Positions 1-64,000 of a DNA stretch of 64,000 bases are shown here, piece after piece. This stretch comes from Anaerovorax sp. IOR16 (GTDB lineage Bacteria > Bacillota > Clostridia > Peptostreptococcales > Anaerovoracaceae): positions 558,001 to 622,000 of the forward strand of contig NZ_JADQTL010000009.1 of assembly GCF_017168145.1 (NCBI RefSeq), in the 5' to 3' direction. The notes beneath the pieces were generated by a model. The model ran no database searches and was not told where the DNA came from. It worked only from the letters and a program-made list of their open reading frames with translations. The translations under genes and the position numbers were made by a program. Positions within the stretch are counted from its first letter, which is position 1. The number at the start of each line of letters is the position of its first letter.

Positions 1-1
1 T

Positions 2-67
2 GGGGAAACTTCTTACAATGCTGTGGAGTTTTATGAGAAGGTAGTAAAACCGATCATTAATCTATAA
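2..67 (+). CDS. C-terminal 21 residues of an unidentified phage gene
   Basis: An open frame enters from the left edge and stops with TAA at 65-67. It lies 12 bases before the next gene and on the same strand, so it is probably an early or middle gene of the Mu-like prophage. The visible tail is too short to assign a family. Confidence 0.45.
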   Translation, partial: GETSYNAVEFYEKVVKPIINL

Positions 68-79
68 GGAGGACTGATT

Positions 80-307
80 ATGGCTGTACTGAAATTTAAG
101 ATTGAGCTTACAGCAGAAACAAAGGATATTCAAAAGGCTCTAAAAAACAGAGGTATTACTGTCAATAGAGCCAATACTAATAGATTTATCAAGATGATAC
201 AAAGTGGATGTTTTTCCATAAAGCCAGAGCTTTATGAGGACTTTCCAAAAGACAGGGACACCTTATTGATGCATGGGTTTACTTTTCAGAAAAACAAGGG
301 GGAATGA
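80..307 (+). CDS. Small phage protein of unknown function (75 aa)
   Basis: ATG start preceded by AAGGAGG with good spacing. The product is a charged, soluble 75-residue protein with no membrane segment. I do not recognise the family. It sits between the partial gene at the window edge and another small phage gene, just before the endolysin, in the part of a Mu-like genome that usually carries middle genes and accessory small proteins. Confidence 0.6.
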   Translation: MAVLKFKIELTAETKDIQKALKNRGITVNRANTNRFIKMIQSGCFSIKPELYEDFPKDRDTLLMHGFTFQKNKGE

Positions 308-309
308 AA

Positions 310-621
310 TTGGATAAAAAGAAAAATGTAAGTCCATTTGAAATCTTTGAAAATATAAGCAATGTTATTAAGAATAGGCTCATATCTGAAGCAATTGCCA
401 TGAATCAGAATACAGGCTTCATGGAAAAAGAAGAGTTCGAAGAGAAAATAAAGCAATTAGACAACTGGCAGATTGCAGAAATTTCAAAGGATATAGCTTT
501 ATGGAATGCAGTCAAAGAAACGAATATCAACCTCAGAAGAATGCGAGCTGAGGAAGAACAAAAAAATATAAGTGATGAAATTATTGAAAGCTTAAAAAAG
601 AAAATGAAGGGGGTTCATTAA
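310..621 (+). CDS. Small helical phage protein of unknown function (103 aa)
   Basis: I place the start at TTG 310 because the GGGGGA ribosome binding site (298-303) is 6 bases upstream of it; the in-frame ATG at 304 directly abuts the site. The preceding gene's stop TGA is at 305-307. The protein is predicted mostly helical and highly charged, ending in a Lys-rich tail. No family recognised. The stop lies two bases before the endolysin ATG, so the two are probably co-translated. Confidence 0.6.
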   Translation: MDKKKNVSPFEIFENISNVIKNRLISEAIAMNQNTGFMEKEEFEEKIKQLDNWQIAEISKDIALWNAVKETNINLRRMRAEEEQKNISDEIIESLKKKMKGVH

Positions 622-623
622 CA

Positions 624-1796
624 ATGTTTGAAGTTGAAAAGAAAATAATCGTTGACTTGATTCCAAGTACCAACGGAAATAGACCAGGCTACAAGATGGA
701 ACCAGAATACATAACGGTTCACGACACAGGAAACACCAGTAAAGGTGCTAATGCATATATGCACAGCAGATATATAAAGAATCCGACAACAGGAGCGAGC
801 TGGCACTTTACCGTTGATGATGAAAAGATATACCAGCACCTACCAACCAATGAGAATGGATGGCATGCTGGGGATGGAAGAAACGGAACAGGAAACAGAA
901 AAAGTATAGGTATTGAAATTTGCATGAACTCAGATATCGACAGAGCTAAAGCTGAGAATTTAGCAGCTCAGCTTATAACTTACCTCATGTGGAAGTTTGA
1001 TATCCCTGTTCAAAAGGTTGTTCAGCATAATCACTGGACTGGCAAGAATTGTCCAAGTGTGATTCGCTCAAGGAAAAACGGTTGGCAAAGCTTCATAAAA
1101 CTTATTCAGGAATCAAATACCACACTGACATCCATCATGGGAAATATGGAAGCTAAACTGGCACAGATGGTCACATTCGCACTAAAGGGAAATAAGTCCC
1201 CTGCTCTTCCTTACTGCTCCACTGAGGAACTTGCACAAATATTCATTGAAGAAGCTGAGATTGAAGGAGTTAGAGCTGATGTGGCATGGGCTCAAACCTT
1301 AAAAGAAACTGGATATTTCAAATATGGCGGAATAGTAGTTCCAGAGCAAAACAACTATTCAGGAATTGGAGCCTTAAACGGAAATGGAAAAGGACAGGCA
1401 GCAAGATTTGACAGTCCACGACTTGGAGTAAGAGCACAAATTCAACACCTTAAAGCTTATGCATCTACAGAGCCATTAAAACATGAATGTATTGACCCAA
1501 GATTTTCACTTGTAAAAAGAGGCAGTGCTAAATATGTTGAATGGCTTGGTTATAAAAATAATCCCAATGGAGCTGGTTGGGCTTACCCTGGGGATGGCTA
1601 CGGATACGATATTGTAAAGCTTGTAAATCTCATTGTTAAGGAGCCTGTAAATGAAGCACACTGGGGAGATAAATACATTCAGAAAATGAAAGAACTTGGA
1701 TTAATCTCAGGAGAACACAAGGCACTTGATGAACTCACTTGGGCGGAGTTTGGAGCAGTTACCGTAAAGCTCCTTGATATGTTGGCAAAGCAATAA
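624..1796 (+). CDS. Bifunctional endolysin: N-acetylmuramoyl-L-alanine amidase plus glucosaminidase
   Basis: Lysis enzyme of the prophage, 390 aa, without a signal peptide. Residues about 10-150 form an Amidase_2 (PGRP-like) domain: VHDTG with the zinc-ligand candidate His33, HAGDG near 81, IGIEI near 95, and HNHW...CPS near 135-145 supplying the remaining zinc ligands. Residues about 195-335 resemble a glucosaminidase domain, with the candidate catalytic Glu in QTLKETG (about 228) and the NNYSGIGA stretch. The last 45 residues look like a single SLH-like repeat (WGDKYIQKMKELGLISG, then WAEF), possibly for wall attachment. Lack of a signal peptide fits export through a phage holin; holin-like genes follow at 2308 and 2761. 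Confidence 0.88.
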   Translation: MFEVEKKIIVDLIPSTNGNRPGYKMEPEYITVHDTGNTSKGANAYMHSRYIKNPTTGASWHFTVDDEKIYQHLPTNENGWHAGDGRNGTGNRKSIGIEICMNSDIDRAKAENLAAQLITYLMWKFDIPVQKVVQHNHWTGKNCPSVIRSRKNGWQSFIKLIQESNTTLTSIMGNMEAKLAQMVTFALKGNKSPALPYCSTEELAQIFIEEAEIEGVRADVAWAQTLKETGYFKYGGIVVPEQNNYSGIGALNGNGKGQAARFDSPRLGVRAQIQHLKAYASTEPLKHECIDPRFSLVKRGSAKYVEWLGYKNNPNGAGWAYPGDGYGYDIVKLVNLIVKEPVNEAHWGDKYIQKMKELGLISGEHKALDELTWAEFGAVTVKLLDMLAKQ

Positions 1797-1859
1797 TCAA
1801 GATATGTATTACTTGATTTCTAAATCCGAATAATGTACAGTTAAGGTGGTGATTCGCAT

Positions 1860-2168
1860 TTGGATGAAAAATGGATGGGCGAACTTACAGTTGAAATGTT
1901 ACCAGAAGTATATAAGGAATTAGCAAGGGTTGTAGGTGTTAATGGGCTTTTATCTCTCACGAAAGAATTTGGTGGAATCAGGCTGTATATTCCGAAAAGA
2001 GACAAACTAATTCGTACCATCAGAGATAGTAATATTAGAAACGAATATCCGAATATGACTTACAAAGAATTGGCGATAAGATATAACCTTTCGGAATCTC
2101 GAGTAAGGGAAATATTAAATGACAAAGAAGTGGATGGACAACTAAATATATTTGATATATCCCTTTAA
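1860..2168 (+). CDS. Mor-family transcription activator
   Basis: A 102-residue protein of the Mor/C family, the activators that switch Mu from middle to late transcription by binding next to the late promoter. The family is recognisable from the N-terminal dimerisation half (LPEVYKELARVVG, GLLSLTKEFGG, the YIPK strand) and the C-terminal helix-turn-helix (YKELAIRYNLSESRVREIL). The start is TTG at 1860, with AAGGTGGTG at 1843-1851 as ribosome binding site. It sits immediately upstream of a terminator-like hairpin and the holin-to-tail operon, so it probably drives the large late operon that follows. Only one Mor/C family member is visible; a second could lie left of the window. Confidence 0.85.
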   Translation: MDEKWMGELTVEMLPEVYKELARVVGVNGLLSLTKEFGGIRLYIPKRDKLIRTIRDSNIRNEYPNMTYKELAIRYNLSESRVREILNDKEVDGQLNIFDISL

Positions 2169-2239
2169 ATTCAACGGTGAATTGCTCAAATTAATATCTC
2201 ATGGGCTATGAATTTAAAGTACTAGATAATATTGGTAAT

Positions 2240-2277
2240 ATACCAGTAGAGACAAACGTCTTTGCTGGTATTTTTTT
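2240..2277 (+). terminator. Intrinsic terminator after the Mor-like gene
   Basis: Arms ATACCAG (2240-2246) and CTGGTAT (2265-2271) close a hairpin with an inner GAC/GTC pairing and are followed by a run of seven T. It separates the regulatory gene from the late operon, which must then start from a promoter in 2169-2307 or upstream by readthrough. No clear sigma-A -35 box is visible here, as expected for an activator-dependent late promoter. Confidence 0.7.
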
Positions 2278-2307
2278 ATTTCAAAAAATTAAAAGGGGGA
2301 TGCACAG

Positions 2308-2751
2308 ATGCAAGAACTTCAAAGCACGCTAAACGAAACATTGATAAGCATAGGGATAGCATGCATTACACTTGCTGGAGCTTATGCGACCTTCTATCTT
2401 AGAAGGCTGACTGAAAAGCTGAAGCTTGAAACTGAAAAGATTCAAGATGACAGACAAAAGGAGCTTGTCATTGAAGCACTTTACAGGCTTGATGATGTGG
2501 CAAGTAAAACAGTGTCAGCAATCGAACAAACAGCAGCAGACATCATCAGAAAAGATATTTCTATTTCAGATGGGGACAGAAAAGAAAAGCTTCAGGAATT
2601 AGGAATCAGAGCCTACGACCAGATTATTAAAACACTTGAGCCTGAATATGTGAAAGCTCTTAATGAAAGCCTTGGAGACTTTGAGGGCTATGTAAAGAGC
2701 ACTATTGAGGACAAAGTTAGACTTATGAAAGAAGAAAAGCACAAGGCTTAA
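2308..2751 (+). CDS. Phage holin, LLH-like
   Basis: 147 aa with one N-terminal membrane segment (about residues 10-32, ISIGIACITLAGAYATFYL) followed by a long charged helical domain. This resembles LLH-family holins, which permeabilise the membrane to release the endolysin. ATG start with a GGGGGA site upstream. It is the first gene after the terminator and Mor-like gene, so it would be the first late gene. The assignment rests on topology, context and resemblance of the cytoplasmic half to the LLH family rather than on catalytic residues. Confidence 0.65.
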   Translation: MQELQSTLNETLISIGIACITLAGAYATFYLRRLTEKLKLETEKIQDDRQKELVIEALYRLDDVASKTVSAIEQTAADIIRKDISISDGDRKEKLQELGIRAYDQIIKTLEPEYVKALNESLGDFEGYVKSTIEDKVRLMKEEKHKA

Positions 2752-2760
2752 GATGGTGGG

Positions 2761-3093
2761 ATGATGAATGTGGATGCGGTAATTTTAGGACTAATACCAG
2801 GAACGGTTGTAGGCATAATTGGTTTTTTCTTGGTGAAGACCCTTAAGGACATTGAAGGCAAAATAAACAGGAATGAAGTGGCTACTGGTAACAATGAGAA
2901 AAAGCTTGAAAGTGTAGAAGAAAAGCTCACAGAAAAGATTGATAATGTAGGCAAAGAACTCTCAGAGCATAAGGAACTTGTGCAAAGAGATTTTATAACT
3001 AAACAAGAACATGCTAGAACGTATGGAGAAATAAGTAAAAAATTAGACAAAATACAAGATTATTTGATGCAACTTGTGAAAGAGAGGAGATAA
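2761..3093 (+). CDS. Membrane-anchored coiled-coil protein (Mu gp25/DUF2730-like position)
   Basis: 110 aa: a hydrophobic N-terminal segment (about residues 6-27, ILGLIPGTVVGIIGFFLV) followed by a long heptad-like charged helix to the C terminus. This topology occurs both in haemolysin XhlA-like lysis accessory proteins and in Mu gp25-type proteins, and the position just before the gp26/gp27-like genes favours the latter. It follows the holin by 9 bases. Function not proven by sequence. Confidence 0.55.
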   Translation: MMNVDAVILGLIPGTVVGIIGFFLVKTLKDIEGKINRNEVATGNNEKKLESVEEKLTEKIDNVGKELSEHKELVQRDFITKQEHARTYGEISKKLDKIQDYLMQLVKERR

Positions 3094-3097
3094 AAAC

Positions 3098-3427
3098 ATG
3101 AATAAATCAATACAAGCTGTATCGGCAGCGGATTTTAAAAGAACTAATGGCATTATCATGCGAACTGTAGCCAATGTGTTTAGTACAAGGTTCTTTGAAA
3201 TCTATGAGCTTGAAGCAGCACTTAAGGCAAGGAATATTGATGATGTAGAGATTAATGAAAGTCTCGATTATCTGGAAGGCAAAGGCTACATAGAAGTAAG
3301 ACACATTGAAACTAAAAACACTGTAAGACTTTGCGACATGGACAGAGAGGATGTCGAGGTAAAGCTTTCTAGTGAAGGAAAACTTGTTGTCCTTTCCATA
3401 AAGCCAGATGATGGGATTGATATGTAA
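3098..3427 (+). CDS. Winged-helix small protein (Mu gp26-like position)
   Basis: 109 aa with a winged-helix pattern: helix around residues 15-30, helix FEIYELEAALKARNIDD, then the recognition-like stretch INESLDYLEGKGYIEVR and a beta wing. In many Mu-like phages a protein of this kind stands between gp25 and the small terminase gp27. It could assist packaging or regulate transcription; the sequence does not decide. Gene spacing is 4 bases upstream and 11 bases downstream, consistent with one operon. Confidence 0.6.
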   Translation: MNKSIQAVSAADFKRTNGIIMRTVANVFSTRFFEIYELEAALKARNIDDVEINESLDYLEGKGYIEVRHIETKNTVRLCDMDREDVEVKLSSEGKLVVLSIKPDDGIDM

Positions 3428-3438
3428 GGGATGATTAC

Positions 3439-4005
3439 ATGGGAAAAGAAAGGCAGAGAACGAGAATATCAAGCAAGATAGATAGGCTTCCTGAAGAAAT
3501 CAAAAGCAAAATTGATGATATGCTCCTTGATACCAGTATCACCTATGAGGAGATATCAGAGTGGCTCTTCGAAGAATGTGGCGAAGAAATCAGCAAGAGC
3601 TCTGTTGGGAGATATGCACTAAGGACTAACAAGGCAACTCAAAGACTGCTTGAAATCCAACAACAAACTAATCAACTGGTTAAAGCCATCAGAGCCAATC
3701 CAGACGAAGATTATACTGGTGCAGCTACACATATGTTAATGGGTGGTTTAATAGAAAAAATGGCAAATGCTGAAGAGGAATTTAGCAACATGCCACTTGA
3801 TAAAGTTGGAAGACTTGTTGTTGCAGTATCAAGAACCGAAGCATATAAAAGAAAAATCAAACATGATATGAAGAAAAAAGCCGAGCTTGCATTTGAAGAA
3901 ATGGAAGAAGAGCTTATGAAGCTTATTAAGTCAGACCCAAGCCTTGCCACAGAACTTAAGGCGGTACTTGAAAAAGCAAAGACGAAGGTGACCAGCGATG
4001 ATTAA
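3439..4005 (+). CDS. Small terminase subunit, DUF3486/Mu gp27 family
   Basis: 188 aa. The N-terminal third is a DNA-binding domain (IDRLPEEIKSKIDDML, then TYEEISEWLFEECGEEISKSSVGRYA), typical of the DUF3486 family of Mu-like small terminase subunits, which recognise DNA for packaging. The rest is long alpha-helix suited to oligomerisation. It overlaps the large terminase gene by 8 bases, as expected for a translationally coupled terminase pair. Confidence 0.82.
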   Translation: MGKERQRTRISSKIDRLPEEIKSKIDDMLLDTSITYEEISEWLFEECGEEISKSSVGRYALRTNKATQRLLEIQQQTNQLVKAIRANPDEDYTGAATHMLMGGLIEKMANAEEEFSNMPLDKVGRLVVAVSRTEAYKRKIKHDMKKKAELAFEEMEEELMKLIKSDPSLATELKAVLEKAKTKVTSDD

Positions 4006-5764
4006 ATTAGATGATTATATAAGACAGCTTGAAAATACTGACGAAGACGTTGAAATAAAACAGGATAAAGAATACCAAAAGAATTTATTCGAGCAATATG
4101 TCACTAAAGGAAATGACCATAAAGAGCTTAGAGCGGAACTGCTAAAGGAGTACCGAAAAGGAGCTTCTCTCACAGGAGAAAAAGGACTAAGAAAAAGACT
4201 GGGAGCCATAGACCTTGCATACTTTGGAAGAGCCTACCTCCCCCACTACTTCATAAGAGAATCTCCTGAGTTTCATAATGAGCTGGATGAAATATGGTCT
4301 AAAGGTGTTTTAAAGGGCATGAATCCCTTTGTATCTTCTAAAAAGATATCAAGGGAAAAAGGATGCAGACGTGGGATAGCTGCTCCTCGTGGACATGCGA
4401 AGTCAACAAACTTCACATTCAAAGACACGCTTCATGCCATAGTTTACGAATACAAGCACTACCCTATTATATTATCTGATAGCTCCGATCAAGCGGAAGG
4501 GTTCCTTGCAGATATCAAAACAGAGCTTGAAGATAACAAGGCTATCCATGAGGACTTTGGAAACTTAAAAGGTAAAAAAGTATGGAAAACAGGAGTTATC
4601 CTCACATCAACAGATATCAAAGTCGAAGCTATCGGCTCAGGGAAAAAGATAAGAGGTAGAAGGCACAGAAACTGGAGACCTGACCTTATCGTCCTTGATG
4701 ATGTTGAGAATGACGAAAATGTAAACACTCCAGAGCAAAGAAAGAAGCTGGAAAACTGGTTTTATAAAGCGGTGTCCAAGGCTGGGGATACATACACAGA
4801 TATTGTCTATATAGGAACAATACTTCACTCAGATTCTTTACTTTCAAAGGTTTTAAGAAATCCTGAATATCACTGTGTAAAATACCGAGGGGTCATCAGC
4901 TTCGCTGAGAACCAAAACCTTTGGGATGTATGGGAAACCATATACACTGACCTTGAAAATCCAGCAAGACAGGAAGATGCCAAGGAGTTCTTTGACGCAA
5001 ACAAGGAAGAAATGCTTGAGGGTACTAGCGTTTTATGGGAGGCAAAGCTTTCATATTACGACTTGATGATAGTAAGAATCTCTGAAGGTGAAGCATCCTT
5101 TAACAGTGAGATTCAGAATGACCCTATTGACCCTGATTCATGTACCTTTAACGAAGAATGGTTCGATTTTTACGAGGATAGTGACGTTGACTTTTCACTT
5201 CCTGACTTTATATTCATTGGTGCAAATGACCCTTCTCTAGGGAAAAACAAGAAAAGTGATACCTCTGCCATCATAGCTCTAGCAAAGAACCTCAAGACTG
5301 GATATATGTATGTGGTTGAGGCAAGCGTTGAAAAAAGGAAACCAGATGCAATCATTGAGGATTCAATTGAAATGCAGAAAAGACTCAAAAGAGATTTTAA
5401 CAAAGGGTTCTTTAAGTTTGGAGTTGAGTCCATTCAGTTCCAGCACTTTTTCAAAGACATAATGGCTGAAAGAAGTCGTCAAGCTGGAGAAATGCTCCCT
5501 ATTGAAGAAATCTACAATTTACAATCAAAGCACCTAAGAATCGAAAGTACACAGCCATTTGTCAAAAACAAATATGTTAAATTTAGCAAGAAACATAAGA
5601 CTTTACTCAAGCAGATGCTTGAATACCCAATGGGCAAAAATGATGATGCTCCTGACACTTTTGAAATGGCTTTAAGAATAGCTCTACAGATAAAAGGCAG
5701 CACAAAGGTAGATTACAAGTCAGTTATCTCAAGAGCCTTAAGATTTAAAAAAGGAGCGTATTAA
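3998..5764 (+). CDS. Large terminase subunit, Mu gp28-like
   Basis: 588 aa DNA-packaging motor. The ATPase half shows an atypical P-loop, APRGHAKST (about residues 128-136), and a Walker B LIVLDDVEND (about 229-238). The C-terminal RNase H-like nuclease begins at FIGANDPSLG (about 406), with the metal-binding Asp in NDPS, followed by SDTSAI; further acidic residues lie near the C terminus. Length is normal for the gp28 family. It overlaps the small subunit upstream and is followed by the portal after 14 bases. In Mu-type phages this enzyme packages by headful from a site in the left end. Confidence 0.9.
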   Translation: MIKLDDYIRQLENTDEDVEIKQDKEYQKNLFEQYVTKGNDHKELRAELLKEYRKGASLTGEKGLRKRLGAIDLAYFGRAYLPHYFIRESPEFHNELDEIWSKGVLKGMNPFVSSKKISREKGCRRGIAAPRGHAKSTNFTFKDTLHAIVYEYKHYPIILSDSSDQAEGFLADIKTELEDNKAIHEDFGNLKGKKVWKTGVILTSTDIKVEAIGSGKKIRGRRHRNWRPDLIVLDDVENDENVNTPEQRKKLENWFYKAVSKAGDTYTDIVYIGTILHSDSLLSKVLRNPEYHCVKYRGVISFAENQNLWDVWETIYTDLENPARQEDAKEFFDANKEEMLEGTSVLWEAKLSYYDLMIVRISEGEASFNSEIQNDPIDPDSCTFNEEWFDFYEDSDVDFSLPDFIFIGANDPSLGKNKKSDTSAIIALAKNLKTGYMYVVEASVEKRKPDAIIEDSIEMQKRLKRDFNKGFFKFGVESIQFQHFFKDIMAERSRQAGEMLPIEEIYNLQSKHLRIESTQPFVKNKYVKFSKKHKTLLKQMLEYPMGKNDDAPDTFEMALRIALQIKGSTKVDYKSVISRALRFKKGAY

Positions 5765-5778
5765 GGAGGTGAGGATTC

Positions 5779-7374
5779 TTGATAAAAAAAGCATTTAACT
5801 ACATTCAAAGCAAATTCACAAAACCCATTATGGAAGAAGTTGCAGCAGTTCAGGTGCAAGACAAATACTCCACTTATCCATCAAATGGATTGACTCCTGC
5901 AAGACTGGCACAGATTTTCAGGGAGGCAGATTCAGGAGATGCACTCAGACAGATGGAGCTCTTTGAGGAAATGGAAGAGAAAGACCCTCACCTATTCTCA
6001 CAGCTTCAAACTCGTAAAAATGCAGTGACAGGGCTTGACTTTGAGGTAATCCCCTTCTCTGATGATGAATATGACAAAAGGATTGCTGATTTTGTAAAGG
6101 AAGAGATTGAGAGTATTGAATCTATAGAGGATGTATTCTTAGACCTCTTGGATGCAATAGGCAAAGGAATTGCCACGAGTGAAATTATATGGGGTACAGA
6201 TGGCGGAAAGTATGTCATTGATGATATTAAGTGGAGACATCAAAAGAAGTTCTTCTGGGATGAAAATGACACATTGAAAGTCATGACTGAAGAGCAGCCA
6301 ATGGGAATAGAACTTCCTAAAAACAAGTTCATTATCCATAGATACAAGGCACGCTCTGGACATCCTTCTCGTGCTGGTGTGCTTCGAGTGGTGGCTTGGA
6401 TGTATTTGTTCAAGAACTATGATGTCAAGGACTGGGTTTCCTTCTGTGAAGTCTTTGGGATGCCTTTAAGACTTGGGAAGTATAATCCTTCAGCATCTGA
6501 GGAAGACAAGGAAGCTTTAATGAGGGCTCTTGTGATGCTTGGCACTGATGCTGCTGGAATCATACCAGATAATACAGAGATTGAATTCAAGGAGAGCTCA
6601 AAGACAACCTCAATCAATGTCTATGAATCCCTAGCGAGATTCTGTGACGAGCAAATGTCAAAGGCGATACTCGGTCAAACACTAACCTCAGACAGTGGCG
6701 GTGGCTCCTATGCACAAAGCAAGACCCACAATGAAGTAAGACATGACCTCACTGTGGCGGACTGTAAAGCTTTAGCTTCTACCATCAGGAGAGATTTAAT
6801 AAGACCTCTTGTACTTTTCAACTTTGGAGAGGATAAAAGGATTCCTTATTTAAGATTTGACTGTGAAGAAGCTGGAGACTTGAAGGAAACAGCGGAGATA
6901 TATGACACGCTGATAAATAAGATAGGTCTTAAGATAGCATCCGCTCACATTTATAAAAAGTTCAGTATACCAAAGCCAGAAGCTAATGAGGATGTGATTG
7001 TTCCTCCAAGTATGAGGAGTTCGCAAATGGAGCTTAAGAACCAATTAAAAGTATTGAAAGATGATACTGCAAAGGAACCTACAAAAGAGGAACTCGACAA
7101 GCTCTCTATCGACTATCAAAAGAAGATTGATAAGCTGATAGATTACTCAGTGAAGGAAAGCTCTCAAGTATTTATGAAGATATTTGAGCCAGTATTAAAT
7201 CTTGTGAACTCTTCTAGCTCTTTGGAAGAAATCAAAGAAACACTTCAAAATGACAAAATGGTTCAAAAACTATATGAATCAATGGACTGTGAGGAGCTTG
7301 AGGAACTGCTTCATAAGGTGATGTTTTATTCAGATATGCTGGGAAGGATGAAGGAAAATGAAAGACCTGATTAA
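5779..7374 (+). CDS. Portal protein, DUF935/Mu gp29 family
   Basis: 531 aa. Matches the DUF935 portal family: the ARLAQIFREADSGDALRQMELFEEMEEKDPHLFSQL-type N terminus, AVTGLDFEV, the RHQKKFFWD strand and the AILGQTLTSDSGGGSYAQSKTHNEV region near residue 300. The portal forms the dodecameric ring at the capsid vertex through which DNA passes. Start is TTG 5779, with AAGGAGGT at 5763-5770 as a strong ribosome binding site. The 3' end overlaps the minor head gene by 17 bases. Confidence 0.9.
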   Translation: MIKKAFNYIQSKFTKPIMEEVAAVQVQDKYSTYPSNGLTPARLAQIFREADSGDALRQMELFEEMEEKDPHLFSQLQTRKNAVTGLDFEVIPFSDDEYDKRIADFVKEEIESIESIEDVFLDLLDAIGKGIATSEIIWGTDGGKYVIDDIKWRHQKKFFWDENDTLKVMTEEQPMGIELPKNKFIIHRYKARSGHPSRAGVLRVVAWMYLFKNYDVKDWVSFCEVFGMPLRLGKYNPSASEEDKEALMRALVMLGTDAAGIIPDNTEIEFKESSKTTSINVYESLARFCDEQMSKAILGQTLTSDSGGGSYAQSKTHNEVRHDLTVADCKALASTIRRDLIRPLVLFNFGEDKRIPYLRFDCEEAGDLKETAEIYDTLINKIGLKIASAHIYKKFSIPKPEANEDVIVPPSMRSSQMELKNQLKVLKDDTAKEPTKEELDKLSIDYQKKIDKLIDYSVKESSQVFMKIFEPVLNLVNSSSSLEEIKETLQNDKMVQKLYESMDCEELEELLHKVMFYSDMLGRMKENERPD

Positions 7375-8089
7375 GCTATTAGGCAAGCCTCTAAAGTTTG
7401 AGGAAGCCATAGAATACTTTGGGGATAAGCTTCCTGTAACCTCAAAAGAGTTTTACAAAATATCTGAAGAATACAAAGCCTTAGCCTTTACTGTATCAGG
7501 CTATAGTCGAATACAAGTCCTTAATAAGTTTCACGAGGTGCTTTTAAAAGCCATAGAAGATGGAACCACTATGGAGCAGTTCAGAAAGGATATGAATGAG
7601 TTTCTTGAAACAAAAGGTTACACAGGGATTACAAGCTTTCAAGCTGATAATATCTTTAGAACCAATGTACAGACTGCCTATGCAGTAGGTCATCACAAGC
7701 AAATGACAGACCCAACGGTGATGAAGCTAAGACCCTACTGGCAGTATGATGCAGTCAATGACAATAAAACGAGGCTATCACACAGGGCTATGGATGGAAG
7801 AGTCTACAGAGCTGATGACCCTGTTTGGGATACTTGGTATCCTCCCAATGGTTATAGATGCAGATGTGGAGTCAGGACTCTATCAGAAAGGCAAGTAAAA
7901 CAGCAAGGCTTGAAGGTAGAGAGTGAAATGCCAAGAGCAGGAGTTGTGAACGGAGTGTTTGTCAATATACTTCCTGACCACAACTTTAATACAAACCCTG
8001 CCAAGACTCCTTTTAAACCTGACTTAAAAGACTATCCAGAAAGCTTTAAAAAGGCATTTAACAAAAGACAAACCTCAAAACCAAAATAA
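7358..8089 (+). CDS. Phage minor head morphogenesis protein, Mu F (gp30) family
   Basis: 243 aa. The hallmark is the C-terminal block RTNVQTAYAVGHHKQM, YWQYDAVNDNKTRLSHRAMDG, then WYPPNGYRCRCGVRTL, typical of the Mu F/SPP1 gp7 family that associates with the portal. The Cys-x-Cys pair near the PPNGYRCRC motif is characteristic. Somewhat short for the family because there is no additional C-terminal domain. The next 130 bases are the only sizeable gap in the structural operon. Confidence 0.88.
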   Translation: MKDLIKLLGKPLKFEEAIEYFGDKLPVTSKEFYKISEEYKALAFTVSGYSRIQVLNKFHEVLLKAIEDGTTMEQFRKDMNEFLETKGYTGITSFQADNIFRTNVQTAYAVGHHKQMTDPTVMKLRPYWQYDAVNDNKTRLSHRAMDGRVYRADDPVWDTWYPPNGYRCRCGVRTLSERQVKQQGLKVESEMPRAGVVNGVFVNILPDHNFNTNPAKTPFKPDLKDYPESFKKAFNKRQTSKPK

Positions 8090-8150
8090 AAGCCCTGTAT
8101 TGAGTTTTTAGGCTTGGACAACCAAACATACCACTCAATAAAATAACATG

Positions 8151-8190
8151 CGTTATCACGCGTGATAACGGGGTTATTTAACGAGATAAC
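8151..8190. promoter_or_regulatory. Perfect 20-bp palindrome with extra half-sites in the head operon
   Basis: CGTTATCACGCGTGATAACG (8151-8170) is a perfect palindrome. Another GTTAT (8173-8177) and GATAAC (8185-8190) follow, so GTTATC-type half-sites occur four times in 40 bases. It lies in the 130-base gap (8090-8219) between the minor head gene and the protease gene. This looks like an operator or other protein-binding site rather than a terminator, because there is no T-run. Confidence 0.6.
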
Positions 8191-8219
8191 TTTATAGAAA
8201 GGGGTGGAAAATCTATCCT

Positions 8220-9260
8220 ATGAAAAATGGACTTAGAATCATAGCAAATTCTATTGAGGTAAAAGGTGTCCCAGAAACCATAAAGATTCTTCCTATGGGT
8301 CACGTTTCTTCACTAAAAGGCAACTTTGTTGTAGATGAAGAAAGCTTTAACCTCATGAAGAACACTTTCAAAAAGCGAGGTCTTGATATTGTAGTCGATT
8401 ATGAACATCAGACCTTAGAGAATGTTCAGGCTCCTGCTGGTGGATGGATAAAGGATATCCAGATGGAAGATGGAGCTGTTGTGGCAAAGGTGGAATGGAC
8501 ACCAAAGGCACAGGAATACTTGAAGAATAAAGAATACAAGTACCTCTCCCCTGTTGTTTTAACAAGGAAATCAGATTCAAGGGCTGTTGTGCTTCATTCG
8601 GTGGCTCTTACCAACACACCAGCCATTGACAATATGTACCCTATCGTCAATAAGGATGCTTCAGAAGAAGTAGACCTTAAAGAATATGAAATTGAAGGAG
8701 GAAATGAAATGGAACTACTTAAAAAATTGGCTGCTCTTTTAGGACTTTCAGAGGATGCCACAGAAGAGCAAATAATGCAGGCACTTAAGGAACTTATCAA
8801 TAAGAAGGATGAAAAGAAAGACGGTGAACCAAAGGAAGAGCTTGTGGCAAACAAGACCATCCTTGGACTTTTGGGACTTGATGAAAACTCAAAAACAGAG
8901 GATGTCACATCAACTATCATGGCTCTTAAGAATCCTACAGGCTTTGTTCCAGTAAGTGAATTCAACAAGCTTAAGGAAAGACTTGATAAGAAAGATGGTG
9001 ACGAACTGGTTCTAAGAGCTATGAAGGCTGGCAAAATTTCAGCAGCACAAAAGGAATGGGCACAGGAGTACGCTCTAAAAGACCCTACAGGCTTTGAGAA
9101 GTTCGTTGAAAAAGCTCCTCAAGTCGTTCCTATGGGTGAGCTTAACCTTGGGGATGACAAGAAAAAGTCTACTGAAAATAGCGAAACCACTATGAAGGTG
9201 TGCAAGATGCTTGGTGTAGACAGTGAAGACCTTGAGAAATACGGAAAGGAAGTGAAATAG
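8220..9260 (+). CDS. Head maturation protease with scaffold tail, Mu I (gp32)-like
   Basis: 346 aa. The N-terminal part (about 1-150) is the Mu I protease domain: LPMGHVSSLKGNFVVD, then VVDYEHQTLE (candidate catalytic His about 61) and YLSPVVLTRKSDSRAVVLHSVALTNTPAI (candidate Ser). The C-terminal part (about 164-346) is charged, helical and scaffold-like. Mu uses this arrangement: protease I processes the scaffold, and scaffold Z is the C-terminal part made from an internal start. The ribosome binding site GGGGTGG is rather far (about 13 bases) from ATG 8220, so the start is slightly uncertain. Confidence 0.86.
   Translation: MKNGLRIIANSIEVKGVPETIKILPMGHVSSLKGNFVVDEESFNLMKNTFKKRGLDIVVDYEHQTLENVQAPAGGWIKDIQMEDGAVVAKVEWTPKAQEYLKNKEYKYLSPVVLTRKSDSRAVVLHSVALTNTPAIDNMYPIVNKDASEEVDLKEYEIEGGNEMELLKKLAALLGLSEDATEEQIMQALKELINKKDEKKDGEPKEELVANKTILGLLGLDENSKTEDVTSTIMALKNPTGFVPVSEFNKLKERLDKKDGDELVLRAMKAGKISAAQKEWAQEYALKDPTGFEKFVEKAPQVVPMGELNLGDDKKKSTENSETTMKVCKMLGVDSEDLEKYGKEVK
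8709..9260 (+). CDS. Probable internally initiated scaffold protein, Mu Z-like (183 aa)
   Basis: Inside the protease frame, AAGGAGG (8695-8701) stands 7 bases upstream of an in-frame ATG at 8709 (Met164 of the long product). This is a better ribosome binding site than that of the full-length gene. The resulting 183-residue protein starts MELLKKLAALLGLSED and is acidic and helical, as expected of a capsid scaffold. Mu itself makes scaffold Z by in-frame internal initiation within gene I, so this is the direct counterpart. The separate product is predicted, not proven. Confidence 0.7.
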   Translation: MELLKKLAALLGLSEDATEEQIMQALKELINKKDEKKDGEPKEELVANKTILGLLGLDENSKTEDVTSTIMALKNPTGFVPVSEFNKLKERLDKKDGDELVLRAMKAGKISAAQKEWAQEYALKDPTGFEKFVEKAPQVVPMGELNLGDDKKKSTENSETTMKVCKMLGVDSEDLEKYGKEVK

Positions 9261-9665
9261 ATGGCTCTTACTTCAGGAAGAAACACAGTAGAGATATCAG
9301 ATGGCAAAACACTTATTCTGCCAGTAAAGGCAAATACCAAGATTTATGAAGGTGGAATCGTCATGATTGATGCTGGCTTTGCAGTTCAGGGAAAAACAGC
9401 AGCGGACTTGATAACAGCAGGAAGAGCTGAGGAGTTTGTTGACAATACTGGTGCTGGTGGTGTCAATGGTGCAAAGACTATCAAGATAAGACGTGGTGTC
9501 TTTAAGTACAACAACGATACTACAGACCCAGTGACAGAGGCTGACATCCTAAAAGAATGTTATGTACTGGATGACGAAACAGTGACTATGCTATCAACTG
9601 GAACATCAAAAGCAGGCAAAGTCCTTGGTTTAGATAATGACCAAGTGATTGTCGAGCTAATTTAA
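9261..9665 (+). CDS. Capsid-associated protein (decoration-like, Mu gp33 position)
   Basis: 134 aa, beta-rich, Gly/Ala/Thr-rich, with no membrane segment. It lies directly between the protease/scaffold and the major capsid gene, where Mu-like phages usually encode a small head-stabilising or decoration protein. The start directly follows the protease stop. I cannot assign it to a family with certainty; the KVLGLDNDQVIVEL ending is reminiscent of trimeric decoration proteins. Confidence 0.6.
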   Translation: MALTSGRNTVEISDGKTLILPVKANTKIYEGGIVMIDAGFAVQGKTAADLITAGRAEEFVDNTGAGGVNGAKTIKIRRGVFKYNNDTTDPVTEADILKECYVLDDETVTMLSTGTSKAGKVLGLDNDQVIVELI

Positions 9666-9681
9666 GAAGGGGGAATGTGAA

Positions 9682-10569
9682 ATGTTAGTAAATCAACAGG
9701 CAGTACAAGGAATCACAACAGGCTTTAAAACAATTTTCAATAAAGTGTTTACAGAGACACCTACTCTTTGGGATAAGGTAGCCACAAAGGTTCCATCAGA
9801 AACAGGCGAAGAGAATTACAAGTGGCTTGGTAAGCTCCCAAGAATGAGGGAATGGATTGGCGATAGAGAGATTCAGAACTTAGCAGCTTCTGACTACACT
9901 ATCAAAAATAAAGACTTTGAGCTTACTATTGGTGTTGATAGAAACGACATTGAGGATGATAAGCTTGGCATTTACAATCCTGTTATTCAGGATATTGCAC
10001 AAAGTACAAAGGCTTTTCCAGATACATTGGTTTTTAAGCTCCTTAAGGATGGATTCACTTTGACGTGCTATGACGGAAAGCCATTTTTCTCAGATGCTCA
10101 CAAGGTTGGTAAAAAGACTGTAAGCAACAAAGGAACAAAGAAACTGACTCATGAGAGCTATGGAGCTGCAAGAAGCTTCATGATGTCTCTTAAGGATGAA
10201 AATGGCGACAGCTTGAATATCATCCCTAATGTTTTGGCAGTTCCTCCAGCTCTTGAAACAAAAGCAAGAGAAATCCTTCTTGCTGACATGAAGGATGGCT
10301 CAACCAATATCTATAAAGGCACAGCAGAGCCTTTGGTTATCCCTGAGCTTGCTGGAGAAGATGAAGCATGGTACTTGCTTTGTACAGTAAAAGCCTTAAA
10401 GCCTATCATCTATCAAGAAAGAAAGAAGCCAAAGTTTGACTCGCTTACCAATGATAATAATGAAAATGTATTCATGAGAAAACAATTCCTTTATGGAGTA
10501 CATTCAAGAGCAAACGCTGGTTATGGATTCTGGCAGATGGCTTATGGCTCTACTGGCGAAGAAGTGTAG
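9682..10569 (+). CDS. Major capsid protein, Mu T (gp34) family
   Basis: 295 aa, the usual length of the Mu-like major head subunit. Typical features are the N-terminal VQGITTGFKTIFNKVF, WLGKLPRMREWIGDR (about 50-64), FELTIGVDRNDIEDDKLGIY, a DGKPFFSDAHKVG segment, and the C terminus YGVHSRANAGYGFWQMAYGS. Preceded by a GGGGGA site, consistent with high expression. It would assemble on the scaffold encoded in the adjacent protease gene. Confidence 0.92.
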   Translation: MLVNQQAVQGITTGFKTIFNKVFTETPTLWDKVATKVPSETGEENYKWLGKLPRMREWIGDREIQNLAASDYTIKNKDFELTIGVDRNDIEDDKLGIYNPVIQDIAQSTKAFPDTLVFKLLKDGFTLTCYDGKPFFSDAHKVGKKTVSNKGTKKLTHESYGAARSFMMSLKDENGDSLNIIPNVLAVPPALETKAREILLADMKDGSTNIYKGTAEPLVIPELAGEDEAWYLLCTVKALKPIIYQERKKPKFDSLTNDNNENVFMRKQFLYGVHSRANAGYGFWQMAYGSTGEEV

Positions 10570-10577
10570 GTGATTAG

Positions 10578-11024
10578 ATGTACTGTACGTCGCAGGAAGT
10601 TATGGAAATGATAAAGCCTGATGCTATGAGTGGATTGATTGATAATGAGTATATTGAAGATGAAAACGAAAGGGAAACAAAACTGTTACCGATTATCGAA
10701 GCAGCCATTGAGGATGCGGATGGAGAAATTGACGGATATCTTACCAAGAGGTATCCTGTCCCCCTCTCCTCTGTTCCTAAAGTTATCAATAAGTTTTCCA
10801 AGGATATAGCTCTTTACAATATCTTCACTAGAAATGGCATAGATACTGGGGAAAGGGAATCAATTTACCTAACAAGATACAAGGCAGCGGTCAGGTTCCT
10901 AGAAAATATCGCCAAGGGTGTTATTGATATTGGAGCTAAGAAAATTGAAGCAAGAGCAAATACAGGCTTTAACATGAATTCCAGCACTCGCTTGTTTAGC
11001 AGAAACTCCTTAAAAGGGATGTGA
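10578..11024 (+). CDS. Head-tail connector, DUF1320/Mu gp36 family
   Basis: 148 aa. Matches the DUF1320 family: N-terminal YCTSQEVMEMIKPD, central AIEDADGEIDGYLTKRYPVPLSSVPKVINKFSKDIALYNIF, then ERYKAA-like helix and a C-terminal FNMNSSTRLFSRNSLKGM. Proteins of this family sit between portal and tail and close the head. Eight bases after the capsid gene and four before the next gene. Confidence 0.85.
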   Translation: MYCTSQEVMEMIKPDAMSGLIDNEYIEDENERETKLLPIIEAAIEDADGEIDGYLTKRYPVPLSSVPKVINKFSKDIALYNIFTRNGIDTGERESIYLTRYKAAVRFLENIAKGVIDIGAKKIEARANTGFNMNSSTRLFSRNSLKGM

Positions 11025-11028
11025 TGAT

Positions 11029-11520
11029 ATGGCAGGCATAAGACTTGAAGGTGATGTAAGAGCCCTGATGAAAAGACTTGGAAAAATGAAAAATATAGAC
11101 CTTCGAGGGGCAAACCTCACTCTTGCTGAAACGCTCAGGACTTCAACTATACAGCGATTCAAAGATGAAGAAGACCCAGACGGAAAGCCTTGGGAACCTT
11201 CTTTAAGAGCTCAGGAAGAAAATGCAAAGACCTTGACAAATACCGCTCTTTTGAGAAGAAGTATAAAAGCATCTGCCAGCAGCAGTGGCTTTGCTGTAGG
11301 AACTAACAAGAAATATGCAGCCACTCACCAATTTGGAGACGAAGGCAGAACCATCAGGGCAAGAAATTCCAAGGGATTAAGATTCAGAGTGGGCGGTCGC
11401 TGGGTTACAAAGAAGAAAGTCGTTGTCAATATTCCAGCACGTCCCTTCCTTGGCATCAGCGAAGACGATATGGAAGAAATCAAAGAAACACTTCAAGAAC
11501 TTGTGGCAGGTGATGAATAA
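11029..11520 (+). CDS. Phage virion morphogenesis protein (Mu G-like)
   Basis: 163 aa. Family features: TSTIQRFKDEEDPDGKPWEPS (about 37-57), LLRRSIKASASSSGFAVGTNKKYAATHQFG (about 80-109) and the IPARPFLGISEDDMEEI ending. This family participates in head or tail completion. The ATG of the next gene overlaps this stop (TAATG-type coupling at 11518-11522). Confidence 0.87.
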   Translation: MAGIRLEGDVRALMKRLGKMKNIDLRGANLTLAETLRTSTIQRFKDEEDPDGKPWEPSLRAQEENAKTLTNTALLRRSIKASASSSGFAVGTNKKYAATHQFGDEGRTIRARNSKGLRFRVGGRWVTKKKVVVNIPARPFLGISEDDMEEIKETLQELVAGDE

Positions 11521-12011
11521 TGATAGGGCTTTGCATGGATTACTTAGAAGGAAAACTCAAAGAAACTGGTATAAAGGGAAAGGTTCGCACTACAGAAAAG
11601 GAGCTCAAGCTCTGCCAAGACAGTCACGTTGGAGCTGTCCTCTTTGAAAAGGAAAGCTTCACAAGAAGCGGCTCAAAGAAGGTCTATTCTGAGGGCGAAA
11701 GCAAGAAAAAACGAACAAAGATATTTAATAGGCAGTCATACTTCTCCGTCACGATCGGTGAATACTCTATCGGCAAATGTGAGGAAATCTTTCTTAAGTT
11801 TATGGAGTCTTTGGACAGAGGCATTCTGGATGAAAAGGGCAATTACATCTATCTTGAGATTGAAGGAGCTGAGTGGGTGGACGAAAAGGACAGTATTTTA
11901 AGGAGTAAAATGGCTGTTCAAATACTGATACGCTTTGATGGTGGAATCTACAAAGACAGTGTTTATGGCAACTTACAAGAAGCAACTATTGAAAATGTTG
12001 AGGAGGTATAA
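11520..12011 (+). CDS. Tail terminator/connector-like protein (Mu gp37 position)
   Basis: 163 aa, alpha/beta, no membrane segment. Located exactly where Mu-like phages encode gp37 (DUF1834), a tail-completion protein, between the virion morphogenesis protein and the sheath. The sequence itself has few diagnostic residues, so the assignment is chiefly by position and size. Start overlaps the preceding stop; stop is two bases before the next gene. Confidence 0.6.
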   Translation: MIGLCMDYLEGKLKETGIKGKVRTTEKELKLCQDSHVGAVLFEKESFTRSGSKKVYSEGESKKKRTKIFNRQSYFSVTIGEYSIGKCEEIFLKFMESLDRGILDEKGNYIYLEIEGAEWVDEKDSILRSKMAVQILIRFDGGIYKDSVYGNLQEATIENVEEV

Positions 12012-12013
12012 AA

Positions 12014-12211
12014 ATGGCAGCTAAAAAAGAAGCTGAGGAGCAATTTACAGTTGAAGCCTTGGCAGATGAAATGAAAATTGATACTGCCATCTTTGCTGGT
12101 GTCAAAGCTTTTATGGGCTGGGCAAGTGGCAGAATGGCAACAAAAAAAGAATTTGAAAGTGCTGTAAAGGACTTTCTTGGAGCTCCTCTTAGAGGAAAGG
12201 CGGTGAAATGA
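12014..12211 (+). CDS. Small phage protein before the sheath gene (65 aa)
   Basis: 65 aa, helical, with a Lys-rich start and a FTVEALADEMKIDTAIFAGVKAFMGWASG core. GAGGAGG-type site just upstream. The 4-base overlap with the sheath gene indicates coupling. Mu has a small gene (gp38) in the same place, but I see no clear family match. Function unknown. Confidence 0.6.
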   Translation: MAAKKEAEEQFTVEALADEMKIDTAIFAGVKAFMGWASGRMATKKEFESAVKDFLGAPLRGKAVK

Positions 12212-13620
12212 TGTTAAGAGACGTAAAGATAAATATAACGGATGGAGGTCTTGGAGCTTCCAGCGTTAAAGGTGAAGGAGCACATGTAAAGATTGGAGTA
12301 TCCCCTATTGTCTCAACTGCTCCAATTACCATCACTGGTGGTATGAATGTAAAAAAGATTAAAGAAAAGCTTGGAAACAGTCCCCTTGCAGACAGCTGCA
12401 TGGACAGTGTATCGGCTGGGTCAAATGTTATTTACTGTATACCAGTTCAAGCCTCTACAGATGGAACTGTTGGGGAAATCACCAAGACAGGGACTGGAAA
12501 AGGAACTTGCACAATTGAAGGCAAGCCTAACAATTCCTATGATGTAGAACTTAAATTCATTGAAAGTGGCGGATTTAACAAAGCGACCTTTAAGTATTCC
12601 ATAGATGGTGGTTACATCTTTTCGGATGAAACCACTCTTCCAGTGGGTGGCAGCTTTGAACTTCCTGAAACAGGACTGACTTTGAAATTTACAGAGGATA
12701 CAGATGTGGAGGACTCCTTCATGGCAGATGATGTGATTAAGTTCTCAACCATTGCACCACAGATGACCAATCAGGATGTTTTAAATGCCTTGGATAAGCT
12801 GAAGAACTCAAGCCTTAACTTTGAATACATCCATGTGGTTGGAGAATCCACGAAGGCTCTTTGGGCTGCTTTAGCGGTTGAAGCTGAAAAGTTCTTCAAT
12901 ACCTATTTTAAGCCTATATTCTTTGTTCTTGAGGCTAGAAACAAGAACGCTGATGAAACGGTGGACGAATACGCTCAGAGCCTTATCGCTGAAAGAAAAG
13001 GACTTGTATCCTACTTTATCCAAGTGGTTACTGCAAGAGCCTTATACACCAAAATGGATGGCTCTATAAGGGATGTGAACGGTGCTTCTATTGTATGCGG
13101 TCTATATTCAAGAGCCGATGTTCAGCAGTCTATCGGTGAAACAAGAACCTTCCCTATTTCAGGAATACTGAAGCTTTTACCTGAAGGTATCGAGGACAGT
13201 ATCGGTGCTTTGGATGAAGCAAAGTATCTCACATTCAGGGAGTATGTAGGACTTGAGGGTTTTTATGTAACCAATGCAAGAATGATGGCTCAAGATGGCT
13301 CAGACTATAAATATGCTGAGCGTGTGAGGGTTTCCAATAAGCTCGTAAGAGAAACAAGAAAAGAAGCTCTCCTTCAGATTCAATCTCAAGTAGATATGTC
13401 TGACCCAGAGGGCAGCCTTGAAGCAATCGCTAAATTTATTCAGATTCCTGGGGATACAATGGTAAGACAAAAGGAAATATCTTCAGTAAGAATCATCATC
13501 CCTGAAGGACAGGACATCCTTGGAACTGAAAAACTAGCTTTAAAAATCAGATATATCCCTATTGGATATATCAGAGAAATTGAAATCGACATGGGAATGG
13601 AAAACCCATTACTAAGTTAG
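12208..13620 (+). CDS. Contractile tail sheath protein (Mu L-like)
   Basis: 470 aa. Recognised as a sheath subunit by the middle part (AVEAEKFFNTYFKPIFFVLEARN, VDEYAQSLIAERKGLVSYFIQVV) and the C-terminal KLVRETRKEALLQIQSQVDMSDPEGSLEAIAKFIQIP region with the closing strand IPIGYIREIEIDMGMENPLL. An extra domain of about 110 residues (about 80-195, EITKTGTGKGTCTIEG onwards) is inserted after the N-terminal part. The presence of this gene means the phage has a contractile (myovirus) tail. Confidence 0.88.
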   Translation: MMLRDVKINITDGGLGASSVKGEGAHVKIGVSPIVSTAPITITGGMNVKKIKEKLGNSPLADSCMDSVSAGSNVIYCIPVQASTDGTVGEITKTGTGKGTCTIEGKPNNSYDVELKFIESGGFNKATFKYSIDGGYIFSDETTLPVGGSFELPETGLTLKFTEDTDVEDSFMADDVIKFSTIAPQMTNQDVLNALDKLKNSSLNFEYIHVVGESTKALWAALAVEAEKFFNTYFKPIFFVLEARNKNADETVDEYAQSLIAERKGLVSYFIQVVTARALYTKMDGSIRDVNGASIVCGLYSRADVQQSIGETRTFPISGILKLLPEGIEDSIGALDEAKYLTFREYVGLEGFYVTNARMMAQDGSDYKYAERVRVSNKLVRETRKEALLQIQSQVDMSDPEGSLEAIAKFIQIPGDTMVRQKEISSVRIIIPEGQDILGTEKLALKIRYIPIGYIREIEIDMGMENPLLS

Positions 13621-13631
13621 GAGGGAGTTAG

Positions 13632-14066
13632 ATGGCTGTAATAAACGGTAAAGCCTATGACTGGGGAGACATCACCATCAAGATACCAGGTCTTGAAATC
13701 GAAGCTCAAGAGATAAGTTATGATGATGAACTTGAAAAAGAGACAGTCTATGGCAAGGGTCAAAGAGCCAGAGGATATGGCGAAGGAAATTATAAGGCAT
13801 CCGCTAAAATGAGCCTGCTTCGTGATGACTTTGATGACTTGATAAAATACTGCAAACGTCAAAGTGTAGGGCTTTATAAGCTTGTGATTCCTAAAATCAC
13901 TGTGAGCTTTGCGAATCCTTACCAAAGAACCAAGACAGATGTTCTTAATCTGGTTACAATCACAAAGGTAAGTCATAAGAATGCACAGGGCGACAAGTCC
14001 TTAAAGATTGACCTAGACCTTTTGGTTGTAGGTGAAATTGAGAGAGACGGACTCAGTCCAATGTAA
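13632..14066 (+). CDS. Tail tube protein (Mu M-like)
   Basis: 144 aa, the typical size of contractile-tail tube subunits. N-terminal GKAYDWGDITIKIPGLEIEAQEISYDDELEKETVYGKGQRARGYGEGNYKASAKM and C-terminal DKSLKIDLDLLVVGEIERDG are characteristic. It follows the sheath by 11 bases with GGAGGG upstream and precedes the tail chaperones, the standard order. Confidence 0.88.
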   Translation: MAVINGKAYDWGDITIKIPGLEIEAQEISYDDELEKETVYGKGQRARGYGEGNYKASAKMSLLRDDFDDLIKYCKRQSVGLYKLVIPKITVSFANPYQRTKTDVLNLVTITKVSHKNAQGDKSLKIDLDLLVVGEIERDGLSPM

Positions 14067-14115
14067 AAAAATCGCAAAATAAATGACAAATATTAATCTT
14101 AGGAGGTCAATTGTA

Positions 14116-14475
14116 ATGGAAAACAAAGAAAAGGATTTATTAAAAAAGGACTTAAATGTTGAAGAGCTTAAGAAGAAATACGGAAAGGTTTATGAGGTTA
14201 AAGCAGAAATCGAGCCAGAGGGTGAATTTGAGACTGTGGAGCTGATTTATTACTTTGTAAAACCGAAAGCACCTTCTTTCAACAGATACATCAAGACTGT
14301 ATCTCAAAACAGCATGAAAGCAACCAAAACCTTTGTAATAGACAACATTGTTGAAGAGCAGCTTGCAGATATTGAGGATAAGTTTGAGAAGTACCCTGCT
14401 CTTTGCATAGGTATTGGAGAGAAACTTCTTAATATGTTAGGGCTACCTAAGTCAACAAATTTCAAGCTACTTTAG
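14116..14475 (+). CDS. Tail assembly chaperone, upstream frame (Mu gp41-like)
   Basis: 119 aa if started at ATG 14116, which has AGGAGGT (14101-14107) 8 bases upstream; a longer frame reaches back to ATG 14083 but lacks a site. The C-terminal LADIEDKFEKYPALCIGIGEKLLNMLGLP is typical of the E-type tail chaperone. The gene ends inside a -1 slippery sequence and is followed by an open -1 frame without a good start. The short form acts together with the frameshifted form to bind the tape measure during tail assembly. Confidence 0.85.
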   Translation: MENKEKDLLKKDLNVEELKKKYGKVYEVKAEIEPEGEFETVELIYYFVKPKAPSFNRYIKTVSQNSMKATKTFVIDNIVEEQLADIEDKFEKYPALCIGIGEKLLNMLGLPKSTNFKLL

Positions 14476-14690
14476 AGGAACATCTATGGAGTATTAAAAA
14501 GAACTTCATAGAAGCTGGAACAATTGAAATCATGAAATATGTTCCTCTAAAGCTGCTAAAAAAAGACTTGAACGATATGGATATAGACGAGTTTATGGAG
14601 GCTCTTGCTAAAGCTAGATACATTCAGGAAATAGAAGAAAACATAATGGCAAGAGCTATATCCAAGGTTTTTGCTGAAAGGGGGGATTAG
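14116..14690 (+). CDS. Frameshift product of the tail assembly chaperone (G-GT/Mu gp41-type, about 191 aa)
   Basis: The zero frame runs to TTC 14461-14463, then a -1 shift gives a 75-residue extension (14463-14687) rich in charge and helix: EEHLWSIKKNFIEAGTIEI, LLKKDLNDMDIDEFMEALAKA, ending FAERGD. The extension has no plausible independent start except an ATG at 14532 without a strong site. A frameshifted chaperone fusion immediately before the tape measure gene is conserved across long-tailed phages, and Mu has one at the same place. Ratio and efficiency are unknown. Confidence 0.75.
14457..14463 (+). promoter_or_regulatory. -1 programmed frameshift slippery heptamer AAATTTC
   Basis: A AAT TTC in the zero frame fits the X XXY YYZ rule for tandem -1 slippage and lies 9 bases before the zero-frame stop (TAG 14473-14475). 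After slipping, translation continues in the open -1 frame with CAA GCT ACT TTA to a TAG at 14688-14690. No stimulatory structure was verified. Confidence 0.8.
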
Positions 14691-14693
14691 AGT

Positions 14694-17147
14694 GTGAGTT
14701 TGGAATCAGTATTCAGATTATCAGTCATTGTCAGTATGATTGACAACCTATCAGGTCCGACTGCGAGGATAAACCAAAGCTTAGACCAAACCATTGGCAG
14801 ACTTGAAAGAGCTGAGCAGGGCTTTTCTGATATGACAAAATCAGGAATGGCTATGGGACTACTTGGAAAAGAACTCGCATCAGTAGCACTCTCCCCTGTT
14901 GAAGCAACCTTTGAAACAAAGAAAGCTTTAGGAGAGCTTAGCTCTGTAGGAATTCAAGACCTTAAAGCTCTCGAACAAGCAGGGAAACAATTCTCTGACA
15001 CATGGGCTGGAACCACAAAAGCTGACTTTATAGCTGCGGCTTATGATATTAAGTCAGGAATATCCACTCTTAGTGATACCTCGGTAGCTGAATATACGAA
15101 AATAGCTGGTATCACAGCGAAAGGAACTAAATCATCAATTGATGAAATGACTTCTCTGTTTGCTACTGGATACGGTATTTACAAAAAATATTACTCTGAA
15201 ATGAGCGACTTAGAATTTGGAGAAATGTTTTCTGCTGGTATTTCGTTAGCTGTAGAAAGATATAAAACAAAAGGTTCTGAAATGGCTAGCTCTATTCAGA
15301 CTTTAGGGGCGGCTGCCACTTCGGCACAAGTACCCCTCGAAGAACAATTATCTATACTTGGGACGTTACAGAGGTCTATGTCTGGAAGTGAAGCAGGAAC
15401 AAAGTATAAAGCTTTCTTGAAAAGTGCTGCCAAGGCTGGAGACGAACTGGGGTTATCCTTCTTGGATGCAAATAACCAGCTTCGTTCCATGCCGGAGATT
15501 ATAGCTGAATTACAAGGTAAATATGGTGATACTGTTGATGCTATAGAAAAAATGGAATTACAAGATGCTTTTGGCACACAAGAAGCTGTAGACTTAATTT
15601 CGTTGCTATACGACCAAACGGATTTATTGCAGTCTAGTATCGTTGATATGTATGATTCAATGGGTCAAGGGATTGACGTTGCAAAACTTATGGCTGATGC
15701 AATAAACCAGACGGAGGGCGAACAGTATGAATTGTTAAAACAAAAGATTCACAATGTTAAAGAGGAAATAGGCAATCAGCTCCTACCAACATTTATGGAT
15801 ATGTTGAACAAAGGATTTGAAATTCTGTCATGGTTAAGTAAGTGGATAGACGAGAACCAAACTGCTGTCAAATGGATTATGCATATAGTCTTGGCTTTGG
15901 GAACTGCCTTGATGGTATTTGGAGCTTTCAACCTCGTTGTAGGTGGTGCTGGATTAGTTGTCACTAAAACTATTGGAAACTTTAAAAAGCTTGCTGGTGC
16001 TATTCGAGGTATACCAAGTCTGTTTGAAACCATGCAAATACGAGCCATGTACGCTGGTGATGCTATTAAAAATGGATTTACAAGCATAAAAACCTTTGCT
16101 TCATCAGCAGTAACTGGAATCAAGAGTGTGGCAACATCAATCATTCAGATGGGTAAAGCAGCCATTATCAATGGAGCTAATGCCATCAAGCAGATGGTTC
16201 TTGGCATGGTGAATATGGCAAGACAGGCAGTTGTCACAGCAGTTCAAGCAATGCCAGGACTAATAGCTTCGGTATGGTCTTTCACTGCTGCACTTCTGGC
16301 AAACCCTATCACTTGGGTAATAATTGGAATTGTCGCTCTTATAGCAGCATTAGTGCTGTTATGGCAAAATTGGGATTCTGTTGTATCCTTCTTGACTGGT
16401 GTGTGGAATGCTGCTGTTGAGGGTGTAATTGGAGCTTTCAACTGGATAAAAGAAAAGGTCGCATCTATGCCGAATGGCTTTGTGGCACTTATAGCAGCTA
16501 TCTTCCCATTTATCGGAATACCAATGCTGATATTTAAAAACTGGGGCAAGATAAAAGCCTTCTTCTCTGACATATGGAATGGCATAAAAACAGGCTTTAC
16601 AAACTTCTTTACAAACTTCTTGCCTAATGTTTTGAATTCAGGAAAGAAGATTATGGAGACCTTGGCAAGTGGTATCAAAAAGACCATATCAGCACCAGTG
16701 GACATGGTTAAAAGCGGATTATCGAAAATCAGGAAACTACTTCCTTTCAGTGATGCCAAAGAGGGTCCGCTCTCTACCCTTACCCTTTCAGGTAAGCGTG
16801 TGTTTGAGACTATTAACACAGGTATGATGAAGACAAAGCATCTGCCTGCTGAGACAACAAAGGAAGCCTTCAAAGGTATTGACTTAAATTATGAGGATGC
16901 AACCGAGGGCAATGACTACTCTATGGAACCAAGGAAAGTCGAAAAGGTTTCGCTAAGAGAGATATCCAAGGAGCGTGAAGCTCAGTACAAAGAAGAATCA
17001 ACCAAGGAGAAAAACGAAGGTACAAAGCAATATATCAATATCAATGTTGATATAGAGAAAATCAAAGAGCTTCCTCTACTGGTGAAGCTCCTGAAGGAAA
17101 TTGAGGATTATAACAACTCAAACAATCCAGAACCAAGCAATGCATAA
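14694..17147 (+). CDS. Tail tape measure protein
   Basis: 817 aa, the longest phage gene, starting GTG 14694 after GGGGGG. It has the TP901-type tape measure core (AYDIKSGISTLSDTSVAEYTKIAGITAKGTKSSIDEMTSLFATGYG, LGAAATSAQVPLEEQLSILGTLQ) in residues about 75-330, followed by several hydrophobic stretches (about 400-430, 535-560, 595-620) that probably insert in the host membrane at DNA ejection. Its length sets tail length. The C terminus is charged and ends in an INVDIEKIKELPLLVKLLKEIE helix. Confidence 0.92.
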   Translation: MSLESVFRLSVIVSMIDNLSGPTARINQSLDQTIGRLERAEQGFSDMTKSGMAMGLLGKELASVALSPVEATFETKKALGELSSVGIQDLKALEQAGKQFSDTWAGTTKADFIAAAYDIKSGISTLSDTSVAEYTKIAGITAKGTKSSIDEMTSLFATGYGIYKKYYSEMSDLEFGEMFSAGISLAVERYKTKGSEMASSIQTLGAAATSAQVPLEEQLSILGTLQRSMSGSEAGTKYKAFLKSAAKAGDELGLSFLDANNQLRSMPEIIAELQGKYGDTVDAIEKMELQDAFGTQEAVDLISLLYDQTDLLQSSIVDMYDSMGQGIDVAKLMADAINQTEGEQYELLKQKIHNVKEEIGNQLLPTFMDMLNKGFEILSWLSKWIDENQTAVKWIMHIVLALGTALMVFGAFNLVVGGAGLVVTKTIGNFKKLAGAIRGIPSLFETMQIRAMYAGDAIKNGFTSIKTFASSAVTGIKSVATSIIQMGKAAIINGANAIKQMVLGMVNMARQAVVTAVQAMPGLIASVWSFTAALLANPITWVIIGIVALIAALVLLWQNWDSVVSFLTGVWNAAVEGVIGAFNWIKEKVASMPNGFVALIAAIFPFIGIPMLIFKNWGKIKAFFSDIWNGIKTGFTNFFTNFLPNVLNSGKKIMETLASGIKKTISAPVDMVKSGLSKIRKLLPFSDAKEGPLSTLTLSGKRVFETINTGMMKTKHLPAETTKEAFKGIDLNYEDATEGNDYSMEPRKVEKVSLREISKEREAQYKEESTKEKNEGTKQYININVDIEKIKELPLLVKLLKEIEDYNNSNNPEPSNA

Positions 17148-17160
17148 GGAGGGATAACGA

Positions 17161-17802
17161 ATGCTAATTATTGATGAAAGTACAGTCAAAGTGGGAGGAG
17201 TTATCCTTCCTGGTGTTTTTAAGAGTTTTGAAATCAAAGGTAGTGCTAATGTTGAGGAAGTTGATGTAAAGGGAAAAAGCACAAAACCAAAACAAGCCAC
17301 TGGATACAGTGATGCAAAGCTAAACCTTGAGCTTAGGCTCTTTGATGATGGAACAAAGACAGCTCTTGAAAAGCTTCAGACTATCCAGAACCTTTTTAAA
17401 AAGGCAGGACAAGAAAAGCCCATAGTCCATGAGATAGTCAACGAGCATACAAGCACAAGGGGCATCACAAAGGTTATATTCAAGGATTTAACCACGAAAG
17501 AAACCAGTGGCAAGGGTGAAATATCAGTAAGTATTGAGTTCTGGGAATACATTCCTATCACTATTACAGCAACCAAAAGCTCAACCTCAAGTAATGCAAC
17601 AAGCAAGACATCAGGAAAGACCTCAAGCACAACCAAGAAAAGCACAAATACTGCGGTCAGCCTTGATGATGAATATAGAAAATATCTGGCAAACAGAGGT
17701 AAGGCTCCAAAGATTGAAGATAAGACCTATAAGTCCCCTGCAACAGATAGCACAGCAAATGCTGTGGCTTATAAATCAAGACTTGGAGTAGTTCCATATT
17801 AG
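17161..17802 (+). CDS. Baseplate/tail completion protein (XkdP/gp43 position)
   Basis: 213 aa. The first 130 residues form a beta-rich domain (KVGGVILPGVFKSFEIKGSANVEEVDVKGKSTKP, FDDGTKTALEKLQTIQNLFKKAGQEKPIVHEIVN) resembling the tube-like tail initiator found after tape measure genes in Gram-positive myophages. A Ser/Thr/Lys-rich linker (about 138-165) leads to a short tail. Many relatives carry a LysM domain at the C terminus; none is visible here. GGAGGG precedes the start. Confidence 0.65.
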   Translation: MLIIDESTVKVGGVILPGVFKSFEIKGSANVEEVDVKGKSTKPKQATGYSDAKLNLELRLFDDGTKTALEKLQTIQNLFKKAGQEKPIVHEIVNEHTSTRGITKVIFKDLTTKETSGKGEISVSIEFWEYIPITITATKSSTSSNATSKTSGKTSSTTKKSTNTAVSLDDEYRKYLANRGKAPKIEDKTYKSPATDSTANAVAYKSRLGVVPY

Positions 17803-17814
17803 GAGGTGGTAACT

Positions 17815-18585
17815 TTGAAGGTAAATGATTTTTTCTATCCAGAGATAAAGGCACAAGTCGGCTCCTACTCTTTCAATCGAGGGGTTGAAATCGAAGTATA
17901 TTCCTCAAAGACCTCCTATTTTGATTGGGCGAAGGTAAGCTTTACAGAAGAGTTCAACGAAAAAGTATCAATCAACAAGCTGGACGAGGCAGTCATAAAG
18001 CTTGGCTACAATGGCAATCTGGATGATGTGTTTAAGGGATATACCAAAGAGCCTGTTAATACTGGTGGAGGCTCTCAAAATGAAATCATCCTAAAAGATG
18101 ACATGATTAAGCTTGAGGAGACCGTTATCACCAACACATTTCTTGAAGCTACACCACAGGAAATACTTAGATACAGCTTAAACAAAGCAGGAATACAAAG
18201 ATTTAAGCTATCATCCAAGGTCTATCCTAAAAAGAATGTAGTCCCTATATTCAGGAAAAGTGTCATTGATGTTATTGAGGAGATACATACTCTTTGGAAG
18301 ATTAAAGAGCTCTTCTTCTTCACGGACAAGACCTTTTACTGGGGAGCTAAGCCAAGCCAAAGTAAGGTATATGAGTTTGAATATGCTTCTAACATCATTG
18401 ACCTAAATCTTATTAATGGGCTTTGGGAGCTGGAGACCATATCGGCTCCGTTTATAAAGCACTCTCAGAAAATAAAGGTATCCCATCCAAGGGTATCAGG
18501 AGAATTTGAAGTGTTTAAGATAGCATTCTCGACCACTGGCAATGGCTTTGTAAGAAGCAAAATCTATTTTAAGGGTGATGAATAA
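17815..18585 (+). CDS. Baseplate hub protein (Mu gp44/T4 gp27-like)
   Basis: 256 aa from TTG 17815, chosen because AGGAGGT (17801-17807) lies 7 bases upstream; an in-frame GTG at 17806 is inside that site. Contains the hub pattern: SFNRGVEIEVYSSKTSYFDWAKVSFTEEF, then KLDEAVIKLGYNGNLDDVFKGYTKEP and a middle domain TPQEILRYSLNKAGI. Hub proteins form the trimer at the tail tip that connects tube and spike. Overlaps the next gene's start by one base. Confidence 0.8.
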   Translation: MKVNDFFYPEIKAQVGSYSFNRGVEIEVYSSKTSYFDWAKVSFTEEFNEKVSINKLDEAVIKLGYNGNLDDVFKGYTKEPVNTGGGSQNEIILKDDMIKLEETVITNTFLEATPQEILRYSLNKAGIQRFKLSSKVYPKKNVVPIFRKSVIDVIEEIHTLWKIKELFFFTDKTFYWGAKPSQSKVYEFEYASNIIDLNLINGLWELETISAPFIKHSQKIKVSHPRVSGEFEVFKIAFSTTGNGFVRSKIYFKGDE

Positions 18586-18866
18586 TGAGTATGATGGAGA
18601 CTATGATTGAATCAAAAACAAAGAACATCCTCAAAAGAGATTATTCTCACATAGAGCATCCAAGCACAGCCTATGCAAGGATAACCAAGGTTTCAGGAAA
18701 TGAGTACAACTTAAAAATCCTTGATGAAGGCAAGGCAGTTGATACAAGGTTCCCTGAAATCCCAAGAGTGAAATCTGACAGGGTCTTTGAGCTTGGTGAT
18801 ATTGTGGCGATTACTCTCCTATATGGAAAACTTAGTCATGTTTACATCCTTGGGAAGGTGATATGA
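18585..18866 (+). CDS. Small baseplate/spike-associated protein (DUF2577-like)
   Basis: 93 aa with an OB-like beta pattern (AYARITKVSGNEYNLKILDEG, VFELGDIVAITLLYGKLSHVYILGKVI). Position between hub and gp46-like gene corresponds to the Mu gp45 or XkdR-type proteins that form or support the membrane-piercing spike. Overlaps the hub by one base and the next gene by four, so it is tightly coupled. Confidence 0.65.
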   Translation: MSMMETMIESKTKNILKRDYSHIEHPSTAYARITKVSGNEYNLKILDEGKAVDTRFPEIPRVKSDRVFELGDIVAITLLYGKLSHVYILGKVI

Positions 18867-19273
18867 TGGCAGGACTTTATGACACTGATATAAGGCTTGA
18901 TGAATTGAAAATCGCAAAGGCAGCCAATGGGGATGCAGCTTTAATCTCTGACTTTGAATGCCTTCAGCAAGACATACAATGTGAAGCTCTCACTCAAGAA
19001 AAAGAAGTCTTCTATGATGAAGAATATGGCTGGTCTCTTCTGGACTTCATACAGGCTCAGGATGACGAGCTCACAAGAACTGAAATGAAACAAAGGATAA
19101 TCACAAAGCTTGGCAAGCGACAAGAGGTGGACATTGATTCAATTAAGATAAAAATAACCAATCAAGAAGATAGATTCCTGATAAATGTAAAATTTAGATG
19201 CATTGACTATCAGGAAGAAGCGGAGCTTGACCTCGCTCTTGATAGGGTTAAAGCAGAGGTGGTGATTGTGTAA
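18863..19273 (+). CDS. Baseplate wedge protein, gp46/DUF2634 (GpW/gp25-like)
   Basis: 136 aa. Family features are the start LYDTDIRLDELKIAKAANGDAALISDFECLQQDIQCEALTQ and the central EYGWSLLDFIQAQDDE. This lysozyme-fold-like wedge component of contractile tails regularly precedes the gp47 J-like protein, as here. ATGA overlap with the preceding gene at 18863-18866. Confidence 0.85.
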   Translation: MMAGLYDTDIRLDELKIAKAANGDAALISDFECLQQDIQCEALTQEKEVFYDEEYGWSLLDFIQAQDDELTRTEMKQRIITKLGKRQEVDIDSIKIKITNQEDRFLINVKFRCIDYQEEAELDLALDRVKAEVVIV

Positions 19274-20403
19274 TGATGGACGAGAAAATCCTTGACGAGG
19301 TTATCCCTGTACCTGACAGAGAAGAACTTAAAAATCAGATAGTAAATGAGCTTGAAGATGAAGGCTTTGACATAACCAATTTTAGTAGTGGCGGTATATT
19401 CTTCACAATTATCATGATATTCATTCAGATAAGAATTGAGCTTGTGAAGCTCCTTAGAACTGTTTTATCAAATATGTTTGTCTCTTCAGCAAAAGGAATA
19501 TGGTTAGAGCTCAAGGGTGCTGACTACTCAAAGAAAAAGAAAGACCCAACAAAGACCAGAGGAAATGTGACTTTGAAAAGAACCACAGCAGGCACAAGCA
19601 TAAAGATACCTCAAGGGTATGTCTTTAAGACAGAGCAGGACATCAACGGTGAAGAGTTCGCCTTTATAGTTCTTGAAGATGTAATGATGGGAAAAGATGA
19701 CCTTACTGTTAAGGTGCTTGTGGAAGCTGAAAAGGAAGGCAGCAAGTACAACCTTCCTTCAGGACAGATTAAAAAGTCCTTGATTCATATTGAAGGCATA
19801 GACGAAATTACCAACGAGGTCGGCTGGATCACTCAGGAAGGAAGTGACCTCGAAGATGAGGAAAGCTTCAGGGAAAGAACCTTAAACTCATGGGCGGAGC
19901 TTTCAGCCTACCCTATCAGAGATAAATACAAAAATGTTTGTGAAGCAGTACCAGGCGTACTATTTGCCACAGTGGATGACATGCATCCAAGGGGTCAAGG
20001 GACGGTCGATATTATCATCACTTCCACTGCTGGAGAAGCTACTCAAAGTCTTCTTGATGAAGTCAAAGAAGCAGCGGACAAGATTAAGGCTCCTTATGAT
20101 AACCTACTGGTTAAATCGGCTCAGGTAGTCACACAGGACTTAAATGTGACCTTGTATATCTCTTCCCTTTCTGATGATACAGGACTTGAGGAAAAGGCAA
20201 TGTCAACGATTATAGAGGCATTTAAGAGGACAAAGAATAGGAACCTTAATGAGTTCTATAAGTCGGACTTGATTTTCGCATTAAAGAAGGATATTGACAT
20301 CCTGAAGAACATCAAAATCAATACTCCTGCTGATGATGTCATTTTAGAAAATGATAAGGTTATCGTTCTTGGGAATGTAGACCTTACTATTGAGAAGGTG
20401 TAA
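19273..20403 (+). CDS. Baseplate J-like protein (Mu gp47)
   Basis: 376 aa. Typical J-like pattern: GIFFTIIMIFIQIRIELVKLLRTVLSNMFVSSAKGIWLELKGADYSKKKKDPTKTRGNVTL near residues 40-100, a beta region with IPQGYVFKTEQD, then FRERTLNSWAELSAYPIRDKYKNVCEAVPGV. J-like proteins form the baseplate wedge. Start overlaps the stop of the gp46-like gene. Confidence 0.9.
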   Translation: MMDEKILDEVIPVPDREELKNQIVNELEDEGFDITNFSSGGIFFTIIMIFIQIRIELVKLLRTVLSNMFVSSAKGIWLELKGADYSKKKKDPTKTRGNVTLKRTTAGTSIKIPQGYVFKTEQDINGEEFAFIVLEDVMMGKDDLTVKVLVEAEKEGSKYNLPSGQIKKSLIHIEGIDEITNEVGWITQEGSDLEDEESFRERTLNSWAELSAYPIRDKYKNVCEAVPGVLFATVDDMHPRGQGTVDIIITSTAGEATQSLLDEVKEAADKIKAPYDNLLVKSAQVVTQDLNVTLYISSLSDDTGLEEKAMSTIIEAFKRTKNRNLNEFYKSDLIFALKKDIDILKNIKINTPADDVILENDKVIVLGNVDLTIEKV

Positions 20404-20407
20404 GGCT

Positions 20408-21241
20408 ATGTTTGAAAAGTTTAAGGATTACATGTTTTATCTGCTTCATAGTCCGCTTAAGAAGGTCTCAAAACAAAAGAACCAGTTTTATATACTCTTC
20501 AAAGTGCTGGGTAAGATATTTGACCATACCAAGGAAGATATCTTCAAAGTAAGAGAACAATCTATGATTGTGAGTGCTTCAGGAAAGATGCTTGATGAAC
20601 ATGGCAAAGACCGAGGAATGAAGCGACTGCCCTATGAGGATGATGATTACTACAGAAACAGGCTGATGCTTAAAAAGGTCATTGCTGAGAAGGCTGGAAC
20701 CAACGAAGGAATCCTTCTAGCTCTTAGAGCTATGGGATATGAAAACTCATATATTGAACCATTCTATATGACGGATGCTGAGAGATGGGCTGAATTCATT
20801 GTCTATCTAAACAGCAAGGAACCTAGTAAAATGGATAATCTTACTGTTATTGATAGCGAGATTATGAAAGTAAAGGCAGCAGGCTCCAAGCCATCTTATG
20901 GTCTTGCATCTGCTGAAGATATTCAAATTAAAACAGAAGGCAAGCTTTATCCCTTTAAGTATCCATTATGCAATACGATACTTTGCGGAACGTATCCTGA
21001 TGAAGCGACCCTTGGAAGAATAAACAAAGCCGATATCGGTGTAAATGGTGAGTATAAGGCAACAGATAACCCAGAGCCATTCTGTGGCGATATTGCATCT
21101 TCTGAAGCTATATATCAAGAATACAAATACACTGATTTTAATGGACATAATGCAGAGATTGAAGTTGATACAAGCCAAGTGAACACAGTAAAACAATACA
21201 ATCTTTGTGGAGTGTGTCATTCTGGGGAGGTGAAGGTGTAA
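20408..21241 (+). CDS. Tail protein gp48/DUF2313 (gpI)-like
   Basis: 277 aa from ATG 20408; GAAGGTG just upstream supports this start over an upstream TTG. The N-terminal half (LLHSPLKKVSKQKNQFYILFKVLGKIFDHTKEDIFKVREQSMIVSASGKMLDEHGKDRGMKRLPYEDDDYYRNRL) matches phage baseplate gpI/gp48 proteins that link baseplate and fibres. The C-terminal 100 residues contain four cysteines, in LCNTILCGTYP and LCGVCHSG, which may bind a metal or form disulfides. Confidence 0.78.
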   Translation: MFEKFKDYMFYLLHSPLKKVSKQKNQFYILFKVLGKIFDHTKEDIFKVREQSMIVSASGKMLDEHGKDRGMKRLPYEDDDYYRNRLMLKKVIAEKAGTNEGILLALRAMGYENSYIEPFYMTDAERWAEFIVYLNSKEPSKMDNLTVIDSEIMKVKAAGSKPSYGLASAEDIQIKTEGKLYPFKYPLCNTILCGTYPDEATLGRINKADIGVNGEYKATDNPEPFCGDIASSEAIYQEYKYTDFNGHNAEIEVDTSQVNTVKQYNLCGVCHSGEVKV

Positions 21242-21538
21242 ATGATTACTTCAAATGGATTTAATAAAATAGCAAACTTGATTAAAGAGACTATCTCTCA
21301 TGGAACTTATCAATTAAATGGTTCAACAAAGACCACACAGATTTATAAGACCAGTGTTGAAGCGAATGTTTTAAAAATCTATCTGTATTTTGATGATGTG
21401 GAATCAGGAAGTTTTTCCAAGTTCCAGCTCGTTGATACGGATGGAAATGTATTCGCTGAAAAGCCAGATAATATCTCAAAGCCAAACACAAAAGGGCTCT
21501 TAGTTCTCTTTAAATTCACGATTACGGAGGTGCGATGA
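21242..21538 (+). CDS. Phage tail-tip/fibre-region protein (98 aa)
   Basis: Small beta-rich protein with no clear family. Starts directly after the gp48-like stop and overlaps the next gene by four bases. Its place between baseplate and receptor-binding genes suggests a structural role at the tail tip. Function inferred from position only. Confidence 0.55.
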   Translation: MITSNGFNKIANLIKETISHGTYQLNGSTKTTQIYKTSVEANVLKIYLYFDDVESGSFSKFQLVDTDGNVFAEKPDNISKPNTKGLLVLFKFTITEVR

Positions 21539-21981
21539 TGATTTATGATAAGACGATATGGGTTGACCATGTAGTTGACTCAGATACTGGCGAAGTCATT
21601 CAGCAGGGAACTCCTATCTCAGAGAATAGGCTCAATAAAAGTGAGGATGGAATCTTTGAAAACAGAGAGCTTACATCCCTTGAAATGCAGCAGATTCTTG
21701 AATTGAAGAGAAATGCAGAAAACTTCAATGTAGAGATAGGAAGCGTTACTCTAAGCAACAGCCAAGCTTATCCTTTTAATAATTCAAAGATTACCATTGC
21801 TTTGAAGAAGCCAAGAAACTCACTTGATTATGAAATTTCAACAGAGCTTGTGAGCTCCAATGGTGAAGCTGGTGACGTGATTGTAAGTGATAAGCAGACA
21901 AACGGATTCAAGCTTGAATTTACAGGGAGTGCGACTGCTGCAACAGTTAAATATTTTGTTAAAGGAGGCATTTATTCATGA
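21535..21981 (+). CDS. Phage tail fibre-region protein (148 aa)
   Basis: N-terminal IYDKTIWVDHVVDSDTGEVIQQGTPISENRLNKSEDGIFENRE is a pattern seen at the start of fibre-associated proteins that attach to the baseplate; the remainder is beta-rich. GGAGGTGCG stands right before the ATG. Probable fibre or fibre-adaptor protein; not assignable more precisely. Confidence 0.55.
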   Translation: MMIYDKTIWVDHVVDSDTGEVIQQGTPISENRLNKSEDGIFENRELTSLEMQQILELKRNAENFNVEIGSVTLSNSQAYPFNNSKITIALKKPRNSLDYEISTELVSSNGEAGDVIVSDKQTNGFKLEFTGSATAATVKYFVKGGIYS

Positions 21982-22313
21982 ATGTTATAGAAAAGACAGA
22001 AGGTACTAAGATTAGTCACAGCATCATGGGTGATACAATTCTAGTCCTTGAGGAAGAATTGTATTTGAACCTTGAGAAATATCAAAGGGATTACCCAGTC
22101 CACATTGACATCAGTAGAAATGAATTCAACATGTTGGTCATGGGAACATCAAGAGAGTATGTGGCACAGATAGACATACCAGAAAAGACATATAGAATGG
22201 TGGACACTGGCAAGACAACCGAGGAAGGAACACCAATCATGGAGAAGGTTCATGATGAATTTGACATGAATACAGTAACTTTAACTTTGTGGGGAGGAAA
22301 TGCAAATGTCTAA
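21978..22313 (+). CDS. Phage protein preceding the DGR target (111 aa)
   Basis: Soluble 111-residue protein, beta-rich, overlapping its neighbours by 4 and 8 bases. It lies immediately before the diversified gene, so it may link that protein to the tail. I do not recognise the family. Confidence 0.5.
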   Translation: MNVIEKTEGTKISHSIMGDTILVLEEELYLNLEKYQRDYPVHIDISRNEFNMLVMGTSREYVAQIDIPEKTYRMVDTGKTTEEGTPIMEKVHDEFDMNTVTLTLWGGNANV

Positions 22314-23460
22314 GTTTGATAGTTTAAAATTGTCTGTTGAGGCACTCTCAGGAGGAAAAAACACAGTTGTACTTGATGACCTTGGGATGCCTTCAGTAAT
22401 GGTTAGGATACCAAAATTCAACTTATCTGATGTGATTGACGGTGCTCCTAATACAACGCATCCAGCCTTTATCGTGGATGGTGTTGTTAAGGATGAAATC
22501 CTGATATCTAAGTATCAAAACATAGTTGTAAATGATAGAGCTTACTCACTTCCAATGAAAGACCCTAGAGTCTATGTGAACTTTGACCAAGCGGTGCAAT
22601 ACTGCAAAAACAAAGGGGCAGGCTGGCATCTTATGACGAATGCTGAATGGACTGCAATAGCCTTATGGTGCAAGAAAAACGGATACATGCCAAGGGGTAA
22701 CAATTATTGTGGAGGTGAACACAGTGCACTACATGAGGTCGGAGTTCAAACTTACGATTGGTTACTAGACTATAACTGGAACAACAGAGCCAATGAATTT
22801 GATGGCACTAAATATCATCATACTGGTAGAGTTGCAACTGGTTCAGGTTCAGCAGCATGGGCTCATGATGGAACAAATGAAGGTATATTCGACTTGAACG
22901 GTAATGTCTGGGAGTGGACTGCTGGACTAAGACTTAAGAATGGTGAAATACAGATTGTAAAGGACAATGATGCTGCAATGGCAAACGCTGACTTTGGAGA
23001 TACAAGCTCTTGGTGGAAAGCTGTCTTACAGGATGGTAATTTGGCAGCACCAGGCACAGCTTCAACTCTTAAAATTGACAATACAACTCCTGGTACTGCG
23101 GACAAAGATGGAAACAATGTAGGAGGAGACCCAATCATAAATACTGTAAGGGATAATCCTAACTACACTGGTGGAGATGTTAACGAATACTATAGATACA
23201 GCCATTGTAATTTTGAGACTTTAGCTGCTAAGAGCGGTGTAACAGTACCGACGTTGTTAAAAGCTTTAGGGATTGCTCCAGTAGATGCTTCGTGTGGAGG
23301 AGATGGCTTCTGGGTTCGTAACTACGGAGAAAGGCTTCCGTTTCGTGGTGGCGGCTGGGGCCACGGTTCTGCTGCTGGGGTTTTCGCCTTGAACTTGCAC
23401 TACCTTCGTTCGTACTCGGGCAACAACTTTGGTTTCCGCTCCGCTTTTGTCAATCTGTAA
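22306..23460 (+). CDS. DGR target: variable receptor-binding protein with C-type-lectin (FGE-sulfatase) fold
   Basis: 384 aa from ATG 22306 (GGAGG 8 bases upstream; the ATG at 22300 is too close to it). The FGE-sulfatase/formylglycine-generating-enzyme-like C-lectin fold is evident from GAGWHLMTNAEWTAIALWCKKNGYMPRGNN, FDLNGNVWEWTAGLRL and the closing RGG...GFRSAFV. This is the fold used by known DGR-variable proteins. The last 37 codons are the variable repeat, so diversified residues fall at the lectin ligand site. No signal peptide. As the last tail-module gene it is probably the phage receptor-binding tip. Confidence 0.93.
   Translation: MSKFDSLKLSVEALSGGKNTVVLDDLGMPSVMVRIPKFNLSDVIDGAPNTTHPAFIVDGVVKDEILISKYQNIVVNDRAYSLPMKDPRVYVNFDQAVQYCKNKGAGWHLMTNAEWTAIALWCKKNGYMPRGNNYCGGEHSALHEVGVQTYDWLLDYNWNNRANEFDGTKYHHTGRVATGSGSAAWAHDGTNEGIFDLNGNVWEWTAGLRLKNGEIQIVKDNDAAMANADFGDTSSWWKAVLQDGNLAAPGTASTLKIDNTTPGTADKDGNNVGGDPIINTVRDNPNYTGGDVNEYYRYSHCNFETLAAKSGVTVPTLLKALGIAPVDASCGGDGFWVRNYGERLPFRGGGWGHGSAAGVFALNLHYLRSYSGNNFGFRSAFVNL
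23334..23445 (+). repeat. DGR variable repeat (VR)
   Basis: 112 bases at the 3' end of the target gene, matched to the template repeat 569 bases downstream. Twelve differences, every one at a template adenine (1 to 5 A replaced near the start, then dispersed); no difference at G, C or T positions. The last 15 bases (23431-23445) are identical and GC-rich, matching an initiation-of-mutagenic-homing region. Ten codons are changed: Ile to Phe (twice), Asn to Gly (twice), Asn to His (twice), Asn to Tyr (twice), Asp to Ala, Ser to Gly. Confidence 0.97.
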
Positions 23461-23481
23461 TCTGCTTTCTGTTAATCTGAT

Positions 23482-23503
23482 AGGGAGAGCGATAGCTCTC
23501 CTT
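23482..23503 (+). promoter_or_regulatory. Hairpin/cruciform just after the DGR target gene
   Basis: AGGGAGAGC (23482-23490), loop GATA, GCTCTCCTT (23495-23503): a 9-bp stem with one G-T pair and a tetraloop, 36 bases after the VR end. DGRs often carry a short GC-rich hairpin downstream of VR that enhances mutagenic homing. A weak T-rich stretch follows (CTTAACTTTTT), so it might double as a transcription terminator for the target gene. Confidence 0.75.
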
Positions 23504-23531
23504 AACTTTTTGTATAAGTGAGGATGAAGTA

Positions 23532-23873
23532 ATGAACGAACTAAAAATATATCAAAAAGTTTATGACATGATAGTTTATGGTAATAAATGCTTACTTCAA
23601 TTTCCTAAGTCTGAAAGGTACGCTCTTGCAAATGAGATAAAGAAATCAATGTATTCTCTCTTGAAGCTGATTATTGCAGCAAATAAGAAATATTATAAAA
23701 AGACCACTCTTCAGGAGATGGATGTGGAGCTTGAAACATTGAGGACTTTCATAAGAATTGCAGCAGACCCAAAATTCAAGTATTTAGGATTAAAACAGTA
23801 TGAAAATTGGAGCAAAATGTTGAGTGAAATCGGTCGCATGTTAGGCGGCTGGATGAAATCAGTAAATAGATAA
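23532..23873 (+). CDS. avd: DGR accessory variability determinant (Avd)
   Basis: 113 aa, all-helical, basic. Avd proteins form a pentamer of four-helix bundles that binds the reverse transcriptase and template RNA and is required for mutagenic reverse transcription. Size, helix pattern (MNELKIYQKVYDMIVYGNKCLLQFPKSERYALANEIK onwards, with a conserved-looking FPKSERY), high positive charge and location between VR and TR all fit. GAGGATG precedes the ATG. Confidence 0.9.
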   Translation: MNELKIYQKVYDMIVYGNKCLLQFPKSERYALANEIKKSMYSLLKLIIAANKKYYKKTTLQEMDVELETLRTFIRIAADPKFKYLGLKQYENWSKMLSEIGRMLGGWMKSVNR

Positions 23874-23902
23874 ATACAAGTTTTGGGGGATGAGCCTATT
23901 GA

Positions 23903-24014
23903 GCTTCCGATTCGTGGTGGCAACTGGAACAACGGTTCTGATGCTGGGGTTTTCGCCTTGAACTTGAACAACCTTCGTTCGAACTCGAGCAACAACATTG
24001 GTTTCCGCTCCGCT
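23903..24014 (+). repeat. DGR template repeat (TR)
   Basis: 112 bases between avd and the reverse transcriptase. Contains 22 adenines, 18 of them in nine AAC codons when read in the VR frame; AAC-rich templates allow wide amino-acid change without making stop codons. It is transcribed as part of the template RNA and copied with adenine-specific errors into VR. Read as protein the same frame gives an open stretch of about 75 codons, but it has no start signal and is not a gene. Confidence 0.97.
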
Positions 24015-24190
24015 CTGCTCTCATTGTCAGATGTTGCAAGCTCAAGGGCTTGCATCCAGTACAGAGAGGACAAAGGGGCTCATTTCCCTGCTGACAAAGC
24101 AAAATATTAAATTGCTATGGAAGCACCAAGTAAGAAATGAAAAGTGCTACACATAGCCATATGACTAATTATTATGAGGAAGTGTGCTTT

Positions 24191-25276
24191 ATGGCTAAAA
24201 AACTAAGAAATATATTTTCTGAAATAATAGACTTTGAAAATCTTTATATAGCAACAAATGAAGCAAAGAAAGGCAAACGATACAGACGTGATGTACTGGA
24301 GTTCAATACAAACCTTGAAGAGAATTTAATCACGATTCAAAATGAATTAATATATAAGACTTATGAGGTTGGTAGGTATAGAGAATTCTTTGTCTATGAC
24401 CCTAAAAAGCGGTTAATAATGGCATTACCCTTTAAGGACAGAGTTGTCCAATGGGCTATATACAGGGTCTTATATCCGATATATGACAAGCAATTCATTT
24501 ATGATAGTTATGGGTGCAGAGTTGGAAAAGGTACTCATAAGGCTGCTGATAGGCTTCAATATTGGTTAAGGCAAGTAAACAGGAAGCCACAGAAATACTA
24601 TTATTTAAAACTGGATATATCAAAATATTTCTACAGGATTAATCATAAAATACTATTGGATATCCTGAAAAATAAGATTGAGGATGAAGACCTTATTTGG
24701 CTTTTAGATACGATTATAAACAGTGAAGATGTTCCTTTTGGACTTCCTGCTGGAATGGAGCCTGACCAATGCAGTGAAGAAGATAGGCTTTTTGATGTAG
24801 GGATACCGATAGGAAATTTAACCTCTCAGCTATTCGCTAACATATATCTCAATGAGCTTGACCAGTATGTTAAGCATAAGCTTGGAATACACTACTATGT
24901 AAGATACATGGATGATATAATAATACTGGCAGATGATAAAAAATACTTACATGAGATTAAAACCGATATTGAAGTATTCTTAAAAGAAGTTCTCGACCTA
25001 GACTTGAATAATAAGACCGCTATAAGACCCATATCGTGCGGTATTGAGTTTGTAGGCTTTAGAGTATGGGCTACACATAGAAAACTAAAGAAAAAGACCT
25101 TAAAGAAGATTAAGAGGAAGTTTAAAATGCTTCAGAAAGCTTATTCGGAAGGTTCTAAGGACTTTGAAGAGATAAACCAGTCCGTACAGTCATATCTTGG
25201 TATCATGCAGCATTTTGACAGTTATAACTTCAAGGCTAAGCTGTTGAATGATACTATATTCAGGAGGGACAACTAG
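24191..25276 (+). CDS. DGR reverse transcriptase (bRT)
   Basis: 362 aa from ATG 24191, with GAGGAAG 8 bases upstream; an earlier in-frame ATG at 24137 lacks a site. RT palm motif YMDD at about residues 239-242 (24905-24916) and the DGR-class motif IGNLTSQ (about 207-213, 24809-24829), where other bacterial RTs have QG. The FKDRVVQWAIY and KLDISKYF regions supply the finger and first catalytic Asp. The C-terminal thumb is basic. It copies TR RNA with adenine mutagenesis and replaces VR. All catalytic residues are intact, so the system should be functional. Confidence 0.96.
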   Translation: MAKKLRNIFSEIIDFENLYIATNEAKKGKRYRRDVLEFNTNLEENLITIQNELIYKTYEVGRYREFFVYDPKKRLIMALPFKDRVVQWAIYRVLYPIYDKQFIYDSYGCRVGKGTHKAADRLQYWLRQVNRKPQKYYYLKLDISKYFYRINHKILLDILKNKIEDEDLIWLLDTIINSEDVPFGLPAGMEPDQCSEEDRLFDVGIPIGNLTSQLFANIYLNELDQYVKHKLGIHYYVRYMDDIIILADDKKYLHEIKTDIEVFLKEVLDLDLNNKTAIRPISCGIEFVGFRVWATHRKLKKKTLKKIKRKFKMLQKAYSEGSKDFEEINQSVQSYLGIMQHFDSYNFKAKLLNDTIFRRDN

Positions 25277-25533
25277 GAACCAATAATCTCAAACTAAGTG
25301 GCAAAAAACTAAAAATCTCACGCTATGGCAGATATGAAAAGTTTGCCAAAAAGCGTGAGAAGATTTGCCAAAAAATTTTCGAAGCTACAGATATAATGCT
25401 CAAAAACAGTATGAATGCACGTAAAATATACGAAACAATAGATAATTCCAGTTTTAAATTATTTTATATGCCTCATGGGAGAATAATGATGCATAAATAC
25501 GAAGTGGGATGTGTTAGCGAGGTAAAATTCTAA
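25258..25533 (+). CDS. Small phage ORF after the reverse transcriptase, start unresolved
   Basis: An open frame of about 90 codons follows the bRT stop by overlap and ends with TAA 25531-25533. It encodes a basic peptide including [20 protein letters not shown] and [23 protein letters not shown] at 25262-25267 looks like its ribosome binding site, but no ATG/GTG/TTG lies at the expected distance; the first in-frame ATG is some 40 codons in. It may use a rare start, have lost its start, or be a remnant. No family recognised. A 9-bp inverted repeat (25316-25324 and 25352-25360) lies inside it. Confidence 0.4.
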
Positions 25534-25544
25534 ATATTATTTTA

Positions 25545-25649
25545 GAACTTGAAAATTATATCGCTTATTACAACTATAGACGGAATAAAATTAAATTAAA
25601 AGGACTAAGTCCTGTACAATACAGGATTCAGTCCCTAAGAGTTGCATAA
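25545..25649 (+). pseudogene. 3' remnant of an IS3-family transposase (orfB)
   Basis: The frame [20 protein letters not shown] then [11 protein letters not shown] ending at TAA 25647-25649 is the characteristic C terminus of IS3/IS150-family orfB transposases. Everything upstream is missing, so this is a truncated copy. The prophage right edge must be close to the point where the frame loses similarity (about 25534-25545), suggesting the phage integrated into or beside an old insertion sequence. Confidence 0.8.
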
Positions 25650-25664
25650 TTAAACTGTCTAACA

Positions 25665-25680
25665 TTTGGGGTTCAGTACA
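25665..25680 (+). mobile_element. Right terminal inverted repeat of the IS3-family remnant
   Basis: TTTGGGGTTCAGTACA, 15 bases after the transposase stop, resembles the end sequence of IS3-family elements (reverse complement begins TGTACTGAACCCC). It marks the outer end of the insertion sequence. Confidence 0.7.
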
Positions 25681-25701
25681 GAGTCGGCGGTTATGATTTA
25701 T

Positions 25702-25726
25702 AAAGTGGTGAAGCCACTTTTTTTTT
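25702..25726 (+). terminator. Intrinsic terminator right of the IS remnant
   Basis: AAAGTGG (25702-25708), loop TGAAG, CCACTTT (25714-25720), then a continuous T-run to 25726. It would stop transcription from the prophage side before the host yraN promoter. Confidence 0.8.
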
Positions 25727-25735
25727 ATTTTAGAC

Positions 25736-25763
25736 TTGTAATTATTGTAAAAAGTGATAAAAT
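25736..25763 (+). promoter_or_regulatory. Probable sigma-A promoter for yraN-comM-dprA
   Basis: TTGTAA (25736-25741), 16-base spacer, TAAAAT (25758-25763), 39 bases before the yraN ATG and just after the terminator. Confidence 0.6.
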
Positions 25764-25802
25764 GGTAAAAAATGTAAAACTGTTTATGCAGAAAGGATTT
25801 GT

Positions 25803-26144
25803 ATGTCTTTAGGAAAATGGGGGGAAGGGGTTGCAGCTTCATATTTTATTAAAAAAGGATATAAAATTTTGGAAAAAAATTATTCCTGTTGCTTTGGAGA
25901 ATTGGATTTAATTGTCCAAAGTAAAAATGTAATATGTTTTGTTGAGGTAAAAACAAGGCGTAATCTTAAATTCGGAGAACCCTACGAGTCGATTACGAAG
26001 AAAAAGAAAAAACATATACATAAGACGATTCAATATTATTTAATGAAAAAAAACCTAGATAATTATGAATTCCGGATTGATGTAATAGAAATATTAGTTT
26101 TATATAGAAACGTTTATTTACGTCATACTATGAATGCGTTTTAG
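25803..26144 (+). CDS. yraN: YraN family (UPF0102) endonuclease-like protein
   Basis: 113 aa, usual family length. Endonuclease-like fold with GEVAASYFIKKGYKILEKNY-type start (here GEGVAASYF), the acidic FGELDLI and the VEVKTRR motif, matching the predicted nuclease core of UPF0102 proteins linked to DNA processing and repair. First gene of an apparent operon with comM and dprA, the common order in Firmicutes. ATG 25803 with AGAAAGG upstream. It is the first intact host gene right of the prophage. Confidence 0.88.
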   Translation: MSLGKWGEGVAASYFIKKGYKILEKNYSCCFGELDLIVQSKNVICFVEVKTRRNLKFGEPYESITKKKKKHIHKTIQYYLMKKNLDNYEFRIDVIEILVLYRNVYLRHTMNAF

Positions 26145-26168
26145 ACAAAAGAGGGAAGGGGGAGGCGT

Positions 26169-27698
26169 ATGTATTCAAGGATAAAAACTGCATCTCTTTA
26201 TGGCTTGCAGGCAGATTTAATTTATGTTGAAACGGATCTATCTTTGGGAATGCCTGTATTAAACATCGTAGGACTTCCTGATTTATCTGTAAAAGAATCA
26301 AAAGATCGAATACGAGCTGCTATCTCAAATATTGGTTATACGTTTCCTAGTAAACGTATCATTATTAATTTATCTCCGGCAAATACAAAAAAGGAAGGCA
26401 CCCATTTTGATCTTCCTATTGCCATTGGAGTATTGGCTGCATTGGGAGTTATAAAGAAGGAGATGCTGGATGAGTTTGCATTTTTGGGAGAACTTTCTTT
26501 AGACGGCAGCATTCATGCAATACAGGGAGCTTTACCTTTAGCCATTGGGCTACGTGCACAAGGTATAAGAAAAATCATACTTCCAAAAGAAAATGCAGAA
26601 GAAATATCTTTAGTGAAAGATATAACAATTTATCCGATTAATCACTTAAAGCAGGTGGTGCAATTTTTTTCGGATTTTTCATTTATTCATCCATATCAAA
26701 GAAATAAAAACAAGAAAAAGGATCAAAAAAATAATACTTTAAATTTTTCAGATGTAATTGGGCAAGAAGCAGCCAAACGTGTGCTTCAAATAGCAGCAGC
26801 TGCCTCACACAATCTTTTGATGGTTGGACCACCTGGTGTTGGAAAAACAATGCTTGCAGAAAGAATTTCAACAATATTACCACCTCTTAATAAGGAAGAA
26901 CAATTAGAGGTTACAAAAATTCACAGTGTGGCAGGTACCTTGTCAAAGGATCATACCATCCTTCATGAAAGACCTTTCCGTGCTCCACATCATACAGTGA
27001 CACCTGCAGCATTAATTGGTGGAGGAAATCGTCCAAAGCCGGGAGAAATTTCACTCGCACACCATGGGGTACTTTTTTTGGATGAATTCCCTGAGTTTCA
27101 TAGGAAGATATTGGATTTGCTCCGGCAGCCTTTGGAGGAACAGGTGGTCCGAATTTCTAGAATTGGAGGCAATATTATCTTCCCTGCACAATTTATGTTG
27201 ATAGCTGCAATGAATCCTTGCCCTTGTGGATATTTTGGAAGTGAAACACATACATGCAATTGTACACCACAACAAATTCGTAATTATCTTTCGAAGGTTT
27301 CTGGTCCGCTTCTGGATCGTATTGATATGCAAATTGAATTGTTTCCAGTAAAAAAAGAACTATATATGACAGAAAATTATCAATCAGAAAACTCGGAAAG
27401 TATGCAAAAAAAAGTTTTGCTTGTACGTAAAATTCAAGAAGAAAGATATCAGAAAGAGACGATTTATTATAACTCACAATTATCTCCCAATTTAATTAAG
27501 AGATATTGCAAATTTGATTCCGGTGCTAAAAGATTATTGACAGAAGCTTTACAGAAATTAAATCTCAGTGGAAGAAGTTACTATAAAATTATAAAAGTAG
27601 CACAAACCATAAGTGACTTTGAAGAAGCTTCTTTGATTAAAGAAATACATATGGCAGAAGCCATTCGTTATCATTGCACTGAAAAATATTATGGCTAA
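26169..27698 (+). CDS. comM: ComM/YifB family AAA+ ATPase (Mg-chelatase-like)
   Basis: 509 aa. N-terminal Lon-substrate-like domain (about 1-170, VGLPDLSVKESKDRIRAAI), then an AAA+ domain with Walker A GPPGVGKTMLAERI (about 218-231), Walker B VLFLDEFPEF (about 301-310) and the zinc-like cysteine cluster NPCPCGYFG...CNC. In naturally transformable bacteria ComM promotes branch migration during recombination of incoming DNA. Located directly upstream of dprA, another transformation gene. The site GGGGGAGG precedes the ATG. Confidence 0.93.
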   Translation: MYSRIKTASLYGLQADLIYVETDLSLGMPVLNIVGLPDLSVKESKDRIRAAISNIGYTFPSKRIIINLSPANTKKEGTHFDLPIAIGVLAALGVIKKEMLDEFAFLGELSLDGSIHAIQGALPLAIGLRAQGIRKIILPKENAEEISLVKDITIYPINHLKQVVQFFSDFSFIHPYQRNKNKKKDQKNNTLNFSDVIGQEAAKRVLQIAAAASHNLLMVGPPGVGKTMLAERISTILPPLNKEEQLEVTKIHSVAGTLSKDHTILHERPFRAPHHTVTPAALIGGGNRPKPGEISLAHHGVLFLDEFPEFHRKILDLLRQPLEEQVVRISRIGGNIIFPAQFMLIAAMNPCPCGYFGSETHTCNCTPQQIRNYLSKVSGPLLDRIDMQIELFPVKKELYMTENYQSENSESMQKKVLLVRKIQEERYQKETIYYNSQLSPNLIKRYCKFDSGAKRLLTEALQKLNLSGRSYYKIIKVAQTISDFEEASLIKEIHMAEAIRYHCTEKYYG

Positions 27699-27722
27699 TG
27701 ATGAAAAATGAGGTAAGTAGAA

Positions 27723-28775
27723 TTGAATGATTTAAATCCATTTGTCGCTTCCGTATATGAAATATGGTTTGACCGGTTGCAAGGCATTCGTCTCCCTGAA
27801 AAGATAAGGTTAATCAAGAAATATCAGGATTGCGCTGCCATTTACGCATGTGCAGACATAATTGGACTGAGTAAAAATCTGGATGAAGCAGAGGAACAGA
27901 TTATTTACATGAAAAAACATAAAATTGGCTCAGTAAGTTATTTAAATGATAATTACCCTTTTTTTCTTCGTGAGATGAATAATCCACCATGTATGCTATA
28001 TTATAAAGGTAAAGCAAATCTTTGGAATACACCGTGTGTTGCGATTGTAGGAGCAAGAAAAGTTTCAAGTTATGGAAAGATAGTTTCTTTACAGCTGGCA
28101 GAACGTATGGCAAAATGCAATGTAACTGTCGTTAGCGGGTTGGCTTATGGTGTGGATACGTTTGCACATAAGGGGGTATTGGAGAATGGGGGGAATACCA
28201 TTGCGGTATTAGGATGTGGTGTTGATCTTTGTTACCCTTCATCAAATAAAACGTTGATGGAAGAAATAGAGAAAAAAGGATTAATTGTCTCAGAATTTCT
28301 TCCGGGTACGCCACCTAGACCATTTCGATTTCCTTTACGAAATCGTATTATTAGTGGTTTGTCCCAAGCTGTTATTGTGACAGAGGCTGGTTTATCAAGT
28401 GGTTCTTTGATTACTGCAGAATTTGCAGCAGAACAAGGAAGGGATATTTTTTCAGTTCCGGGAAATATTACTCAAAGAAACAGTATTGGTACAAATAAAT
28501 TAATTCAAGATGGTGCAATTCCAGTTGTCACAGTTTTGGATGTTGAAAAAAATCTTGGTTTTACAGCAAAAAAGGAAGAATACATATGTGATCAATCCCT
28601 TGGCATGGAAGAGAAGCAGCTTTATGATGCAATATTGATAGAAGGCGAAACTACGATTGATTTTTTATGTAAAAAACTAAAAAGAACACCATCTTACATC
28701 AATGGATTAGTGACTATTTTAGAAATAAAAGGTGTAATTCAGACTTGTTTTGGAAAAATTTTTATTGCAAAGTAA
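27723..28775 (+). CDS. dprA: DNA processing protein DprA
   Basis: 350 aa. The Rossmann-like DprA domain is clear: VAIVGARKVSSYGK (about 102-115), VVSGLAYGVDTFAHKGVLENGGNTIAVLGCGVD (about 138-170), PRPFRFPLRNRIISGLS and VVTEAGLSSGSLITAEFA. A C-terminal winged-helix-like domain follows (about 290-350). DprA loads RecA on incoming single-stranded DNA. Start is TTG 27723 behind GAGGTAAG. Together with comM this suggests at least vestigial competence. Confidence 0.94.
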   Translation: MNDLNPFVASVYEIWFDRLQGIRLPEKIRLIKKYQDCAAIYACADIIGLSKNLDEAEEQIIYMKKHKIGSVSYLNDNYPFFLREMNNPPCMLYYKGKANLWNTPCVAIVGARKVSSYGKIVSLQLAERMAKCNVTVVSGLAYGVDTFAHKGVLENGGNTIAVLGCGVDLCYPSSNKTLMEEIEKKGLIVSEFLPGTPPRPFRFPLRNRIISGLSQAVIVTEAGLSSGSLITAEFAAEQGRDIFSVPGNITQRNSIGTNKLIQDGAIPVVTVLDVEKNLGFTAKKEEYICDQSLGMEEKQLYDAILIEGETTIDFLCKKLKRTPSYINGLVTILEIKGVIQTCFGKIFIAK

Positions 28776-28799
28776 TGAAATTCGAAATATAATCAGTTT

Positions 28800-28829
28800 T
28801 TGTAACGAACAATCATTTCATATTATAAT
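28800..28829 (+). promoter_or_regulatory. Probable promoter for topA-hslV-hslU
   Basis: TTGTAA (28800-28805), 18-base spacer, TATAAT (28824-28829), 50 bases before the topA start. Confidence 0.5.
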
Positions 28830-28878
28830 AATGTAGGAAAAAATTCTACATAAAAAAGACTGGATTGGGAGGAAACGA

Positions 28879-30948
28879 ATGAGTAAATCCTTAGTCATAG
28901 TAGAGTCACCGTCAAAGGCGAAGACAATCGGTAAATTTCTTGGAAGCAAATATAAGGTTATTGCATCTGTAGGTCATGTTCGAGATTTACCAAAAAGTAA
29001 GCTGGGAATAAACATAGAAAATGGATTTGAACCTGAATATATTTCGATTCGAGGGAAAGGCGATGTTATCAAGGCATTAAAAAAAGAAGCCAAAGGAGCC
29101 GATAAAGTATATCTGGCGACTGACCCTGACCGAGAAGGGGAAGCCATTTCTTGGCACATTGCACATTTACTTGGTATCGATATCGAAAAGCCATGTCGAA
29201 TTGTATTTAATGAAATTACAAAAGGAGCAATTCGAAATGCAGTAAAAAATCCTAGACCAATTGATCAGAGACTTGTTGATGCACAGCAAGCCAGACGCGT
29301 ACTTGACCGACTTGTGGGATATAAAATCAGCCCACTTTTATGGCGTAAAGTTCGCAGAGGTCTCAGCGCGGGGCGTGTACAATCTGCTGCATTAAAAATA
29401 ATTTGTGATCGGGAAAAAGCGATATTAGACTTTATTCCAAAAGAATATTGGATTATCAGCGCTCTCCTTGGAAAAGTAAAAAAGAGCGAAAGCAGTAAAA
29501 AGCAATTTACTGCAAAACTTGTTGAACAAAATGGGAAAAAGATTACAATAGAAAATGAGCAGCAAGCAAAACAGATTCTGTCGGAGATTGATAAGAGTCA
29601 GTTTGTTGTAAATAAATTAGAACGCAAAGAACGAATGAAACGTCCTATGCCTCCTTTTACAACAAGTAGTTTACAGCAGGAAGCATCCACTAAATTAGGA
29701 TTCTATACAAAGAAAACAATGCTGATTGCGCAGCAGCTTTATGAAGGTGTAGAAGTAAAAGGTCAAGGAACCATTGGTTTGGTTACTTATATCAGAACCG
29801 ATTCTGTACGTATTTCGAATGAAGCACAAGAAGCGGTTACTGCATTTATTACTGAACAATATTCTAAGGACTATCTAGGCAATCATGTATATTCGAATAA
29901 GAAGAAAGATGTTCAAGATGCGCATGAAGCCATCCGTCCAAGTATTGTATCTTTGACACCTGATAGCATTAAGGATTCCTTGTCAAAAGACCAATATAAC
30001 CTTTACAAATTAATTTGGTCACGTTTTGTAGCCAGCCGTATGAAAGCAGCGGTATATGATGGAATATCTGCAGAGATAAAGAATCATTCTTATACCTTTA
30101 AGGCAAACGGATCAAAATTAAAATTTGATGGCTATTTAAAAATCTATAACAACAGCAGTGAAGAAGATGAAGAAAAGATGCTTCCTGATATGCAAGAGGG
30201 TGAGGTATTAAACCTTGTCGATTTATTAAGCGATCAAAATTTTACGCAGCCACCTTCTCGTTTTTCTGAAGCAGGACTTGTAAAGGATTTAGAGGAAAAA
30301 GACATTGGACGTCCAAGTACCTATGCACCGATTATAGCAACTCTTATTGAAAGAAAGTATGTAAACCGAGAAAAAAAAGTGCTGAAACCAACAGAACTTG
30401 GCTTTGTCGTTACTGATTTGATGGAGACCTATTTCAAAGAAATCGTAGATGCTGGTTTTACAGCAGGGATGGAAGATCAGTTGGATGATATTGAGATCAA
30501 AGATTTACATTGGAAGTCTGTCATTGAAGGTTTTTATGCAACACTGGCAGAAGAACTTGAAGTTGCGGATGCTGCGATTGAAAAAGTACAAATTGAAGAT
30601 GAACTAACGGATGAGATGTGTGAGCTTTGCGGAAAGCCAATGGCAATCAAACATGGTCGATTTGGTGAATTTTTAGCTTGCAGTGGATATCCGGAGTGTA
30701 AAAATACAAAACCTCGTGTGAAAAAAATTGATGTCAATTGTCCAAAGTGTGGAAAAGATATTGTAGCAAGAAAAAGCAAAAATGGAAAACTATTTTATGG
30801 ATGCAGCGGGTATCCGGAATGCAATCAGCTTTATTGGAATAAGCCGATTAATCAAAAATGCCCAAAATGTGGTGCTCTTATGACAGAAAAAAAGACAAAA
30901 ACAACGAAACTTTTGTGTTCCAATACAGAATGTGGGTATAAAGAATAG
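28879..30948 (+). CDS. topA: DNA topoisomerase I
   Basis: 689 aa type IA topoisomerase, which relaxes negative supercoils. Toprim domain with IVESPSKAKTIGKFLG (about 7-22) and TDPDREGEAISWH (about 76-88); active-site Tyr about 304 in GLVTYIRTDSVRIS. Three C-terminal zinc ribbons follow: CELCGKPM...CSGYPEC, CPKCGKDI...CSGYPEC and CPKCGALM...CSNTEC. Length is normal for Firmicutes. GGGAGG precedes the ATG. Confidence 0.97.
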   Translation: MSKSLVIVESPSKAKTIGKFLGSKYKVIASVGHVRDLPKSKLGINIENGFEPEYISIRGKGDVIKALKKEAKGADKVYLATDPDREGEAISWHIAHLLGIDIEKPCRIVFNEITKGAIRNAVKNPRPIDQRLVDAQQARRVLDRLVGYKISPLLWRKVRRGLSAGRVQSAALKIICDREKAILDFIPKEYWIISALLGKVKKSESSKKQFTAKLVEQNGKKITIENEQQAKQILSEIDKSQFVVNKLERKERMKRPMPPFTTSSLQQEASTKLGFYTKKTMLIAQQLYEGVEVKGQGTIGLVTYIRTDSVRISNEAQEAVTAFITEQYSKDYLGNHVYSNKKKDVQDAHEAIRPSIVSLTPDSIKDSLSKDQYNLYKLIWSRFVASRMKAAVYDGISAEIKNHSYTFKANGSKLKFDGYLKIYNNSSEEDEEKMLPDMQEGEVLNLVDLLSDQNFTQPPSRFSEAGLVKDLEEKDIGRPSTYAPIIATLIERKYVNREKKVLKPTELGFVVTDLMETYFKEIVDAGFTAGMEDQLDDIEIKDLHWKSVIEGFYATLAEELEVADAAIEKVQIEDELTDEMCELCGKPMAIKHGRFGEFLACSGYPECKNTKPRVKKIDVNCPKCGKDIVARKSKNGKLFYGCSGYPECNQLYWNKPINQKCPKCGALMTEKKTKTTKLLCSNTECGYKE

Positions 30949-30965
30949 AAAAAGGGAGGTCAATT

Positions 30966-31505
30966 ATGGGAGAATTTCATGCTACAACCATTGTAGCTAT
31001 AAGAAGAAATGAAAACGATATTTGTATCGGTGGTGATGGCCAGGTAACTATGGGTCAAACTGCTATTATGAAAAATAATGCAAAAAAGGTTCGTAAAATT
31101 TATAAAAATACTGTTTTAACTGGTTTTGCTGGTTCTGTATCCGATGCTTTTACTCTAACGGAAAAATTCGAGAAAAAATTGGAAGAGCATTCTGGTAATT
31201 TAAAAAGAGCAGCCGTCGCTTTGGCACAAATGTGGAGATCAGATCGTGCGATGCGAAATCTGGAAGCTTTAATGCTTGCTGCAGATAAAGAAAGTCTGCT
31301 TTTGATTTCCGGAAACGGAGAAGTGATAGAGCCGGATGAAAACTTTGTGGCAATTGGTTCAGGTGGCAATTTCGCATACGCTGCTGCGAATGCTTTATAC
31401 AATCATACAGATATGACAGCGGAAGAAGTAGTAAGGGAAGCGTTACGCATTGCTTCTTCTATTTGTGTTTATACGAATGATCACATTTCCGTAGAAAAAT
31501 TATAG
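30966..31505 (+). CDS. hslV: ATP-dependent protease subunit HslV (ClpQ)
   Basis: 179 aa proteasome-like peptidase. The core [44 protein letters not shown] and [16 protein letters not shown] are diagnostic. HslV uses an N-terminal Thr; here ATT would require removal of the leading MGEFHA, and the position-2 Ser used by Bacillus ClpQ is Gly. Coupled to hslU 20 bases downstream, forming the two-component ATP-dependent protease. Confidence 0.95.
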
Positions 31506-31524
31506 GGTAAAGGAGAGAGTGAAA

Positions 31525-32958
31525 ATGAGTCAATTATATAGCATGACCCCAAAGCAAATTGTACAAGAGTTAGATAAATACATTATTGGACAGGATCAGG
31601 CAAAGAAATCCGTAGCATTGGCATTACGTAACCGTTATCGTAGAAGCTTGCTTCCCGATGAGATGCGTGAAGAAGTTACGCCAAAAAATATTTTAATGAT
31701 GGGGCCTACCGGTGTAGGAAAGACGGAAATCGCAAGAAGACTTTCTAAACTGATGGATGCACCTTTTGTTAAAGTGGAAGCAACAAAGTTTACAGAAGTA
31801 GGCTATGTTGGACGTGATGTGGATTCTATGGTAAGAGATTTAATGGAAGCTTCTATTAGAATTACAAAACAAAAACGTTTACAGGAAAAATATTCGATTG
31901 CGGATGAAATGGCAGAAGAGAAGATTATTGAAGCAATTATACCTGGAAAAAAGAAACCATCTTCAGCACCAGGAGGCGTTCGAGGACCGTTTGATTTCAT
32001 CATGGGAGGATTTCAACAGACAACACCAAGTCAACCCAGTCTTTCTGTACAAGATAGCAAGGATCAGGAAATTGGTGATGTAGAGCTTGCGAGAGAGCAG
32101 GTGAGGCAGCAGCTTCGACAGGGGCTTTTAGAAGAACAATTCATTGAAATTGAAGTGACGGAATCTCAGAAGGGTATGAATCAATTAGATTTGGGCAATG
32201 AGGGTGCAAGTATCTCCATTGGCAATATCTTTGGTGATATGATGCCCAAAAAGAAAAAGAAAAAGAACGTTCGTGTAAAAGATGCAAGAAAAATATTAAG
32301 AGAGCAAGAAGCACAAAATTTAATTGATATGGATCAAGTAACATCGGAAGCTTTAGAAAATGCAGAGCAAAACGGGATTATTTTTATTGATGAAATTGAT
32401 AAAATTGCTTCCGGTTCCGGTTATAAATCTGGAGCAGATGTTTCAAGAGAAGGTGTTCAGAGAGACATACTTCCTATCGTAGAAGGTAGTGTCGTAAATA
32501 CAAAATACGGGCCTTTAAAAACAGATCATATTTTATTTATTGGTGCAGGTGCATTCCACATTGCAAAGCCAACGGATTTAATACCGGAATTGCAAGGTAG
32601 ATTTCCAATTCGTGTGGAATTAGAGAATTTAACAAAAGAAGCATTTGTACAAATTTTAACGGTACCGGAAAATGCCCTTTTAAAGCAGCATAAAATGCTT
32701 CTAGAGACAGAGGGTATTAAAGTAAACTTTGCCGATGACGCAGTAGAAGAAATTGCTACAATTGCATATTTAACAAATGAACAGACAGAAAACATTGGTG
32801 CAAGAAGACTTCATACCATAATGGAAAAATTATTGGAGGATATTTCATTCAATATTCCAGATATGGAAGAGGAGGAAGTTGTGATTGATGCTAAATATGT
32901 AAAGGAAAAATTTGCCGATCGAATTCATGAAGATGATATTGATCGTTATATTTTATAA
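31525..32958 (+). CDS. hslU: HslU (ClpY) ATPase of the HslUV protease
   Basis: 477 aa from ATG 31525 (AAAGGAGAG upstream); a GTG six bases earlier is a less likely start. Unfoldase partner of Hsl[39 protein letters not shown] at the N terminus, Walker [14 protein letters not shown], the HslU-specific I domain (about 110-245), Walker [12 protein letters not shown] and the C-terminal [15 protein letters not shown], whose tail docks into HslV. A clear intact copy. Confidence 0.96.
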
Positions 32959-33006
32959 AGTAAAGTGAATAAAAGATAGAATTTTTCGAATAATATAAAA
33001 AAACGT

Positions 33007-33035
33007 TTTACTTTATAAAAATTTCCCGTTATAAT
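33007..33035 (+). promoter_or_regulatory. codY promoter
   Basis: TTTACT (33007-33012), 17-base spacer, TATAAT (33030-33035), 78 bases upstream of the codY ATG. The gap 32959-33113 thus separates codY from the hslVU unit. Confidence 0.65.
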
Positions 33036-33113
33036 GTTTTCAACCCTATAAAAAAATAAGGATAAAAGTAAGTAAAAGACCCAAGAAAAAACGTACTAGA
33101 ATGGAGGATAAAT

Positions 33114-33893
33114 ATGGGAAAAACTTTGTTGGAAAAAATAAGAAAATTAAATTGGATGTTACAGGAAAGTGTAGAGGGTGCATTTTCATTTAATGAATTG
33201 TGTGAGATATTAAGTGATCTTTTAGATGGAAATGTATACGTTGCCAGTCGTAAAGGAAAGGTAATCGGTGTACACTATAAGGATCGTATTGATAGTTCTA
33301 CGATTAAGGATGCGATTACAGGTAGTGAAACATTTCCGATTGAATACAATGAAGCCTTACTCGCAATACATGAAACACAGTGTAATTTAAAAGATGAGGA
33401 AGTTTTAGAAATCTTTAAATATGACTATGATACAGCAGATAAGCTTCATACAATCATTCCTATTTTTGGTGGTAAGCAAAGACAGGGCACTTTAATCGTA
33501 GCGAGATATGAGCCTGAATTTGGTGATGAAGATATCATTCTGGGAGAATATGGTGCAACGGTTGTTGGTCTGGAAATTCAAAGAAGAAAAGCCATTGAAG
33601 CAGAGGAAGAAGAAAGAAAGAGAAATGTGGTTCGTATGGCCATTGGTACTTTATCTTATTCTGAAGCAGAAGCAGTTCGACAAATTTTTAAGGAGCTACA
33701 GGGTAATGAAGGGCTTTTGGTTGCAAGTAAGATTGCCGACCGTTCCGGTATCACTCGCTCTGTAATTGTTAATGCATTGCGAAAATTAGAGAGTGCTGGT
33801 GTTATCGAATCCAGATCTTTGGGTATGAAGGGAACACACATTAAAATTATTAATAGTAAGTTTAAAGAAGAACTTGCTGCTATGGACAATTAA
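33114..33893 (+). CDS. codY: GTP-sensing global transcriptional regulator CodY
   Basis: 259 aa. N-terminal GAF-type branched-chain amino-acid sensing domain (about 1-155) and a C-terminal winged helix with the strongly conserved recognition helix ASKIADRSGITRSVIVNALRKLESAGVIESRSLGMKGTHIKI (about 203-245). In Gram-positive bacteria CodY represses stationary-phase, nutrient-uptake and virulence genes when GTP and branched-chain amino acids are high. Position right after hslVU matches Bacillus and Clostridia. Intact. Confidence 0.97.
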   Translation: MGKTLLEKIRKLNWMLQESVEGAFSFNELCEILSDLLDGNVYVASRKGKVIGVHYKDRIDSSTIKDAITGSETFPIEYNEALLAIHETQCNLKDEEVLEIFKYDYDTADKLHTIIPIFGGKQRQGTLIVARYEPEFGDEDIILGEYGATVVGLEIQRRKAIEAEEEERKRNVVRMAIGTLSYSEAEAVRQIFKELQGNEGLLVASKIADRSGITRSVIVNALRKLESAGVIESRSLGMKGTHIKIINSKFKEELAAMDN

Positions 33894-33910
33894 TCGAGAG
33901 AAATAGTGAC

Positions 33911-33958
33911 AAAAAACCCCTAATCTGCATATTCTGATATGTGATTGGGGGTTTTTTT
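33911..33958 (+). terminator. codY terminator overlapping the yunB start
   Basis: AAAAAACCCCTAATC pairs with GATTGGGGGTTTTTTT around a 17-base loop, and the T-run 33952-33958 ends directly at the yunB ATG 33959. The GGGGG of the descending arm (33947-33951) is also the only candidate ribosome binding site of yunB. Confidence 0.8.
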
Positions 33959-34630
33959 ATGAACGACCATAGAAGGAAAAAGCAAAATAAGCAGGGTGGC
34001 ACAAGAGGATTTTTGTGTTTGATTCTGTTTTTTTTGTTCTTTATATATAGTACATTTTTCTTTTTAAGAGTTGTAAAACCAGCCATTACATCTGTTTCGG
34101 AGATGAGAGTAAAAGCCATTGTGACTCAGACAATCAATCAAGCGATAAGGGAAAAATTTATTGAAGATATCAATGCAGGGCAATTGCTTGAAATAAAATT
34201 TGATAAAGATGGAAAAATAACTTTGGTGCAAGCAGATACTGTAGCTATGAATCGCTTGGCCACAGACATGACGGTTCGTATTCAGAAAAAATTAATGACT
34301 TTAAGCAATACAAAGATTCAGTTGCCGATTGGGAGTTTGATGGGAAGCCAAATTCTCTCTCAAACGGGGCCTAAATTCAATTTGTCGATTCTTCCTATGG
34401 CTACGACTGAAGTGAACTTTAAAACGGAATTTGAAAGCACTGGCATCAATCAGACACGTCATAGGGTTTATTTAGAAGTAAACAGCAGCGCGAAAGTACT
34501 TGTACCATTTTCCAGCAATAAGATGAAATTAAAAAATACAGTTTTGGTTGCGGAAACCATTATTGTAGGAGATGTACCGCAGAGTTACATATTTGTACCG
34601 GAAAAGAGTATCCTAGATGCTGTCAATTAG
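33959..34630 (+). CDS. yunB: Sporulation protein YunB
   Basis: 223 aa. Family features: short basic N terminus, one membrane segment (about 18-38), SEMRVKAIVTQTINQAI, IKFDKDGKITLVQADTVAMNRLATDMTVRIQKKL, LPIGSLMGSQILSQTGPKFNLSILPMATTEVNFKTEFESTGINQTRHRVYLEV. YunB is produced in the mother cell and required for full spore formation; its presence indicates an endospore former. ATG 33959 sits at the very end of the preceding terminator; an upstream in-frame GTG at 33941 is possible but lies inside the hairpin. Confidence 0.88.
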   Translation: MNDHRRKKQNKQGGTRGFLCLILFFLFFIYSTFFFLRVVKPAITSVSEMRVKAIVTQTINQAIREKFIEDINAGQLLEIKFDKDGKITLVQADTVAMNRLATDMTVRIQKKLMTLSNTKIQLPIGSLMGSQILSQTGPKFNLSILPMATTEVNFKTEFESTGINQTRHRVYLEVNSSAKVLVPFSSNKMKLKNTVLVAETIIVGDVPQSYIFVPEKSILDAVN

Positions 34631-34636
34631 TTTTCT

Positions 34637-34664
34637 TTGCATTTTAAGATTGCTATGATATACT
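34637..34664 (+). promoter_or_regulatory. Promoter for hflX-yigZ
   Basis: TTGCAT (34637-34642), 16-base spacer, TATACT (34659-34664), just after the yunB stop and 23 bases before the hflX start. Confidence 0.6.
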
Positions 34665-34687
34665 ACACTTGTAATTTAGGAGGAAGC

Positions 34688-35971
34688 ATGATTCGATTTA
34701 ACGAAAAAAATGAAATAATTCAAGAAGAAGCGTATAGAGGAATATTGGTAGGGGTTCAATTGAATCGAGATATTTCCTATTACATGAAAGAACTTTGGGG
34801 ACTTTCTGAAGCGGCTGGTATTGAAGTCATCGGGGAAATGGTACAGAATTTAGAAAGGCCGAATACCGCAACCTACATTGGAAAAGGTAAAGTGGAAGAA
34901 TTAATTGAAATGTGCGAAAATATGCAGGCGGATGTTGTTGTGTTTAACGATGAACTTTCTGGAGTGCAGCTTCGTAACTTAGAAGAACAGCTCGGAGTTC
35001 GCGTTATTGATCGCACAATTTTGATTTTAGATATATTTGCGGCTAGGGCAACTTCTAGAGAAGGAAAGCTTCAAGTTGAGCTAGCACAGCTTCAATATCG
35101 TCTGCCTCGTTTAACCGGATTTGGTAAGTCTCTATCTCGTCTAGGCGGCGGAATCGGCACAAGGGGACCTGGAGAAAAGAAATTAGAAACAGATCGTCGT
35201 CACATTAATAAACGTATGGATGACGTTAAGCGTGAAATTCAGGAAGTAAAAAACAATCGAAATACCCAACGTGCAAAGCGCGAGCGTTCAAACATTCCTG
35301 TGGTGGCCTTAGTAGGATATACCAATTCAGGAAAGTCTGCTTTGATGAACCGTTTACTTTCGCAAAGTGAAAAAGAGGACAAGACTGTTTTTGAAAAAAA
35401 TATGCTTTTTGCAACTCTAGATACTTCACAGCGCAGTATAAAATTGGATTCTAATTTGGAGTTTATACTGATTGATACGGTTGGATTTGTAAGTAAATTA
35501 CCTCATACTTTAGTCAATGCGTTTAAGGCAACATTGGAAGAGGTTAATTATGCTGATTTGTTGCTGCATATAGTGGATAGCAGCTATGAAGCCAGTGATT
35601 TTCACGTTGATGTAACCAACCATGTCTTAAAAGAAATCGGTGCAGGAAATAAAGATAAACTTCTAGTATATAATAAGATTGATTTAATTGAAGAACGCTC
35701 GAAGTTACCACTTGTTGGAGAACAGGTAGTCTATATTTCAGCAAAAACTGGAGAAGGATTCGAAGAATTAATTCAACAGATAAAGCTTCGGATTTTTTCG
35801 GATAGACAACTTGTAAAGTTACAAATCCCTTATGACAGAGGGGATATTTCTTCATATTTATGTCAAAAAAATAAGCCGATAAAAATGGAATATCGAGAAA
35901 ATGGCACTTATTTTGAAGTGGAATTGTCTTTTGAAGATCAAAATCGTCTACGCGATTACTATATGGAATAG
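34688..35971 (+). CDS. hflX: Ribosome-associated GTPase HflX
   Basis: 427 aa from ATG 34688 with TAGGAGGAA upstream; the longer frame back to 34637 overlaps the promoter. N-terminal HflX domain (ATYIGKGKVEELIEMCENMQADVVVFNDELSGVQLRNLEEQLGVRVIDRTILILDIFA), linker with RGPGEKKLETDRR, then the G domain: GYTNSGKSALMNRL, DTVGFVSKLPH, NKID. HflX splits stalled or hibernating ribosomes and confers some heat and antibiotic tolerance. Confidence 0.95.
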   Translation: MIRFNEKNEIIQEEAYRGILVGVQLNRDISYYMKELWGLSEAAGIEVIGEMVQNLERPNTATYIGKGKVEELIEMCENMQADVVVFNDELSGVQLRNLEEQLGVRVIDRTILILDIFAARATSREGKLQVELAQLQYRLPRLTGFGKSLSRLGGGIGTRGPGEKKLETDRRHINKRMDDVKREIQEVKNNRNTQRAKRERSNIPVVALVGYTNSGKSALMNRLLSQSEKEDKTVFEKNMLFATLDTSQRSIKLDSNLEFILIDTVGFVSKLPHTLVNAFKATLEEVNYADLLLHIVDSSYEASDFHVDVTNHVLKEIGAGNKDKLLVYNKIDLIEERSKLPLVGEQVVYISAKTGEGFEELIQQIKLRIFSDRQLVKLQIPYDRGDISSYLCQKNKPIKMEYRENGTYFEVELSFEDQNRLRDYYME

Positions 35972-35979
35972 GAGACGTT

Positions 35980-36609
35980 ATGATTCGATATAAAACAATA
36001 ATGGAAGAAGCAACCGCAGAACAAATCATTGAAAAATCGAGATTTATTGCACATGTTAAACCGGTAGAATCCAGAGAAGAAGCCGAAGCTTTTTTTGCAC
36101 AAATCAGAGCAAAACACCGAAATGCAACGCATAATGTACCTGCTTTTGTCATTGGTGAAAAATTGGAATTACAATGGGCAAGTGATGATGGGGAGCCGCA
36201 GGGCACTTCAGGAGCACCTATGGTACAAATGCTTGTAAAGGAAAACATAACTAATGTGGCAGTCATTGTAACACGATATTTTGGCGGAATAAAATTGGGG
36301 ACAGGCGGGTTGGTGCGTGCTTATACAAGCAGTGCGAAGCTTGGCTTAGAAGCAGCTGGAATTTGTGATGTACAAGAACAAACATTGTTAAAGGTTAGAG
36401 TTGATTATACTTATTATGATAAACTACAAAATTTATCTGCATCAGAAGGCTTTTTTCTTCAGGATGCAATTTATACAGATACAGTCACTGTAAGTTTAGG
36501 TATCGAACCTTCCTATACCGACGAGATAAAAAAGCTGTTGTCGAATTTGACTGGCGGAAGTGGTCAAGTATTGGAAGAAACGTTGCAATTAGTAAAGGTT
36601 CGCCCGTAA
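35980..36609 (+). CDS. yigZ: YigZ/IMPACT family protein
   Basis: 209 aa. UPF0029 N-terminal domain with KSRFIAHVKPV, ASDDGEPQGTSGAPM and VIVTRYFGGIKLGTGGLVRAY (about 88-110), plus the C-terminal DUF1949 domain (about 140-209). The family is linked to translation control (IMPACT) but its bacterial role is unclear. Eight bases after hflX, so co-transcribed. Confidence 0.93.
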   Translation: MIRYKTIMEEATAEQIIEKSRFIAHVKPVESREEAEAFFAQIRAKHRNATHNVPAFVIGEKLELQWASDDGEPQGTSGAPMVQMLVKENITNVAVIVTRYFGGIKLGTGGLVRAYTSSAKLGLEAAGICDVQEQTLLKVRVDYTYYDKLQNLSASEGFFLQDAIYTDTVTVSLGIEPSYTDEIKKLLSNLTGGSGQVLEETLQLVKVRP

Positions 36610-36688
36610 AAAGACACCAGCTATAGTGGTTAAAAACAGATAGAAAGACTAAATGTGCGAAAAAATCCTAAAAAATAGAAATTATACG

Positions 36689-36717
36689 TTGACAAGGGTA
36701 GGTGCTTGTGCTAAGAT
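36689..36717 (+). promoter_or_regulatory. Promoter of the first tRNA gene
   Basis: TTGACA (36689-36694), 17-base spacer, TAAGAT (36712-36717), 31 bases before tRNA-Asn. Confidence 0.75.
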
Positions 36718-36748
36718 AAATATCGGCTCACAAAGAAGCAATAAATTT

Positions 36749-36823
36749 TCCAAGGTAGCTCAATGGTGGAGCACTCGGCTGTTAACCGATAGGCTGTGGG
36801 TTCGAGCCCCACCCTTGGAGCCA
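36749..36823 (+). tRNA. tRNA-Asn (GTT)
   Basis: Acceptor TCCAAGG pairs with CCTTGGA; anticodon loop CTGTTAA; TTCGAGC T loop; encoded CCA. Confidence 0.95.
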
Positions 36824-36884
36824 ATTTTGAAAAGTTGACGAAGGGACTTCGAAAAACAAACTTTTTAAAAAAAGAAAAAAGTAC

Positions 36885-36913
36885 TTGACTTCGATGAACA
36901 AGCTGTGTATAAT
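36885..36913 (+). promoter_or_regulatory. Strong promoter of the main tRNA operon
   Basis: TTGACT (36885-36890), 17-base spacer, consensus TATAAT (36908-36913), 39 bases before tRNA-Val. The next 15 tRNAs have no obvious internal promoters or terminators, so one transcript is likely. Confidence 0.85.
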
Positions 36914-36952
36914 AAGTAAATGTGTCAGATAGTTAAAAATGAGAATTGCCGG

Positions 36953-37028
36953 GGGCGCTTAGCTCAGCTGGGAGAGCATCTGCCTTACAAGCAGAGGGTC
37001 ATAGGTTCGAGCCCTATAGCGCCCACCA
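36953..37028 (+). tRNA. tRNA-Val (TAC)
   Basis: Acceptor GGGCGCT/AGCGCCC; anticodon loop CTTACAA; encoded CCA. Confidence 0.95.
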
Positions 37029-37032
37029 AATT

Positions 37033-37109
37033 GGCCTGGTAGTTCAGTTGGTTAGAATGCCAGCCTGTCACGCTGGAGGTCGTCGGTTCGAGCCCGATCC
37101 AGGTCGCCA
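37033..37109 (+). tRNA. tRNA-Asp (GTC)
   Basis: Acceptor GGCCTGG/CCAGGTC with one G-T pair; anticodon loop CTGTCAC; encoded CCA. Confidence 0.95.
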
Positions 37110-37126
37110 TTTTTAACTACACATAT

Positions 37127-37201
37127 GCTGGCGTGGCTCAACGGTAGAGCAGCTGATTTGTAATCAGCAGGTTGGGAGTTCGATTCTCTTCGCCAGCTCC
37201 A
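37127..37201 (+). tRNA. tRNA-Thr (TGT)
   Basis: Acceptor GCTGGCG/CGCCAGC; anticodon loop TTTGTAA; encoded CCA. Confidence 0.95.
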
Positions 37202-37219
37202 TTTAAATAAATACATTTT

Positions 37220-37304
37220 GGAGGGATTCCCGAGAGGCCAAAGGGGGCGGACTGTAAATCCGTTAGCTGAGCTTTCGATGGTTCGAATCCATCTCCCTCC
37301 ACCA
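37220..37304 (+). tRNA. tRNA-Tyr (GTA)
   Basis: Acceptor GGAGGGA/TCCCTCC; anticodon GTA; long variable arm as expected for bacterial tRNA-Tyr; encoded CCA. Confidence 0.95.
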
Positions 37305-37309
37305 AGTAT

Positions 37310-37384
37310 GCGGAAGTGGCTCAGGGGTAGAGCATCGCCTTGCCAAGGCGAGGGTCGCGAGTTCGAATCTCGTCTTCCGCTCCA
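37310..37384 (+). tRNA. tRNA-Gly (GCC)
   Basis: Acceptor GCGGAAG/CTTCCGC; anticodon loop TTGCCAA; encoded CCA. Confidence 0.95.
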
Positions 37385-37389
37385 ACTAT

Positions 37390-37463
37390 GCGGATGTAGT
37401 TCAATGGTAGAACTTCAGCCTTCCAAGCTGATAGTGTGAGTTCGATTCTCATCATCCGCTCCA
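37390..37463 (+). tRNA. tRNA-Gly (TCC)
   Basis: Acceptor GCGGATG/CATCCGC; anticodon loop CTTCCAA; encoded CCA. Second glycine isoacceptor next to Gly-GCC. Confidence 0.95.
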
Positions 37464-37487
37464 ATTTCGCGTAAGAAATTCTTACGT

Positions 37488-37564
37488 GGGCTCATAGCTC
37501 AGCTGGATAGAGCAACGGCCTTCTAAGCCGTGTGTCTGGGGTTCGAATCCCTATGGGCTCACCA
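37488..37564 (+). tRNA. tRNA-Arg (TCT)
   Basis: Acceptor GGGCTCA pairs with TGGGCTC using two G-T pairs; anticodon loop CTTCTAA; encoded CCA. Confidence 0.93.
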
Positions 37565-37579
37565 ATTTTTTCTAGAGAA

Positions 37580-37655
37580 TGGGGTATAGCCAAGCCGGTA
37601 AGGCAACGGACTTTGACTCCGTCATTCGTAGGTTCGAGTCCTGCTACCCCAGCCA
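37580..37655 (+). tRNA. tRNA-Gln (TTG)
   Basis: Acceptor TGGGGTA/TACCCCA; anticodon loop CTTTGAC; encoded CCA. Confidence 0.95.
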
Positions 37656-37658
37656 TAT

Positions 37659-37734
37659 GACCCATTAGCTCAGTTGGCAGAGCACTTGACTTTTAATCAA
37701 GGTGTCCCGCGTTCGAATCGCGGATGGGTCACCA
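37659..37734 (+). tRNA. tRNA-Lys (TTT)
   Basis: Acceptor GACCCAT/ATGGGTC; anticodon loop CTTTTAA; encoded CCA. Confidence 0.95.
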
Positions 37735-37762
37735 ATTTAAAAAAGGACGCAGAACTCAGTTT

Positions 37763-37854
<92 letters not shown>

Positions 37855-37881
37855 AAGCTCATTTGATTTCCAGTGAATGAT

Positions 37882-37973
37882 GGAGAAGTACTCAAGTAGG
37901 CTGAAGAGGACGGTTTGCTAAACCGTTAGACCGGGCAACTGGTGCATGGGTTCGAATCCCATCTTCTCCGCCA
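37882..37973 (+). tRNA. tRNA-Ser (GCT)
   Basis: Acceptor GGAGAAG/CTTCTCC; anticodon loop TTGCTAA; long variable arm; encoded CCA. Confidence 0.95.
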
Positions 37974-37995
37974 CATTTTAAGTGTGTAGGATTAT

Positions 37996-38071
37996 AGGGG
38001 CATAGCTCAGTTGGTAGAGCAGTGGTCTCCAAAACCACGTGCCGTGGGTTCAAGTCCTACTGCCCCTGCCA
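37996..38071 (+). tRNA. tRNA-Trp (CCA)
   Basis: Acceptor AGGGGCA/TGCCCCT; anticodon loop CTCCAAA; encoded CCA. Confidence 0.95.
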
Positions 38072-38091
38072 AATAACTAAATAATACATAT

Positions 38092-38168
38092 CGGGGTGTA
38101 GCGCAGCTTGGTAGCGCAACTGGTTTGGGACCAGTGGGCCGCGGGTTCAAATCCTGCCACCCCGACCA
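38092..38168 (+). tRNA. tRNA-Pro (TGG)
   Basis: Acceptor CGGGGTG/CACCCCG; anticodon loop TTTGGGA; encoded CCA. Confidence 0.95.
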
Positions 38169-38183
38169 TTAAAAAACAGGTGA

Positions 38184-38260
38184 GGGCCATTAGCTCAGTT
38201 GGTCAGAGCATCCGGCTCATAACCGGCAGGTCCGGGGTTCAAGTCCCTGATGGCCCACCA
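38184..38260 (+). tRNA. tRNA with CAT anticodon (Met elongator or Ile2)
   Basis: Acceptor GGGCCAT/ATGGCCC; anticodon loop CTCATAA; encoded CCA. A CAT anticodon belongs either to elongator Met or to the Ile2 tRNA modified by TilS; the first acceptor pair G-C excludes the initiator type with its unpaired first base. I cannot decide between Met and Ile2. Confidence 0.9.
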
Positions 38261-38279
38261 TTCAATATTCGTAATATAC

Positions 38280-38355
38280 GCCCAGATAGCTCAGTAGGTA
38301 GAGCAGGGGACTGAAAATCCCCGTGTCCTTGGTTCAATTCCGAGTCTGGGCACCA
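38280..38355 (+). tRNA. tRNA-Phe (GAA)
   Basis: Acceptor GCCCAGA/TCTGGGC; anticodon loop CTGAAAA; encoded CCA. Last gene of the array. Confidence 0.95.
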
Positions 38356-38369
38356 TTAATCTTTTGAAA

Positions 38370-38411
38370 GTAGTCACTTGCCGACATTGCGTCCGAGGGG
38401 CTATTTTTTTT
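38370..38411 (+). terminator. Probable terminator of the tRNA operon
   Basis: An imperfect stem between TAGTCACT (about 38372) and GGGGCTA (38397-38403) is followed by eight T (38404-38411). Pairing is imperfect, so moderate confidence. Confidence 0.5.
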
Positions 38412-38431
38412 AGAAGAAAAGAGGAATGCAG

Positions 38432-39013
38432 ATGGCACAGCTTTATTATCGTTACAGCACGATGAATGCAGGAAAATCCATAGAGTTGATTAAAGTCGCG
38501 TATAATTATGAAGAACGGGGGAAACGAGTACTTGTATTAACTTCCGGTGTCGATGATCGTTATGAAGTTGGAACTGTGGCTTCTCGAATAGGAATTACGC
38601 GGGATGCTGTTATAGTAAATGATGATACGAATATTTTAAAGCTTTTTATGGAGGCGGATGGACAGCATAAAATCGATTGTGTTTTAATTGATGAATGTCA
38701 ATTTCTAAAGAAACATCATGTTCAGGAATTGGTTGAAATTGTAGACAGTTTTGATACTCCTGTATTGGCTTATGGCTTAAAAAACGATTTTAAAAATGAA
38801 CTTTTTGAAGGTTCCTATTATATGCTTGTATACGCTGATAAAATTGAAGAAATAAAGACTATTTGCTGGTGTGGACGAAAGGCAACGATGGTAGCCCGTA
38901 TCGTTGATGGGAAATTTGTTAAGACGGGGGATCAAATTGTCATTGGAGGCAATGATATGTATGTTTCTCTATGCAGAAAGCATTATAACGATGGTCGATT
39001 AAAGGACGATTGA
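38432..39013 (+). CDS. tdk: Thymidine kinase
   Basis: 193 aa, from ATG 38432 because GAGGA (38421-38425) is 6 bases upstream; the ATG at 38426 abuts the site. Type II thymidine kinase of the salvage pathway: P-loop STMNAGKS (about 9-16), Walker B LIDECQF (about 87-93), zinc-site cysteines in ICWCGRKA and LCRKHY. Intact. Ends before a strong hairpin terminator. Confidence 0.95.
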
Positions 39014-39050
39014 AAAAAGATGATAGCAAAATAGTATTTGAATAATTATG

Positions 39051-39083
39051 AGGGAGTCGATAAGATATCGACTCTCTTTTTAT
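39051..39083 (+). terminator. Intrinsic terminator of tdk
   Basis: GGGAGTCGATA (39052-39062) pairs with TATCGACTCTC (39066-39076) around a 3-base loop, followed by TTTTTATT. It lies between convergent genes. Confidence 0.85.
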
Positions 39084-39991
39084 TCCCTACAATATTTTCC
39101 TTGAAACGATTCTCTTCGTTTGAATTCTTTTTGTACACCGTTTAAAATGGAACGTTTATTAATGCTCCAAAGGGGGGCAATTAAATCATTTGCAGGTGCG
39201 TCGCCTGTAATGCGGTGAATCGTAATATCCTGCGGGAGCTGTTCCAAAGCATCCACAACTAAATTAATGTATTCATTTTTTTCTAAGGTTTTGAATTCTA
39301 AAGGATAAAGGTCGGCAAGTCTTGTATTTTTTATTACATGTAAGAGATGCAGCTTTACTCCAAATGGATGTAATTTTCCAACATAGCTGACAGAATCAAG
39401 CATATCTTTTTTTGTTTCCCATGGCAGCCCTAGAATTAAGTGGACTACTGTTTTTATGTTTCGCTTCTTTAATTGCCTCATTGCTTCTTCGAAGTCGGTA
39501 AGCGAGTAACCGCAATTCAAACGATTTCTTGTATTATCATGCATCGTTTGAAGACCTAACTCAATCCAAAGGTAACTCTTCTTATTTAATTCATCCAACA
39601 AGTCTAAAATTTCATTTGATAGGCAATCGGGTCTTGTAGCAATGGACAACCCTATTACATTTGGATAAGCGAGTGCCTCTTCATAAAACTTACGAAGTAT
39701 ATTAACGGGTGCATAGGTATTGGTATGACTCTGAAAGTAAGCAATGTATTTTCCACTTGGCCATTTTGAAGACAAAAGTTGAATTTGCTCGGGAATGGTG
39801 CTTGCGAAATGACCGGATCCGTCATCAGAACAAAAAATACAACCTCCGATACCTTTTGAACCATCTCTGTTTGGACAAATAAAACCTGCATCTAAGCTTA
39901 ATTTAATGATGCGGCAGCCAAATTCTTTTTTTAAATAAGTAGCTATAGTATTAAAATGATTGCTACCAAATATATTTTCCAAAATAAACAC
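39080..39991 (-). CDS. Radical SAM protein, TIGR01212/YhcC family
   Basis: 303 aa. Cluster-binding motif C-x3-C-x2-C is not in plain form; the family pattern FICPNRDGSKGIGGCIFCSDDGSG (about 33-56) carries the cysteines that hold the 4Fe-4S cluster. Further family blocks are AYFQSHTNTYAP (about 84-95), GLSIATRPDC (about 114), ELGLQTMHD and VVHLILGLPWE. Substrate unknown; YhcC-like proteins are suspected RNA- or cofactor-modifying enzymes. It is the only host gene on - in the central region and is divergent from queH. Confidence 0.85.
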   Translation of the reverse strand: MFILENIFGSNHFNTIATYLKKEFGCRIIKLSLDAGFICPNRDGSKGIGGCIFCSDDGSGHFASTIPEQIQLLSSKWPSGKYIAYFQSHTNTYAPVNILRKFYEEALAYPNVIGLSIATRPDCLSNEILDLLDELNKKSYLWIELGLQTMHDNTRNRLNCGYSLTDFEEAMRQLKKRNIKTVVHLILGLPWETKKDMLDSVSYVGKLHPFGVKLHLLHVIKNTRLADLYPLEFKTLEKNEYINLVVDALEQLPQDITIHRITGDAPANDLIAPLWSINKRSILNGVQKEFKRRESFQGKYCRE

Positions 39992-40032
39992 CTCGATTTT
40001 TTAAACAGATACGCAGTTTTTTATTACAAAAT

Positions 40033-40061
40033 TTGCGCCTAGAATGACTCTATGATATAAT
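40033..40061 (+). promoter_or_regulatory. Promoter for queH-asnA
   Basis: TTGCGC (40033-40038), 17-base spacer, TATAAT (40056-40061) in the divergent gap before queH. A second TATAAT at 40069-40074 has no good -35. Confidence 0.5.
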
Positions 40062-40149
40062 AACTTGTTATAATAGTGCTATTTATTAGTGTATCCTATT
40101 CACTTTTAATTTGGAAGAGTGATATAAAAAAAAAGAAAAGAGAATCCAT

Positions 40150-40713
40150 ATGAAAAGAGAAAAACTATTGTTACATAGCTGTTGTGGTCCTTGCAGTACA
40201 GCTGTTATTGAACAATTAATGGAGGAATATGACATTACCGTTTTCTTTTATAATCCAAATATAACGGACTTATCAGAATATGAAAAACGAAAAAAAGCGC
40301 AATTACTTTTTTTGAATCAATACAATGAACAATTAACCGAAGAAAAAAAAGTTTGTTTTATAGAAGGAGATTATGAGCCGGATGCTTTTTATCAGATTAC
40401 ACGAGGCTTGGAAAGTGAGCCGGAGGGTGGAATACGTTGCACGCAGTGCTTTCGTTTAAGACTGGAAAAAAGTGCGCAGATGGCTCAAATATTAGAGATT
40501 GAGAATTTTACAACAACCTTATCGGTTAGTCCTCATAAAAATTATAAATTAATTTGCCAGCTGGGCAATGAATTTGCAGAAAAATATGGATGTAAATTTT
40601 TAATGAGAGACTTTAAGAAAAAAGCTGGATTTCAACGATCCGTTGCTCTTTCTAAGGAATATGGTCTTTACCGTCAAAATTATTGTGGTTGTGAATTTTC
40701 GAAGTGGGAATAG
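40150..40713 (+). CDS. queH: Epoxyqueuosine reductase QueH
   Basis: 187 aa DUF208 protein, the non-cobalamin epoxyqueuosine reductase for the last step of queuosine in tRNA. Diagnostic cysteines: HSCCGPCST (about 8-16), RCTQCFRLRL (about 97-106) and the C-terminal YCGCEFS (about 178-184). Other queuosine genes are not in the window. Intact. Confidence 0.93.
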   Translation: MKREKLLLHSCCGPCSTAVIEQLMEEYDITVFFYNPNITDLSEYEKRKKAQLLFLNQYNEQLTEEKKVCFIEGDYEPDAFYQITRGLESEPEGGIRCTQCFRLRLEKSAQMAQILEIENFTTTLSVSPHKNYKLICQLGNEFAEKYGCKFLMRDFKKKAGFQRSVALSKEYGLYRQNYCGCEFSKWE

Positions 40714-40773
40714 TACTATTGAATCAGGAAAAGCTATAAAAAATAAGGAAGAACAAAGCGAAGGAGTGTAAAG

Positions 40774-41787
40774 ATGAGTGAAAAGCTAATGATACCAGAA
40801 CATTATGATCCAATCATCGGTTTAATGGAAAGTCAGATTGCAATAAAGAAAATTAAGGACTTTTTTCAACAAGAGTTGGCTTGCGGATTAAATTTACAGC
40901 GTGTAACTGCACCACTTTTTGTAGTTCCTGAGAGTGGTTTGAATGATAATCTTAATGGAGTAGAACGTACGGTATCTTTCACATTAAAGGATATGAATGA
41001 AAAAAACGTTGAAATCGTGCAATCTTTAGCAAAGTGGAAGCGTATGGCTTTGGGCAAGTATGACATCGAACCTGGAAAAGGTTTATATACCGACATGAAT
41101 GCTATTCGCCGTGATGAAGAATTTGACAATCTACATTCCGTATATGTTGATCAGTGGGATTGGGAAAAGGCTATTAATAAGGAAGATCGTAACGAAGAAT
41201 ACTTAAAAAAGACAGTAACTACCTTATATAATGCGTTAAAGAATCTTGGAGACTATGTAAATCGTGAATATCCGATGATTCGTACGCAATTACCAAATGA
41301 GATTTTCTTTATTACTACACAGGAATTGGAAGATCGATATCCGGATAAAACACCGAAAGAAAGAGAAAATGCGATTGCAGAAGAAAAACGTGCTGTCTTT
41401 ATTATGAAAATCGGCGGCGCATTAAAATCGGGCGAAAAACACGATGGTAGAGCGCCGGATTATGATGACTGGGAATTAAATGGAGATATTATTCTTTGGA
41501 ATGATATTTTGGGTATCGCGTTTGAAATTTCATCTATGGGTATTCGTGTAGATGAAAATGCAATGGAAAAACAATTAAAGTTGGCAAATGCTACAGATAG
41601 AAAAGAATTGGATTTTCATAAAGCGATTTTAAATAAAGAATTACCATACAGTATTGGTGGAGGTATCGGTCAGTCTCGACTTTGCATGTATTTTTTAAGA
41701 AGAGCTCACATTGGAGAAGTACAAGTATCCGTTTGGCCTGAGGCAATGATTGAAGAATGTAAGAACAATCATATCTTCTTGCTGTAG
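40774..41787 (+). CDS. asnA: Asparagine synthetase A (ammonia-dependent)
   Basis: 337 aa, the normal length. Class II aminoacyl-tRNA-synthetase-like enzyme that makes Asn from Asp, ATP and ammonia. Diagnostic segments: NLQRVTAPLFVVPESGLNDNLNGVERTVSF (about 40-70), LHSVYVDQWDWEK (about 119-131) and the C-terminal LPYSIGGGIGQSRLCMYFLRRAHIGEVQ (about 290-317). GGAGTG precedes the start; priA follows by 20 bases. Confidence 0.97.
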   Translation: MSEKLMIPEHYDPIIGLMESQIAIKKIKDFFQQELACGLNLQRVTAPLFVVPESGLNDNLNGVERTVSFTLKDMNEKNVEIVQSLAKWKRMALGKYDIEPGKGLYTDMNAIRRDEEFDNLHSVYVDQWDWEKAINKEDRNEEYLKKTVTTLYNALKNLGDYVNREYPMIRTQLPNEIFFITTQELEDRYPDKTPKERENAIAEEKRAVFIMKIGGALKSGEKHDGRAPDYDDWELNGDIILWNDILGIAFEISSMGIRVDENAMEKQLKLANATDRKELDFHKAILNKELPYSIGGGIGQSRLCMYFLRRAHIGEVQVSVWPEAMIEECKNNHIFLL

Positions 41788-41807
41788 GAGAGGAAGAAAG
41801 AGTTTTC

Positions 41808-43823
41808 ATGAAGTATGTAAATGTAGCCATAGATAATAATACCGATCACACTGATGTACTTTATACCTATGGAACCGAATTGGAAGACATTCGAGTCGGG
41901 GATAAGGTGCGGGTTCCCTTTGCAATGGGAAACCGTATGAAGGATGGCTATGTATTTCAGGTAATGGATGAACTGCCTGAGACAATAAAAGGATTAAAAC
42001 TGGTGGCATCGAGGGTTGAAGAAATTTCTCTTAGCGAGGAAGCAATCAGTACCTGCAGTTGGATGCGGAAACGCTATCTATGTCGTTATATTGATGCCAT
42101 CAAATGTTTTACTCCGGCTGGAAGCTCTTCAAAAAGAGGAAAGAAAAGAAATCCCTTTTCGGATATGATTCGACAGCCGAGTGAACCAAAACAGTTAACA
42201 TTAGAGCAGGATAAAGCTTTGAATGAAATCATACAGCCCATGAATCAAAATAAACATGAAGTGTTTCTAATTCACGGCGTTACGAGCAGTGGAAAAACTG
42301 AAATTTATATGCAATCCATTGAAGCTTGCTTAAAAAAAGGGAAAACAGCCATCATGTTAGTACCGGAAATATCGCTTACTATACAAACCATTGAGCGATT
42401 TATCAACCGTTTTGGAACCGAGCGAGTAGCGGTATTACATAGCAAATTGTCAATGGGAGAACGCTATGATGAATGGATGCGTGTGAAGAATGGAGAAGTA
42501 AAAATTGTTATTGGAGCACGCTCCGGAGTCTTTGCTCCATTAGAAAACATCGGAATTATTATTTTAGATGAAGAACATGAAAGTACCTATAAATCGGATA
42601 TGTCACCTAAATATGATACCTTTGAGGTAGCAGTAAAACGAGCGATGATAAATCAAAGTATCGTTTTACTTGGAAGTGCTACACCATCCATACAGTCCTA
42701 TTATCGAGCAAAAACAGGGCAATTTAATTTAATTCGTTTAACAAAACGTTATAATGAGATGCCTTTACCATCCGTGGAAATTGTAGATATGAGAGAAGAA
42801 TTAAAGGGTGGGAATAAAAGTATATTCAGCATTGCTCTTTATCAAGGTATTAAAAAATGCTTAGAAAAAAAACAGCAAGTTATCTTGTTTTTAAATCGGA
42901 GAGGATATTCTACCTTTATCTCATGCCGTAATTGCGGTTATGTTATGAAGTGTCCGGATTGTGGCATTTCAATGACTTATCATAAGGAAGACAATGAAGC
43001 TAGCTGTCATTTTTGTGGAAAAAAAAGCCCAGTTCCTAAAATTTGCCCAGACTGTACAAGTAAGTATATCAAATACTTTGGAATGGGAACAGAAAAAGTG
43101 GAAGAAGTAACGGCTACGTTATTTGAAGAAGCTAACATTGCCCGATTGGATTTGGATACGGTAAAGAAAAAAGGCAGCATTGAACGAGTATTAAAAAGCT
43201 TTCATAAGGGGAAAATTGATATTTTAATTGGTACGCAACTAGTGGCAAAGGGATTGGATTTTGCTAATGTCGGTCTTGTAGGAATCATTTCTGCCGATGT
43301 ATCATTAAATATACCAGATTACCGTTCTTCGGAGCGAACGTTTCAGCTGATAACACAGGCAGCAGGAAGAACAGGAAGAGGAAATTTTCCGGGGACTGTA
43401 ATTATACAGTCTTATACACCTCAGCATTATGCAATTGAGGCCGCTTCACACCATGATTATGAAGATTTTTATCAACAAGAATTAATTCTGAGAAAGCAAA
43501 CTGGCTATCCGCCTTTTTGTAACTTTTTCCAATTGGTGATTTCTTCAAAAGATGAACAAGAAGCAAAACTAATGGCTGAAGAAGTAGGAAAATTTTTAAG
43601 AGCAAAGTCGGGTAGGAAAGAAGCAGTATCTATTTTAGGACCTCAGCCCGCACCGATAAACCGAGTAAATGAGCGCTATCGTTATCAAATATTGATTAAG
43701 GCAAAGCTTGGAACTCGAAAACAATATGCAAAAGAAATCGCAGAATTAAAACAAATTTTTTTCGTAAAGAAAAAATCGAGCTGTTTGCTTTCTGTCGATA
43801 TTAATCCATATAGTTTCCTATAG
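41808..43823 (+). CDS. priA: Primosomal protein N' (PriA helicase)
   Basis: 671 aa, shorter than the typical 730-800 because the N-terminal DNA-binding region is compact. DEAD-like helicase that restarts stalled replication forks: Walker A GVTSSGKTEIYMQ (about 160-172), DEEH Walker B (about 255), LLGSATPSIQS, and the zinc-binding cysteines CRNCGYVMKCPDC...CHFCG...CPDC (about 375-425). Last helicase motif QAAGRTGRG. Start ATG 41808 is the first in-frame ATG after the asnA stop. Confidence 0.95.
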   Translation: MKYVNVAIDNNTDHTDVLYTYGTELEDIRVGDKVRVPFAMGNRMKDGYVFQVMDELPETIKGLKLVASRVEEISLSEEAISTCSWMRKRYLCRYIDAIKCFTPAGSSSKRGKKRNPFSDMIRQPSEPKQLTLEQDKALNEIIQPMNQNKHEVFLIHGVTSSGKTEIYMQSIEACLKKGKTAIMLVPEISLTIQTIERFINRFGTERVAVLHSKLSMGERYDEWMRVKNGEVKIVIGARSGVFAPLENIGIIILDEEHESTYKSDMSPKYDTFEVAVKRAMINQSIVLLGSATPSIQSYYRAKTGQFNLIRLTKRYNEMPLPSVEIVDMREELKGGNKSIFSIALYQGIKKCLEKKQQVILFLNRRGYSTFISCRNCGYVMKCPDCGISMTYHKEDNEASCHFCGKKSPVPKICPDCTSKYIKYFGMGTEKVEEVTATLFEEANIARLDLDTVKKKGSIERVLKSFHKGKIDILIGTQLVAKGLDFANVGLVGIISADVSLNIPDYRSSERTFQLITQAAGRTGRGNFPGTVIIQSYTPQHYAIEAASHHDYEDFYQQELILRKQTGYPPFCNFFQLVISSKDEQEAKLMAEEVGKFLRAKSGRKEAVSILGPQPAPINRVNERYRYQILIKAKLGTRKQYAKEIAELKQIFFVKKKSSCLLSVDINPYSFL

Positions 43824-43866
43824 TTAGGAAGGTTATCTTTAAAAAAGTAAAAAGGAGAATCAGGAA

Positions 43867-44337
43867 ATGGCTTTAAGAAATGTAGTTTGTCGAGGCGATG
43901 AAATTTTAGCAAAAAAGGCGAAAGAAGTAAAAGAAATCAATAGCCGAATTTTGGAGATGCTCGATGATATGCTTGAAACGATGCATGAAAGCAATGGTAT
44001 TGGCATTGCAGCACCGCAAGTTGGTATTTTAAAGCAGATGTTTATTGTTGAGGTGGATGACACTTTTATTGAATTGATAAATCCCCAGATTTTAGAAACG
44101 AAGGGTACACAAGTTGACGAGGAAGGATGCTTAAGTGTTCCGGGAGTGATTGGGAAGGTAGAACGTCCTCAATATGTAAAGATTAGGGGTTTAAATCGTA
44201 AAGGAGAAACCGTTGTTTATGAAGCGACGGATTTGGTTGCAAGGGCACTATGTCATGAATACGACCATTTACAGGGAATCTTATTTGTTGATAAAGCCTT
44301 TGATATTCGGGATGTAGAATTGGATGTGGAAGAATAA
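43867..44337 (+). CDS. def: Peptide deformylase
   Basis: 156 aa. All three motifs: GIGIAAPQVG (about 42-51), EEGCLSVPG (about 84-92; metal-ligand Cys) and CHEYDHLQG (about 127-135; two His ligands and catalytic Glu, variant HEYDH). Removes the N-formyl group from new proteins. Adjacent to fmt, which adds the formyl group; a usual pairing. Confidence 0.97.
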   Translation: MALRNVVCRGDEILAKKAKEVKEINSRILEMLDDMLETMHESNGIGIAAPQVGILKQMFIVEVDDTFIELINPQILETKGTQVDEEGCLSVPGVIGKVERPQYVKIRGLNRKGETVVYEATDLVARALCHEYDHLQGILFVDKAFDIRDVELDVEE

Positions 44338-44338
44338 T

Positions 44339-45268
44339 ATGAAAATCGTATATATGGGAACGCCGGATTTTGCAGTACCGGCTTTAAAAGCTTTGTGTGA
44401 TCATGGATATCCGGTTTCACTAGTAATAACACAGCCGGATAAGGCGAAAGATCGTGGAAAAAAAATACAAGTTACACCCGTAAAGGCAGAAGCTCAGAAT
44501 CGACAAATACCTGTATTGCAGCCAGATAAGGTGAAAGGAAATGATGAATTTCTAAGCCAGATAAAAGAAGCAAATCCAGATTTGATTGTAGTAGCGGCTT
44601 ATGGGAAAATATTACCGAAATCTATCTTAGAAATTCCAAAGTTCGGATGTATTAATATTCATGCTTCTTTGCTTCCAAAATATCGTGGAGCAGCTCCCAT
44701 CCATCGAGCCATCATAAATGGTGAAGAAAATACGGGTGTTACGCTTATGTATATGGCTGAGGGAATGGATACCGGAGATATGATTTCAAAAGCAGAAACG
44801 CCGATTTTGAATAAAAATGTAGAGATGTTGCATACAGAGTTAGCGCAATTAGGAGCAGATCTTTTGATTGAGACACTTCCTGCAATTTTTAAAGGAACCA
44901 ACGAAAGAAATGCACAGAATGAGAGTGAAGCAACGTATGCACCTATGGTATTTAAATCTGAAGGCCTTTTGAATTTTGAAAAAGATTCGATTACACTGGA
45001 ACGGTTAATACGTGGTTTCAATTCATGGCCTGGAGCACATACTATTTATAAAGGCATTCCAATTAAAGTATGGGAGGCTGAGGTGGTTGAGCAAACCTCA
45101 AATCTATTGAATGGAACAATAGTAAATGTAGATAGAAATGGTATGGATGTTGTTGCAGGAGGGAAAATTCTTCGTATTACGAAACTACAATTTCCGGGAA
45201 AGCGTGCGATGAAAGTAGAAGATTACATTAAAGGGAATGAAATTGAAATTCATCAAATCTTAGGATAA
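44339..45268 (+). CDS. fmt: Methionyl-tRNA formyltransferase
   Basis: 309 aa from ATG 44339, one base after the def stop; an in-frame ATG 15 bases earlier lies inside def. Formyltransferase domain with YMGTPDFAVPALKAL, VVAAYGKILPKSILE and LPKYRGAAPIHRAIINGEENTGVTLMYM (about 112-139), and a C-terminal OB-like domain (about 205-309). Formylates initiator Met-tRNA. Confidence 0.96.
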   Translation: MKIVYMGTPDFAVPALKALCDHGYPVSLVITQPDKAKDRGKKIQVTPVKAEAQNRQIPVLQPDKVKGNDEFLSQIKEANPDLIVVAAYGKILPKSILEIPKFGCINIHASLLPKYRGAAPIHRAIINGEENTGVTLMYMAEGMDTGDMISKAETPILNKNVEMLHTELAQLGADLLIETLPAIFKGTNERNAQNESEATYAPMVFKSEGLLNFEKDSITLERLIRGFNSWPGAHTIYKGIPIKVWEAEVVEQTSNLLNGTIVNVDRNGMDVVAGGKILRITKLQFPGKRAMKVEDYIKGNEIEIHQILG

Positions 45269-45325
45269 AATATTTGATATTCTTAAGATTGATAAAAAAG
45301 AAAATGAGAGAAATGAGGGAGAAAG

Positions 45326-46015
45326 ATGTATTGGTTTGATAGTTCGATCATTTATTTGATTCCAGCGATGATATTCGCTATGTATGCACAGGCTAAAGTC
45401 AAATCTGCTTATTCACAATATGCAAAAGTCCGAAATCGAAAAGGCATCACCGGTGCACAGGCTGCTCGATTGTTATTAGATAAGAATGGATTATCGGACG
45501 TTCGAATTGAGATGATTCAAGGCCGACTTTCGGATCATTATGATCCAAGGAAGAGAGTTATGCGACTTTCTTCTGCTGTTTATAATGATGCGTCGATTGC
45601 TTCAGTTAGCATTGCAGCGCATGAAACAGGTCATGCAATTCAACATGGGTTAGGATACATGCCGTTAAGCATAAGAAACACAATTGCTCCTGTGGTTTCT
45701 CTTGTATCTAATTTGGCTTGGCCGCTTTTATTAATCGGTCTCTTTATGGGGAATTCACCGCAAGGAAGTCTGCTGTTTAACTTAGGGATTTTATTCTTTT
45801 GCGGTGCAGTTGTATTTCAAGCAATTACGTTACCAGTAGAATTTAATGCAAGTCATCGGGCAATTGTACAAATGCAAGAAAAAAATATTATATATCCAGA
45901 GGAAGCTGGTGGAGCTAAGCGAGTACTTTCTGCAGCAGCCTTGACCTATGTTGCAGCTTTAGCTGTTTCCGTTGCCAATTTGATCAGAATCCTTGCAATT
46001 AGGGGGCGCGACTAA
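45326..46015 (+). CDS. yugP: Membrane zinc metallopeptidase (DUF/YugP family)
   Basis: 229 aa, YugP-type neutral zinc metallopeptidase. HEXXH motif HETGH (about 97-101) with several membrane segments: about 6-20, 127-147, 155-175 and 205-225. Substrate unknown. It is frequently found in this def-fmt-rsmB neighbourhood of Firmicutes. The next gene's GTG lies one base after its stop. Confidence 0.88.
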   Translation: MYWFDSSIIYLIPAMIFAMYAQAKVKSAYSQYAKVRNRKGITGAQAARLLLDKNGLSDVRIEMIQGRLSDHYDPRKRVMRLSSAVYNDASIASVSIAAHETGHAIQHGLGYMPLSIRNTIAPVVSLVSNLAWPLLLIGLFMGNSPQGSLLFNLGILFFCGAVVFQAITLPVEFNASHRAIVQMQEKNIIYPEEAGGAKRVLSAAALTYVAALAVSVANLIRILAIRGRD

Positions 46016-46016
46016 A

Positions 46017-47297
46017 GTGGATGACAATCGAAAAACTGCCTATTTGACATTGCTCGATGTAGAGGAAAAGAATGCTTATTCTAATTTAGCACTTAACCAT
46101 CATATCAAGCAATTAAAGCCTGATTCACCGTCATTGGTACGAGAATTGGTATATGGAGTGATAGAGAATAAATACTATTTGGATTATATCCTTGCATTCT
46201 TTGTAAAAAAAATGTCAAAGATGAAAAAAAGCGATTTAATTCTTCTTCGAATGGGAATTTATCAGCTTTGCTTTATGGATGCGATACCACCATACGCAGC
46301 GGTTAATGAATCTGTTTTATTGGCTAAAAAGTATTGCAGAGGTCGTGACGCATTTATTAATGCGGTTCTTCGGAGATACCAGCGTGAAAAACATAAGATA
46401 TCATTGAAAGACCTGCAGAAAGATTCTGTGGGATATTTGTCTGTAAAATACTCTTATGAACCTTGGATGATTGAACAATGGCTAAAGGAATATGGATTTG
46501 AATTTACCGAATCATTGCTTTCGGCGGGTAATCAAACTCCTGAACTTACTTTACGTGTAAATTTATTAAAAAATTCCGTAGAGAAAACCATTGAAGCAAT
46601 TCATTCAGAAGGATTTGAAGTCAATTATGGAAGGCGAATTCCTGAGGCAATCAATGTAAAGGGCAGTGGTATTTTAGATTCTAAATTATATCAAAATGGT
46701 TGCTTTTCTGTGCAAGATGAAAGCTCTATGTGTGCAGTGGAAGCATTAGATCCAAAACCAGGACAAACCGTAGTGGATGTATGCGCAGCGCCTGGCGGAA
46801 AAACTTTATATATAGCAGAAAAAATGAAAAATCAAGGACAAATTTTTGCTGGTGATGTTTATCCGAAAAAACTTGAAATCATTGATAAAGAAGCATCTCG
46901 TTTGGGGATTTCCATTGTTGAAACAAAGACCTGGGATGCAACAGAGCGAAATCAAGAATTCATTGCTATTGCTGATAGAGTATTGGTTGATGCACCTTGC
47001 TCCGGCTTAGGAGTCATTCGTCGCAAACCTGAAATCAAGTACAAAAAGTTTGATTCTGAGATGAAGCTATTACCACAGAAACAACTTCAAATTTTATCAA
47101 ATGCGTCGAATTATTTAAAGGTAGGGGGCGTATTAGTATATAGTACCTGTACAATATCCGTTTATGAAAATCAGGAAGTGAGCAAAGCATTTCTTTTACA
47201 GTATCCTAATTATGAGTTAATAAAAGAAGAGCAGCTTTTTCCAAATGAATCGGGAACGGATGGATTTTATATTTGTAAGATGTGTCGTCGCTTTTAA
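46017..47297 (+). CDS. rsmB: 16S rRNA m5C967 methyltransferase RsmB
   Basis: 426 aa from GTG 46017, one base after the preceding stop, with GGGGGCG upstream (an in-frame TTG at 45993 also exists). N-terminal NusB-like domain (about 1-125, LVRELVYGVIENKYYLDYILA), then the Rossmann methyltransferase: VVDVCAAPGGKTLYIAEKM (about 252-270), VLVDAPCSGLGVIRRKPEIKY with catalytic Cys (about 328), and YSTCTISVYENQEV with the second Cys. Intact. Confidence 0.95.
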   Translation: MDDNRKTAYLTLLDVEEKNAYSNLALNHHIKQLKPDSPSLVRELVYGVIENKYYLDYILAFFVKKMSKMKKSDLILLRMGIYQLCFMDAIPPYAAVNESVLLAKKYCRGRDAFINAVLRRYQREKHKISLKDLQKDSVGYLSVKYSYEPWMIEQWLKEYGFEFTESLLSAGNQTPELTLRVNLLKNSVEKTIEAIHSEGFEVNYGRRIPEAINVKGSGILDSKLYQNGCFSVQDESSMCAVEALDPKPGQTVVDVCAAPGGKTLYIAEKMKNQGQIFAGDVYPKKLEIIDKEASRLGISIVETKTWDATERNQEFIAIADRVLVDAPCSGLGVIRRKPEIKYKKFDSEMKLLPQKQLQILSNASNYLKVGGVLVYSTCTISVYENQEVSKAFLLQYPNYELIKEEQLFPNESGTDGFYICKMCRRF

Positions 47298-47339
47298 TAT
47301 TACATACATCGAAAAGGGGAGAAGGTAGAGGATCAATTT

Positions 47340-48068
47340 ATGCTGAGAGTTGGATTTAAAACGGATCGAGGTCGGCAAAGGAGTAATAATGAGGATGCTT
47401 TTTTTATCTTACCGGAGCAAAGGGTTTATATCATTGCAGATGGTGTAGGTGGGCATAATTCGGGGGAAATTGCAAGCCGTTTCGTAGTACAGCAGATTGC
47501 AGAATACGTAGCAAAGAATCGTATTTCAGAAACAACTGAAGATGAAAATTTAAAGTATTATTTTTTAGAATGCTTGCGTCAGACAAATCAGCAACTTTTT
47601 GCAATGGCAAAAGAGAGCCATAGAAATGCAGGCATGGCTACCACATTGGCTTTGGTATACATAAATAATACAAAGGCTTATATTGTGAATGTGGGGGACA
47701 GCAGAGTTTATTTAATAAGAGACAAGTTAATTCGTCAAATAACCGAAGATCACACTTATGTGAATCAGTTATTGAAAAGCGGTGCAATTACGAAAGAGGA
47801 AGCGGATCATCATCCAAAACGAAATATGATTACCCGTGCGATTGGTGCAGATGCGGATCTTTTACCGGATTTTTATCAGTTTAAGGTTTATGAAGGTGAT
47901 TTAATTTTAATGTGTACCGATGGTTTATATGGAGAACTAACGGAAGAAGAACTCCATACAATGGCGCAGGGAAGAAGATCCATGCATCGTTTGGCAAATG
48001 ATTATGTAAAAGCGGCAAATGAACGGGGTGGAAAAGATAACGTAACCGTAGTTTGCATTATGATATAA
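47340..48068 (+). CDS. prpC: PP2C-type protein phosphatase PrpC/Stp
   Basis: 242 aa. PP2C motifs with metal-binding aspartates: TDRGRQRSNNEDAFF (about 8-22), IADGVGGHNSGEIAS (about 34-48), GMATTLALVY, NVGDSRVYLIRD (about 118) and GGKDNVTVV at the C terminus. Reverses phosphorylation by the kinase encoded next to it; a typical pair. Confidence 0.96.
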   Translation: MLRVGFKTDRGRQRSNNEDAFFILPEQRVYIIADGVGGHNSGEIASRFVVQQIAEYVAKNRISETTEDENLKYYFLECLRQTNQQLFAMAKESHRNAGMATTLALVYINNTKAYIVNVGDSRVYLIRDKLIRQITEDHTYVNQLLKSGAITKEEADHHPKRNMITRAIGADADLLPDFYQFKVYEGDLILMCTDGLYGELTEEELHTMAQGRRSMHRLANDYVKAANERGGKDNVTVVCIMI

Positions 48069-48121
48069 ATAGGGTTAAATTGAAAGAAGTGAATTACTAT
48101 TGAAAAGATGGAGGGGCGGCG

Positions 48122-50092
48122 ATGAGTAGCAGAATACTTGCCGGAAGATATGAGTTAATAGAAAAGATCGGTGAAGGTGGAATGGCCGTTGTCTATAAGG
48201 CAAGATGTCGATTGTTAAATCGATTTGTAGCCATTAAAATTTTAAAGCCGGAATTTACGAAAGACATAAAGTTTATTGAAAGCTTTCGAAGAGAATCGCA
48301 GGCAGCAGCAAGCTTAGTACATTCAAATATTGTCAATGTTTATGATGTTGGTAAAGAGGGGAACATTCATTACATTGTAATGGAACTAATTGAGGGTAGG
48401 GTATTAAGTGATTTAATTAAAGAAGAAGGTCCTATGGAAGTCAGAAAAGCGGTATCCATTGCAAAGCAGATTGCTTCGGCTCTCAGCCTTGCGCATAAGA
48501 GTAATCTGATACATAGGGATGTAAAACCTCATAATATCTTGATTAACCAAGAAGGTGTAGCTAAAATTACTGATTTTGGGATTGCCAAAGCAGTAAGCAG
48601 TGGTACCATTGTCGGCAAGCAAACGGAGACAATTATGGGTTCTGTGCATTATTTTTCTCCGGAGCAAGCTCGAGGTGGCTATATTGATGAGAAATCAGAT
48701 ATTTATTCATTAGGAATTGTCCTTTATGAAATGGTGACTGCAAAAGTTCCGTTTGATGGAGAAAATCCAGTTGCTGTTGCGGTTATGCATATTAATGATG
48801 AAATGATCCCTCCTTCGGAGTTGGTTCCAAATATACCAACAGATTTAGAAGAAATTATTTTAAAGGCAACAAATAAGTATCAGATAAATCGTTATAAGTC
48901 TGCAGAAGATATGTTAACTTCATTAAATTTAATCAATTATAATTCCACAGGCAGAGCTGCATCTTATTCTAAGACAAAGGATAAAAACTCAACGATTGTA
49001 ATGTCACCAGTAAAAAATGCAGCAGCGTTAAAAGAGAATCAACCGATAAATCATGCAAATGGGGAAAAGGATGAGGACAAAATGGCAAAGGAAAAAGGTA
49101 AGAAAAAGAGATTTAAATTAAATAAGGTGAAATTTGCAGCAATTATATTAGCGTTATTATGTGCAATTCCGGTAAGCGGTCTTTTGGTTAATGGAGTGCA
49201 GGCAATGTTAGCACCAAAGGAGGTAACCGTTCCGGATTTAAGAGGCTATACTTTTGAAGAAGCAGAGAAGGAATTAAAAGAGTTAAATTTAATTTTAGAA
49301 AAAGGAAATGAAGTTTATAGTTCGGATTATGAAGAAGGCTGTATTGTGTCACAAAGTCCGGAAGAAGATATGAAGCTAAAGGAAGGTGCCAAGGTTAAAG
49401 TAAATATAAGTAAAGGTATGCAGTCTGGAACGGTTCCAAACTTAGTGGGTAAGACTCTTTCTGATGCACAGTTCATCTTAGAAACCTATGGATATTCACA
49501 AGGATTGGTATCGGAAGATTACAGTGATTATGCAAAAGGTGTTATCTTTGATCAATCGCCTGCATTTGGTGAGGAGGCGTCTCCTGGGGTTAAAATAAGC
49601 TTAAAAATCAGTCTTGGCAGCAAAAATAAAGAAGTTGAGATGCCAAATTTACAAGGATTGGATTTTGATCGTGCAAAAGATCAATTAACGAAATATAAGT
49701 TGGCTTTGGGTAATCCTTCTTATGAAGCAAGCTCTTCTTATGCGAAAAATCAAGTCATATCTCAAAGTGTAGATGCTGGAGTAATGGTAAAGGAAGGAAC
49801 GGCGATTGATTTAGTGATTAGTTCCGGAGAGGGAGAAGCAAGCGGAAAACAGGGAACGGTTGATTTGACCATTTCTTATAGTGATGCAAAAAATCCTATT
49901 TTCTGGTTGACGGTTATTGTATCTGACGAAAATGGAGTAAGTACACCAATCAGTAGAGAACAACGTGATAAAAATGATGGTTCCAGCATTGTTTCTGTTT
50001 CTGGTGAAGGAAAGGGTACGATTACCGTTATGTTTGACAATGAAGTCGTACAGCGATTGAATGTAGACTTTGCAACCGGAGATCTGAGCTAA
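48122..50092 (+). CDS. prkC: PASTA-domain Ser/Thr protein kinase PrkC/Stk
   Basis: 656 aa. Kinase domain (about 8-275): GEGGMAVVYKA glycine loop, AIKIL lysine, IHRDVKPHNIL, DFGIAK. A Lys-rich juxtamembrane linker is followed by one transmembrane segment (about 341-360) and three extracellular PASTA domains (about 367-432, 433-500, 505-572), which bind muropeptides. A final beta-rich domain lacks PASTA character. Kinase for growth, cell-wall and dormancy control in Gram-positive bacteria. The stop overlaps the rsgA ATG by one base. Confidence 0.97.
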   Translation: MSSRILAGRYELIEKIGEGGMAVVYKARCRLLNRFVAIKILKPEFTKDIKFIESFRRESQAAASLVHSNIVNVYDVGKEGNIHYIVMELIEGRVLSDLIKEEGPMEVRKAVSIAKQIASALSLAHKSNLIHRDVKPHNILINQEGVAKITDFGIAKAVSSGTIVGKQTETIMGSVHYFSPEQARGGYIDEKSDIYSLGIVLYEMVTAKVPFDGENPVAVAVMHINDEMIPPSELVPNIPTDLEEIILKATNKYQINRYKSAEDMLTSLNLINYNSTGRAASYSKTKDKNSTIVMSPVKNAAALKENQPINHANGEKDEDKMAKEKGKKKRFKLNKVKFAAIILALLCAIPVSGLLVNGVQAMLAPKEVTVPDLRGYTFEEAEKELKELNLILEKGNEVYSSDYEEGCIVSQSPEEDMKLKEGAKVKVNISKGMQSGTVPNLVGKTLSDAQFILETYGYSQGLVSEDYSDYAKGVIFDQSPAFGEEASPGVKISLKISLGSKNKEVEMPNLQGLDFDRAKDQLTKYKLALGNPSYEASSSYAKNQVISQSVDAGVMVKEGTAIDLVISSGEGEASGKQGTVDLTISYSDAKNPIFWLTVIVSDENGVSTPISREQRDKNDGSSIVSVSGEGKGTITVMFDNEVVQRLNVDFATGDLS

Positions 50093-50958
50093 TGGAAGGA
50101 ATTATCTTAAAGGGAATTGCTGGCTTCTATTATGTAAGCTGTGATGATAATTTGTATGAATGCAAAGCGCGTGGAATCTTTCGTAAAGATGGATTGATTC
50201 CACATGTAGGAGATTACGTACACATAGAGGTTTTAGAAGACGGCAAGGGAATTATTACTGAAATACATGAGCGTAAAAATGTATTCATTCGTCCGCCGAT
50301 TTCCAATGTAGACTGTTTTGTTGTGGTTTGTGCTGCAGCAAAGCCGAAACCGAACTTAACAATTATTGATCAGTTCTTGGTTATGGCTGAAGAAAATCAT
50401 ACTGAAGTGATATTATGCATCAATAAAGCCGATTTGGTTAAGGAAGAAGAGCTTCATTCCTTATATGAGATTTACTCAGCTATTTATCCGGTATGCTGTG
50501 TCAGCGGAAAGAGCGGAGTTGGTATATTGGATTTAAAAAGTAAAATGGAAGGGAAAACTTGTGCATTAGCAGGCCCTTCCGGAGTAGGAAAGTCTACTTT
50601 GTTAAATTGCCTACGAGAAGATTATGCCATGGAGACAGGCGAAATCAGTGAAAAAACCCAGCGTGGCAAACACACGACCCGTCATGCTGAGCTTTTTGAA
50701 ATGGAGTCCGGGGGCCGAGTTTTTGATACACCGGGTTTTACATCATTCGATGTTTTAGAGACCGACGAAGAGGAATTACCATTTTTATTTCCAGAAATGG
50801 TTCCCTATCAGGGGATGTGTCGATATGACAATTGCAGACATTTAAAGGAACCCAGCTGTGCGGTCACACAAGCGGTAAGTGAAGGAAAAATTAAAGAATC
50901 AAGATATCAATCGTATATGGCTATGATGAAGGCCATTCAAGAAAAAAGGAGATTTTAA
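50092..50958 (+). CDS. rsgA: Ribosome small-subunit-dependent GTPase RsgA
   Basis: 288 aa. OB-fold N terminus, circularly permuted G domain (NKADL then GPSGVGKSTLLNCL at about 161-174 and DTPGFTSFDV), and zinc knuckle with CRYDNCRHLKEPSC (about 243-256). It assists late 30S maturation. Translationally coupled with prkC. Confidence 0.96.
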   Translation: MEGIILKGIAGFYYVSCDDNLYECKARGIFRKDGLIPHVGDYVHIEVLEDGKGIITEIHERKNVFIRPPISNVDCFVVVCAAAKPKPNLTIIDQFLVMAEENHTEVILCINKADLVKEEELHSLYEIYSAIYPVCCVSGKSGVGILDLKSKMEGKTCALAGPSGVGKSTLLNCLREDYAMETGEISEKTQRGKHTTRHAELFEMESGGRVFDTPGFTSFDVLETDEEELPFLFPEMVPYQGMCRYDNCRHLKEPSCAVTQAVSEGKIKESRYQSYMAMMKAIQEKRRF

Positions 50959-51612
50959 ATGAATCGATTAGCACCATCCATTCTTTCAGCGGATTTTTCA
51001 AAATTAGGAGAACAAGTTGCACAGATTGAAAAAGCAGGAGCACAAGTAATTCATGTAGATGTTATGGACGGGCATTTTGTGCCTAACATTTCTTATGGTG
51101 CAGTTGTTATGAAGAGCTTACTTGGAAAAACAAAAATGCCGTTTGATGTACATTTGATGATAGAAAACCCTGAAAGGTATATTGAAGACTTTGTAACTGA
51201 TAATACAGAGATAATTACGGTACATGCAGAGGCATGTACACATTTGCACCGAACTGTTCAATTAATCCATTCTTTAGGCATCAAAGCAGGTGTTGCTTTA
51301 AATCCGGCAACGCCTTTAGCAGCATTGGATTATATTTTAGAAGACATTGATTTGGCATTGATTATGTCTGTCAATCCAGGATTCGGCGGACAAAAGTTTA
51401 TTCCTTCTGCTTTGCATAAAGCAGAAGAATTAAAGAAACAAAAAGAATTACGTAATCAAAATCTGATCATTGAAATTGATGGAGGCATAACATTGGATAA
51501 TGTGAAGACTGTATTGGATGCCGGTGTAGAATTAGTAGTAGCGGGGTCTTCTGTATTTGGAGCATCGGATATGGATGATCGCATTCATCAATTTTTAAAC
51601 TTGATGAAATAA
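50959..51612 (+). CDS. rpe: Ribulose-phosphate 3-epimerase
   Basis: 217 aa TIM barrel. Motifs LAPSILSADFSKLG (about 4-17), VIHVDVMDGHFVPNISYG (about 31-48), FDVHLMIENPERYIEDF, LIMSVNPGFGGQKF (about 133-146) and IEIDGGITLDN. Pentose phosphate pathway. Last gene of the long operon, followed by a terminator. Confidence 0.97.
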   Translation: MNRLAPSILSADFSKLGEQVAQIEKAGAQVIHVDVMDGHFVPNISYGAVVMKSLLGKTKMPFDVHLMIENPERYIEDFVTDNTEIITVHAEACTHLHRTVQLIHSLGIKAGVALNPATPLAALDYILEDIDLALIMSVNPGFGGQKFIPSALHKAEELKKQKELRNQNLIIEIDGGITLDNVKTVLDAGVELVVAGSSVFGASDMDDRIHQFLNLMK

Positions 51613-51627
51613 ATCAAAAATAAATAA

Positions 51628-51670
51628 AAAAGTGCGATAAACTATGAAAACTAGTATATCGCTTTTTTTT
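51628..51670 (+). terminator. Intrinsic terminator after rpe
   Basis: GCGATA (51634-51639) pairs with TATCGC (51657-51662) and is followed by nine T. Confidence 0.75.
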
Positions 51671-51692
51671 TATTCTAAATGTAAAAAAATGG

Positions 51693-51721
51693 TTGACAAG
51701 ATAAAAAAATACAGTCATAAT
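51693..51721 (+). promoter_or_regulatory. Promoter of the Tad-like locus
   Basis: TTGACA (51693-51698), 17-base spacer, CATAAT (51716-51721). This sits 62 bases before the cpaB-like start and separates the locus from rpe. Confidence 0.65.
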
Positions 51722-51782
51722 AAAATTGAAAAAAATGGTAATTATTCCAAAAGAAAGGTTGATTAAATTGAGAGGAATTCGA

Positions 51783-52415
51783 ATGTGGATTGGAATCATA
51801 CTTGTGGTAAGTTCAATTTGCGGATTGTTTTTCTGGGAGACCAAAGGAAGAGAGTGTTTTCTAATGGATCAGGTTTTCGTCGCAGCAGAACGCATACCAA
51901 TGGGAACAGAGGTAAATACCAATCAATTTAAACTAGTCTATGTTCTTCGAGAAAACAAAGTAGAGGAAGCATTTTCAAAAGAAGATAAAAGTCGACTGCA
52001 AGGAAAAGTAACGGCTCAAATCATTGAAAAAAATCAGCAGGTTACAGCGGATACTTTTTGTAAAAAACATGCATTAATTGAAGAAGGTAAATCTGTATTT
52101 TTAATAAAACCTGAATGGATTGACTCTAGAAGCAGTTCTTTGCGTCGGGGGGATTGGGTTGACTTTTATTTGGCAGAGAGTGGAACCTTTGTTGGTTACT
52201 ATCCCGTTGCTTTTGTAAAGGATGAAAAAGAAAGAGAAGTGAGAAATGAAGAAAGCATTATGCAGGATTATATTTTAGAACGAACGGATGCAACCGCTCA
52301 AATTAGTCACATAGAAATTATTGCTGCTCTTTCTGAGTATGAAGGGATTCGACATATGGCGGAAGAATCATCGGAAGGATTTTTACTTGTGCAGGCAAAA
52401 CGAAAGGAAGAATAA
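51783..52415 (+). CDS. cpaB: CpaB/SAF-domain pilus assembly protein (Tad locus)
   Basis: 210 aa from ATG 51783, which has AGAGGA 6 bases upstream; a longer frame starts only 5 bases after the promoter -10 and is unlikely. N-terminal membrane segment (about 1-20), then the SAF-like domain: VFVAAERIPMGTEVNTNQFKLVYV and LQGKVTAQIIEKNQQVTADTF. CpaB-family proteins are periplasmic/surface assembly factors of Tad pili. First gene of the apparent operon to 57444. Confidence 0.75.
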   Translation: MWIGIILVVSSICGLFFWETKGRECFLMDQVFVAAERIPMGTEVNTNQFKLVYVLRENKVEEAFSKEDKSRLQGKVTAQIIEKNQQVTADTFCKKHALIEEGKSVFLIKPEWIDSRSSSLRRGDWVDFYLAESGTFVGYYPVAFVKDEKEREVRNEESIMQDYILERTDATAQISHIEIIAALSEYEGIRHMAEESSEGFLLVQAKRKEE

Positions 52416-52416
52416 A

Positions 52417-53202
52417 GTGAAAAATTTAATTGCTTTCCATGGTTCAGATCATAAAGTCGGAACTACGATGATTTCTCAATCGGTTGCTGAACTGATTTCA
52501 AAAAATCGTAAGGATATTAAAATACTGTGGGTAGTATTTTCGACTGGTGATGGAAAGGATTATGCAAACTATGTTTCTCAATCCGTAGGAGGGTTTCGCC
52601 TACAGATTCATAGTCATATTTTAAATGATGTAGAAGTGATGCATGCGAGTAAGCAATCAGAAAATTTATACATGTTAGGTGGGATTAAAAATTATTTGGA
52701 AAAAAGAAATTATTTTCCGGAAATGACAAAATATTTTTTAGATTGTATCGAAGGTAAATTTGATTTGATTATTGCAGATTGCGGCAATGATTTGGACTGT
52801 GGATTGACGATGGGTGCTTTAGAAAGCTCTGAATTGACTTACTTAATTGTATCACAAAGAGAGTCCTCTTTACGGAAATATGAAATGAAATTGGATTTTT
52901 ACAAACGTTTAGATATCAATGATAAAGGTATTATCATCAATCATTTTCGAGAAGACGATCCGCTTACTTTAGATTATATTGGAAAAAGGTTTGCTCTTTC
53001 TTATGAATTGTTTTTTAGGGTACAAGATTCTAAATTTTCTAGGCAAGCAGAGACGGATAAGAAATCCTTACTTTCTTATGGTGACAATTCCTATAATAAT
53101 GATATTGCAAAGGTTGCTGCTTCTATTTTGAAGCAATGTGGATTAGGATGTTTGAAGAAAGACGAAGAAAAGAGGAAAAAGCGATGGATCAGTTTTATTT
53201 AG
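52417..53202 (+). CDS. TadZ/CpaE-like atypical MinD ATPase
   Basis: 261 aa from GTG 52417 (AAGGAAG upstream, directly after the cpaB-like stop). Overall MinD/ParA-like: DLIIADCGND (about 116-125), a LTYLIVSQRESSLRKYEMKL switch region, and INDKGIIINHFRED. The P-loop is degenerate (GSDHKVGTT where KGGVGKTT is expected), so ATP hydrolysis is doubtful. TadZ proteins localise Tad machinery at the pole. It overlaps the ATPase gene by 19 bases. Confidence 0.72.
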   Translation: MKNLIAFHGSDHKVGTTMISQSVAELISKNRKDIKILWVVFSTGDGKDYANYVSQSVGGFRLQIHSHILNDVEVMHASKQSENLYMLGGIKNYLEKRNYFPEMTKYFLDCIEGKFDLIIADCGNDLDCGLTMGALESSELTYLIVSQRESSLRKYEMKLDFYKRLDINDKGIIINHFREDDPLTLDYIGKRFALSYELFFRVQDSKFSRQAETDKKSLLSYGDNSYNNDIAKVAASILKQCGLGCLKKDEEKRKKRWISFI

Positions 53203-54554
53203 ATCAATATCTGGCAAAGGAAGAAAACGACATTCGAAGAAACGATCTAAATTTCTTTTCTCTATGTGAACGTGTAAAAGAAATATTTTTCTATGAATTG
53301 GAGAATCAAAATGATAACCTACATTCCTATATGGATATTCAGAAAAAAGCAATCATTGGATATAAGAATGAAGTGACTTATTTTAAAGAAAAAATCAGGT
53401 CGATTATCAAGGAGGAACATGCGGAAACAGTCGACTTCCCTAATTGGTATGAAAATCTCATTGATGGAGTTTATCATGAGAATTGGGGATTGGCCGGCAT
53501 TGCTCAGTGGTTTTCCAATCCATTTTATGAAAGTAGCTCTGCGAAGATTATAGGGGATCGAATTTATTTTTTAGAAGAAGGCCACATGGTAAAAAAACCA
53601 CAAACCATTAGCAAAAATCGTCGTGAACAAATGGTTCGAGCTTTTTTATTACTAACTCCGCATGAACGTATGGACAAGGAATATCATGAAGTTTATTTGC
53701 TTGATGGGACAAGAGTGACTATATTTGGAAAAAACATGACAAAAAGGGAACAAGATGTGATTATATTTCGACGTTATATCGTTCCACAATATCGATTTGA
53801 AGAGCAGGCAAAACGCGGTACCATTCCTTTTGACGCGATTCCATTGTTTCAAACCATGGTTCAATTAGGATACAATGTAGTGTTTACGGGGGCAGTTCGT
53901 ACTGCAAAAACTACCTTTCTATCAACCTGGCAGAGTTATGAAAATCCAACTTTAGAAGGTGTAATGGTAGAGACAGATCCTGAAATACCGCTACAACAAT
54001 TAATGCCGGATGCACCTATTGTTCAGTTGCTGGCAGATGAAAGCCGTTTATCCGGGATTACCAAAAACCTTTTACGAAGTGATGCTGATTATTTTATTTT
54101 TGCAGAAGCAAGAGATGGAAATGCTTTAGATACCGCTTTGCGAATTGCTGCAAAAGGAACAAAGAGAATGAAGCTCACTTTTCATACCAGAGATCCTCTA
54201 CAATTTTCAATGGATGTAGCTATCGAGATATTAAAGGAAAGAGGTGGGGAATTACATTCAACTATGATTAAAGTAGCGCAAAGTTTTGATTATATTTTTC
54301 ATTTTGTCCAGTTAAAAGATAAAAATCAAAAACGTTTAAAAAGTATTTATGAATTGAGTTTAGATGAAAAAAATCAAGAGATTAGAATGAAACCAATTTG
54401 TTTGTATGATTACCAGAAGGATGGATGGCGTTTTTTTTCTAATATTGCAAAGAAGATAGAAATTCACGGATTCGAAGAAAGCGAAGAACAATATTATCAA
54501 TTCAAAAAACAATTAGAATTCTTATCAAACCAGGAGGTGCATTGCAATGAATAA
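53184..54554 (+). CDS. TadA/CpaF-like secretion ATPase with altered P-loop
   Basis: 456 aa from ATG 53184, supported by AGAGGA 7 bases upstream. CpaF/TadA architecture: N-terminal helical domain, then TVQLGYNVVFTGAVRTAKTTFLSTW (Walker A region about 228-252), an Asp-box-like VMVETDPEIPLQQL, and Walker B FAEARDGNALDTALRIAAKG, then LTFHTRDP (His box). The P-loop reads GAVRTAKT: the Gly before the Lys is Ala. Such a substitution is unusual in this family. It would power assembly or export of the small pilin-like proteins encoded downstream. Confidence 0.78.
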   Translation: MDQFYLDQYLAKEENDIRRNDLNFFSLCERVKEIFFYELENQNDNLHSYMDIQKKAIIGYKNEVTYFKEKIRSIIKEEHAETVDFPNWYENLIDGVYHENWGLAGIAQWFSNPFYESSSAKIIGDRIYFLEEGHMVKKPQTISKNRREQMVRAFLLLTPHERMDKEYHEVYLLDGTRVTIFGKNMTKREQDVIIFRRYIVPQYRFEEQAKRGTIPFDAIPLFQTMVQLGYNVVFTGAVRTAKTTFLSTWQSYENPTLEGVMVETDPEIPLQQLMPDAPIVQLLADESRLSGITKNLLRSDADYFIFAEARDGNALDTALRIAAKGTKRMKLTFHTRDPLQFSMDVAIEILKERGGELHSTMIKVAQSFDYIFHFVQLKDKNQKRLKSIYELSLDEKNQEIRMKPICLYDYQKDGWRFFSNIAKKIEIHGFEESEEQYYQFKKQLEFLSNQEVHCNE

Positions 54555-55494
54555 AAGTATTTATGCTGCGACTCTTATGCTTACGATACTCTATGCTTCT
54601 TTATTAAGTGGATATTTTATATTATTGTATCCTAGCATTCGAAAATTACAGGAGAAACTAATCGTGCAAAAGCGACTTCACATGAAATATGAAAATCGAA
54701 GAGGATTTGCTATTTCTAATCATTTGGAGCAACTTCTTACTGCAACTGGATGCACCTTGTTTAATCGCCATATGTTTATCGGTTTCAGTTTATTGCTTTC
54801 TGTGGTTTTATTCTATCTTGGAATTCGGAGTTTTTCTGGGGTCACCGTCTTATTTCTAAGTATTTTTGGAGGCGGATTGCCATATGGACTATTAAGAATT
54901 CGATTGGAGAGCATTCGACATAGAGGCAGTTTTGAAGGAGAGAAGGTTATCTCAGAATTCTTACGGCAATATCGCATTCATAAATATAATCTTTATGAAA
55001 CATTAGAAGAAATGGTAGAGCATTTGGAGGATTTAAAGGTAAGTCGGAGATTATTTTTTCAGATTTTAATTCGATTACGAAATACAGGAAATCCAATTTT
55101 AATTCGAAATGCTTGTGATCTTTATTATTTCGGAATTCATACAAACTGGAGTCGGATGTTGGCCACGAATCTGCGTATGGCAGCAGAAAAGGGAGTTGAT
55201 ATTTCTTTGGCAGTTGAGGATATTTTAATTCAACTGCGAGATGCGAGAAGTGCTTCTGAAGAGCGTAAACGTATGAACAGTGAGGCAACTCGAATGACTG
55301 TTTTTATGATTCCATTGCTTTATTTGGCTACTATTTTTTTATCCTGCCGTTATATGGCTTTACCTTTTTCAAGCTTTTGTAAAAATCAATTCGGAACCTC
55401 GCAGGGGCTGTTGTTTTTCTTATTTATTTGGTTTTCATTTTTATTTAATTTACTTATTTTAGATTGTATCAATCATCGTAGATTTGATTGTTAA
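54547..55494 (+). CDS. TadB-like inner-membrane platform protein
   Basis: 315 aa with hydrophobic segments near residues 5-25, 75-110, 255-275 and 288-310 and a soluble helical domain in between, the topology of type II secretion F-like TadB. AGGAGGTG precedes the ATG. Sequence similarity is not diagnostic by eye; assignment is by topology and position after the ATPase. Followed by another membrane protein of the same kind. Confidence 0.6.
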   Translation: MNKSIYAATLMLTILYASLLSGYFILLYPSIRKLQEKLIVQKRLHMKYENRRGFAISNHLEQLLTATGCTLFNRHMFIGFSLLLSVVLFYLGIRSFSGVTVLFLSIFGGGLPYGLLRIRLESIRHRGSFEGEKVISEFLRQYRIHKYNLYETLEEMVEHLEDLKVSRRLFFQILIRLRNTGNPILIRNACDLYYFGIHTNWSRMLATNLRMAAEKGVDISLAVEDILIQLRDARSASEERKRMNSEATRMTVFMIPLLYLATIFLSCRYMALPFSSFCKNQFGTSQGLLFFLFIWFSFLFNLLILDCINHRRFDC

Positions 55495-55503
55495 GGAGGG
55501 CAA

Positions 55504-56187
55504 ATGTATCAAAGTATTTGGATTTCTATGATTTTTTTAAGTTTCTTTTATGTAGGCATTTTTATTCTTTGGACACCTAAGTTTAGAAGATTCCCTAAAA
55601 TTAAAAAAGCATCTGTGTTAAAAAATTTAGTTAAGAAAAAATATAGAATGATTTTGTGTAAAGGAGAAAAAAATATTTTTTTACATACTTTCGTAAGGCT
55701 TAGAAACGATATAAAAAAAGAAAAGTATGAAAGTGAAATTTATGAAGGGATCTCATACTTGCGTAACTTGATTGTCATTGAACGAGGAGCGAAAATGAGC
55801 ACACCATGGATTTTAGAGGAGCTGGCTGATTTAAAAGGAGTTATGCAGAAGCATTACCTTAAGTTGCTTCATTACGTACGCGTAAACCATAAGGAAGAGG
55901 GTCTGAGTGTTTTTGCAAAAAATATGGGGACAGCAATTGGAGCCGATTACGGCAGGCTTCTTTTACAGTGGGAGGAAATGGATCCGAACCATTGGTGGGA
56001 AACTCTAAGAACATATCAAACCAGTATTAAGGAAATGAAACGAACAAACCAAAGAAAAAAAGATGAAATTTTAAGCGATATTATATATTTACCTGTTGTT
56101 ATTAATGTCATGTTAGTATTGATTAATTTTATTTATGTAGCTTATTTTATTGAGCAGCAAAAAATTCTATTATGGGTGTTTCAATGA
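55504..56187 (+). CDS. TadC-like membrane platform protein
   Basis: 227 aa. Hydrophobic segments at about 5-24 and 198-222 flank a cytoplasmic helical domain (about 40-190). Short for TadC (usually about 280-300 aa), but its place directly after the TadB-like gene and its topology fit. Divergent; not proven. Ends 20 bases before the small pilin-like gene. Confidence 0.55.
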   Translation: MYQSIWISMIFLSFFYVGIFILWTPKFRRFPKIKKASVLKNLVKKKYRMILCKGEKNIFLHTFVRLRNDIKKEKYESEIYEGISYLRNLIVIERGAKMSTPWILEELADLKGVMQKHYLKLLHYVRVNHKEEGLSVFAKNMGTAIGADYGRLLLQWEEMDPNHWWETLRTYQTSIKEMKRTNQRKKDEILSDIIYLPVVINVMLVLINFIYVAYFIEQQKILLWVFQ

Positions 56188-56207
56188 AGAGAAAGGAAGG
56201 AAAGCAA

Positions 56208-56363
56208 ATGAAACAAGTAATTGTAATGGTAGCAATGATAGTATTAGGAATTGCATTGGCAATGATGGTTCTTAGTTTCAAACAACCTGCAAAAGCGATT
56301 ACCGATACTGCGAAAACGAGTATTACTAAAATACTTAATGAGGATGCTGTGAATGGAGATTAG
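56208..56363 (+). CDS. Small pilin-like peptide 1 (51 aa)
   Basis: ATG 56208 has AAGGAAGGAAAG upstream. MKQVIVMVAMIVLGIALAMM is a single N-terminal hydrophobic segment, then an amphipathic tail with KAITDTAKTSITKIL. Size, single membrane segment and place in a Tad-like locus suggest a Flp-like pilin or small assembly component, although no classical Gly cleavage before a Phe/Glu is visible. Starts almost identically to the next gene. Confidence 0.6.
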   Translation: MKQVIVMVAMIVLGIALAMMVLSFKQPAKAITDTAKTSITKILNEDAVNGD

Positions 56364-56366
56364 AAA

Positions 56367-56513
56367 ATGAAACAAATAATTGTTATGATGGCTACAATTT
56401 TACTAGGCGTATCCATTTTTCATATGATTATGGGAGCTCAAGATGACAGTATTTATTCTGTGGTACAAGATGTCTGGAAGCAGGAAATTGATATACGAAC
56501 GCAATCACCATGA
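56367..56513 (+). CDS. Small pilin-like peptide 2 (48 aa), paralogue of peptide 1
   Basis: ATG 56367 lies 3 bases after the stop of peptide 1, with GGAG upstream. It begins MKQIIVMMATILLGVSIFHM, closely matching the start of its neighbour, then has a short acidic tail (QDDSIYSVVQDVWKQE). The pair looks like a tandem duplication that diverged in the tail. Function inferred from the locus. Confidence 0.55.
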   Translation: MKQIIVMMATILLGVSIFHMIMGAQDDSIYSVVQDVWKQEIDIRTQSP

Positions 56514-56587
56514 GGAATGTTAAAGTTGAATGTTAAAAAGAAAGGGGTATTGATGTATTTAATGATAGATACATCCTACAAGGAGTT

Positions 56588-57031
56588 ATGAAGAATTTAA
56601 TTGTCCTTGCCGCAGTTCTTCCGTTTCTATTATTATTTATGATGCAATTTACACTAGATCAAAAAAATTCTGGTAATATCGGTCGTCTTCAAAGTTATGT
56701 TTATACAGCCAAGGAAGAAGCCAAGCAGAAAGGATGTTTTACGGATGAAATTGAAAATCGCATGCGTGAGAAAATTGCACGGGATTTTCAAATTAATCAG
56801 AATGAAATTCAAGTTGAGGTAACAAAAGAGGTGCAATACCGCGTCAACCAATTTGAAAATGAGGGTAAAAAAATACCAACAAGAGGTATGATCTATTATC
56901 GAGTAGCAGTACCGATTGAAAAGGTGATTGCAGGAAATCGTTTTTTTGGTATAAAGGATAAGGAAAATAAGGGGGAGTACATTATCGAAAGTTATACAGC
57001 AAGTGAAAGACTTCCCTTGGAGACGGAATAA
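56588..57031 (+). CDS. Pseudopilin-like protein of the Tad-like locus (147 aa)
   Basis: N-terminal hydrophobic segment (about 4-20) followed by a soluble domain with TAKEEAKQKGCFTDEIENRMREKI; TadE-like topology (short N-terminal segment then extracellular domain). GGAG precedes the ATG. The 75 bases upstream (56514-56587) contain no hairpin. Assignment is by topology and context. Confidence 0.5.
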   Translation: MKNLIVLAAVLPFLLLFMMQFTLDQKNSGNIGRLQSYVYTAKEEAKQKGCFTDEIENRMREKIARDFQINQNEIQVEVTKEVQYRVNQFENEGKKIPTRGMIYYRVAVPIEKVIAGNRFFGIKDKENKGEYIIESYTASERLPLETE

Positions 57032-57033
57032 TT

Positions 57034-57444
57034 ATGAAAGTATTTTTGGTTTTTATTGGGATACTATTCATTAACCTGAGTTTCCTTATATATAACGGAG
57101 ATATGGCACAGTATGAAAAAATACAGTTATTTTTAAAATCGACAGCAGAGGATTGTGCCGCAGGAGCTGCTCTTTATTATAATGAAGAAGAATACAGCAA
57201 AGGGGAATGGTGTATTGAAGAGAATGAAGCGAATAAATTTATATCTTCACAAGTAAGATTTGCAGAAGAATCATTAAAAAAAGTGTGTAAGGGAAGTCTG
57301 AAGTATGAAGTTATATATGACTCCGTTGAAGTAACAGTAAAATTATATTATGAAATGGAAAATGATTTATTTCGTCTTCCTTTTTTATCAATAAACAAAG
57401 TATCGCGAGTTGCAAAATATGAATGGAGAAACTGGGAAAAATAA
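57034..57444 (+). CDS. Pseudopilin-like protein of the Tad-like locus (136 aa)
   Basis: N-terminal hydrophobic segment (about 3-20), then a soluble domain with two cysteines (DCAAGAALYYNEEEY and GEWCIEENEANK) plus a third near VCKGS. TadF/TadE-like topology. Starts two bases after the previous gene's stop. Last gene of the apparent operon. Confidence 0.5.
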   Translation: MKVFLVFIGILFINLSFLIYNGDMAQYEKIQLFLKSTAEDCAAGAALYYNEEEYSKGEWCIEENEANKFISSQVRFAEESLKKVCKGSLKYEVIYDSVEVTVKLYYEMENDLFRLPFLSINKVSRVAKYEWRNWEK

Positions 57445-57499
57445 AATGGTTATCTTGACTGTAATTGAGAAACGATATATAATAAATAAGATATAATTG

Positions 57500-57746
57500 A
57501 ATACAAAAAATGCGAGGATAAGAAACATAATACAATGGCTCAAATGTTAGAGAATGGATGTCTCATCTTTTTATAAGAAGATATGGCTGTAAGCATCCAG
57601 ATTTGTGTGTATTTATGACCATCTTGGAGCAGCTCCTGATGAAGGATGCCGGCAGATTGTATTACTGTCGTTATAATAATGAAGAATAAACTTGGGTGGA
57701 ACCGCAGAATTGCCCCAGGTATTGCATTGCAATACCTGGTTTTTTT
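57500..57746 (+). promoter_or_regulatory. T-box riboswitch leader of thrS
   Basis: The T-box core TGGGTGGAACCGC (57693-57705) is the conserved antiterminator sequence, which would pair with the acceptor end of uncharged tRNA-Thr. It is followed by a terminator: CCAGGTATTG (57715-57724) pairs with its complement ending at 57739, then seven T. Upstream, GGATG (57556) and CATCC (57594) probably form the distal part of Stem I. A candidate Thr specifier ACC lies at 57618-57620, but I could not resolve the specifier loop. The leader induces thrS when threonyl-tRNA is scarce. Confidence 0.85.
57715..57746 (+). terminator. T-box terminator upstream of thrS
   Basis: Stem CCAGGTATTG paired with CAATACCTGG around a 5-base loop, then T-run 57740-57746. 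It is the alternative to the antiterminator that contains the T-box core. Confidence 0.85.
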
Positions 57747-57872
57747 ATATTATAGGAAAGATTGTTTTCTATTAGATTGATATATAAAAAAATGGGATGT
57801 AAAAAGTCTATCCCATATCTTAATTGTAACAATATTAGTTCATATCGATAAAAAACGTTAGGGAGGAAAAAA

Positions 57873-59780
57873 ATGATTAAAGTAGCGTTAAAGGATGGAA
57901 GCATCCGTGAAGTCAAAGAAGGCACAACGATCAAAGAAGTCGCAAAGTCTATTTCTCAAGGGCTTGCTAAGGAAGCCATTTGCGGAAAGGTGGACGGACA
58001 GATACAAGGACTGGGTTTTCTCTTAGATAAGGATTGTGAATTAGACTTATTAAAATTTGAAGACGAAGAAGCAAAGCATACATTTTGGCATACAAGTTCT
58101 CATATTTTAGCAAATGCCATTACCCGTTTGTTTCCGGATGCAAAGTTTGGAATTGGACCGTCCATTGATAATGGATTCTATTATGACATTGATTTAGAAC
58201 ATCGCTTTACGGAAGAAGATTTGGCTGCATTAGAAAAGGAAATGAAAAAAATTGTTGAGGCGAACCAGCCGTTAACTCGTTTTGAATTACCTCGAAAAGA
58301 AGCCATACAGTATATGGAGGAAAGAAAAGAACCTTATAAAGTTGAATTAATTAATGATTTGCCGGAAGATGCAGTCATTTCTTTCTATGAACAGGGTGAT
58401 TTTACCGATCTTTGTGCCGGGCCACATTTATCCTCTACAGGTCTTGTTAAGGCTGTGAAGCTCACAAGTGTAGCAGGCGCTTACTGGCGTGGAAATGAAA
58501 AAAATAAAATGTTGCAGCGTATCTATGGTATCACGTTCCCGAAACAGAAATTGCTTGATGAATACATTGAGCGTATGGAAGAAGCAAAGAAGAGAGACCA
58601 TAGAAAGATCGGAAAGGAAATGGATCTTTTTGCTCTATATGAAGAAGGTCCTGGATTTCCGTTCTTCTTACCAAAAGGTATGGTAATCCGAAATGAATTA
58701 GAAGCTTTCTGGAGAAAGGCTCACGCAGAACGTGGGTATCAAGAAATTAAAACACCTTTGATTTTAAGTGAAGCATTATGGCATACATCTGGACATTGGG
58801 ATCATTATCAGAATAACATGTATTTTACAAAGATTGATGATGGTGATTTTGCGATAAAGCCAATGAATTGTCCTGGTTCCATGCTTGTATATAAGAGAAA
58901 GATGTATAGCTATCGTGATTTCCCAATGCGTATGGGTGAGCTTGGCCAGGTTCACAGACATGAGCTTTCCGGTGCATTGCATGGTTTGATGCGTGTGCGT
59001 ACTTTTACGCAAGATGATGCTCATATCTTCATGCTTCCGGAACAAATCAAAGATGAAATCGTAGGTGTTATTGATTTTATTGACAGTGTATATAGTATGT
59101 TTGGTTTTAAATATCATGTTGAACTTTCTACAAAACCAGAGGATTCAATGGGTACAGAGGAAGAGTGGGAGTTAGCAACTACTGCATTGAGAGAAGCCAT
59201 GGAAGAAAAGGGAATGCCTTATGTGGTTAATGAAGGCGACGGTGCTTTCTATGGACCAAAATTAGATTTTCATCTGGAAGACTGTATTGGAAGAACATGG
59301 CAGTGCGGGACCATTCAGTTGGACTTCCAAATGCCGCAGCGCTTTGATTTAACTTATGTTGGTGCAGATGGTGAAAAACATCGTCCGGTTATGATTCACC
59401 GTGTTATCTTCGGAAGCATTGAACGATTCATTGGTATTTTGACGGAACATTTCGCTGGGAAATTTCCTTTATGGTTGGCTCCGACACAGGTTAAAATTCT
59501 AACAGTAACGGAAAAATTTGCAGATTATGCTTTAGATTTGCAAAATAAATTTAGAGATGCCGGTCTTCGTGCAGAAGTGGATATTCGAAATGAAAAGATT
59601 GGTTATAAGATACGTGAAGCCAGAAATGCAAGAGATTCTTACATTGTTGTAATTGGTGAGAAAGAAGTTGAAAGTGGTATGCTTCCGGTTCGTTCAAACA
59701 AGGAAGGCGAATTGGATCCGATGTCAATAGATGAATTCATCAACAAGCTTCAAAAAGAAATTGAAACAAAAGCAGTATAA
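57873..59780 (+). CDS. thrS: Threonyl-tRNA synthetase
   Basis: 635 aa. N-terminal TGS domain (about 1-60), editing domain with HTFWHTSSHILANA (about 70-83), class II core with MNCPGSMLVYKRK (zinc Cys about 330), then TFTQDDAHIF and a C-terminal anticodon-binding domain (about 530-635, LAPTQVKILTVTEKFADYAL). Normal length. GGGAGG precedes the ATG. Regulated by the T-box leader. Confidence 0.97.
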   Translation: MIKVALKDGSIREVKEGTTIKEVAKSISQGLAKEAICGKVDGQIQGLGFLLDKDCELDLLKFEDEEAKHTFWHTSSHILANAITRLFPDAKFGIGPSIDNGFYYDIDLEHRFTEEDLAALEKEMKKIVEANQPLTRFELPRKEAIQYMEERKEPYKVELINDLPEDAVISFYEQGDFTDLCAGPHLSSTGLVKAVKLTSVAGAYWRGNEKNKMLQRIYGITFPKQKLLDEYIERMEEAKKRDHRKIGKEMDLFALYEEGPGFPFFLPKGMVIRNELEAFWRKAHAERGYQEIKTPLILSEALWHTSGHWDHYQNNMYFTKIDDGDFAIKPMNCPGSMLVYKRKMYSYRDFPMRMGELGQVHRHELSGALHGLMRVRTFTQDDAHIFMLPEQIKDEIVGVIDFIDSVYSMFGFKYHVELSTKPEDSMGTEEEWELATTALREAMEEKGMPYVVNEGDGAFYGPKLDFHLEDCIGRTWQCGTIQLDFQMPQRFDLTYVGADGEKHRPVMIHRVIFGSIERFIGILTEHFAGKFPLWLAPTQVKILTVTEKFADYALDLQNKFRDAGLRAEVDIRNEKIGYKIREARNARDSYIVVIGEKEVESGMLPVRSNKEGELDPMSIDEFINKLQKEIETKAV

Positions 59781-59802
59781 AAAATTATAAATAATTAAAA
59801 AG

Positions 59803-59834
59803 CAGGGATTGTCTGATGTGACCCCTGTTTTTTT
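59803..59834 (+). terminator. Intrinsic terminator of thrS
   Basis: CAGGG (59803-59807) pairs with CCCTG (59823-59827), followed by seven T. Confidence 0.75.
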
Positions 59835-59886
59835 ATAAAGTAATATAGTATATTTTTTATATTAGTACATTCTATCATATATAAAA

Positions 59887-59914
59887 TTGAAAAAGTAATA
59901 AAATGCGTTATAAT
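59887..59914 (+). promoter_or_regulatory. Promoter of the M20 peptidase gene
   Basis: TTGAAA (59887-59892), 16-base spacer, TATAAT (59909-59914), 32 bases before the ATG. Confidence 0.6.
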
Positions 59915-59946
59915 AATAAAAAAAGAAACTCAGAAGGAGTTGTTCT

Positions 59947-61131
59947 ATGAGAAACATAGATGAACGCTTGAAAGAATTGAATCTTGAAAAAGAACTTGTG
60001 GAGATACGAAGACATTTTCATAAGTATCCCGAGTTATCGGGGAAAGAATATCAAACCATGGATAAAATTTGCAAGCATTTGGACGAATGGGGTATCCAAT
60101 ATGAGAAGGGCGTTGCAGATACGGGTGTTGTTGCAACCATTAAGGGTGCATTCCCTGGAAAAACGATAGGTATTCGTGGAGATATGGATGCACTTCCAAT
60201 CCAAGAAAAAAATACGGTATCTTATTGTTCTCAGAATCCTGGGATTATGCATGCTTGTGGGCATGATGTGCATATTAGCATTTTATTAGGTGTGGTAAAG
60301 GTTCTAAAAGCAATGGAAGGAGAATTAAAAGGGAATGTAAAATTTTTCTTTCAGCCTGCGGAAGAAACTACAGGCGGTGCAGAAAGAATGATTCAAGCAG
60401 GATGCTTAGAAAATCCTTATGTTGATTATGTCCTAGGACTGCATGTTGAACCAAAGTATAAAGTGGGGCAAGTTGGAATCAGATATGGGAAAATGTATGC
60501 ATCATCTGATATGCTTACTATAAAAGTCTATGGAAAGGCCGCACATGGAGCGCATCCCGATAAAGCGATTGATGCAATCGTAGTAGCTGCAAATATTTTA
60601 AATGCGATACAAACGGTTGTCAGCAGGAATATAAGCCCAACGAATGCGGCAGTATGTACGTTTGGAACGATCCATGGAGGGAAGGTTCGCAATCAAATTG
60701 CAGATTATGTGCAAATCGAAGGTATTATGAGAACCTTAGATTTAGAGACTAGAATACTGGTCAGAGAAAGAGTTGGAAAAATATGTGAGCAAGTGGCTGA
60801 TTCCATGGGAGCGAGAGCAGAACTTATGATAGAAGAAAGCTATTTGCCTTTAATAAATACAGATGAGGTAGTGGATGTGGTATGCCATAATGCTAGGCGT
60901 ATCTTAGGTATGAAGAATGTAGTAATAGAGGAATCACCTGATTTAGGTACAGAGGATTTTTCCTACTTTGCAGCAGAAAGAAAATCGTGCTATTTTCGCT
61001 TGGGGTGTACAAATAAAAAAAATGAAAGCGCAGCAGACCTACATAACCCTGCATTTGATATCGATGAAGGATGCTTGGCTATTGGGGTAAAGCTACAAGT
61101 TCAAAATATTTTATCCCTCTTGGAAAAATAA
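59947..61131 (+). CDS. M20D-family amidohydrolase (hippurate/N-acyl-amino-acid hydrolase type)
   Basis: 394 aa. M20D pattern: RRHFHKYPELSGKEYQT (about 22-38), RGDMDALPI (about 77-85), HACGHDVHISILLG (about 99-112), FFQPAEETTGGAERMI (about 135-150) with the catalytic Glu pair, and the dimerisation domain (VYGKAAHGAHPDKAIDAIVVA). Metal ligands intact. Exact substrate is not predictable. Single-gene unit between its own promoter and a strong terminator. Confidence 0.93.
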   Translation: MRNIDERLKELNLEKELVEIRRHFHKYPELSGKEYQTMDKICKHLDEWGIQYEKGVADTGVVATIKGAFPGKTIGIRGDMDALPIQEKNTVSYCSQNPGIMHACGHDVHISILLGVVKVLKAMEGELKGNVKFFFQPAEETTGGAERMIQAGCLENPYVDYVLGLHVEPKYKVGQVGIRYGKMYASSDMLTIKVYGKAAHGAHPDKAIDAIVVAANILNAIQTVVSRNISPTNAAVCTFGTIHGGKVRNQIADYVQIEGIMRTLDLETRILVRERVGKICEQVADSMGARAELMIEESYLPLINTDEVVDVVCHNARRILGMKNVVIEESPDLGTEDFSYFAAERKSCYFRLGCTNKKNESAADLHNPAFDIDEGCLAIGVKLQVQNILSLLEK

Positions 61132-61140
61132 AAATATATT

Positions 61141-61194
61141 AAAAATGCACACAAACTGTTAGAAATGAATACTAATAGTTTGTGTGCATTTTTT
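61141..61194. terminator. Bidirectional terminator between convergent genes
   Basis: AAAAATGCACACAAACT (61141-61157) and AGTTTGTGTGCATTTTTT (61177-61194) form a long perfect stem with A-run and T-run on either side, so it can stop transcription from both the peptidase gene and the - strand gene. Confidence 0.9.
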
Positions 61195-61200
61195 AGTTGG

Positions 61201-61518
61201 TTATTTTAATTTTTTAAGTGCTGCATTCATTAGTGCATCACGATCTTCCTCTTTAGAGTGATATGCTGCAGTAAAGTCTTCTACAATCGCAGTACCTTCC
61301 GGTAAGATCTCAATTTGAAAGGTTCGCATAAGCATTCTGGGCTGATAATTTAAGTATTTTTTGTTTTTCAATGTACGCAGATGAAAGGACATATCCTGAA
61401 TAGTACAGTTATCAATCTGCGCTGGAAAGATGCTTTGATATCTTTTCTTATTGGATTTTGTTAGTTCGTAAATAGTTTTTAAAATGTCAAAACGAACGTG
61501 AACATCAGATTTTATCAT
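61201..61518 (-). CDS. Small winged-helix DNA-binding protein (105 aa)
   Basis: Start at ATG 61518 (GAGG site about 8 bases upstream; a GTG at 61527 is inside the site). Predicted winged helix: DVHVRFDILKTIYELTKS, then QIDNCTIQDMSFHLRTLKNKKYLNY and a beta wing with QPRMLMRTFQIEILPEG. No known family is obvious. A perfect 10-base inverted repeat covers its promoter, so it probably represses itself. Gene divergent from the DUF2007-like gene at 61630. Confidence 0.6.
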   Translation of the reverse strand: MIKSDVHVRFDILKTIYELTKSNKKRYQSIFPAQIDNCTIQDMSFHLRTLKNKKYLNYQPRMLMRTFQIEILPEGTAIVEDFTAAYHSKEEDRDALMNAALKKLK

Positions 61519-61539
61519 AGATTGCACCTCATTCTTTTT

Positions 61540-61562
61540 ATTATATTAGATACTAATATAAT
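61540..61562. promoter_or_regulatory. Perfect inverted repeat over the - strand promoter (candidate operator)
   Basis: ATTATATTAG (61540-61549) and CTAATATAAT (61553-61562) are perfect inverted arms with a 3-base spacer. On - they contain a TATAAT -10 element of the winged-helix gene (with TTACTA as -35 on -). It is a candidate operator for that regulator and may also affect the divergent gene. Confidence 0.65.
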
Positions 61563-61577
61563 AGTAACATTTTTGTA

Positions 61578-61605
61578 TTGAGATTCAAAGAATTAATGAT
61601 ACAAT
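61578..61605 (+). promoter_or_regulatory. Promoter of the DUF2007-like gene
   Basis: TTGAGA (61578-61583), 16-base spacer, TACAAT (61600-61605), 24 bases before ATG 61630. Confidence 0.55.
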
Positions 61606-61629
61606 AAAAATAAGAAAGTGAGGTTTTTT

Positions 61630-61920
61630 ATGTTTGAACGAAAAGAAAAAAAGGCATGGCGTAATGGTGTATATTTAGCGACAGCGAAAAATTCGTTGGA
61701 AGCAGATATTTTAGAATCCAAACTTAGAAGTGAAGGGATTCCTATGGAGAAAAAGTATCAAGGTGCATCCAATGCATTAGAAATCATTATGGGGAATAAT
61801 GTTTCTTTCCCGATTGATTTATATGTACCTGAAGAATGCTTGGAAGATGCAAAAAATATTATTGTTCCGGTTAACATAACTGATGAAGATTTTGAAAAGG
61901 AATTGCAAGAAAAAGAGTAA
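61630..61920 (+). CDS. DUF2007-like putative signal-transducing protein (96 aa)
   Basis: Start ATG 61630 chosen for GTGAGG 6 bases upstream, over GTG 61618. The pattern VYLATAKNSLEADILESKLRSEGIPMEKKYQG...PIDLYVPEECLEDAKNII is that of DUF2007 domain proteins (PII-like fold, function unknown). Monocistronic and divergent from the winged-helix gene. Confidence 0.75.
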   Translation: MFERKEKKAWRNGVYLATAKNSLEADILESKLRSEGIPMEKKYQGASNALEIIMGNNVSFPIDLYVPEECLEDAKNIIVPVNITDEDFEKELQEKE

Positions 61921-61986
61921 ATGAAATAGTTTGAATATTAAATATTTTATAAATGTTATAATAAAATATACAAATAAAAAAATGTA

Positions 61987-62015
61987 TTGACAGCTCGTTA
62001 TTAAAGTGATAGCAT
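61987..62015 (+). promoter_or_regulatory. Promoter of the small-peptide transcription unit
   Basis: Consensus TTGACA (61987-61992), 17-base spacer, TAGCAT (62010-62015). Nothing known is encoded in the next 160 bases except a hairpin with T-run and two small ORFs. Confidence 0.65.
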
Positions 62016-62031
62016 ACTATTATCACAAAGG

Positions 62032-62090
62032 AAAAAACCAATAACGATTTGTTAAGAAAAATCGCTGTGGCAATTAGCTATGGTTTTTTT
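62032..62090 (+). terminator. Leader hairpin with T-run (attenuator or small-RNA terminator)
   Basis: AAAAAACCA (62032-62040) pairs with TGGTTTTTT (62081 on), enclosing an inner CGATTT/AAATCG hairpin (62045-62064). An eight-T run (62083-62090) and a second T-run follow. CCA 62038-62040 could instead pair with an earlier TGG (62058-62060 region), which would disrupt the outer stem; this suggests, but does not prove, an attenuator. Lies between the promoter and the small ORFs. No known riboswitch class recognised. Confidence 0.55.
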
Positions 62091-62185
62091 TCTTTTTTGG
62101 AACGAAAGAAACGAATTTTCAGAAAAGTGGAGCATGCTTTGCTGCTCTTTAAATAAGTATAGGAAAGGAATGGAGGTAGATAAAT

Positions 62186-62269
62186 ATGTCTTGGTTTTTG
62201 AATCAGGCTGTTTATGTTGCACCGATGGCAATCAAGAGGGGCAATCCTGAAGGGGAAGGATTTAACTAG
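62186..62269 (+). CDS. Very small unrecognised peptide 1 (27 aa)
   Basis: ATG 62186 with GGAGGT 8 bases upstream, one of the best ribosome binding sites in the window. The peptide is 27 residues: an N-terminal hydrophobic/aromatic half (MSWFLNQAVYVAPMAI) then a Lys-Arg-Gly-Asn-Pro segment and a Gly/Glu-rich end, EGEGFN. No cysteine. No family recognised. It might be a secreted peptide, a precursor, a leader peptide or a small membrane-active protein. Confidence 0.55.
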   Translation: MSWFLNQAVYVAPMAIKRGNPEGEGFN

Positions 62270-62359
62270 CGACGCAGATTTTTTTAAAACAATAAATTAA
62301 AAAAATTGAAAGAAAAAAATTTTAAATTAAAAATTAAATCAATATGGAGGTAATATATT

Positions 62360-62497
62360 ATGATTCGTGTAATGGAAAGAGTAATTGGATTTTATGGTGA
62401 TGTTTGTGAGGAAAAGAAAGAAAGCTTATTAAATCAGTGGACGAAACCGATTGAAGCATTTACAGTAGATTCTATCTTAGAATCCTTGCGTAAGTAA
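62360..62497 (+). CDS. Very small unrecognised peptide 2 (45 aa)
   Basis: ATG 62360 with GGAGGT upstream. The sequence contains one Cys and a C-terminal half QWTKPIEAFTVDSILESL. The W-x-K-P-x-I-x-x-F-x-V pattern resembles leader regions of some ribosomally made, modified peptides, but no modifying enzyme is encoded nearby, and there is almost no core after it. Downstream of peptide 1 by 90 bases, and followed by a strong terminator, so the two appear to form a unit. Confidence 0.5.
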   Translation: MIRVMERVIGFYGDVCEEKKESLLNQWTKPIEAFTVDSILESLRK

Positions 62498-62530
62498 GAA
62501 AGACAATGACAAAATAAAATTTTTTAGTAA

Positions 62531-62565
62531 AAAATCTGCCGATTATATTTCATCGGCAGATTTTT
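62531..62565. terminator. Bidirectional terminator after the small peptides
   Basis: AAAATCTGCCGAT (62531-62543) and ATCGGCAGATTTTT (62552-62565) form a perfect stem with A- and T-runs, separating the + strand small ORFs from the convergent - strand ABC transporter. Confidence 0.9.
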
Positions 62566-62586
62566 CTATTTAAAACCCCAAATTAA

Positions 62587-63231
62587 CTAAAAATCCTTCT
62601 TGTTTAAAATTCCTATGGAGATACAAATGGAAAGAGTAAATATACTAATCAGCATTACTAAAGATACAAGTATAATAAAAACAAAGGAATATTGCATCAG
62701 GAATCCAAATTTGTCTTCAATCAAATCAAAGAGTTCTGGAAACAACGTAATGGAAATACTGGGAATGAGAAAAATAACAAATAAAACAATACGACTTTTT
62801 TCAATTCCCAGTTTGAAAACAAACGGAAATAAGATTGAGAAACATATTAAAGATGCAAATAATATAGAATAACAAAATATTAGATGCACTTCAATCTGAA
62901 TAGGTTGACTGCCCGGAATCAAATAACTTATTAGATAAAATAAACTATTTATAAGTATTGCGAAAACGGCTAATGAAAGGCCCAGCAGGTATTTACTGAT
63001 TACCATTTGCGCTCGTGTTACGGGGAGTGTTAAGGCATAATTATCCCATTTAGAGTACTTATCAAAGGAGAAGGTATTGATGGGTAAGATCAAACACAAA
63101 ATAATAAGAAATGGCCCCAAAAAGTTAACGTCTAAGAACATTCCGATTAATCCATAAATCAAAACAACCCCAAATATAAATTTTCCTTGTTTTTTAATAT
63201 TAAATAAATCTTTTAAAATAAGCGCTTTCAT
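62587..63231 (-). CDS. ABC-2 type transporter permease
   Basis: 214 aa with six hydrophobic segments and the typical short cytoplasmic start MKALILKDLFNIKKQGK seen in ABC-2_membrane_5 permeases. Ends close to the bidirectional terminator. It overlaps the ATP-binding gene by one base, giving a two-gene export unit. Transporters of this kind export peptides, antibiotics or lipids; the substrate is unknown. Confidence 0.85.
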   Translation of the reverse strand: MKALILKDLFNIKKQGKFIFGVVLIYGLIGMFLDVNFLGPFLIILCLILPINTFSFDKYSKWDNYALTLPVTRAQMVISKYLLGLSLAVFAILINSLFYLISYLIPGSQPIQIEVHLIFCYSILFASLICFSILFPFVFKLGIEKSRIVLFVIFLIPSISITLFPELFDLIEDKFGFLMQYSFVFIILVSLVMLISIFTLSICISIGILNKKDF

Positions 63232-64000
63232 TATTTTACTTCCTCCTGTTTAAGAATATAAAAGAGCATGATGGTTTCTAAGTTTATTGAGTCCAAAATC
63301 AGATTTGGATATTTGAGTTTAATATAAGATCGGTCTTTGATTAATACTTCACAGCCAAATGTATTTTTTCGATGACTTACATAATCTTCACGATCGATAT
63401 TTTTAAATTCTTCGTGAGTACACTTTAACAATGCGTAGTTTTCTAAAATACTATCCTTGCTATCTTGCAGGATGATCTTTCCTTCATGGATAAAGCATAT
63501 GTAATCGGCTATCTTATCCAAGTCACTGGTAATATGGGATGAAAATAATATAGAATGTTCTTCATTTTGAATAAAGTCCAAAAATAAATCTAGGATTTCA
63601 TTTCTCACAACAGGATCTAAACCGTTTGTAGGCTCATCCAAAATTAAAAGTTCTGGATGATGAGAAAGTGCAGTTATAATGGATAGCTTCATACGCATTC
63701 CTTTGGAAAATTCTTTGATGCCTTGTTTTTTTGGCAGTTTAAATTTATCGAGATACTTTAGAAACAAAGCATGATCCCAATTTTTGTATAAGGATTTCAT
63801 AACCGTAGAAATCTGAAGAGGATTCATGGAATCATAGAAAAAGCCTTCGTCTAAAACAACTCCAAGCTGTTCTTTGATTTCACGTTCATTCGTTTCATGA
63901 TCCAAACCCAAAACTTGAATTGTACCACTTTGTTTTTGTATTTGATTTAATATGAGTTTAATTGTAGTTGTTTTTCCAGCACCGTTTTCACCGATAAAAC
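63231..64000 (-). CDS. ABC transporter ATP-binding protein (5' end outside the window)
   Basis: Open frame continues past 64000 on -. Visible are Walker A GENGAGKTT (at the window edge), signature FSKGMRMKLSIITALSHHPE, Walker B LLILDEPTNGLD and the H-loop ILFSSHI. The last 60 residues after the core are a regulatory extension. Paired with the permease at 62587-63231. The family is BcrA/YtrB-like. N terminus and promoter are missing, so upstream regulation is not visible. Confidence 0.92.
   Translation of the reverse strand, partial: FIGENGAGKTTTIKLILNQIQKQSGTIQVLGLDHETNEREIKEQLGVVLDEGFFYDSMNPLQISTVMKSLYKNWDHALFLKYLDKFKLPKKQGIKEFSKGMRMKLSIITALSHHPELLILDEPTNGLDPVVRNEILDLFLDFIQNEEHSILFSSHITSDLDKIADYICFIHEGKIILQDSKDSILENYALLKCTHEEFKNIDREDYVSHRKNTFGCEVLIKDRSYIKLKYPNLILDSINLETIMLFYILKQEEVK

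Follow-up and report, generated by a model that had tools for sequence, protein, structure and literature searches.

Diversity-generating retroelements (DGRs) on transposable phages are already in print for Hankyphage and Mushu. In the portions of its reports consulted (PMC6199706, PMC12135933), the Bacteroides Hankyphage is temperate and transposable, makes 5-bp duplications and carries a DGR, traits it shares with the prophage in our window, a 64,000-nucleotide stretch of DNA from Anaerovorax sp. IOR16. The same portions describe identical template repeats (TRs) paired with different variable repeats (VRs), and DGR activity seen in reads. Hankyphage differs from the window phage in its host group, its flexible siphovirus-type tail (first report) and its very large target protein. 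Faecalibacterium phage Mushu, in the excerpts of PMC5883640 and PMC11792537, is also transposable with a DGR, but its target is Hoc-like. Those excerpts also cover Faecalibacterium phage Lagaffe, which shares an FGE target, Avd and a reverse transcriptase (RT) 52.5% identical to that of the window, but uses an IS30-type enzyme for integration and has cos ends. Prophage phi3 of Clostridium clostridioforme LM41 has FGE-type genes, Avd and RT as well; the part of PMC11318856 consulted describes no transposable character for it, and the likeness is by description only. The variable protein of the Thermus aquaticus prophage DGR, TaqVP (5VF4; PMC6328139, consulted in part), is a near full-length homolog of the window target (E 6.8e-82), and a Foldseek comparison of the target model with 5vf4_C gives a TM of 0.86. 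The host is different, and the likeness is one of the protein.

The gene order of the window DGR region recurs in the recorded genome of Bacillus phage BalMu-1 (NC_030945, KP063903): an XkdT-type baseplate gene, small genes, a SUMF1/FGE target, Avd and RT. Like the window phage, it has a MuA-like transposase (29.5% identity over 64% of the query). The BalMu-1 RT is 61% identical to the window RT, and 10 of 11 VR/TR mismatches lie at A. The RT gene of BalMu-1 is followed by holin and endolysin genes; no further phage gene comes after that of the window. A literature search on BalMu-1 returned nothing on topic, as judged by title and abstract start. The Bordetella phage BPP-1, a podovirus, has an integrase; its DGR, as commonly described, shares with the window the VR-avd-TR-RT order, a GRNA hairpin, adenine mutagenesis and a tail target.

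The DGR and the right end of the prophage

A complete DGR occupies positions 22306-25276 of the window, with a target gene containing the VR, a GRNA-loop hairpin, avd, TR and a DGR-type RT, all on the plus strand. Every part is present and open, in the canonical order that the preliminary description had given. The target gene (22306..23460) encodes 384 amino acids with an FGE-sulfatase match (PF03781) and was placed in a 22-homolog alignment. A second possible ATG for this gene lies at 22300. The VR (23334..23445, 112 nt) is followed 38 nt 3' of its end by the start of the hairpin, GGAGAGC-GATA-GCTCTCC (23484..23501), with a 7-bp stem and a GATA (GRNA) loop. The avd accessory gene (23532..23873, 113 aa; PF22296 bAvd, E 3.9e-36) precedes the TR (23903..24014, 112 nt, 22 adenines), and the RT gene (24191..25276, 361 aa; PF00078, E 2.7e-24; phrog_1423) closes the element. 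The RT has both the IGNLTSQ and YMDD motifs noted earlier, which we take to mark DGR-class RTs. An upstream ATG would move its start to 24137. By sequence the best solved relative of the RT is 8ub7, presumably the BPP-1 DGR RT, and the nearest named relatives (n=2, loci L041 and L059) are Bacillota. Among 295 other genomes of the same family, only two close RT relatives were found at E <= 1e-60 (38% and 41% identity).

The surrounding genes confirm the Mu-like, transposable and contractile-tailed phage of the preliminary description. MuA-like phrog_310 (E 9.3e-110) and MuB-like phrog_296 (E 1.6e-40) genes lie to the left of the window, as does the prophage start, and terminase, portal, head and tail sheath genes lie within it. 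The sheath gene (12208..13620, plus strand; phrog_907, E 7.2e-72) and the baseplate J gene (19273..20403, plus strand; PF04865) indicate a contractile tail. The phage right end (25342..25389, plus strand) contains two TTTGCCAAAAA sites and ends in ...AAGCTACA; the same boundary is found in copies A, B and C of this genome, and host DNA starts at 25390. The prophage termini are TGTAG...CTACA, with 5-bp target duplications at two sites. Pairing the left flank of contig C9 with the right flank of C8 gives the duplication ATATA, and pairing the left flank of C12 with the right flank of the window gives GATAT; in both cases the host gene frame is restored. A 6-bp duplication, GATATA, was considered for the window prophage and is ruled out by this pairing. 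Pfam matches of the rejoined host genes, weak and all below the curated cut-offs, were better with the proposed partner for PNPOx_N (E 7.4e-4 vs 1.5e-3 with the other) and for Ada_Zn_binding (E 0.031 vs no match). In G088, a genome of the same genus used as an empty-site control, two of the three flanks had no match and the third had short matches only. In contig C9 the left prophage end and the right one come from different insertions; this junction and the two insertions with their 5-bp duplications are new here.

Adenine-directed variation and the copies in one genome

Of the 112 positions compared between VR and TR, 12 are mismatched, every one at a TR adenine (probability by chance 1.5e-10, with 22 A in 112 nt), and the 90 non-adenine positions all agree. 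Read in the VR frame, none of the 22 TR adenines is at a third codon position. The last 17 nt of the two repeats are identical, which we take to be the likely IMH region (IMH* in the TR). An adenine-biased repeat pair was present in 39/45 related genome loci, with 483/500 mismatches at A of one copy. A GRNA-loop hairpin within 160 nt after the VR was found in 21 of the 45 loci scanned vs 4/2250 shuffles; a role of this hairpin in DGRs is described in PMC4372165, in the part consulted.

Three related loci (L049, L050 and L051) have TRs that are identical or two changes apart and VRs that differ at 15-17 of 113 positions, while the remaining sequence is about 98% identical; in L051 both TR changes are present in its own VR as well. 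A single common VR is carried by each of the near-identical locus pairs L024/L025 and L064/L065, and by BalMu-1 copies 1 and 2 (5,567 bp compared). The preliminary description would have been contradicted by VR alleles lacking adenine-directed variation or by frameshifted RTs elsewhere; instead, where TRs are identical or almost so, the VR alleles differ chiefly at template adenines, and the RT is open in all three near-identical copies in this genome. A search of viral contigs with the VR/TR pattern, with N at adenines, gave no matches, in a set from which the records nearest to this genome were possibly excluded.

The copies within the genome bear on whether the DGR is a recent fossil that made the present VR earlier and is now silent or dead in this lineage. 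The VRs at the right ends of the two insertions (window and C8) are identical, so no diversification is visible between them. Copy C has one RT substitution, and its target gene shows a one-base gap 253 nt from the contig end, which may be an assembly error. The truncated third copy, copy B, is a remnant and looks dead. It lacks avd and the hairpin, has a single repeat in place of VR and TR, and passes in frame into another gene 64 bp after the target gene starts, in surroundings that include a MazE-like gene and the polyvalent-protein domain LPD11. Weak matches to the foreign N-terminus of this chimera were found in 3/196 other genomes, and none in plasmids. Copy B may be in part an assembly artefact; its single repeat may reflect assembly collapse, because VR and TR there would share about 73 nt. 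Independent DGR mobility as the origin of copies B and C was ruled out by the phage right end common to both.

Identical VRs, the gap in copy C and the state of copy B would fit a fossil, but every part of the window DGR (RT, Avd, TR, hairpin, target) is intact, and no non-adenine position separates VR from TR. Outside its repeat, copy B has only 2 differences from the window in 2,339 bp, while the repeat differs from TR at 3 positions, all adenines, and from the window VR at 12. Such a nearly unchanged truncated copy with a VR allele altered at adenines only is new here, and this sequence comparison suggests that the DGR worked recently. We regard a fossil as quite unlikely, and consider it highly probable that the DGR of the window works or did so until very recently, and that it belongs to the tail-tip module at the right end of a transposable phage with a contractile tail. 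By analogy with BPP-1, RT and Avd would copy the TR RNA with errors at adenines, and the resulting cDNA would replace the VR in the target gene.

The target protein and its probable place in the tail

The modeled target (pLDDT 84.8) has an FGE-type C-type-lectin fold, as in TaqVP, a solved DGR variable protein; structural similarity to BPP-1 Mtd is weak. The VR spans residues 343-380 of 384, at the C-terminus of the C-type-lectin fold, and would form the variable face of this TaqVP-like domain. If so, sister virions would carry different binding faces.

Upstream of the target, the baseplate J gene is followed by a gpI/Gp48-like baseplate gene (20390..21241, plus strand; profile match and sister comparison) and three small tail genes (21242..22313, plus strand). 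Homologs of the last of these (21978-22313) were found in 8/8 FGE-type loci vs 0/11 others among 19 viral loci, a distribution by which this gene belongs with the FGE-type module. In the DGR-less sister L105, the slot is occupied by a PF12571 tail-collar fiber gene above the Pfam cut-off. L108, also without a DGR, has PF12571 below the cut-off in this position, and the gene in the slot of L097 and L101 had no family match. Based on the TaqVP-like fold (with Mtd weakly similar), the position after baseplate J and gpI, and the tail-collar fiber of the sister, we presume that the target sits in the tail-tip slot, in keeping with the tail-module location first proposed. The target might instead be another virion surface protein that sticks, for example, to mucus or debris, with diversification serving adhesion rather than host range; the same gene order, fold and tail-collar fiber argue against this, and we consider it unlikely. 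Receptor binding by the target is putative, and so is the shift of host range in real time given in the preliminary description.

Sister phages and a proposed module exchange

Sister phage L091 is 93% identical to the window phage over 9.6 kb and has a different type of DGR in the same slot. The two types are an FGE target with the VR before the RT, and an Ig-domain target with the VR after the RT. Identity between L091 and the window collapses near 20906, in the gpI gene, and the swapped module has its left edge there. The phage right end is 90% conserved in L091 and is also found in L092. A sister with nearly the same backbone and the other DGR type in the slot, and a DGR-less sister with a tail-collar fiber, are new here. 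In what looks like another prophage, the host genome also contains a DGR related to the Ig-type one.

Two phages joined during assembly could in principle mimic natural exchange between the window phage and L091, given that C9 does join two insertions and that metagenome assemblies are among the IMG/VR contigs. This is very unlikely: the window module has the same right end in copies A, B and C, L091 and L092 each combine the other module with that right end, and matches to the gene just upstream of the target come from FGE-type phages alone. In the backbone tree, built on baseplate J, shuffles reached the observed clustering in 28/500 cases for Ig, 128/500 for FGE, 500/500 for no DGR and 19/200 together; by these sequences, the tree does not show strong clustering of module type by backbone either way. 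The literature found on DGRs in connection with modularity, mosaicism or the exchange of modules, judged mostly by title or abstract start, reported no such exchange, and six exchange-type words are all absent from the examined text of PMC8144416.

On a slower scale than VR mutagenesis, the module that starts in the last part of gpI and runs up to the right end would be swapped en bloc for other tail-tip modules, one of them with a different DGR. We lean toward reading the right end as a docking place where recognition modules that diversify themselves can be interchanged and at which a backbone swaps whole DGRs or plain fibers, with fast hypermutation layered on slower system replacement and co-resident prophages as recombination partners.

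The phage of the window is a well-bounded addition to the transposable phages: its ends are known exactly, one host holds two of its insertions, and its DGR lies in what is presumably the tail-tip slot. Since the other DGR type occurs on an almost identical backbone in one relative, and no DGR is visible in more distant ones, these phages can be compared cleanly for what a phage gains from a DGR module. If the docking-place reading is true, point hypermutation of the binding face sits atop replacement of the entire diversification system.

The DGR and its target protein

The preliminary description had read 22306-25276 of the window as a complete diversity-generating retroelement (DGR), with a variable repeat (VR) and hairpin in the target gene region, and each of its parts was found here in the order described: a 384-aa target gene, avd, the template repeat (TR), and the reverse transcriptase (RT) gene. 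VR (23334-23445) and TR (23903-24014) are both 112 nt long and differ at 12/112 positions, every one a TR adenine (12/12; chance 1.5e-10), with all 90 non-adenine positions identical. The 22 TR adenines correspond to codon position 1 (12) or position 2 (10) of the target frame. A hairpin with a 7-bp stem and a GATA loop lies 38 nt 3' of VR. PMC4372165 describes GRNA-loop hairpins at this location as usual in DGRs, and we detected them within 160 nt after VR in 21 of 45 loci with a VR (the window counted and near-duplicate loci kept in) versus 4 of 2250 shuffled stretches.

The target sequence matches 5VF4 over almost its full length (E 6.8e-82). This structure is TaqVP, which PMC6328139 describes as the variable protein belonging to a DGR in a Thermus aquaticus prophage. 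An AlphaFold2 model of the target, built from 22 sequences (pLDDT 84.8), superimposes on 5VF4 with a TM of 0.86, and far more weakly on the BPP-1 protein Mtd (TM 0.28) or predicted tail-collar fibres.

We also bore out the Mu-like, contractile-tail prophage proposed in that description. MuA-like (phrog_310) and MuB-like (phrog_296) genes sit left of the window, with terminase, portal, major head, and tail sheath genes inside it. Transposable phages with DGRs have been described, namely Hankyphage (PMC6199706, PMC12135933) and Mushu (PMC5883640), and the database record of Bacillus phage BalMu-1 has the same DGR region gene order as the window phage. The window element is a genuine, complete DGR whose kind is already known, and the transposable phage carries it in what is presumed to be the tail-tip slot.

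Copies and insertions in the host genome

The window spans G000:C9:558001-622000 of the host genome. An RT search of this genome returned seven matches: three belong to near-identical copies, two are fragments of a fourth DGR RT that is more distant, and two are weak and lie on contig C8. The weak matches (L006 and L007, at 36% and 30%) lie within ORFs of 607 and 630 aa, a size we take to be typical of group II intron proteins. The three DGR copies, A (window), B (a truncated remnant), and C (on C8), have one boundary in common, at window 25389 after AAGCTACA.

Pairing of host flanks indicated two insertions, the first from C9:550511 and C8:322178 (duplication ATATA), and the second from C12:15805 and window 25390 (duplication GATAT). 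In both cases a gene frame is re-established, though Pfam matches of the joined genes are weak. Contigs C8 and C12 stop within prophage. Since the pairing gives two insertions, the window's contig C9 appears to carry the left end of one prophage and the right end of the other, connected via a near-identical stretch; this junction may have arisen in assembly or through real recombination. The second prophage (L029, G000:C12:1-15804) is about 91% identical to the first in its left part, which has unmatched stretches and is probably regulatory, and 95-100% identical further in.

Signs of past diversification

The VR of copy C equals that of the window; the two copies are told apart by one RT base and a single-base gap in the target gene, close to the end of copy C's contig. 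Outside the repeat, copy B differs from the window at 2 bases in 2,339 bp, both within 11 bp of the left junction. The one repeat it has departs from TR at three positions, each of them an adenine (chance 0.007), and 12 positions separate it from the window VR. Copy B (L030:4222-5538; G000:C9:1090222-1091538, minus strand) encodes an in-frame 438-aa chimera of about 49 aa of another gene and the DGR target. VR and TR are merged into one repeat, avd and the hairpin are missing, and the adjoining RT is intact; neighbouring genes include LPD11 and MazE-like ones.

Among three loci about 98% identical (L049, L050, and L051, labelled Lachnospiraceae or unclassified), VRs are 15-17/113 positions apart. 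Both TR changes of L051 also occur in its VR, which fits the prediction of TR-to-VR copying. An adenine-biased repeat pair is present in 39/45 related genome loci (483/500 mismatches), with L056, L062, L067, L083, L084, and L085 failing the rule. The DGR-like pair of L062 (Aneurinibacillus) has 14 mismatches, six at A of the second copy and three at A of the first, and is perhaps decaying. As counter-evidence, however, a single VR is shared within each near-identical pair L024/L025, L064/L065, and BalMu-1 copies 1 and 2. L064 and L065, 13-kb copies that are 99.95% identical, lie on a single contig of a genome from a roe deer omasum metagenome and agree in their DGR and VR.

Exchange of the right-end module

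Over 9.6 kb, as far as window 20906 within the baseplate gene gpI, the IMG/VR sister phage L091 and the prophage share 93.4% identity. In 250-bp bins, identity is mostly >0.9 up to 20906 (0.65-0.80 in parts of 14250-16000, the tape-measure gene) and ranges over 0.39-0.62 between 20750 and the right end, where the final 48 bp are again 90% identical. The Avd and RT of the L091 module are 36% and 40% identical to those of the window, and its target, 629 aa long and containing an Ig domain, is located after RT. TR sits before RT, and 8/8 mismatches are at TR adenines. L092, L093, and L102 resemble it; adenines of the first copy account for 7/13, 4/4, and 10/10 of their mismatches. Locus D (L016:3784-7127; G000:C9 about 331784-335127) is a DGR in the window's own genome of another type than the window's, comprising avd, TR (4161), RT (4395-5447), and a target with internal VR (6059). 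Compared with L091, its RT is 65%, Avd 74%, and target 48% (over 319 aa) identical; no MuA match was found in 30 kb around it.

We surveyed 19 viral loci retrieved in a search with baseplate J. Eight have an FGE-type target, whole or in part (L094, L095, L096, L098, L099, L104, L106, and L107, of which L094, L099, and L104 end within the target). Five have Ig-type RT and Avd (L091, L092, L093, L102, and L109, the last ending before its target). The remaining six have neither module; L100, L101, and L103 are perhaps just cut, and L097, L105, and L108 were counted without a confirmed phage right end. The slot holds a tail-collar fibre (PF12571) in L105 and the same family below the cut-off in L108, and the L097 and L101 proteins tested matched no Pfam family.

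A tree of 18 J proteins, from 15/19 of the viral loci, L041, L059, and the window (leaving out L096, a near-copy of L095, and the undecided L100, L101, and L103), groups the window with L091 and L092 (support 100/100). On its starred branches, the Ig label needs at least three changes. Shuffled labels clustered as strongly in 28/500 (Ig), 128/500 (FGE), and 500/500 (no DGR) cases, so the tree supports module exchange while saying little about its frequency. Least expected among these findings is that DGRs of different types have been swapped on a single phage backbone.
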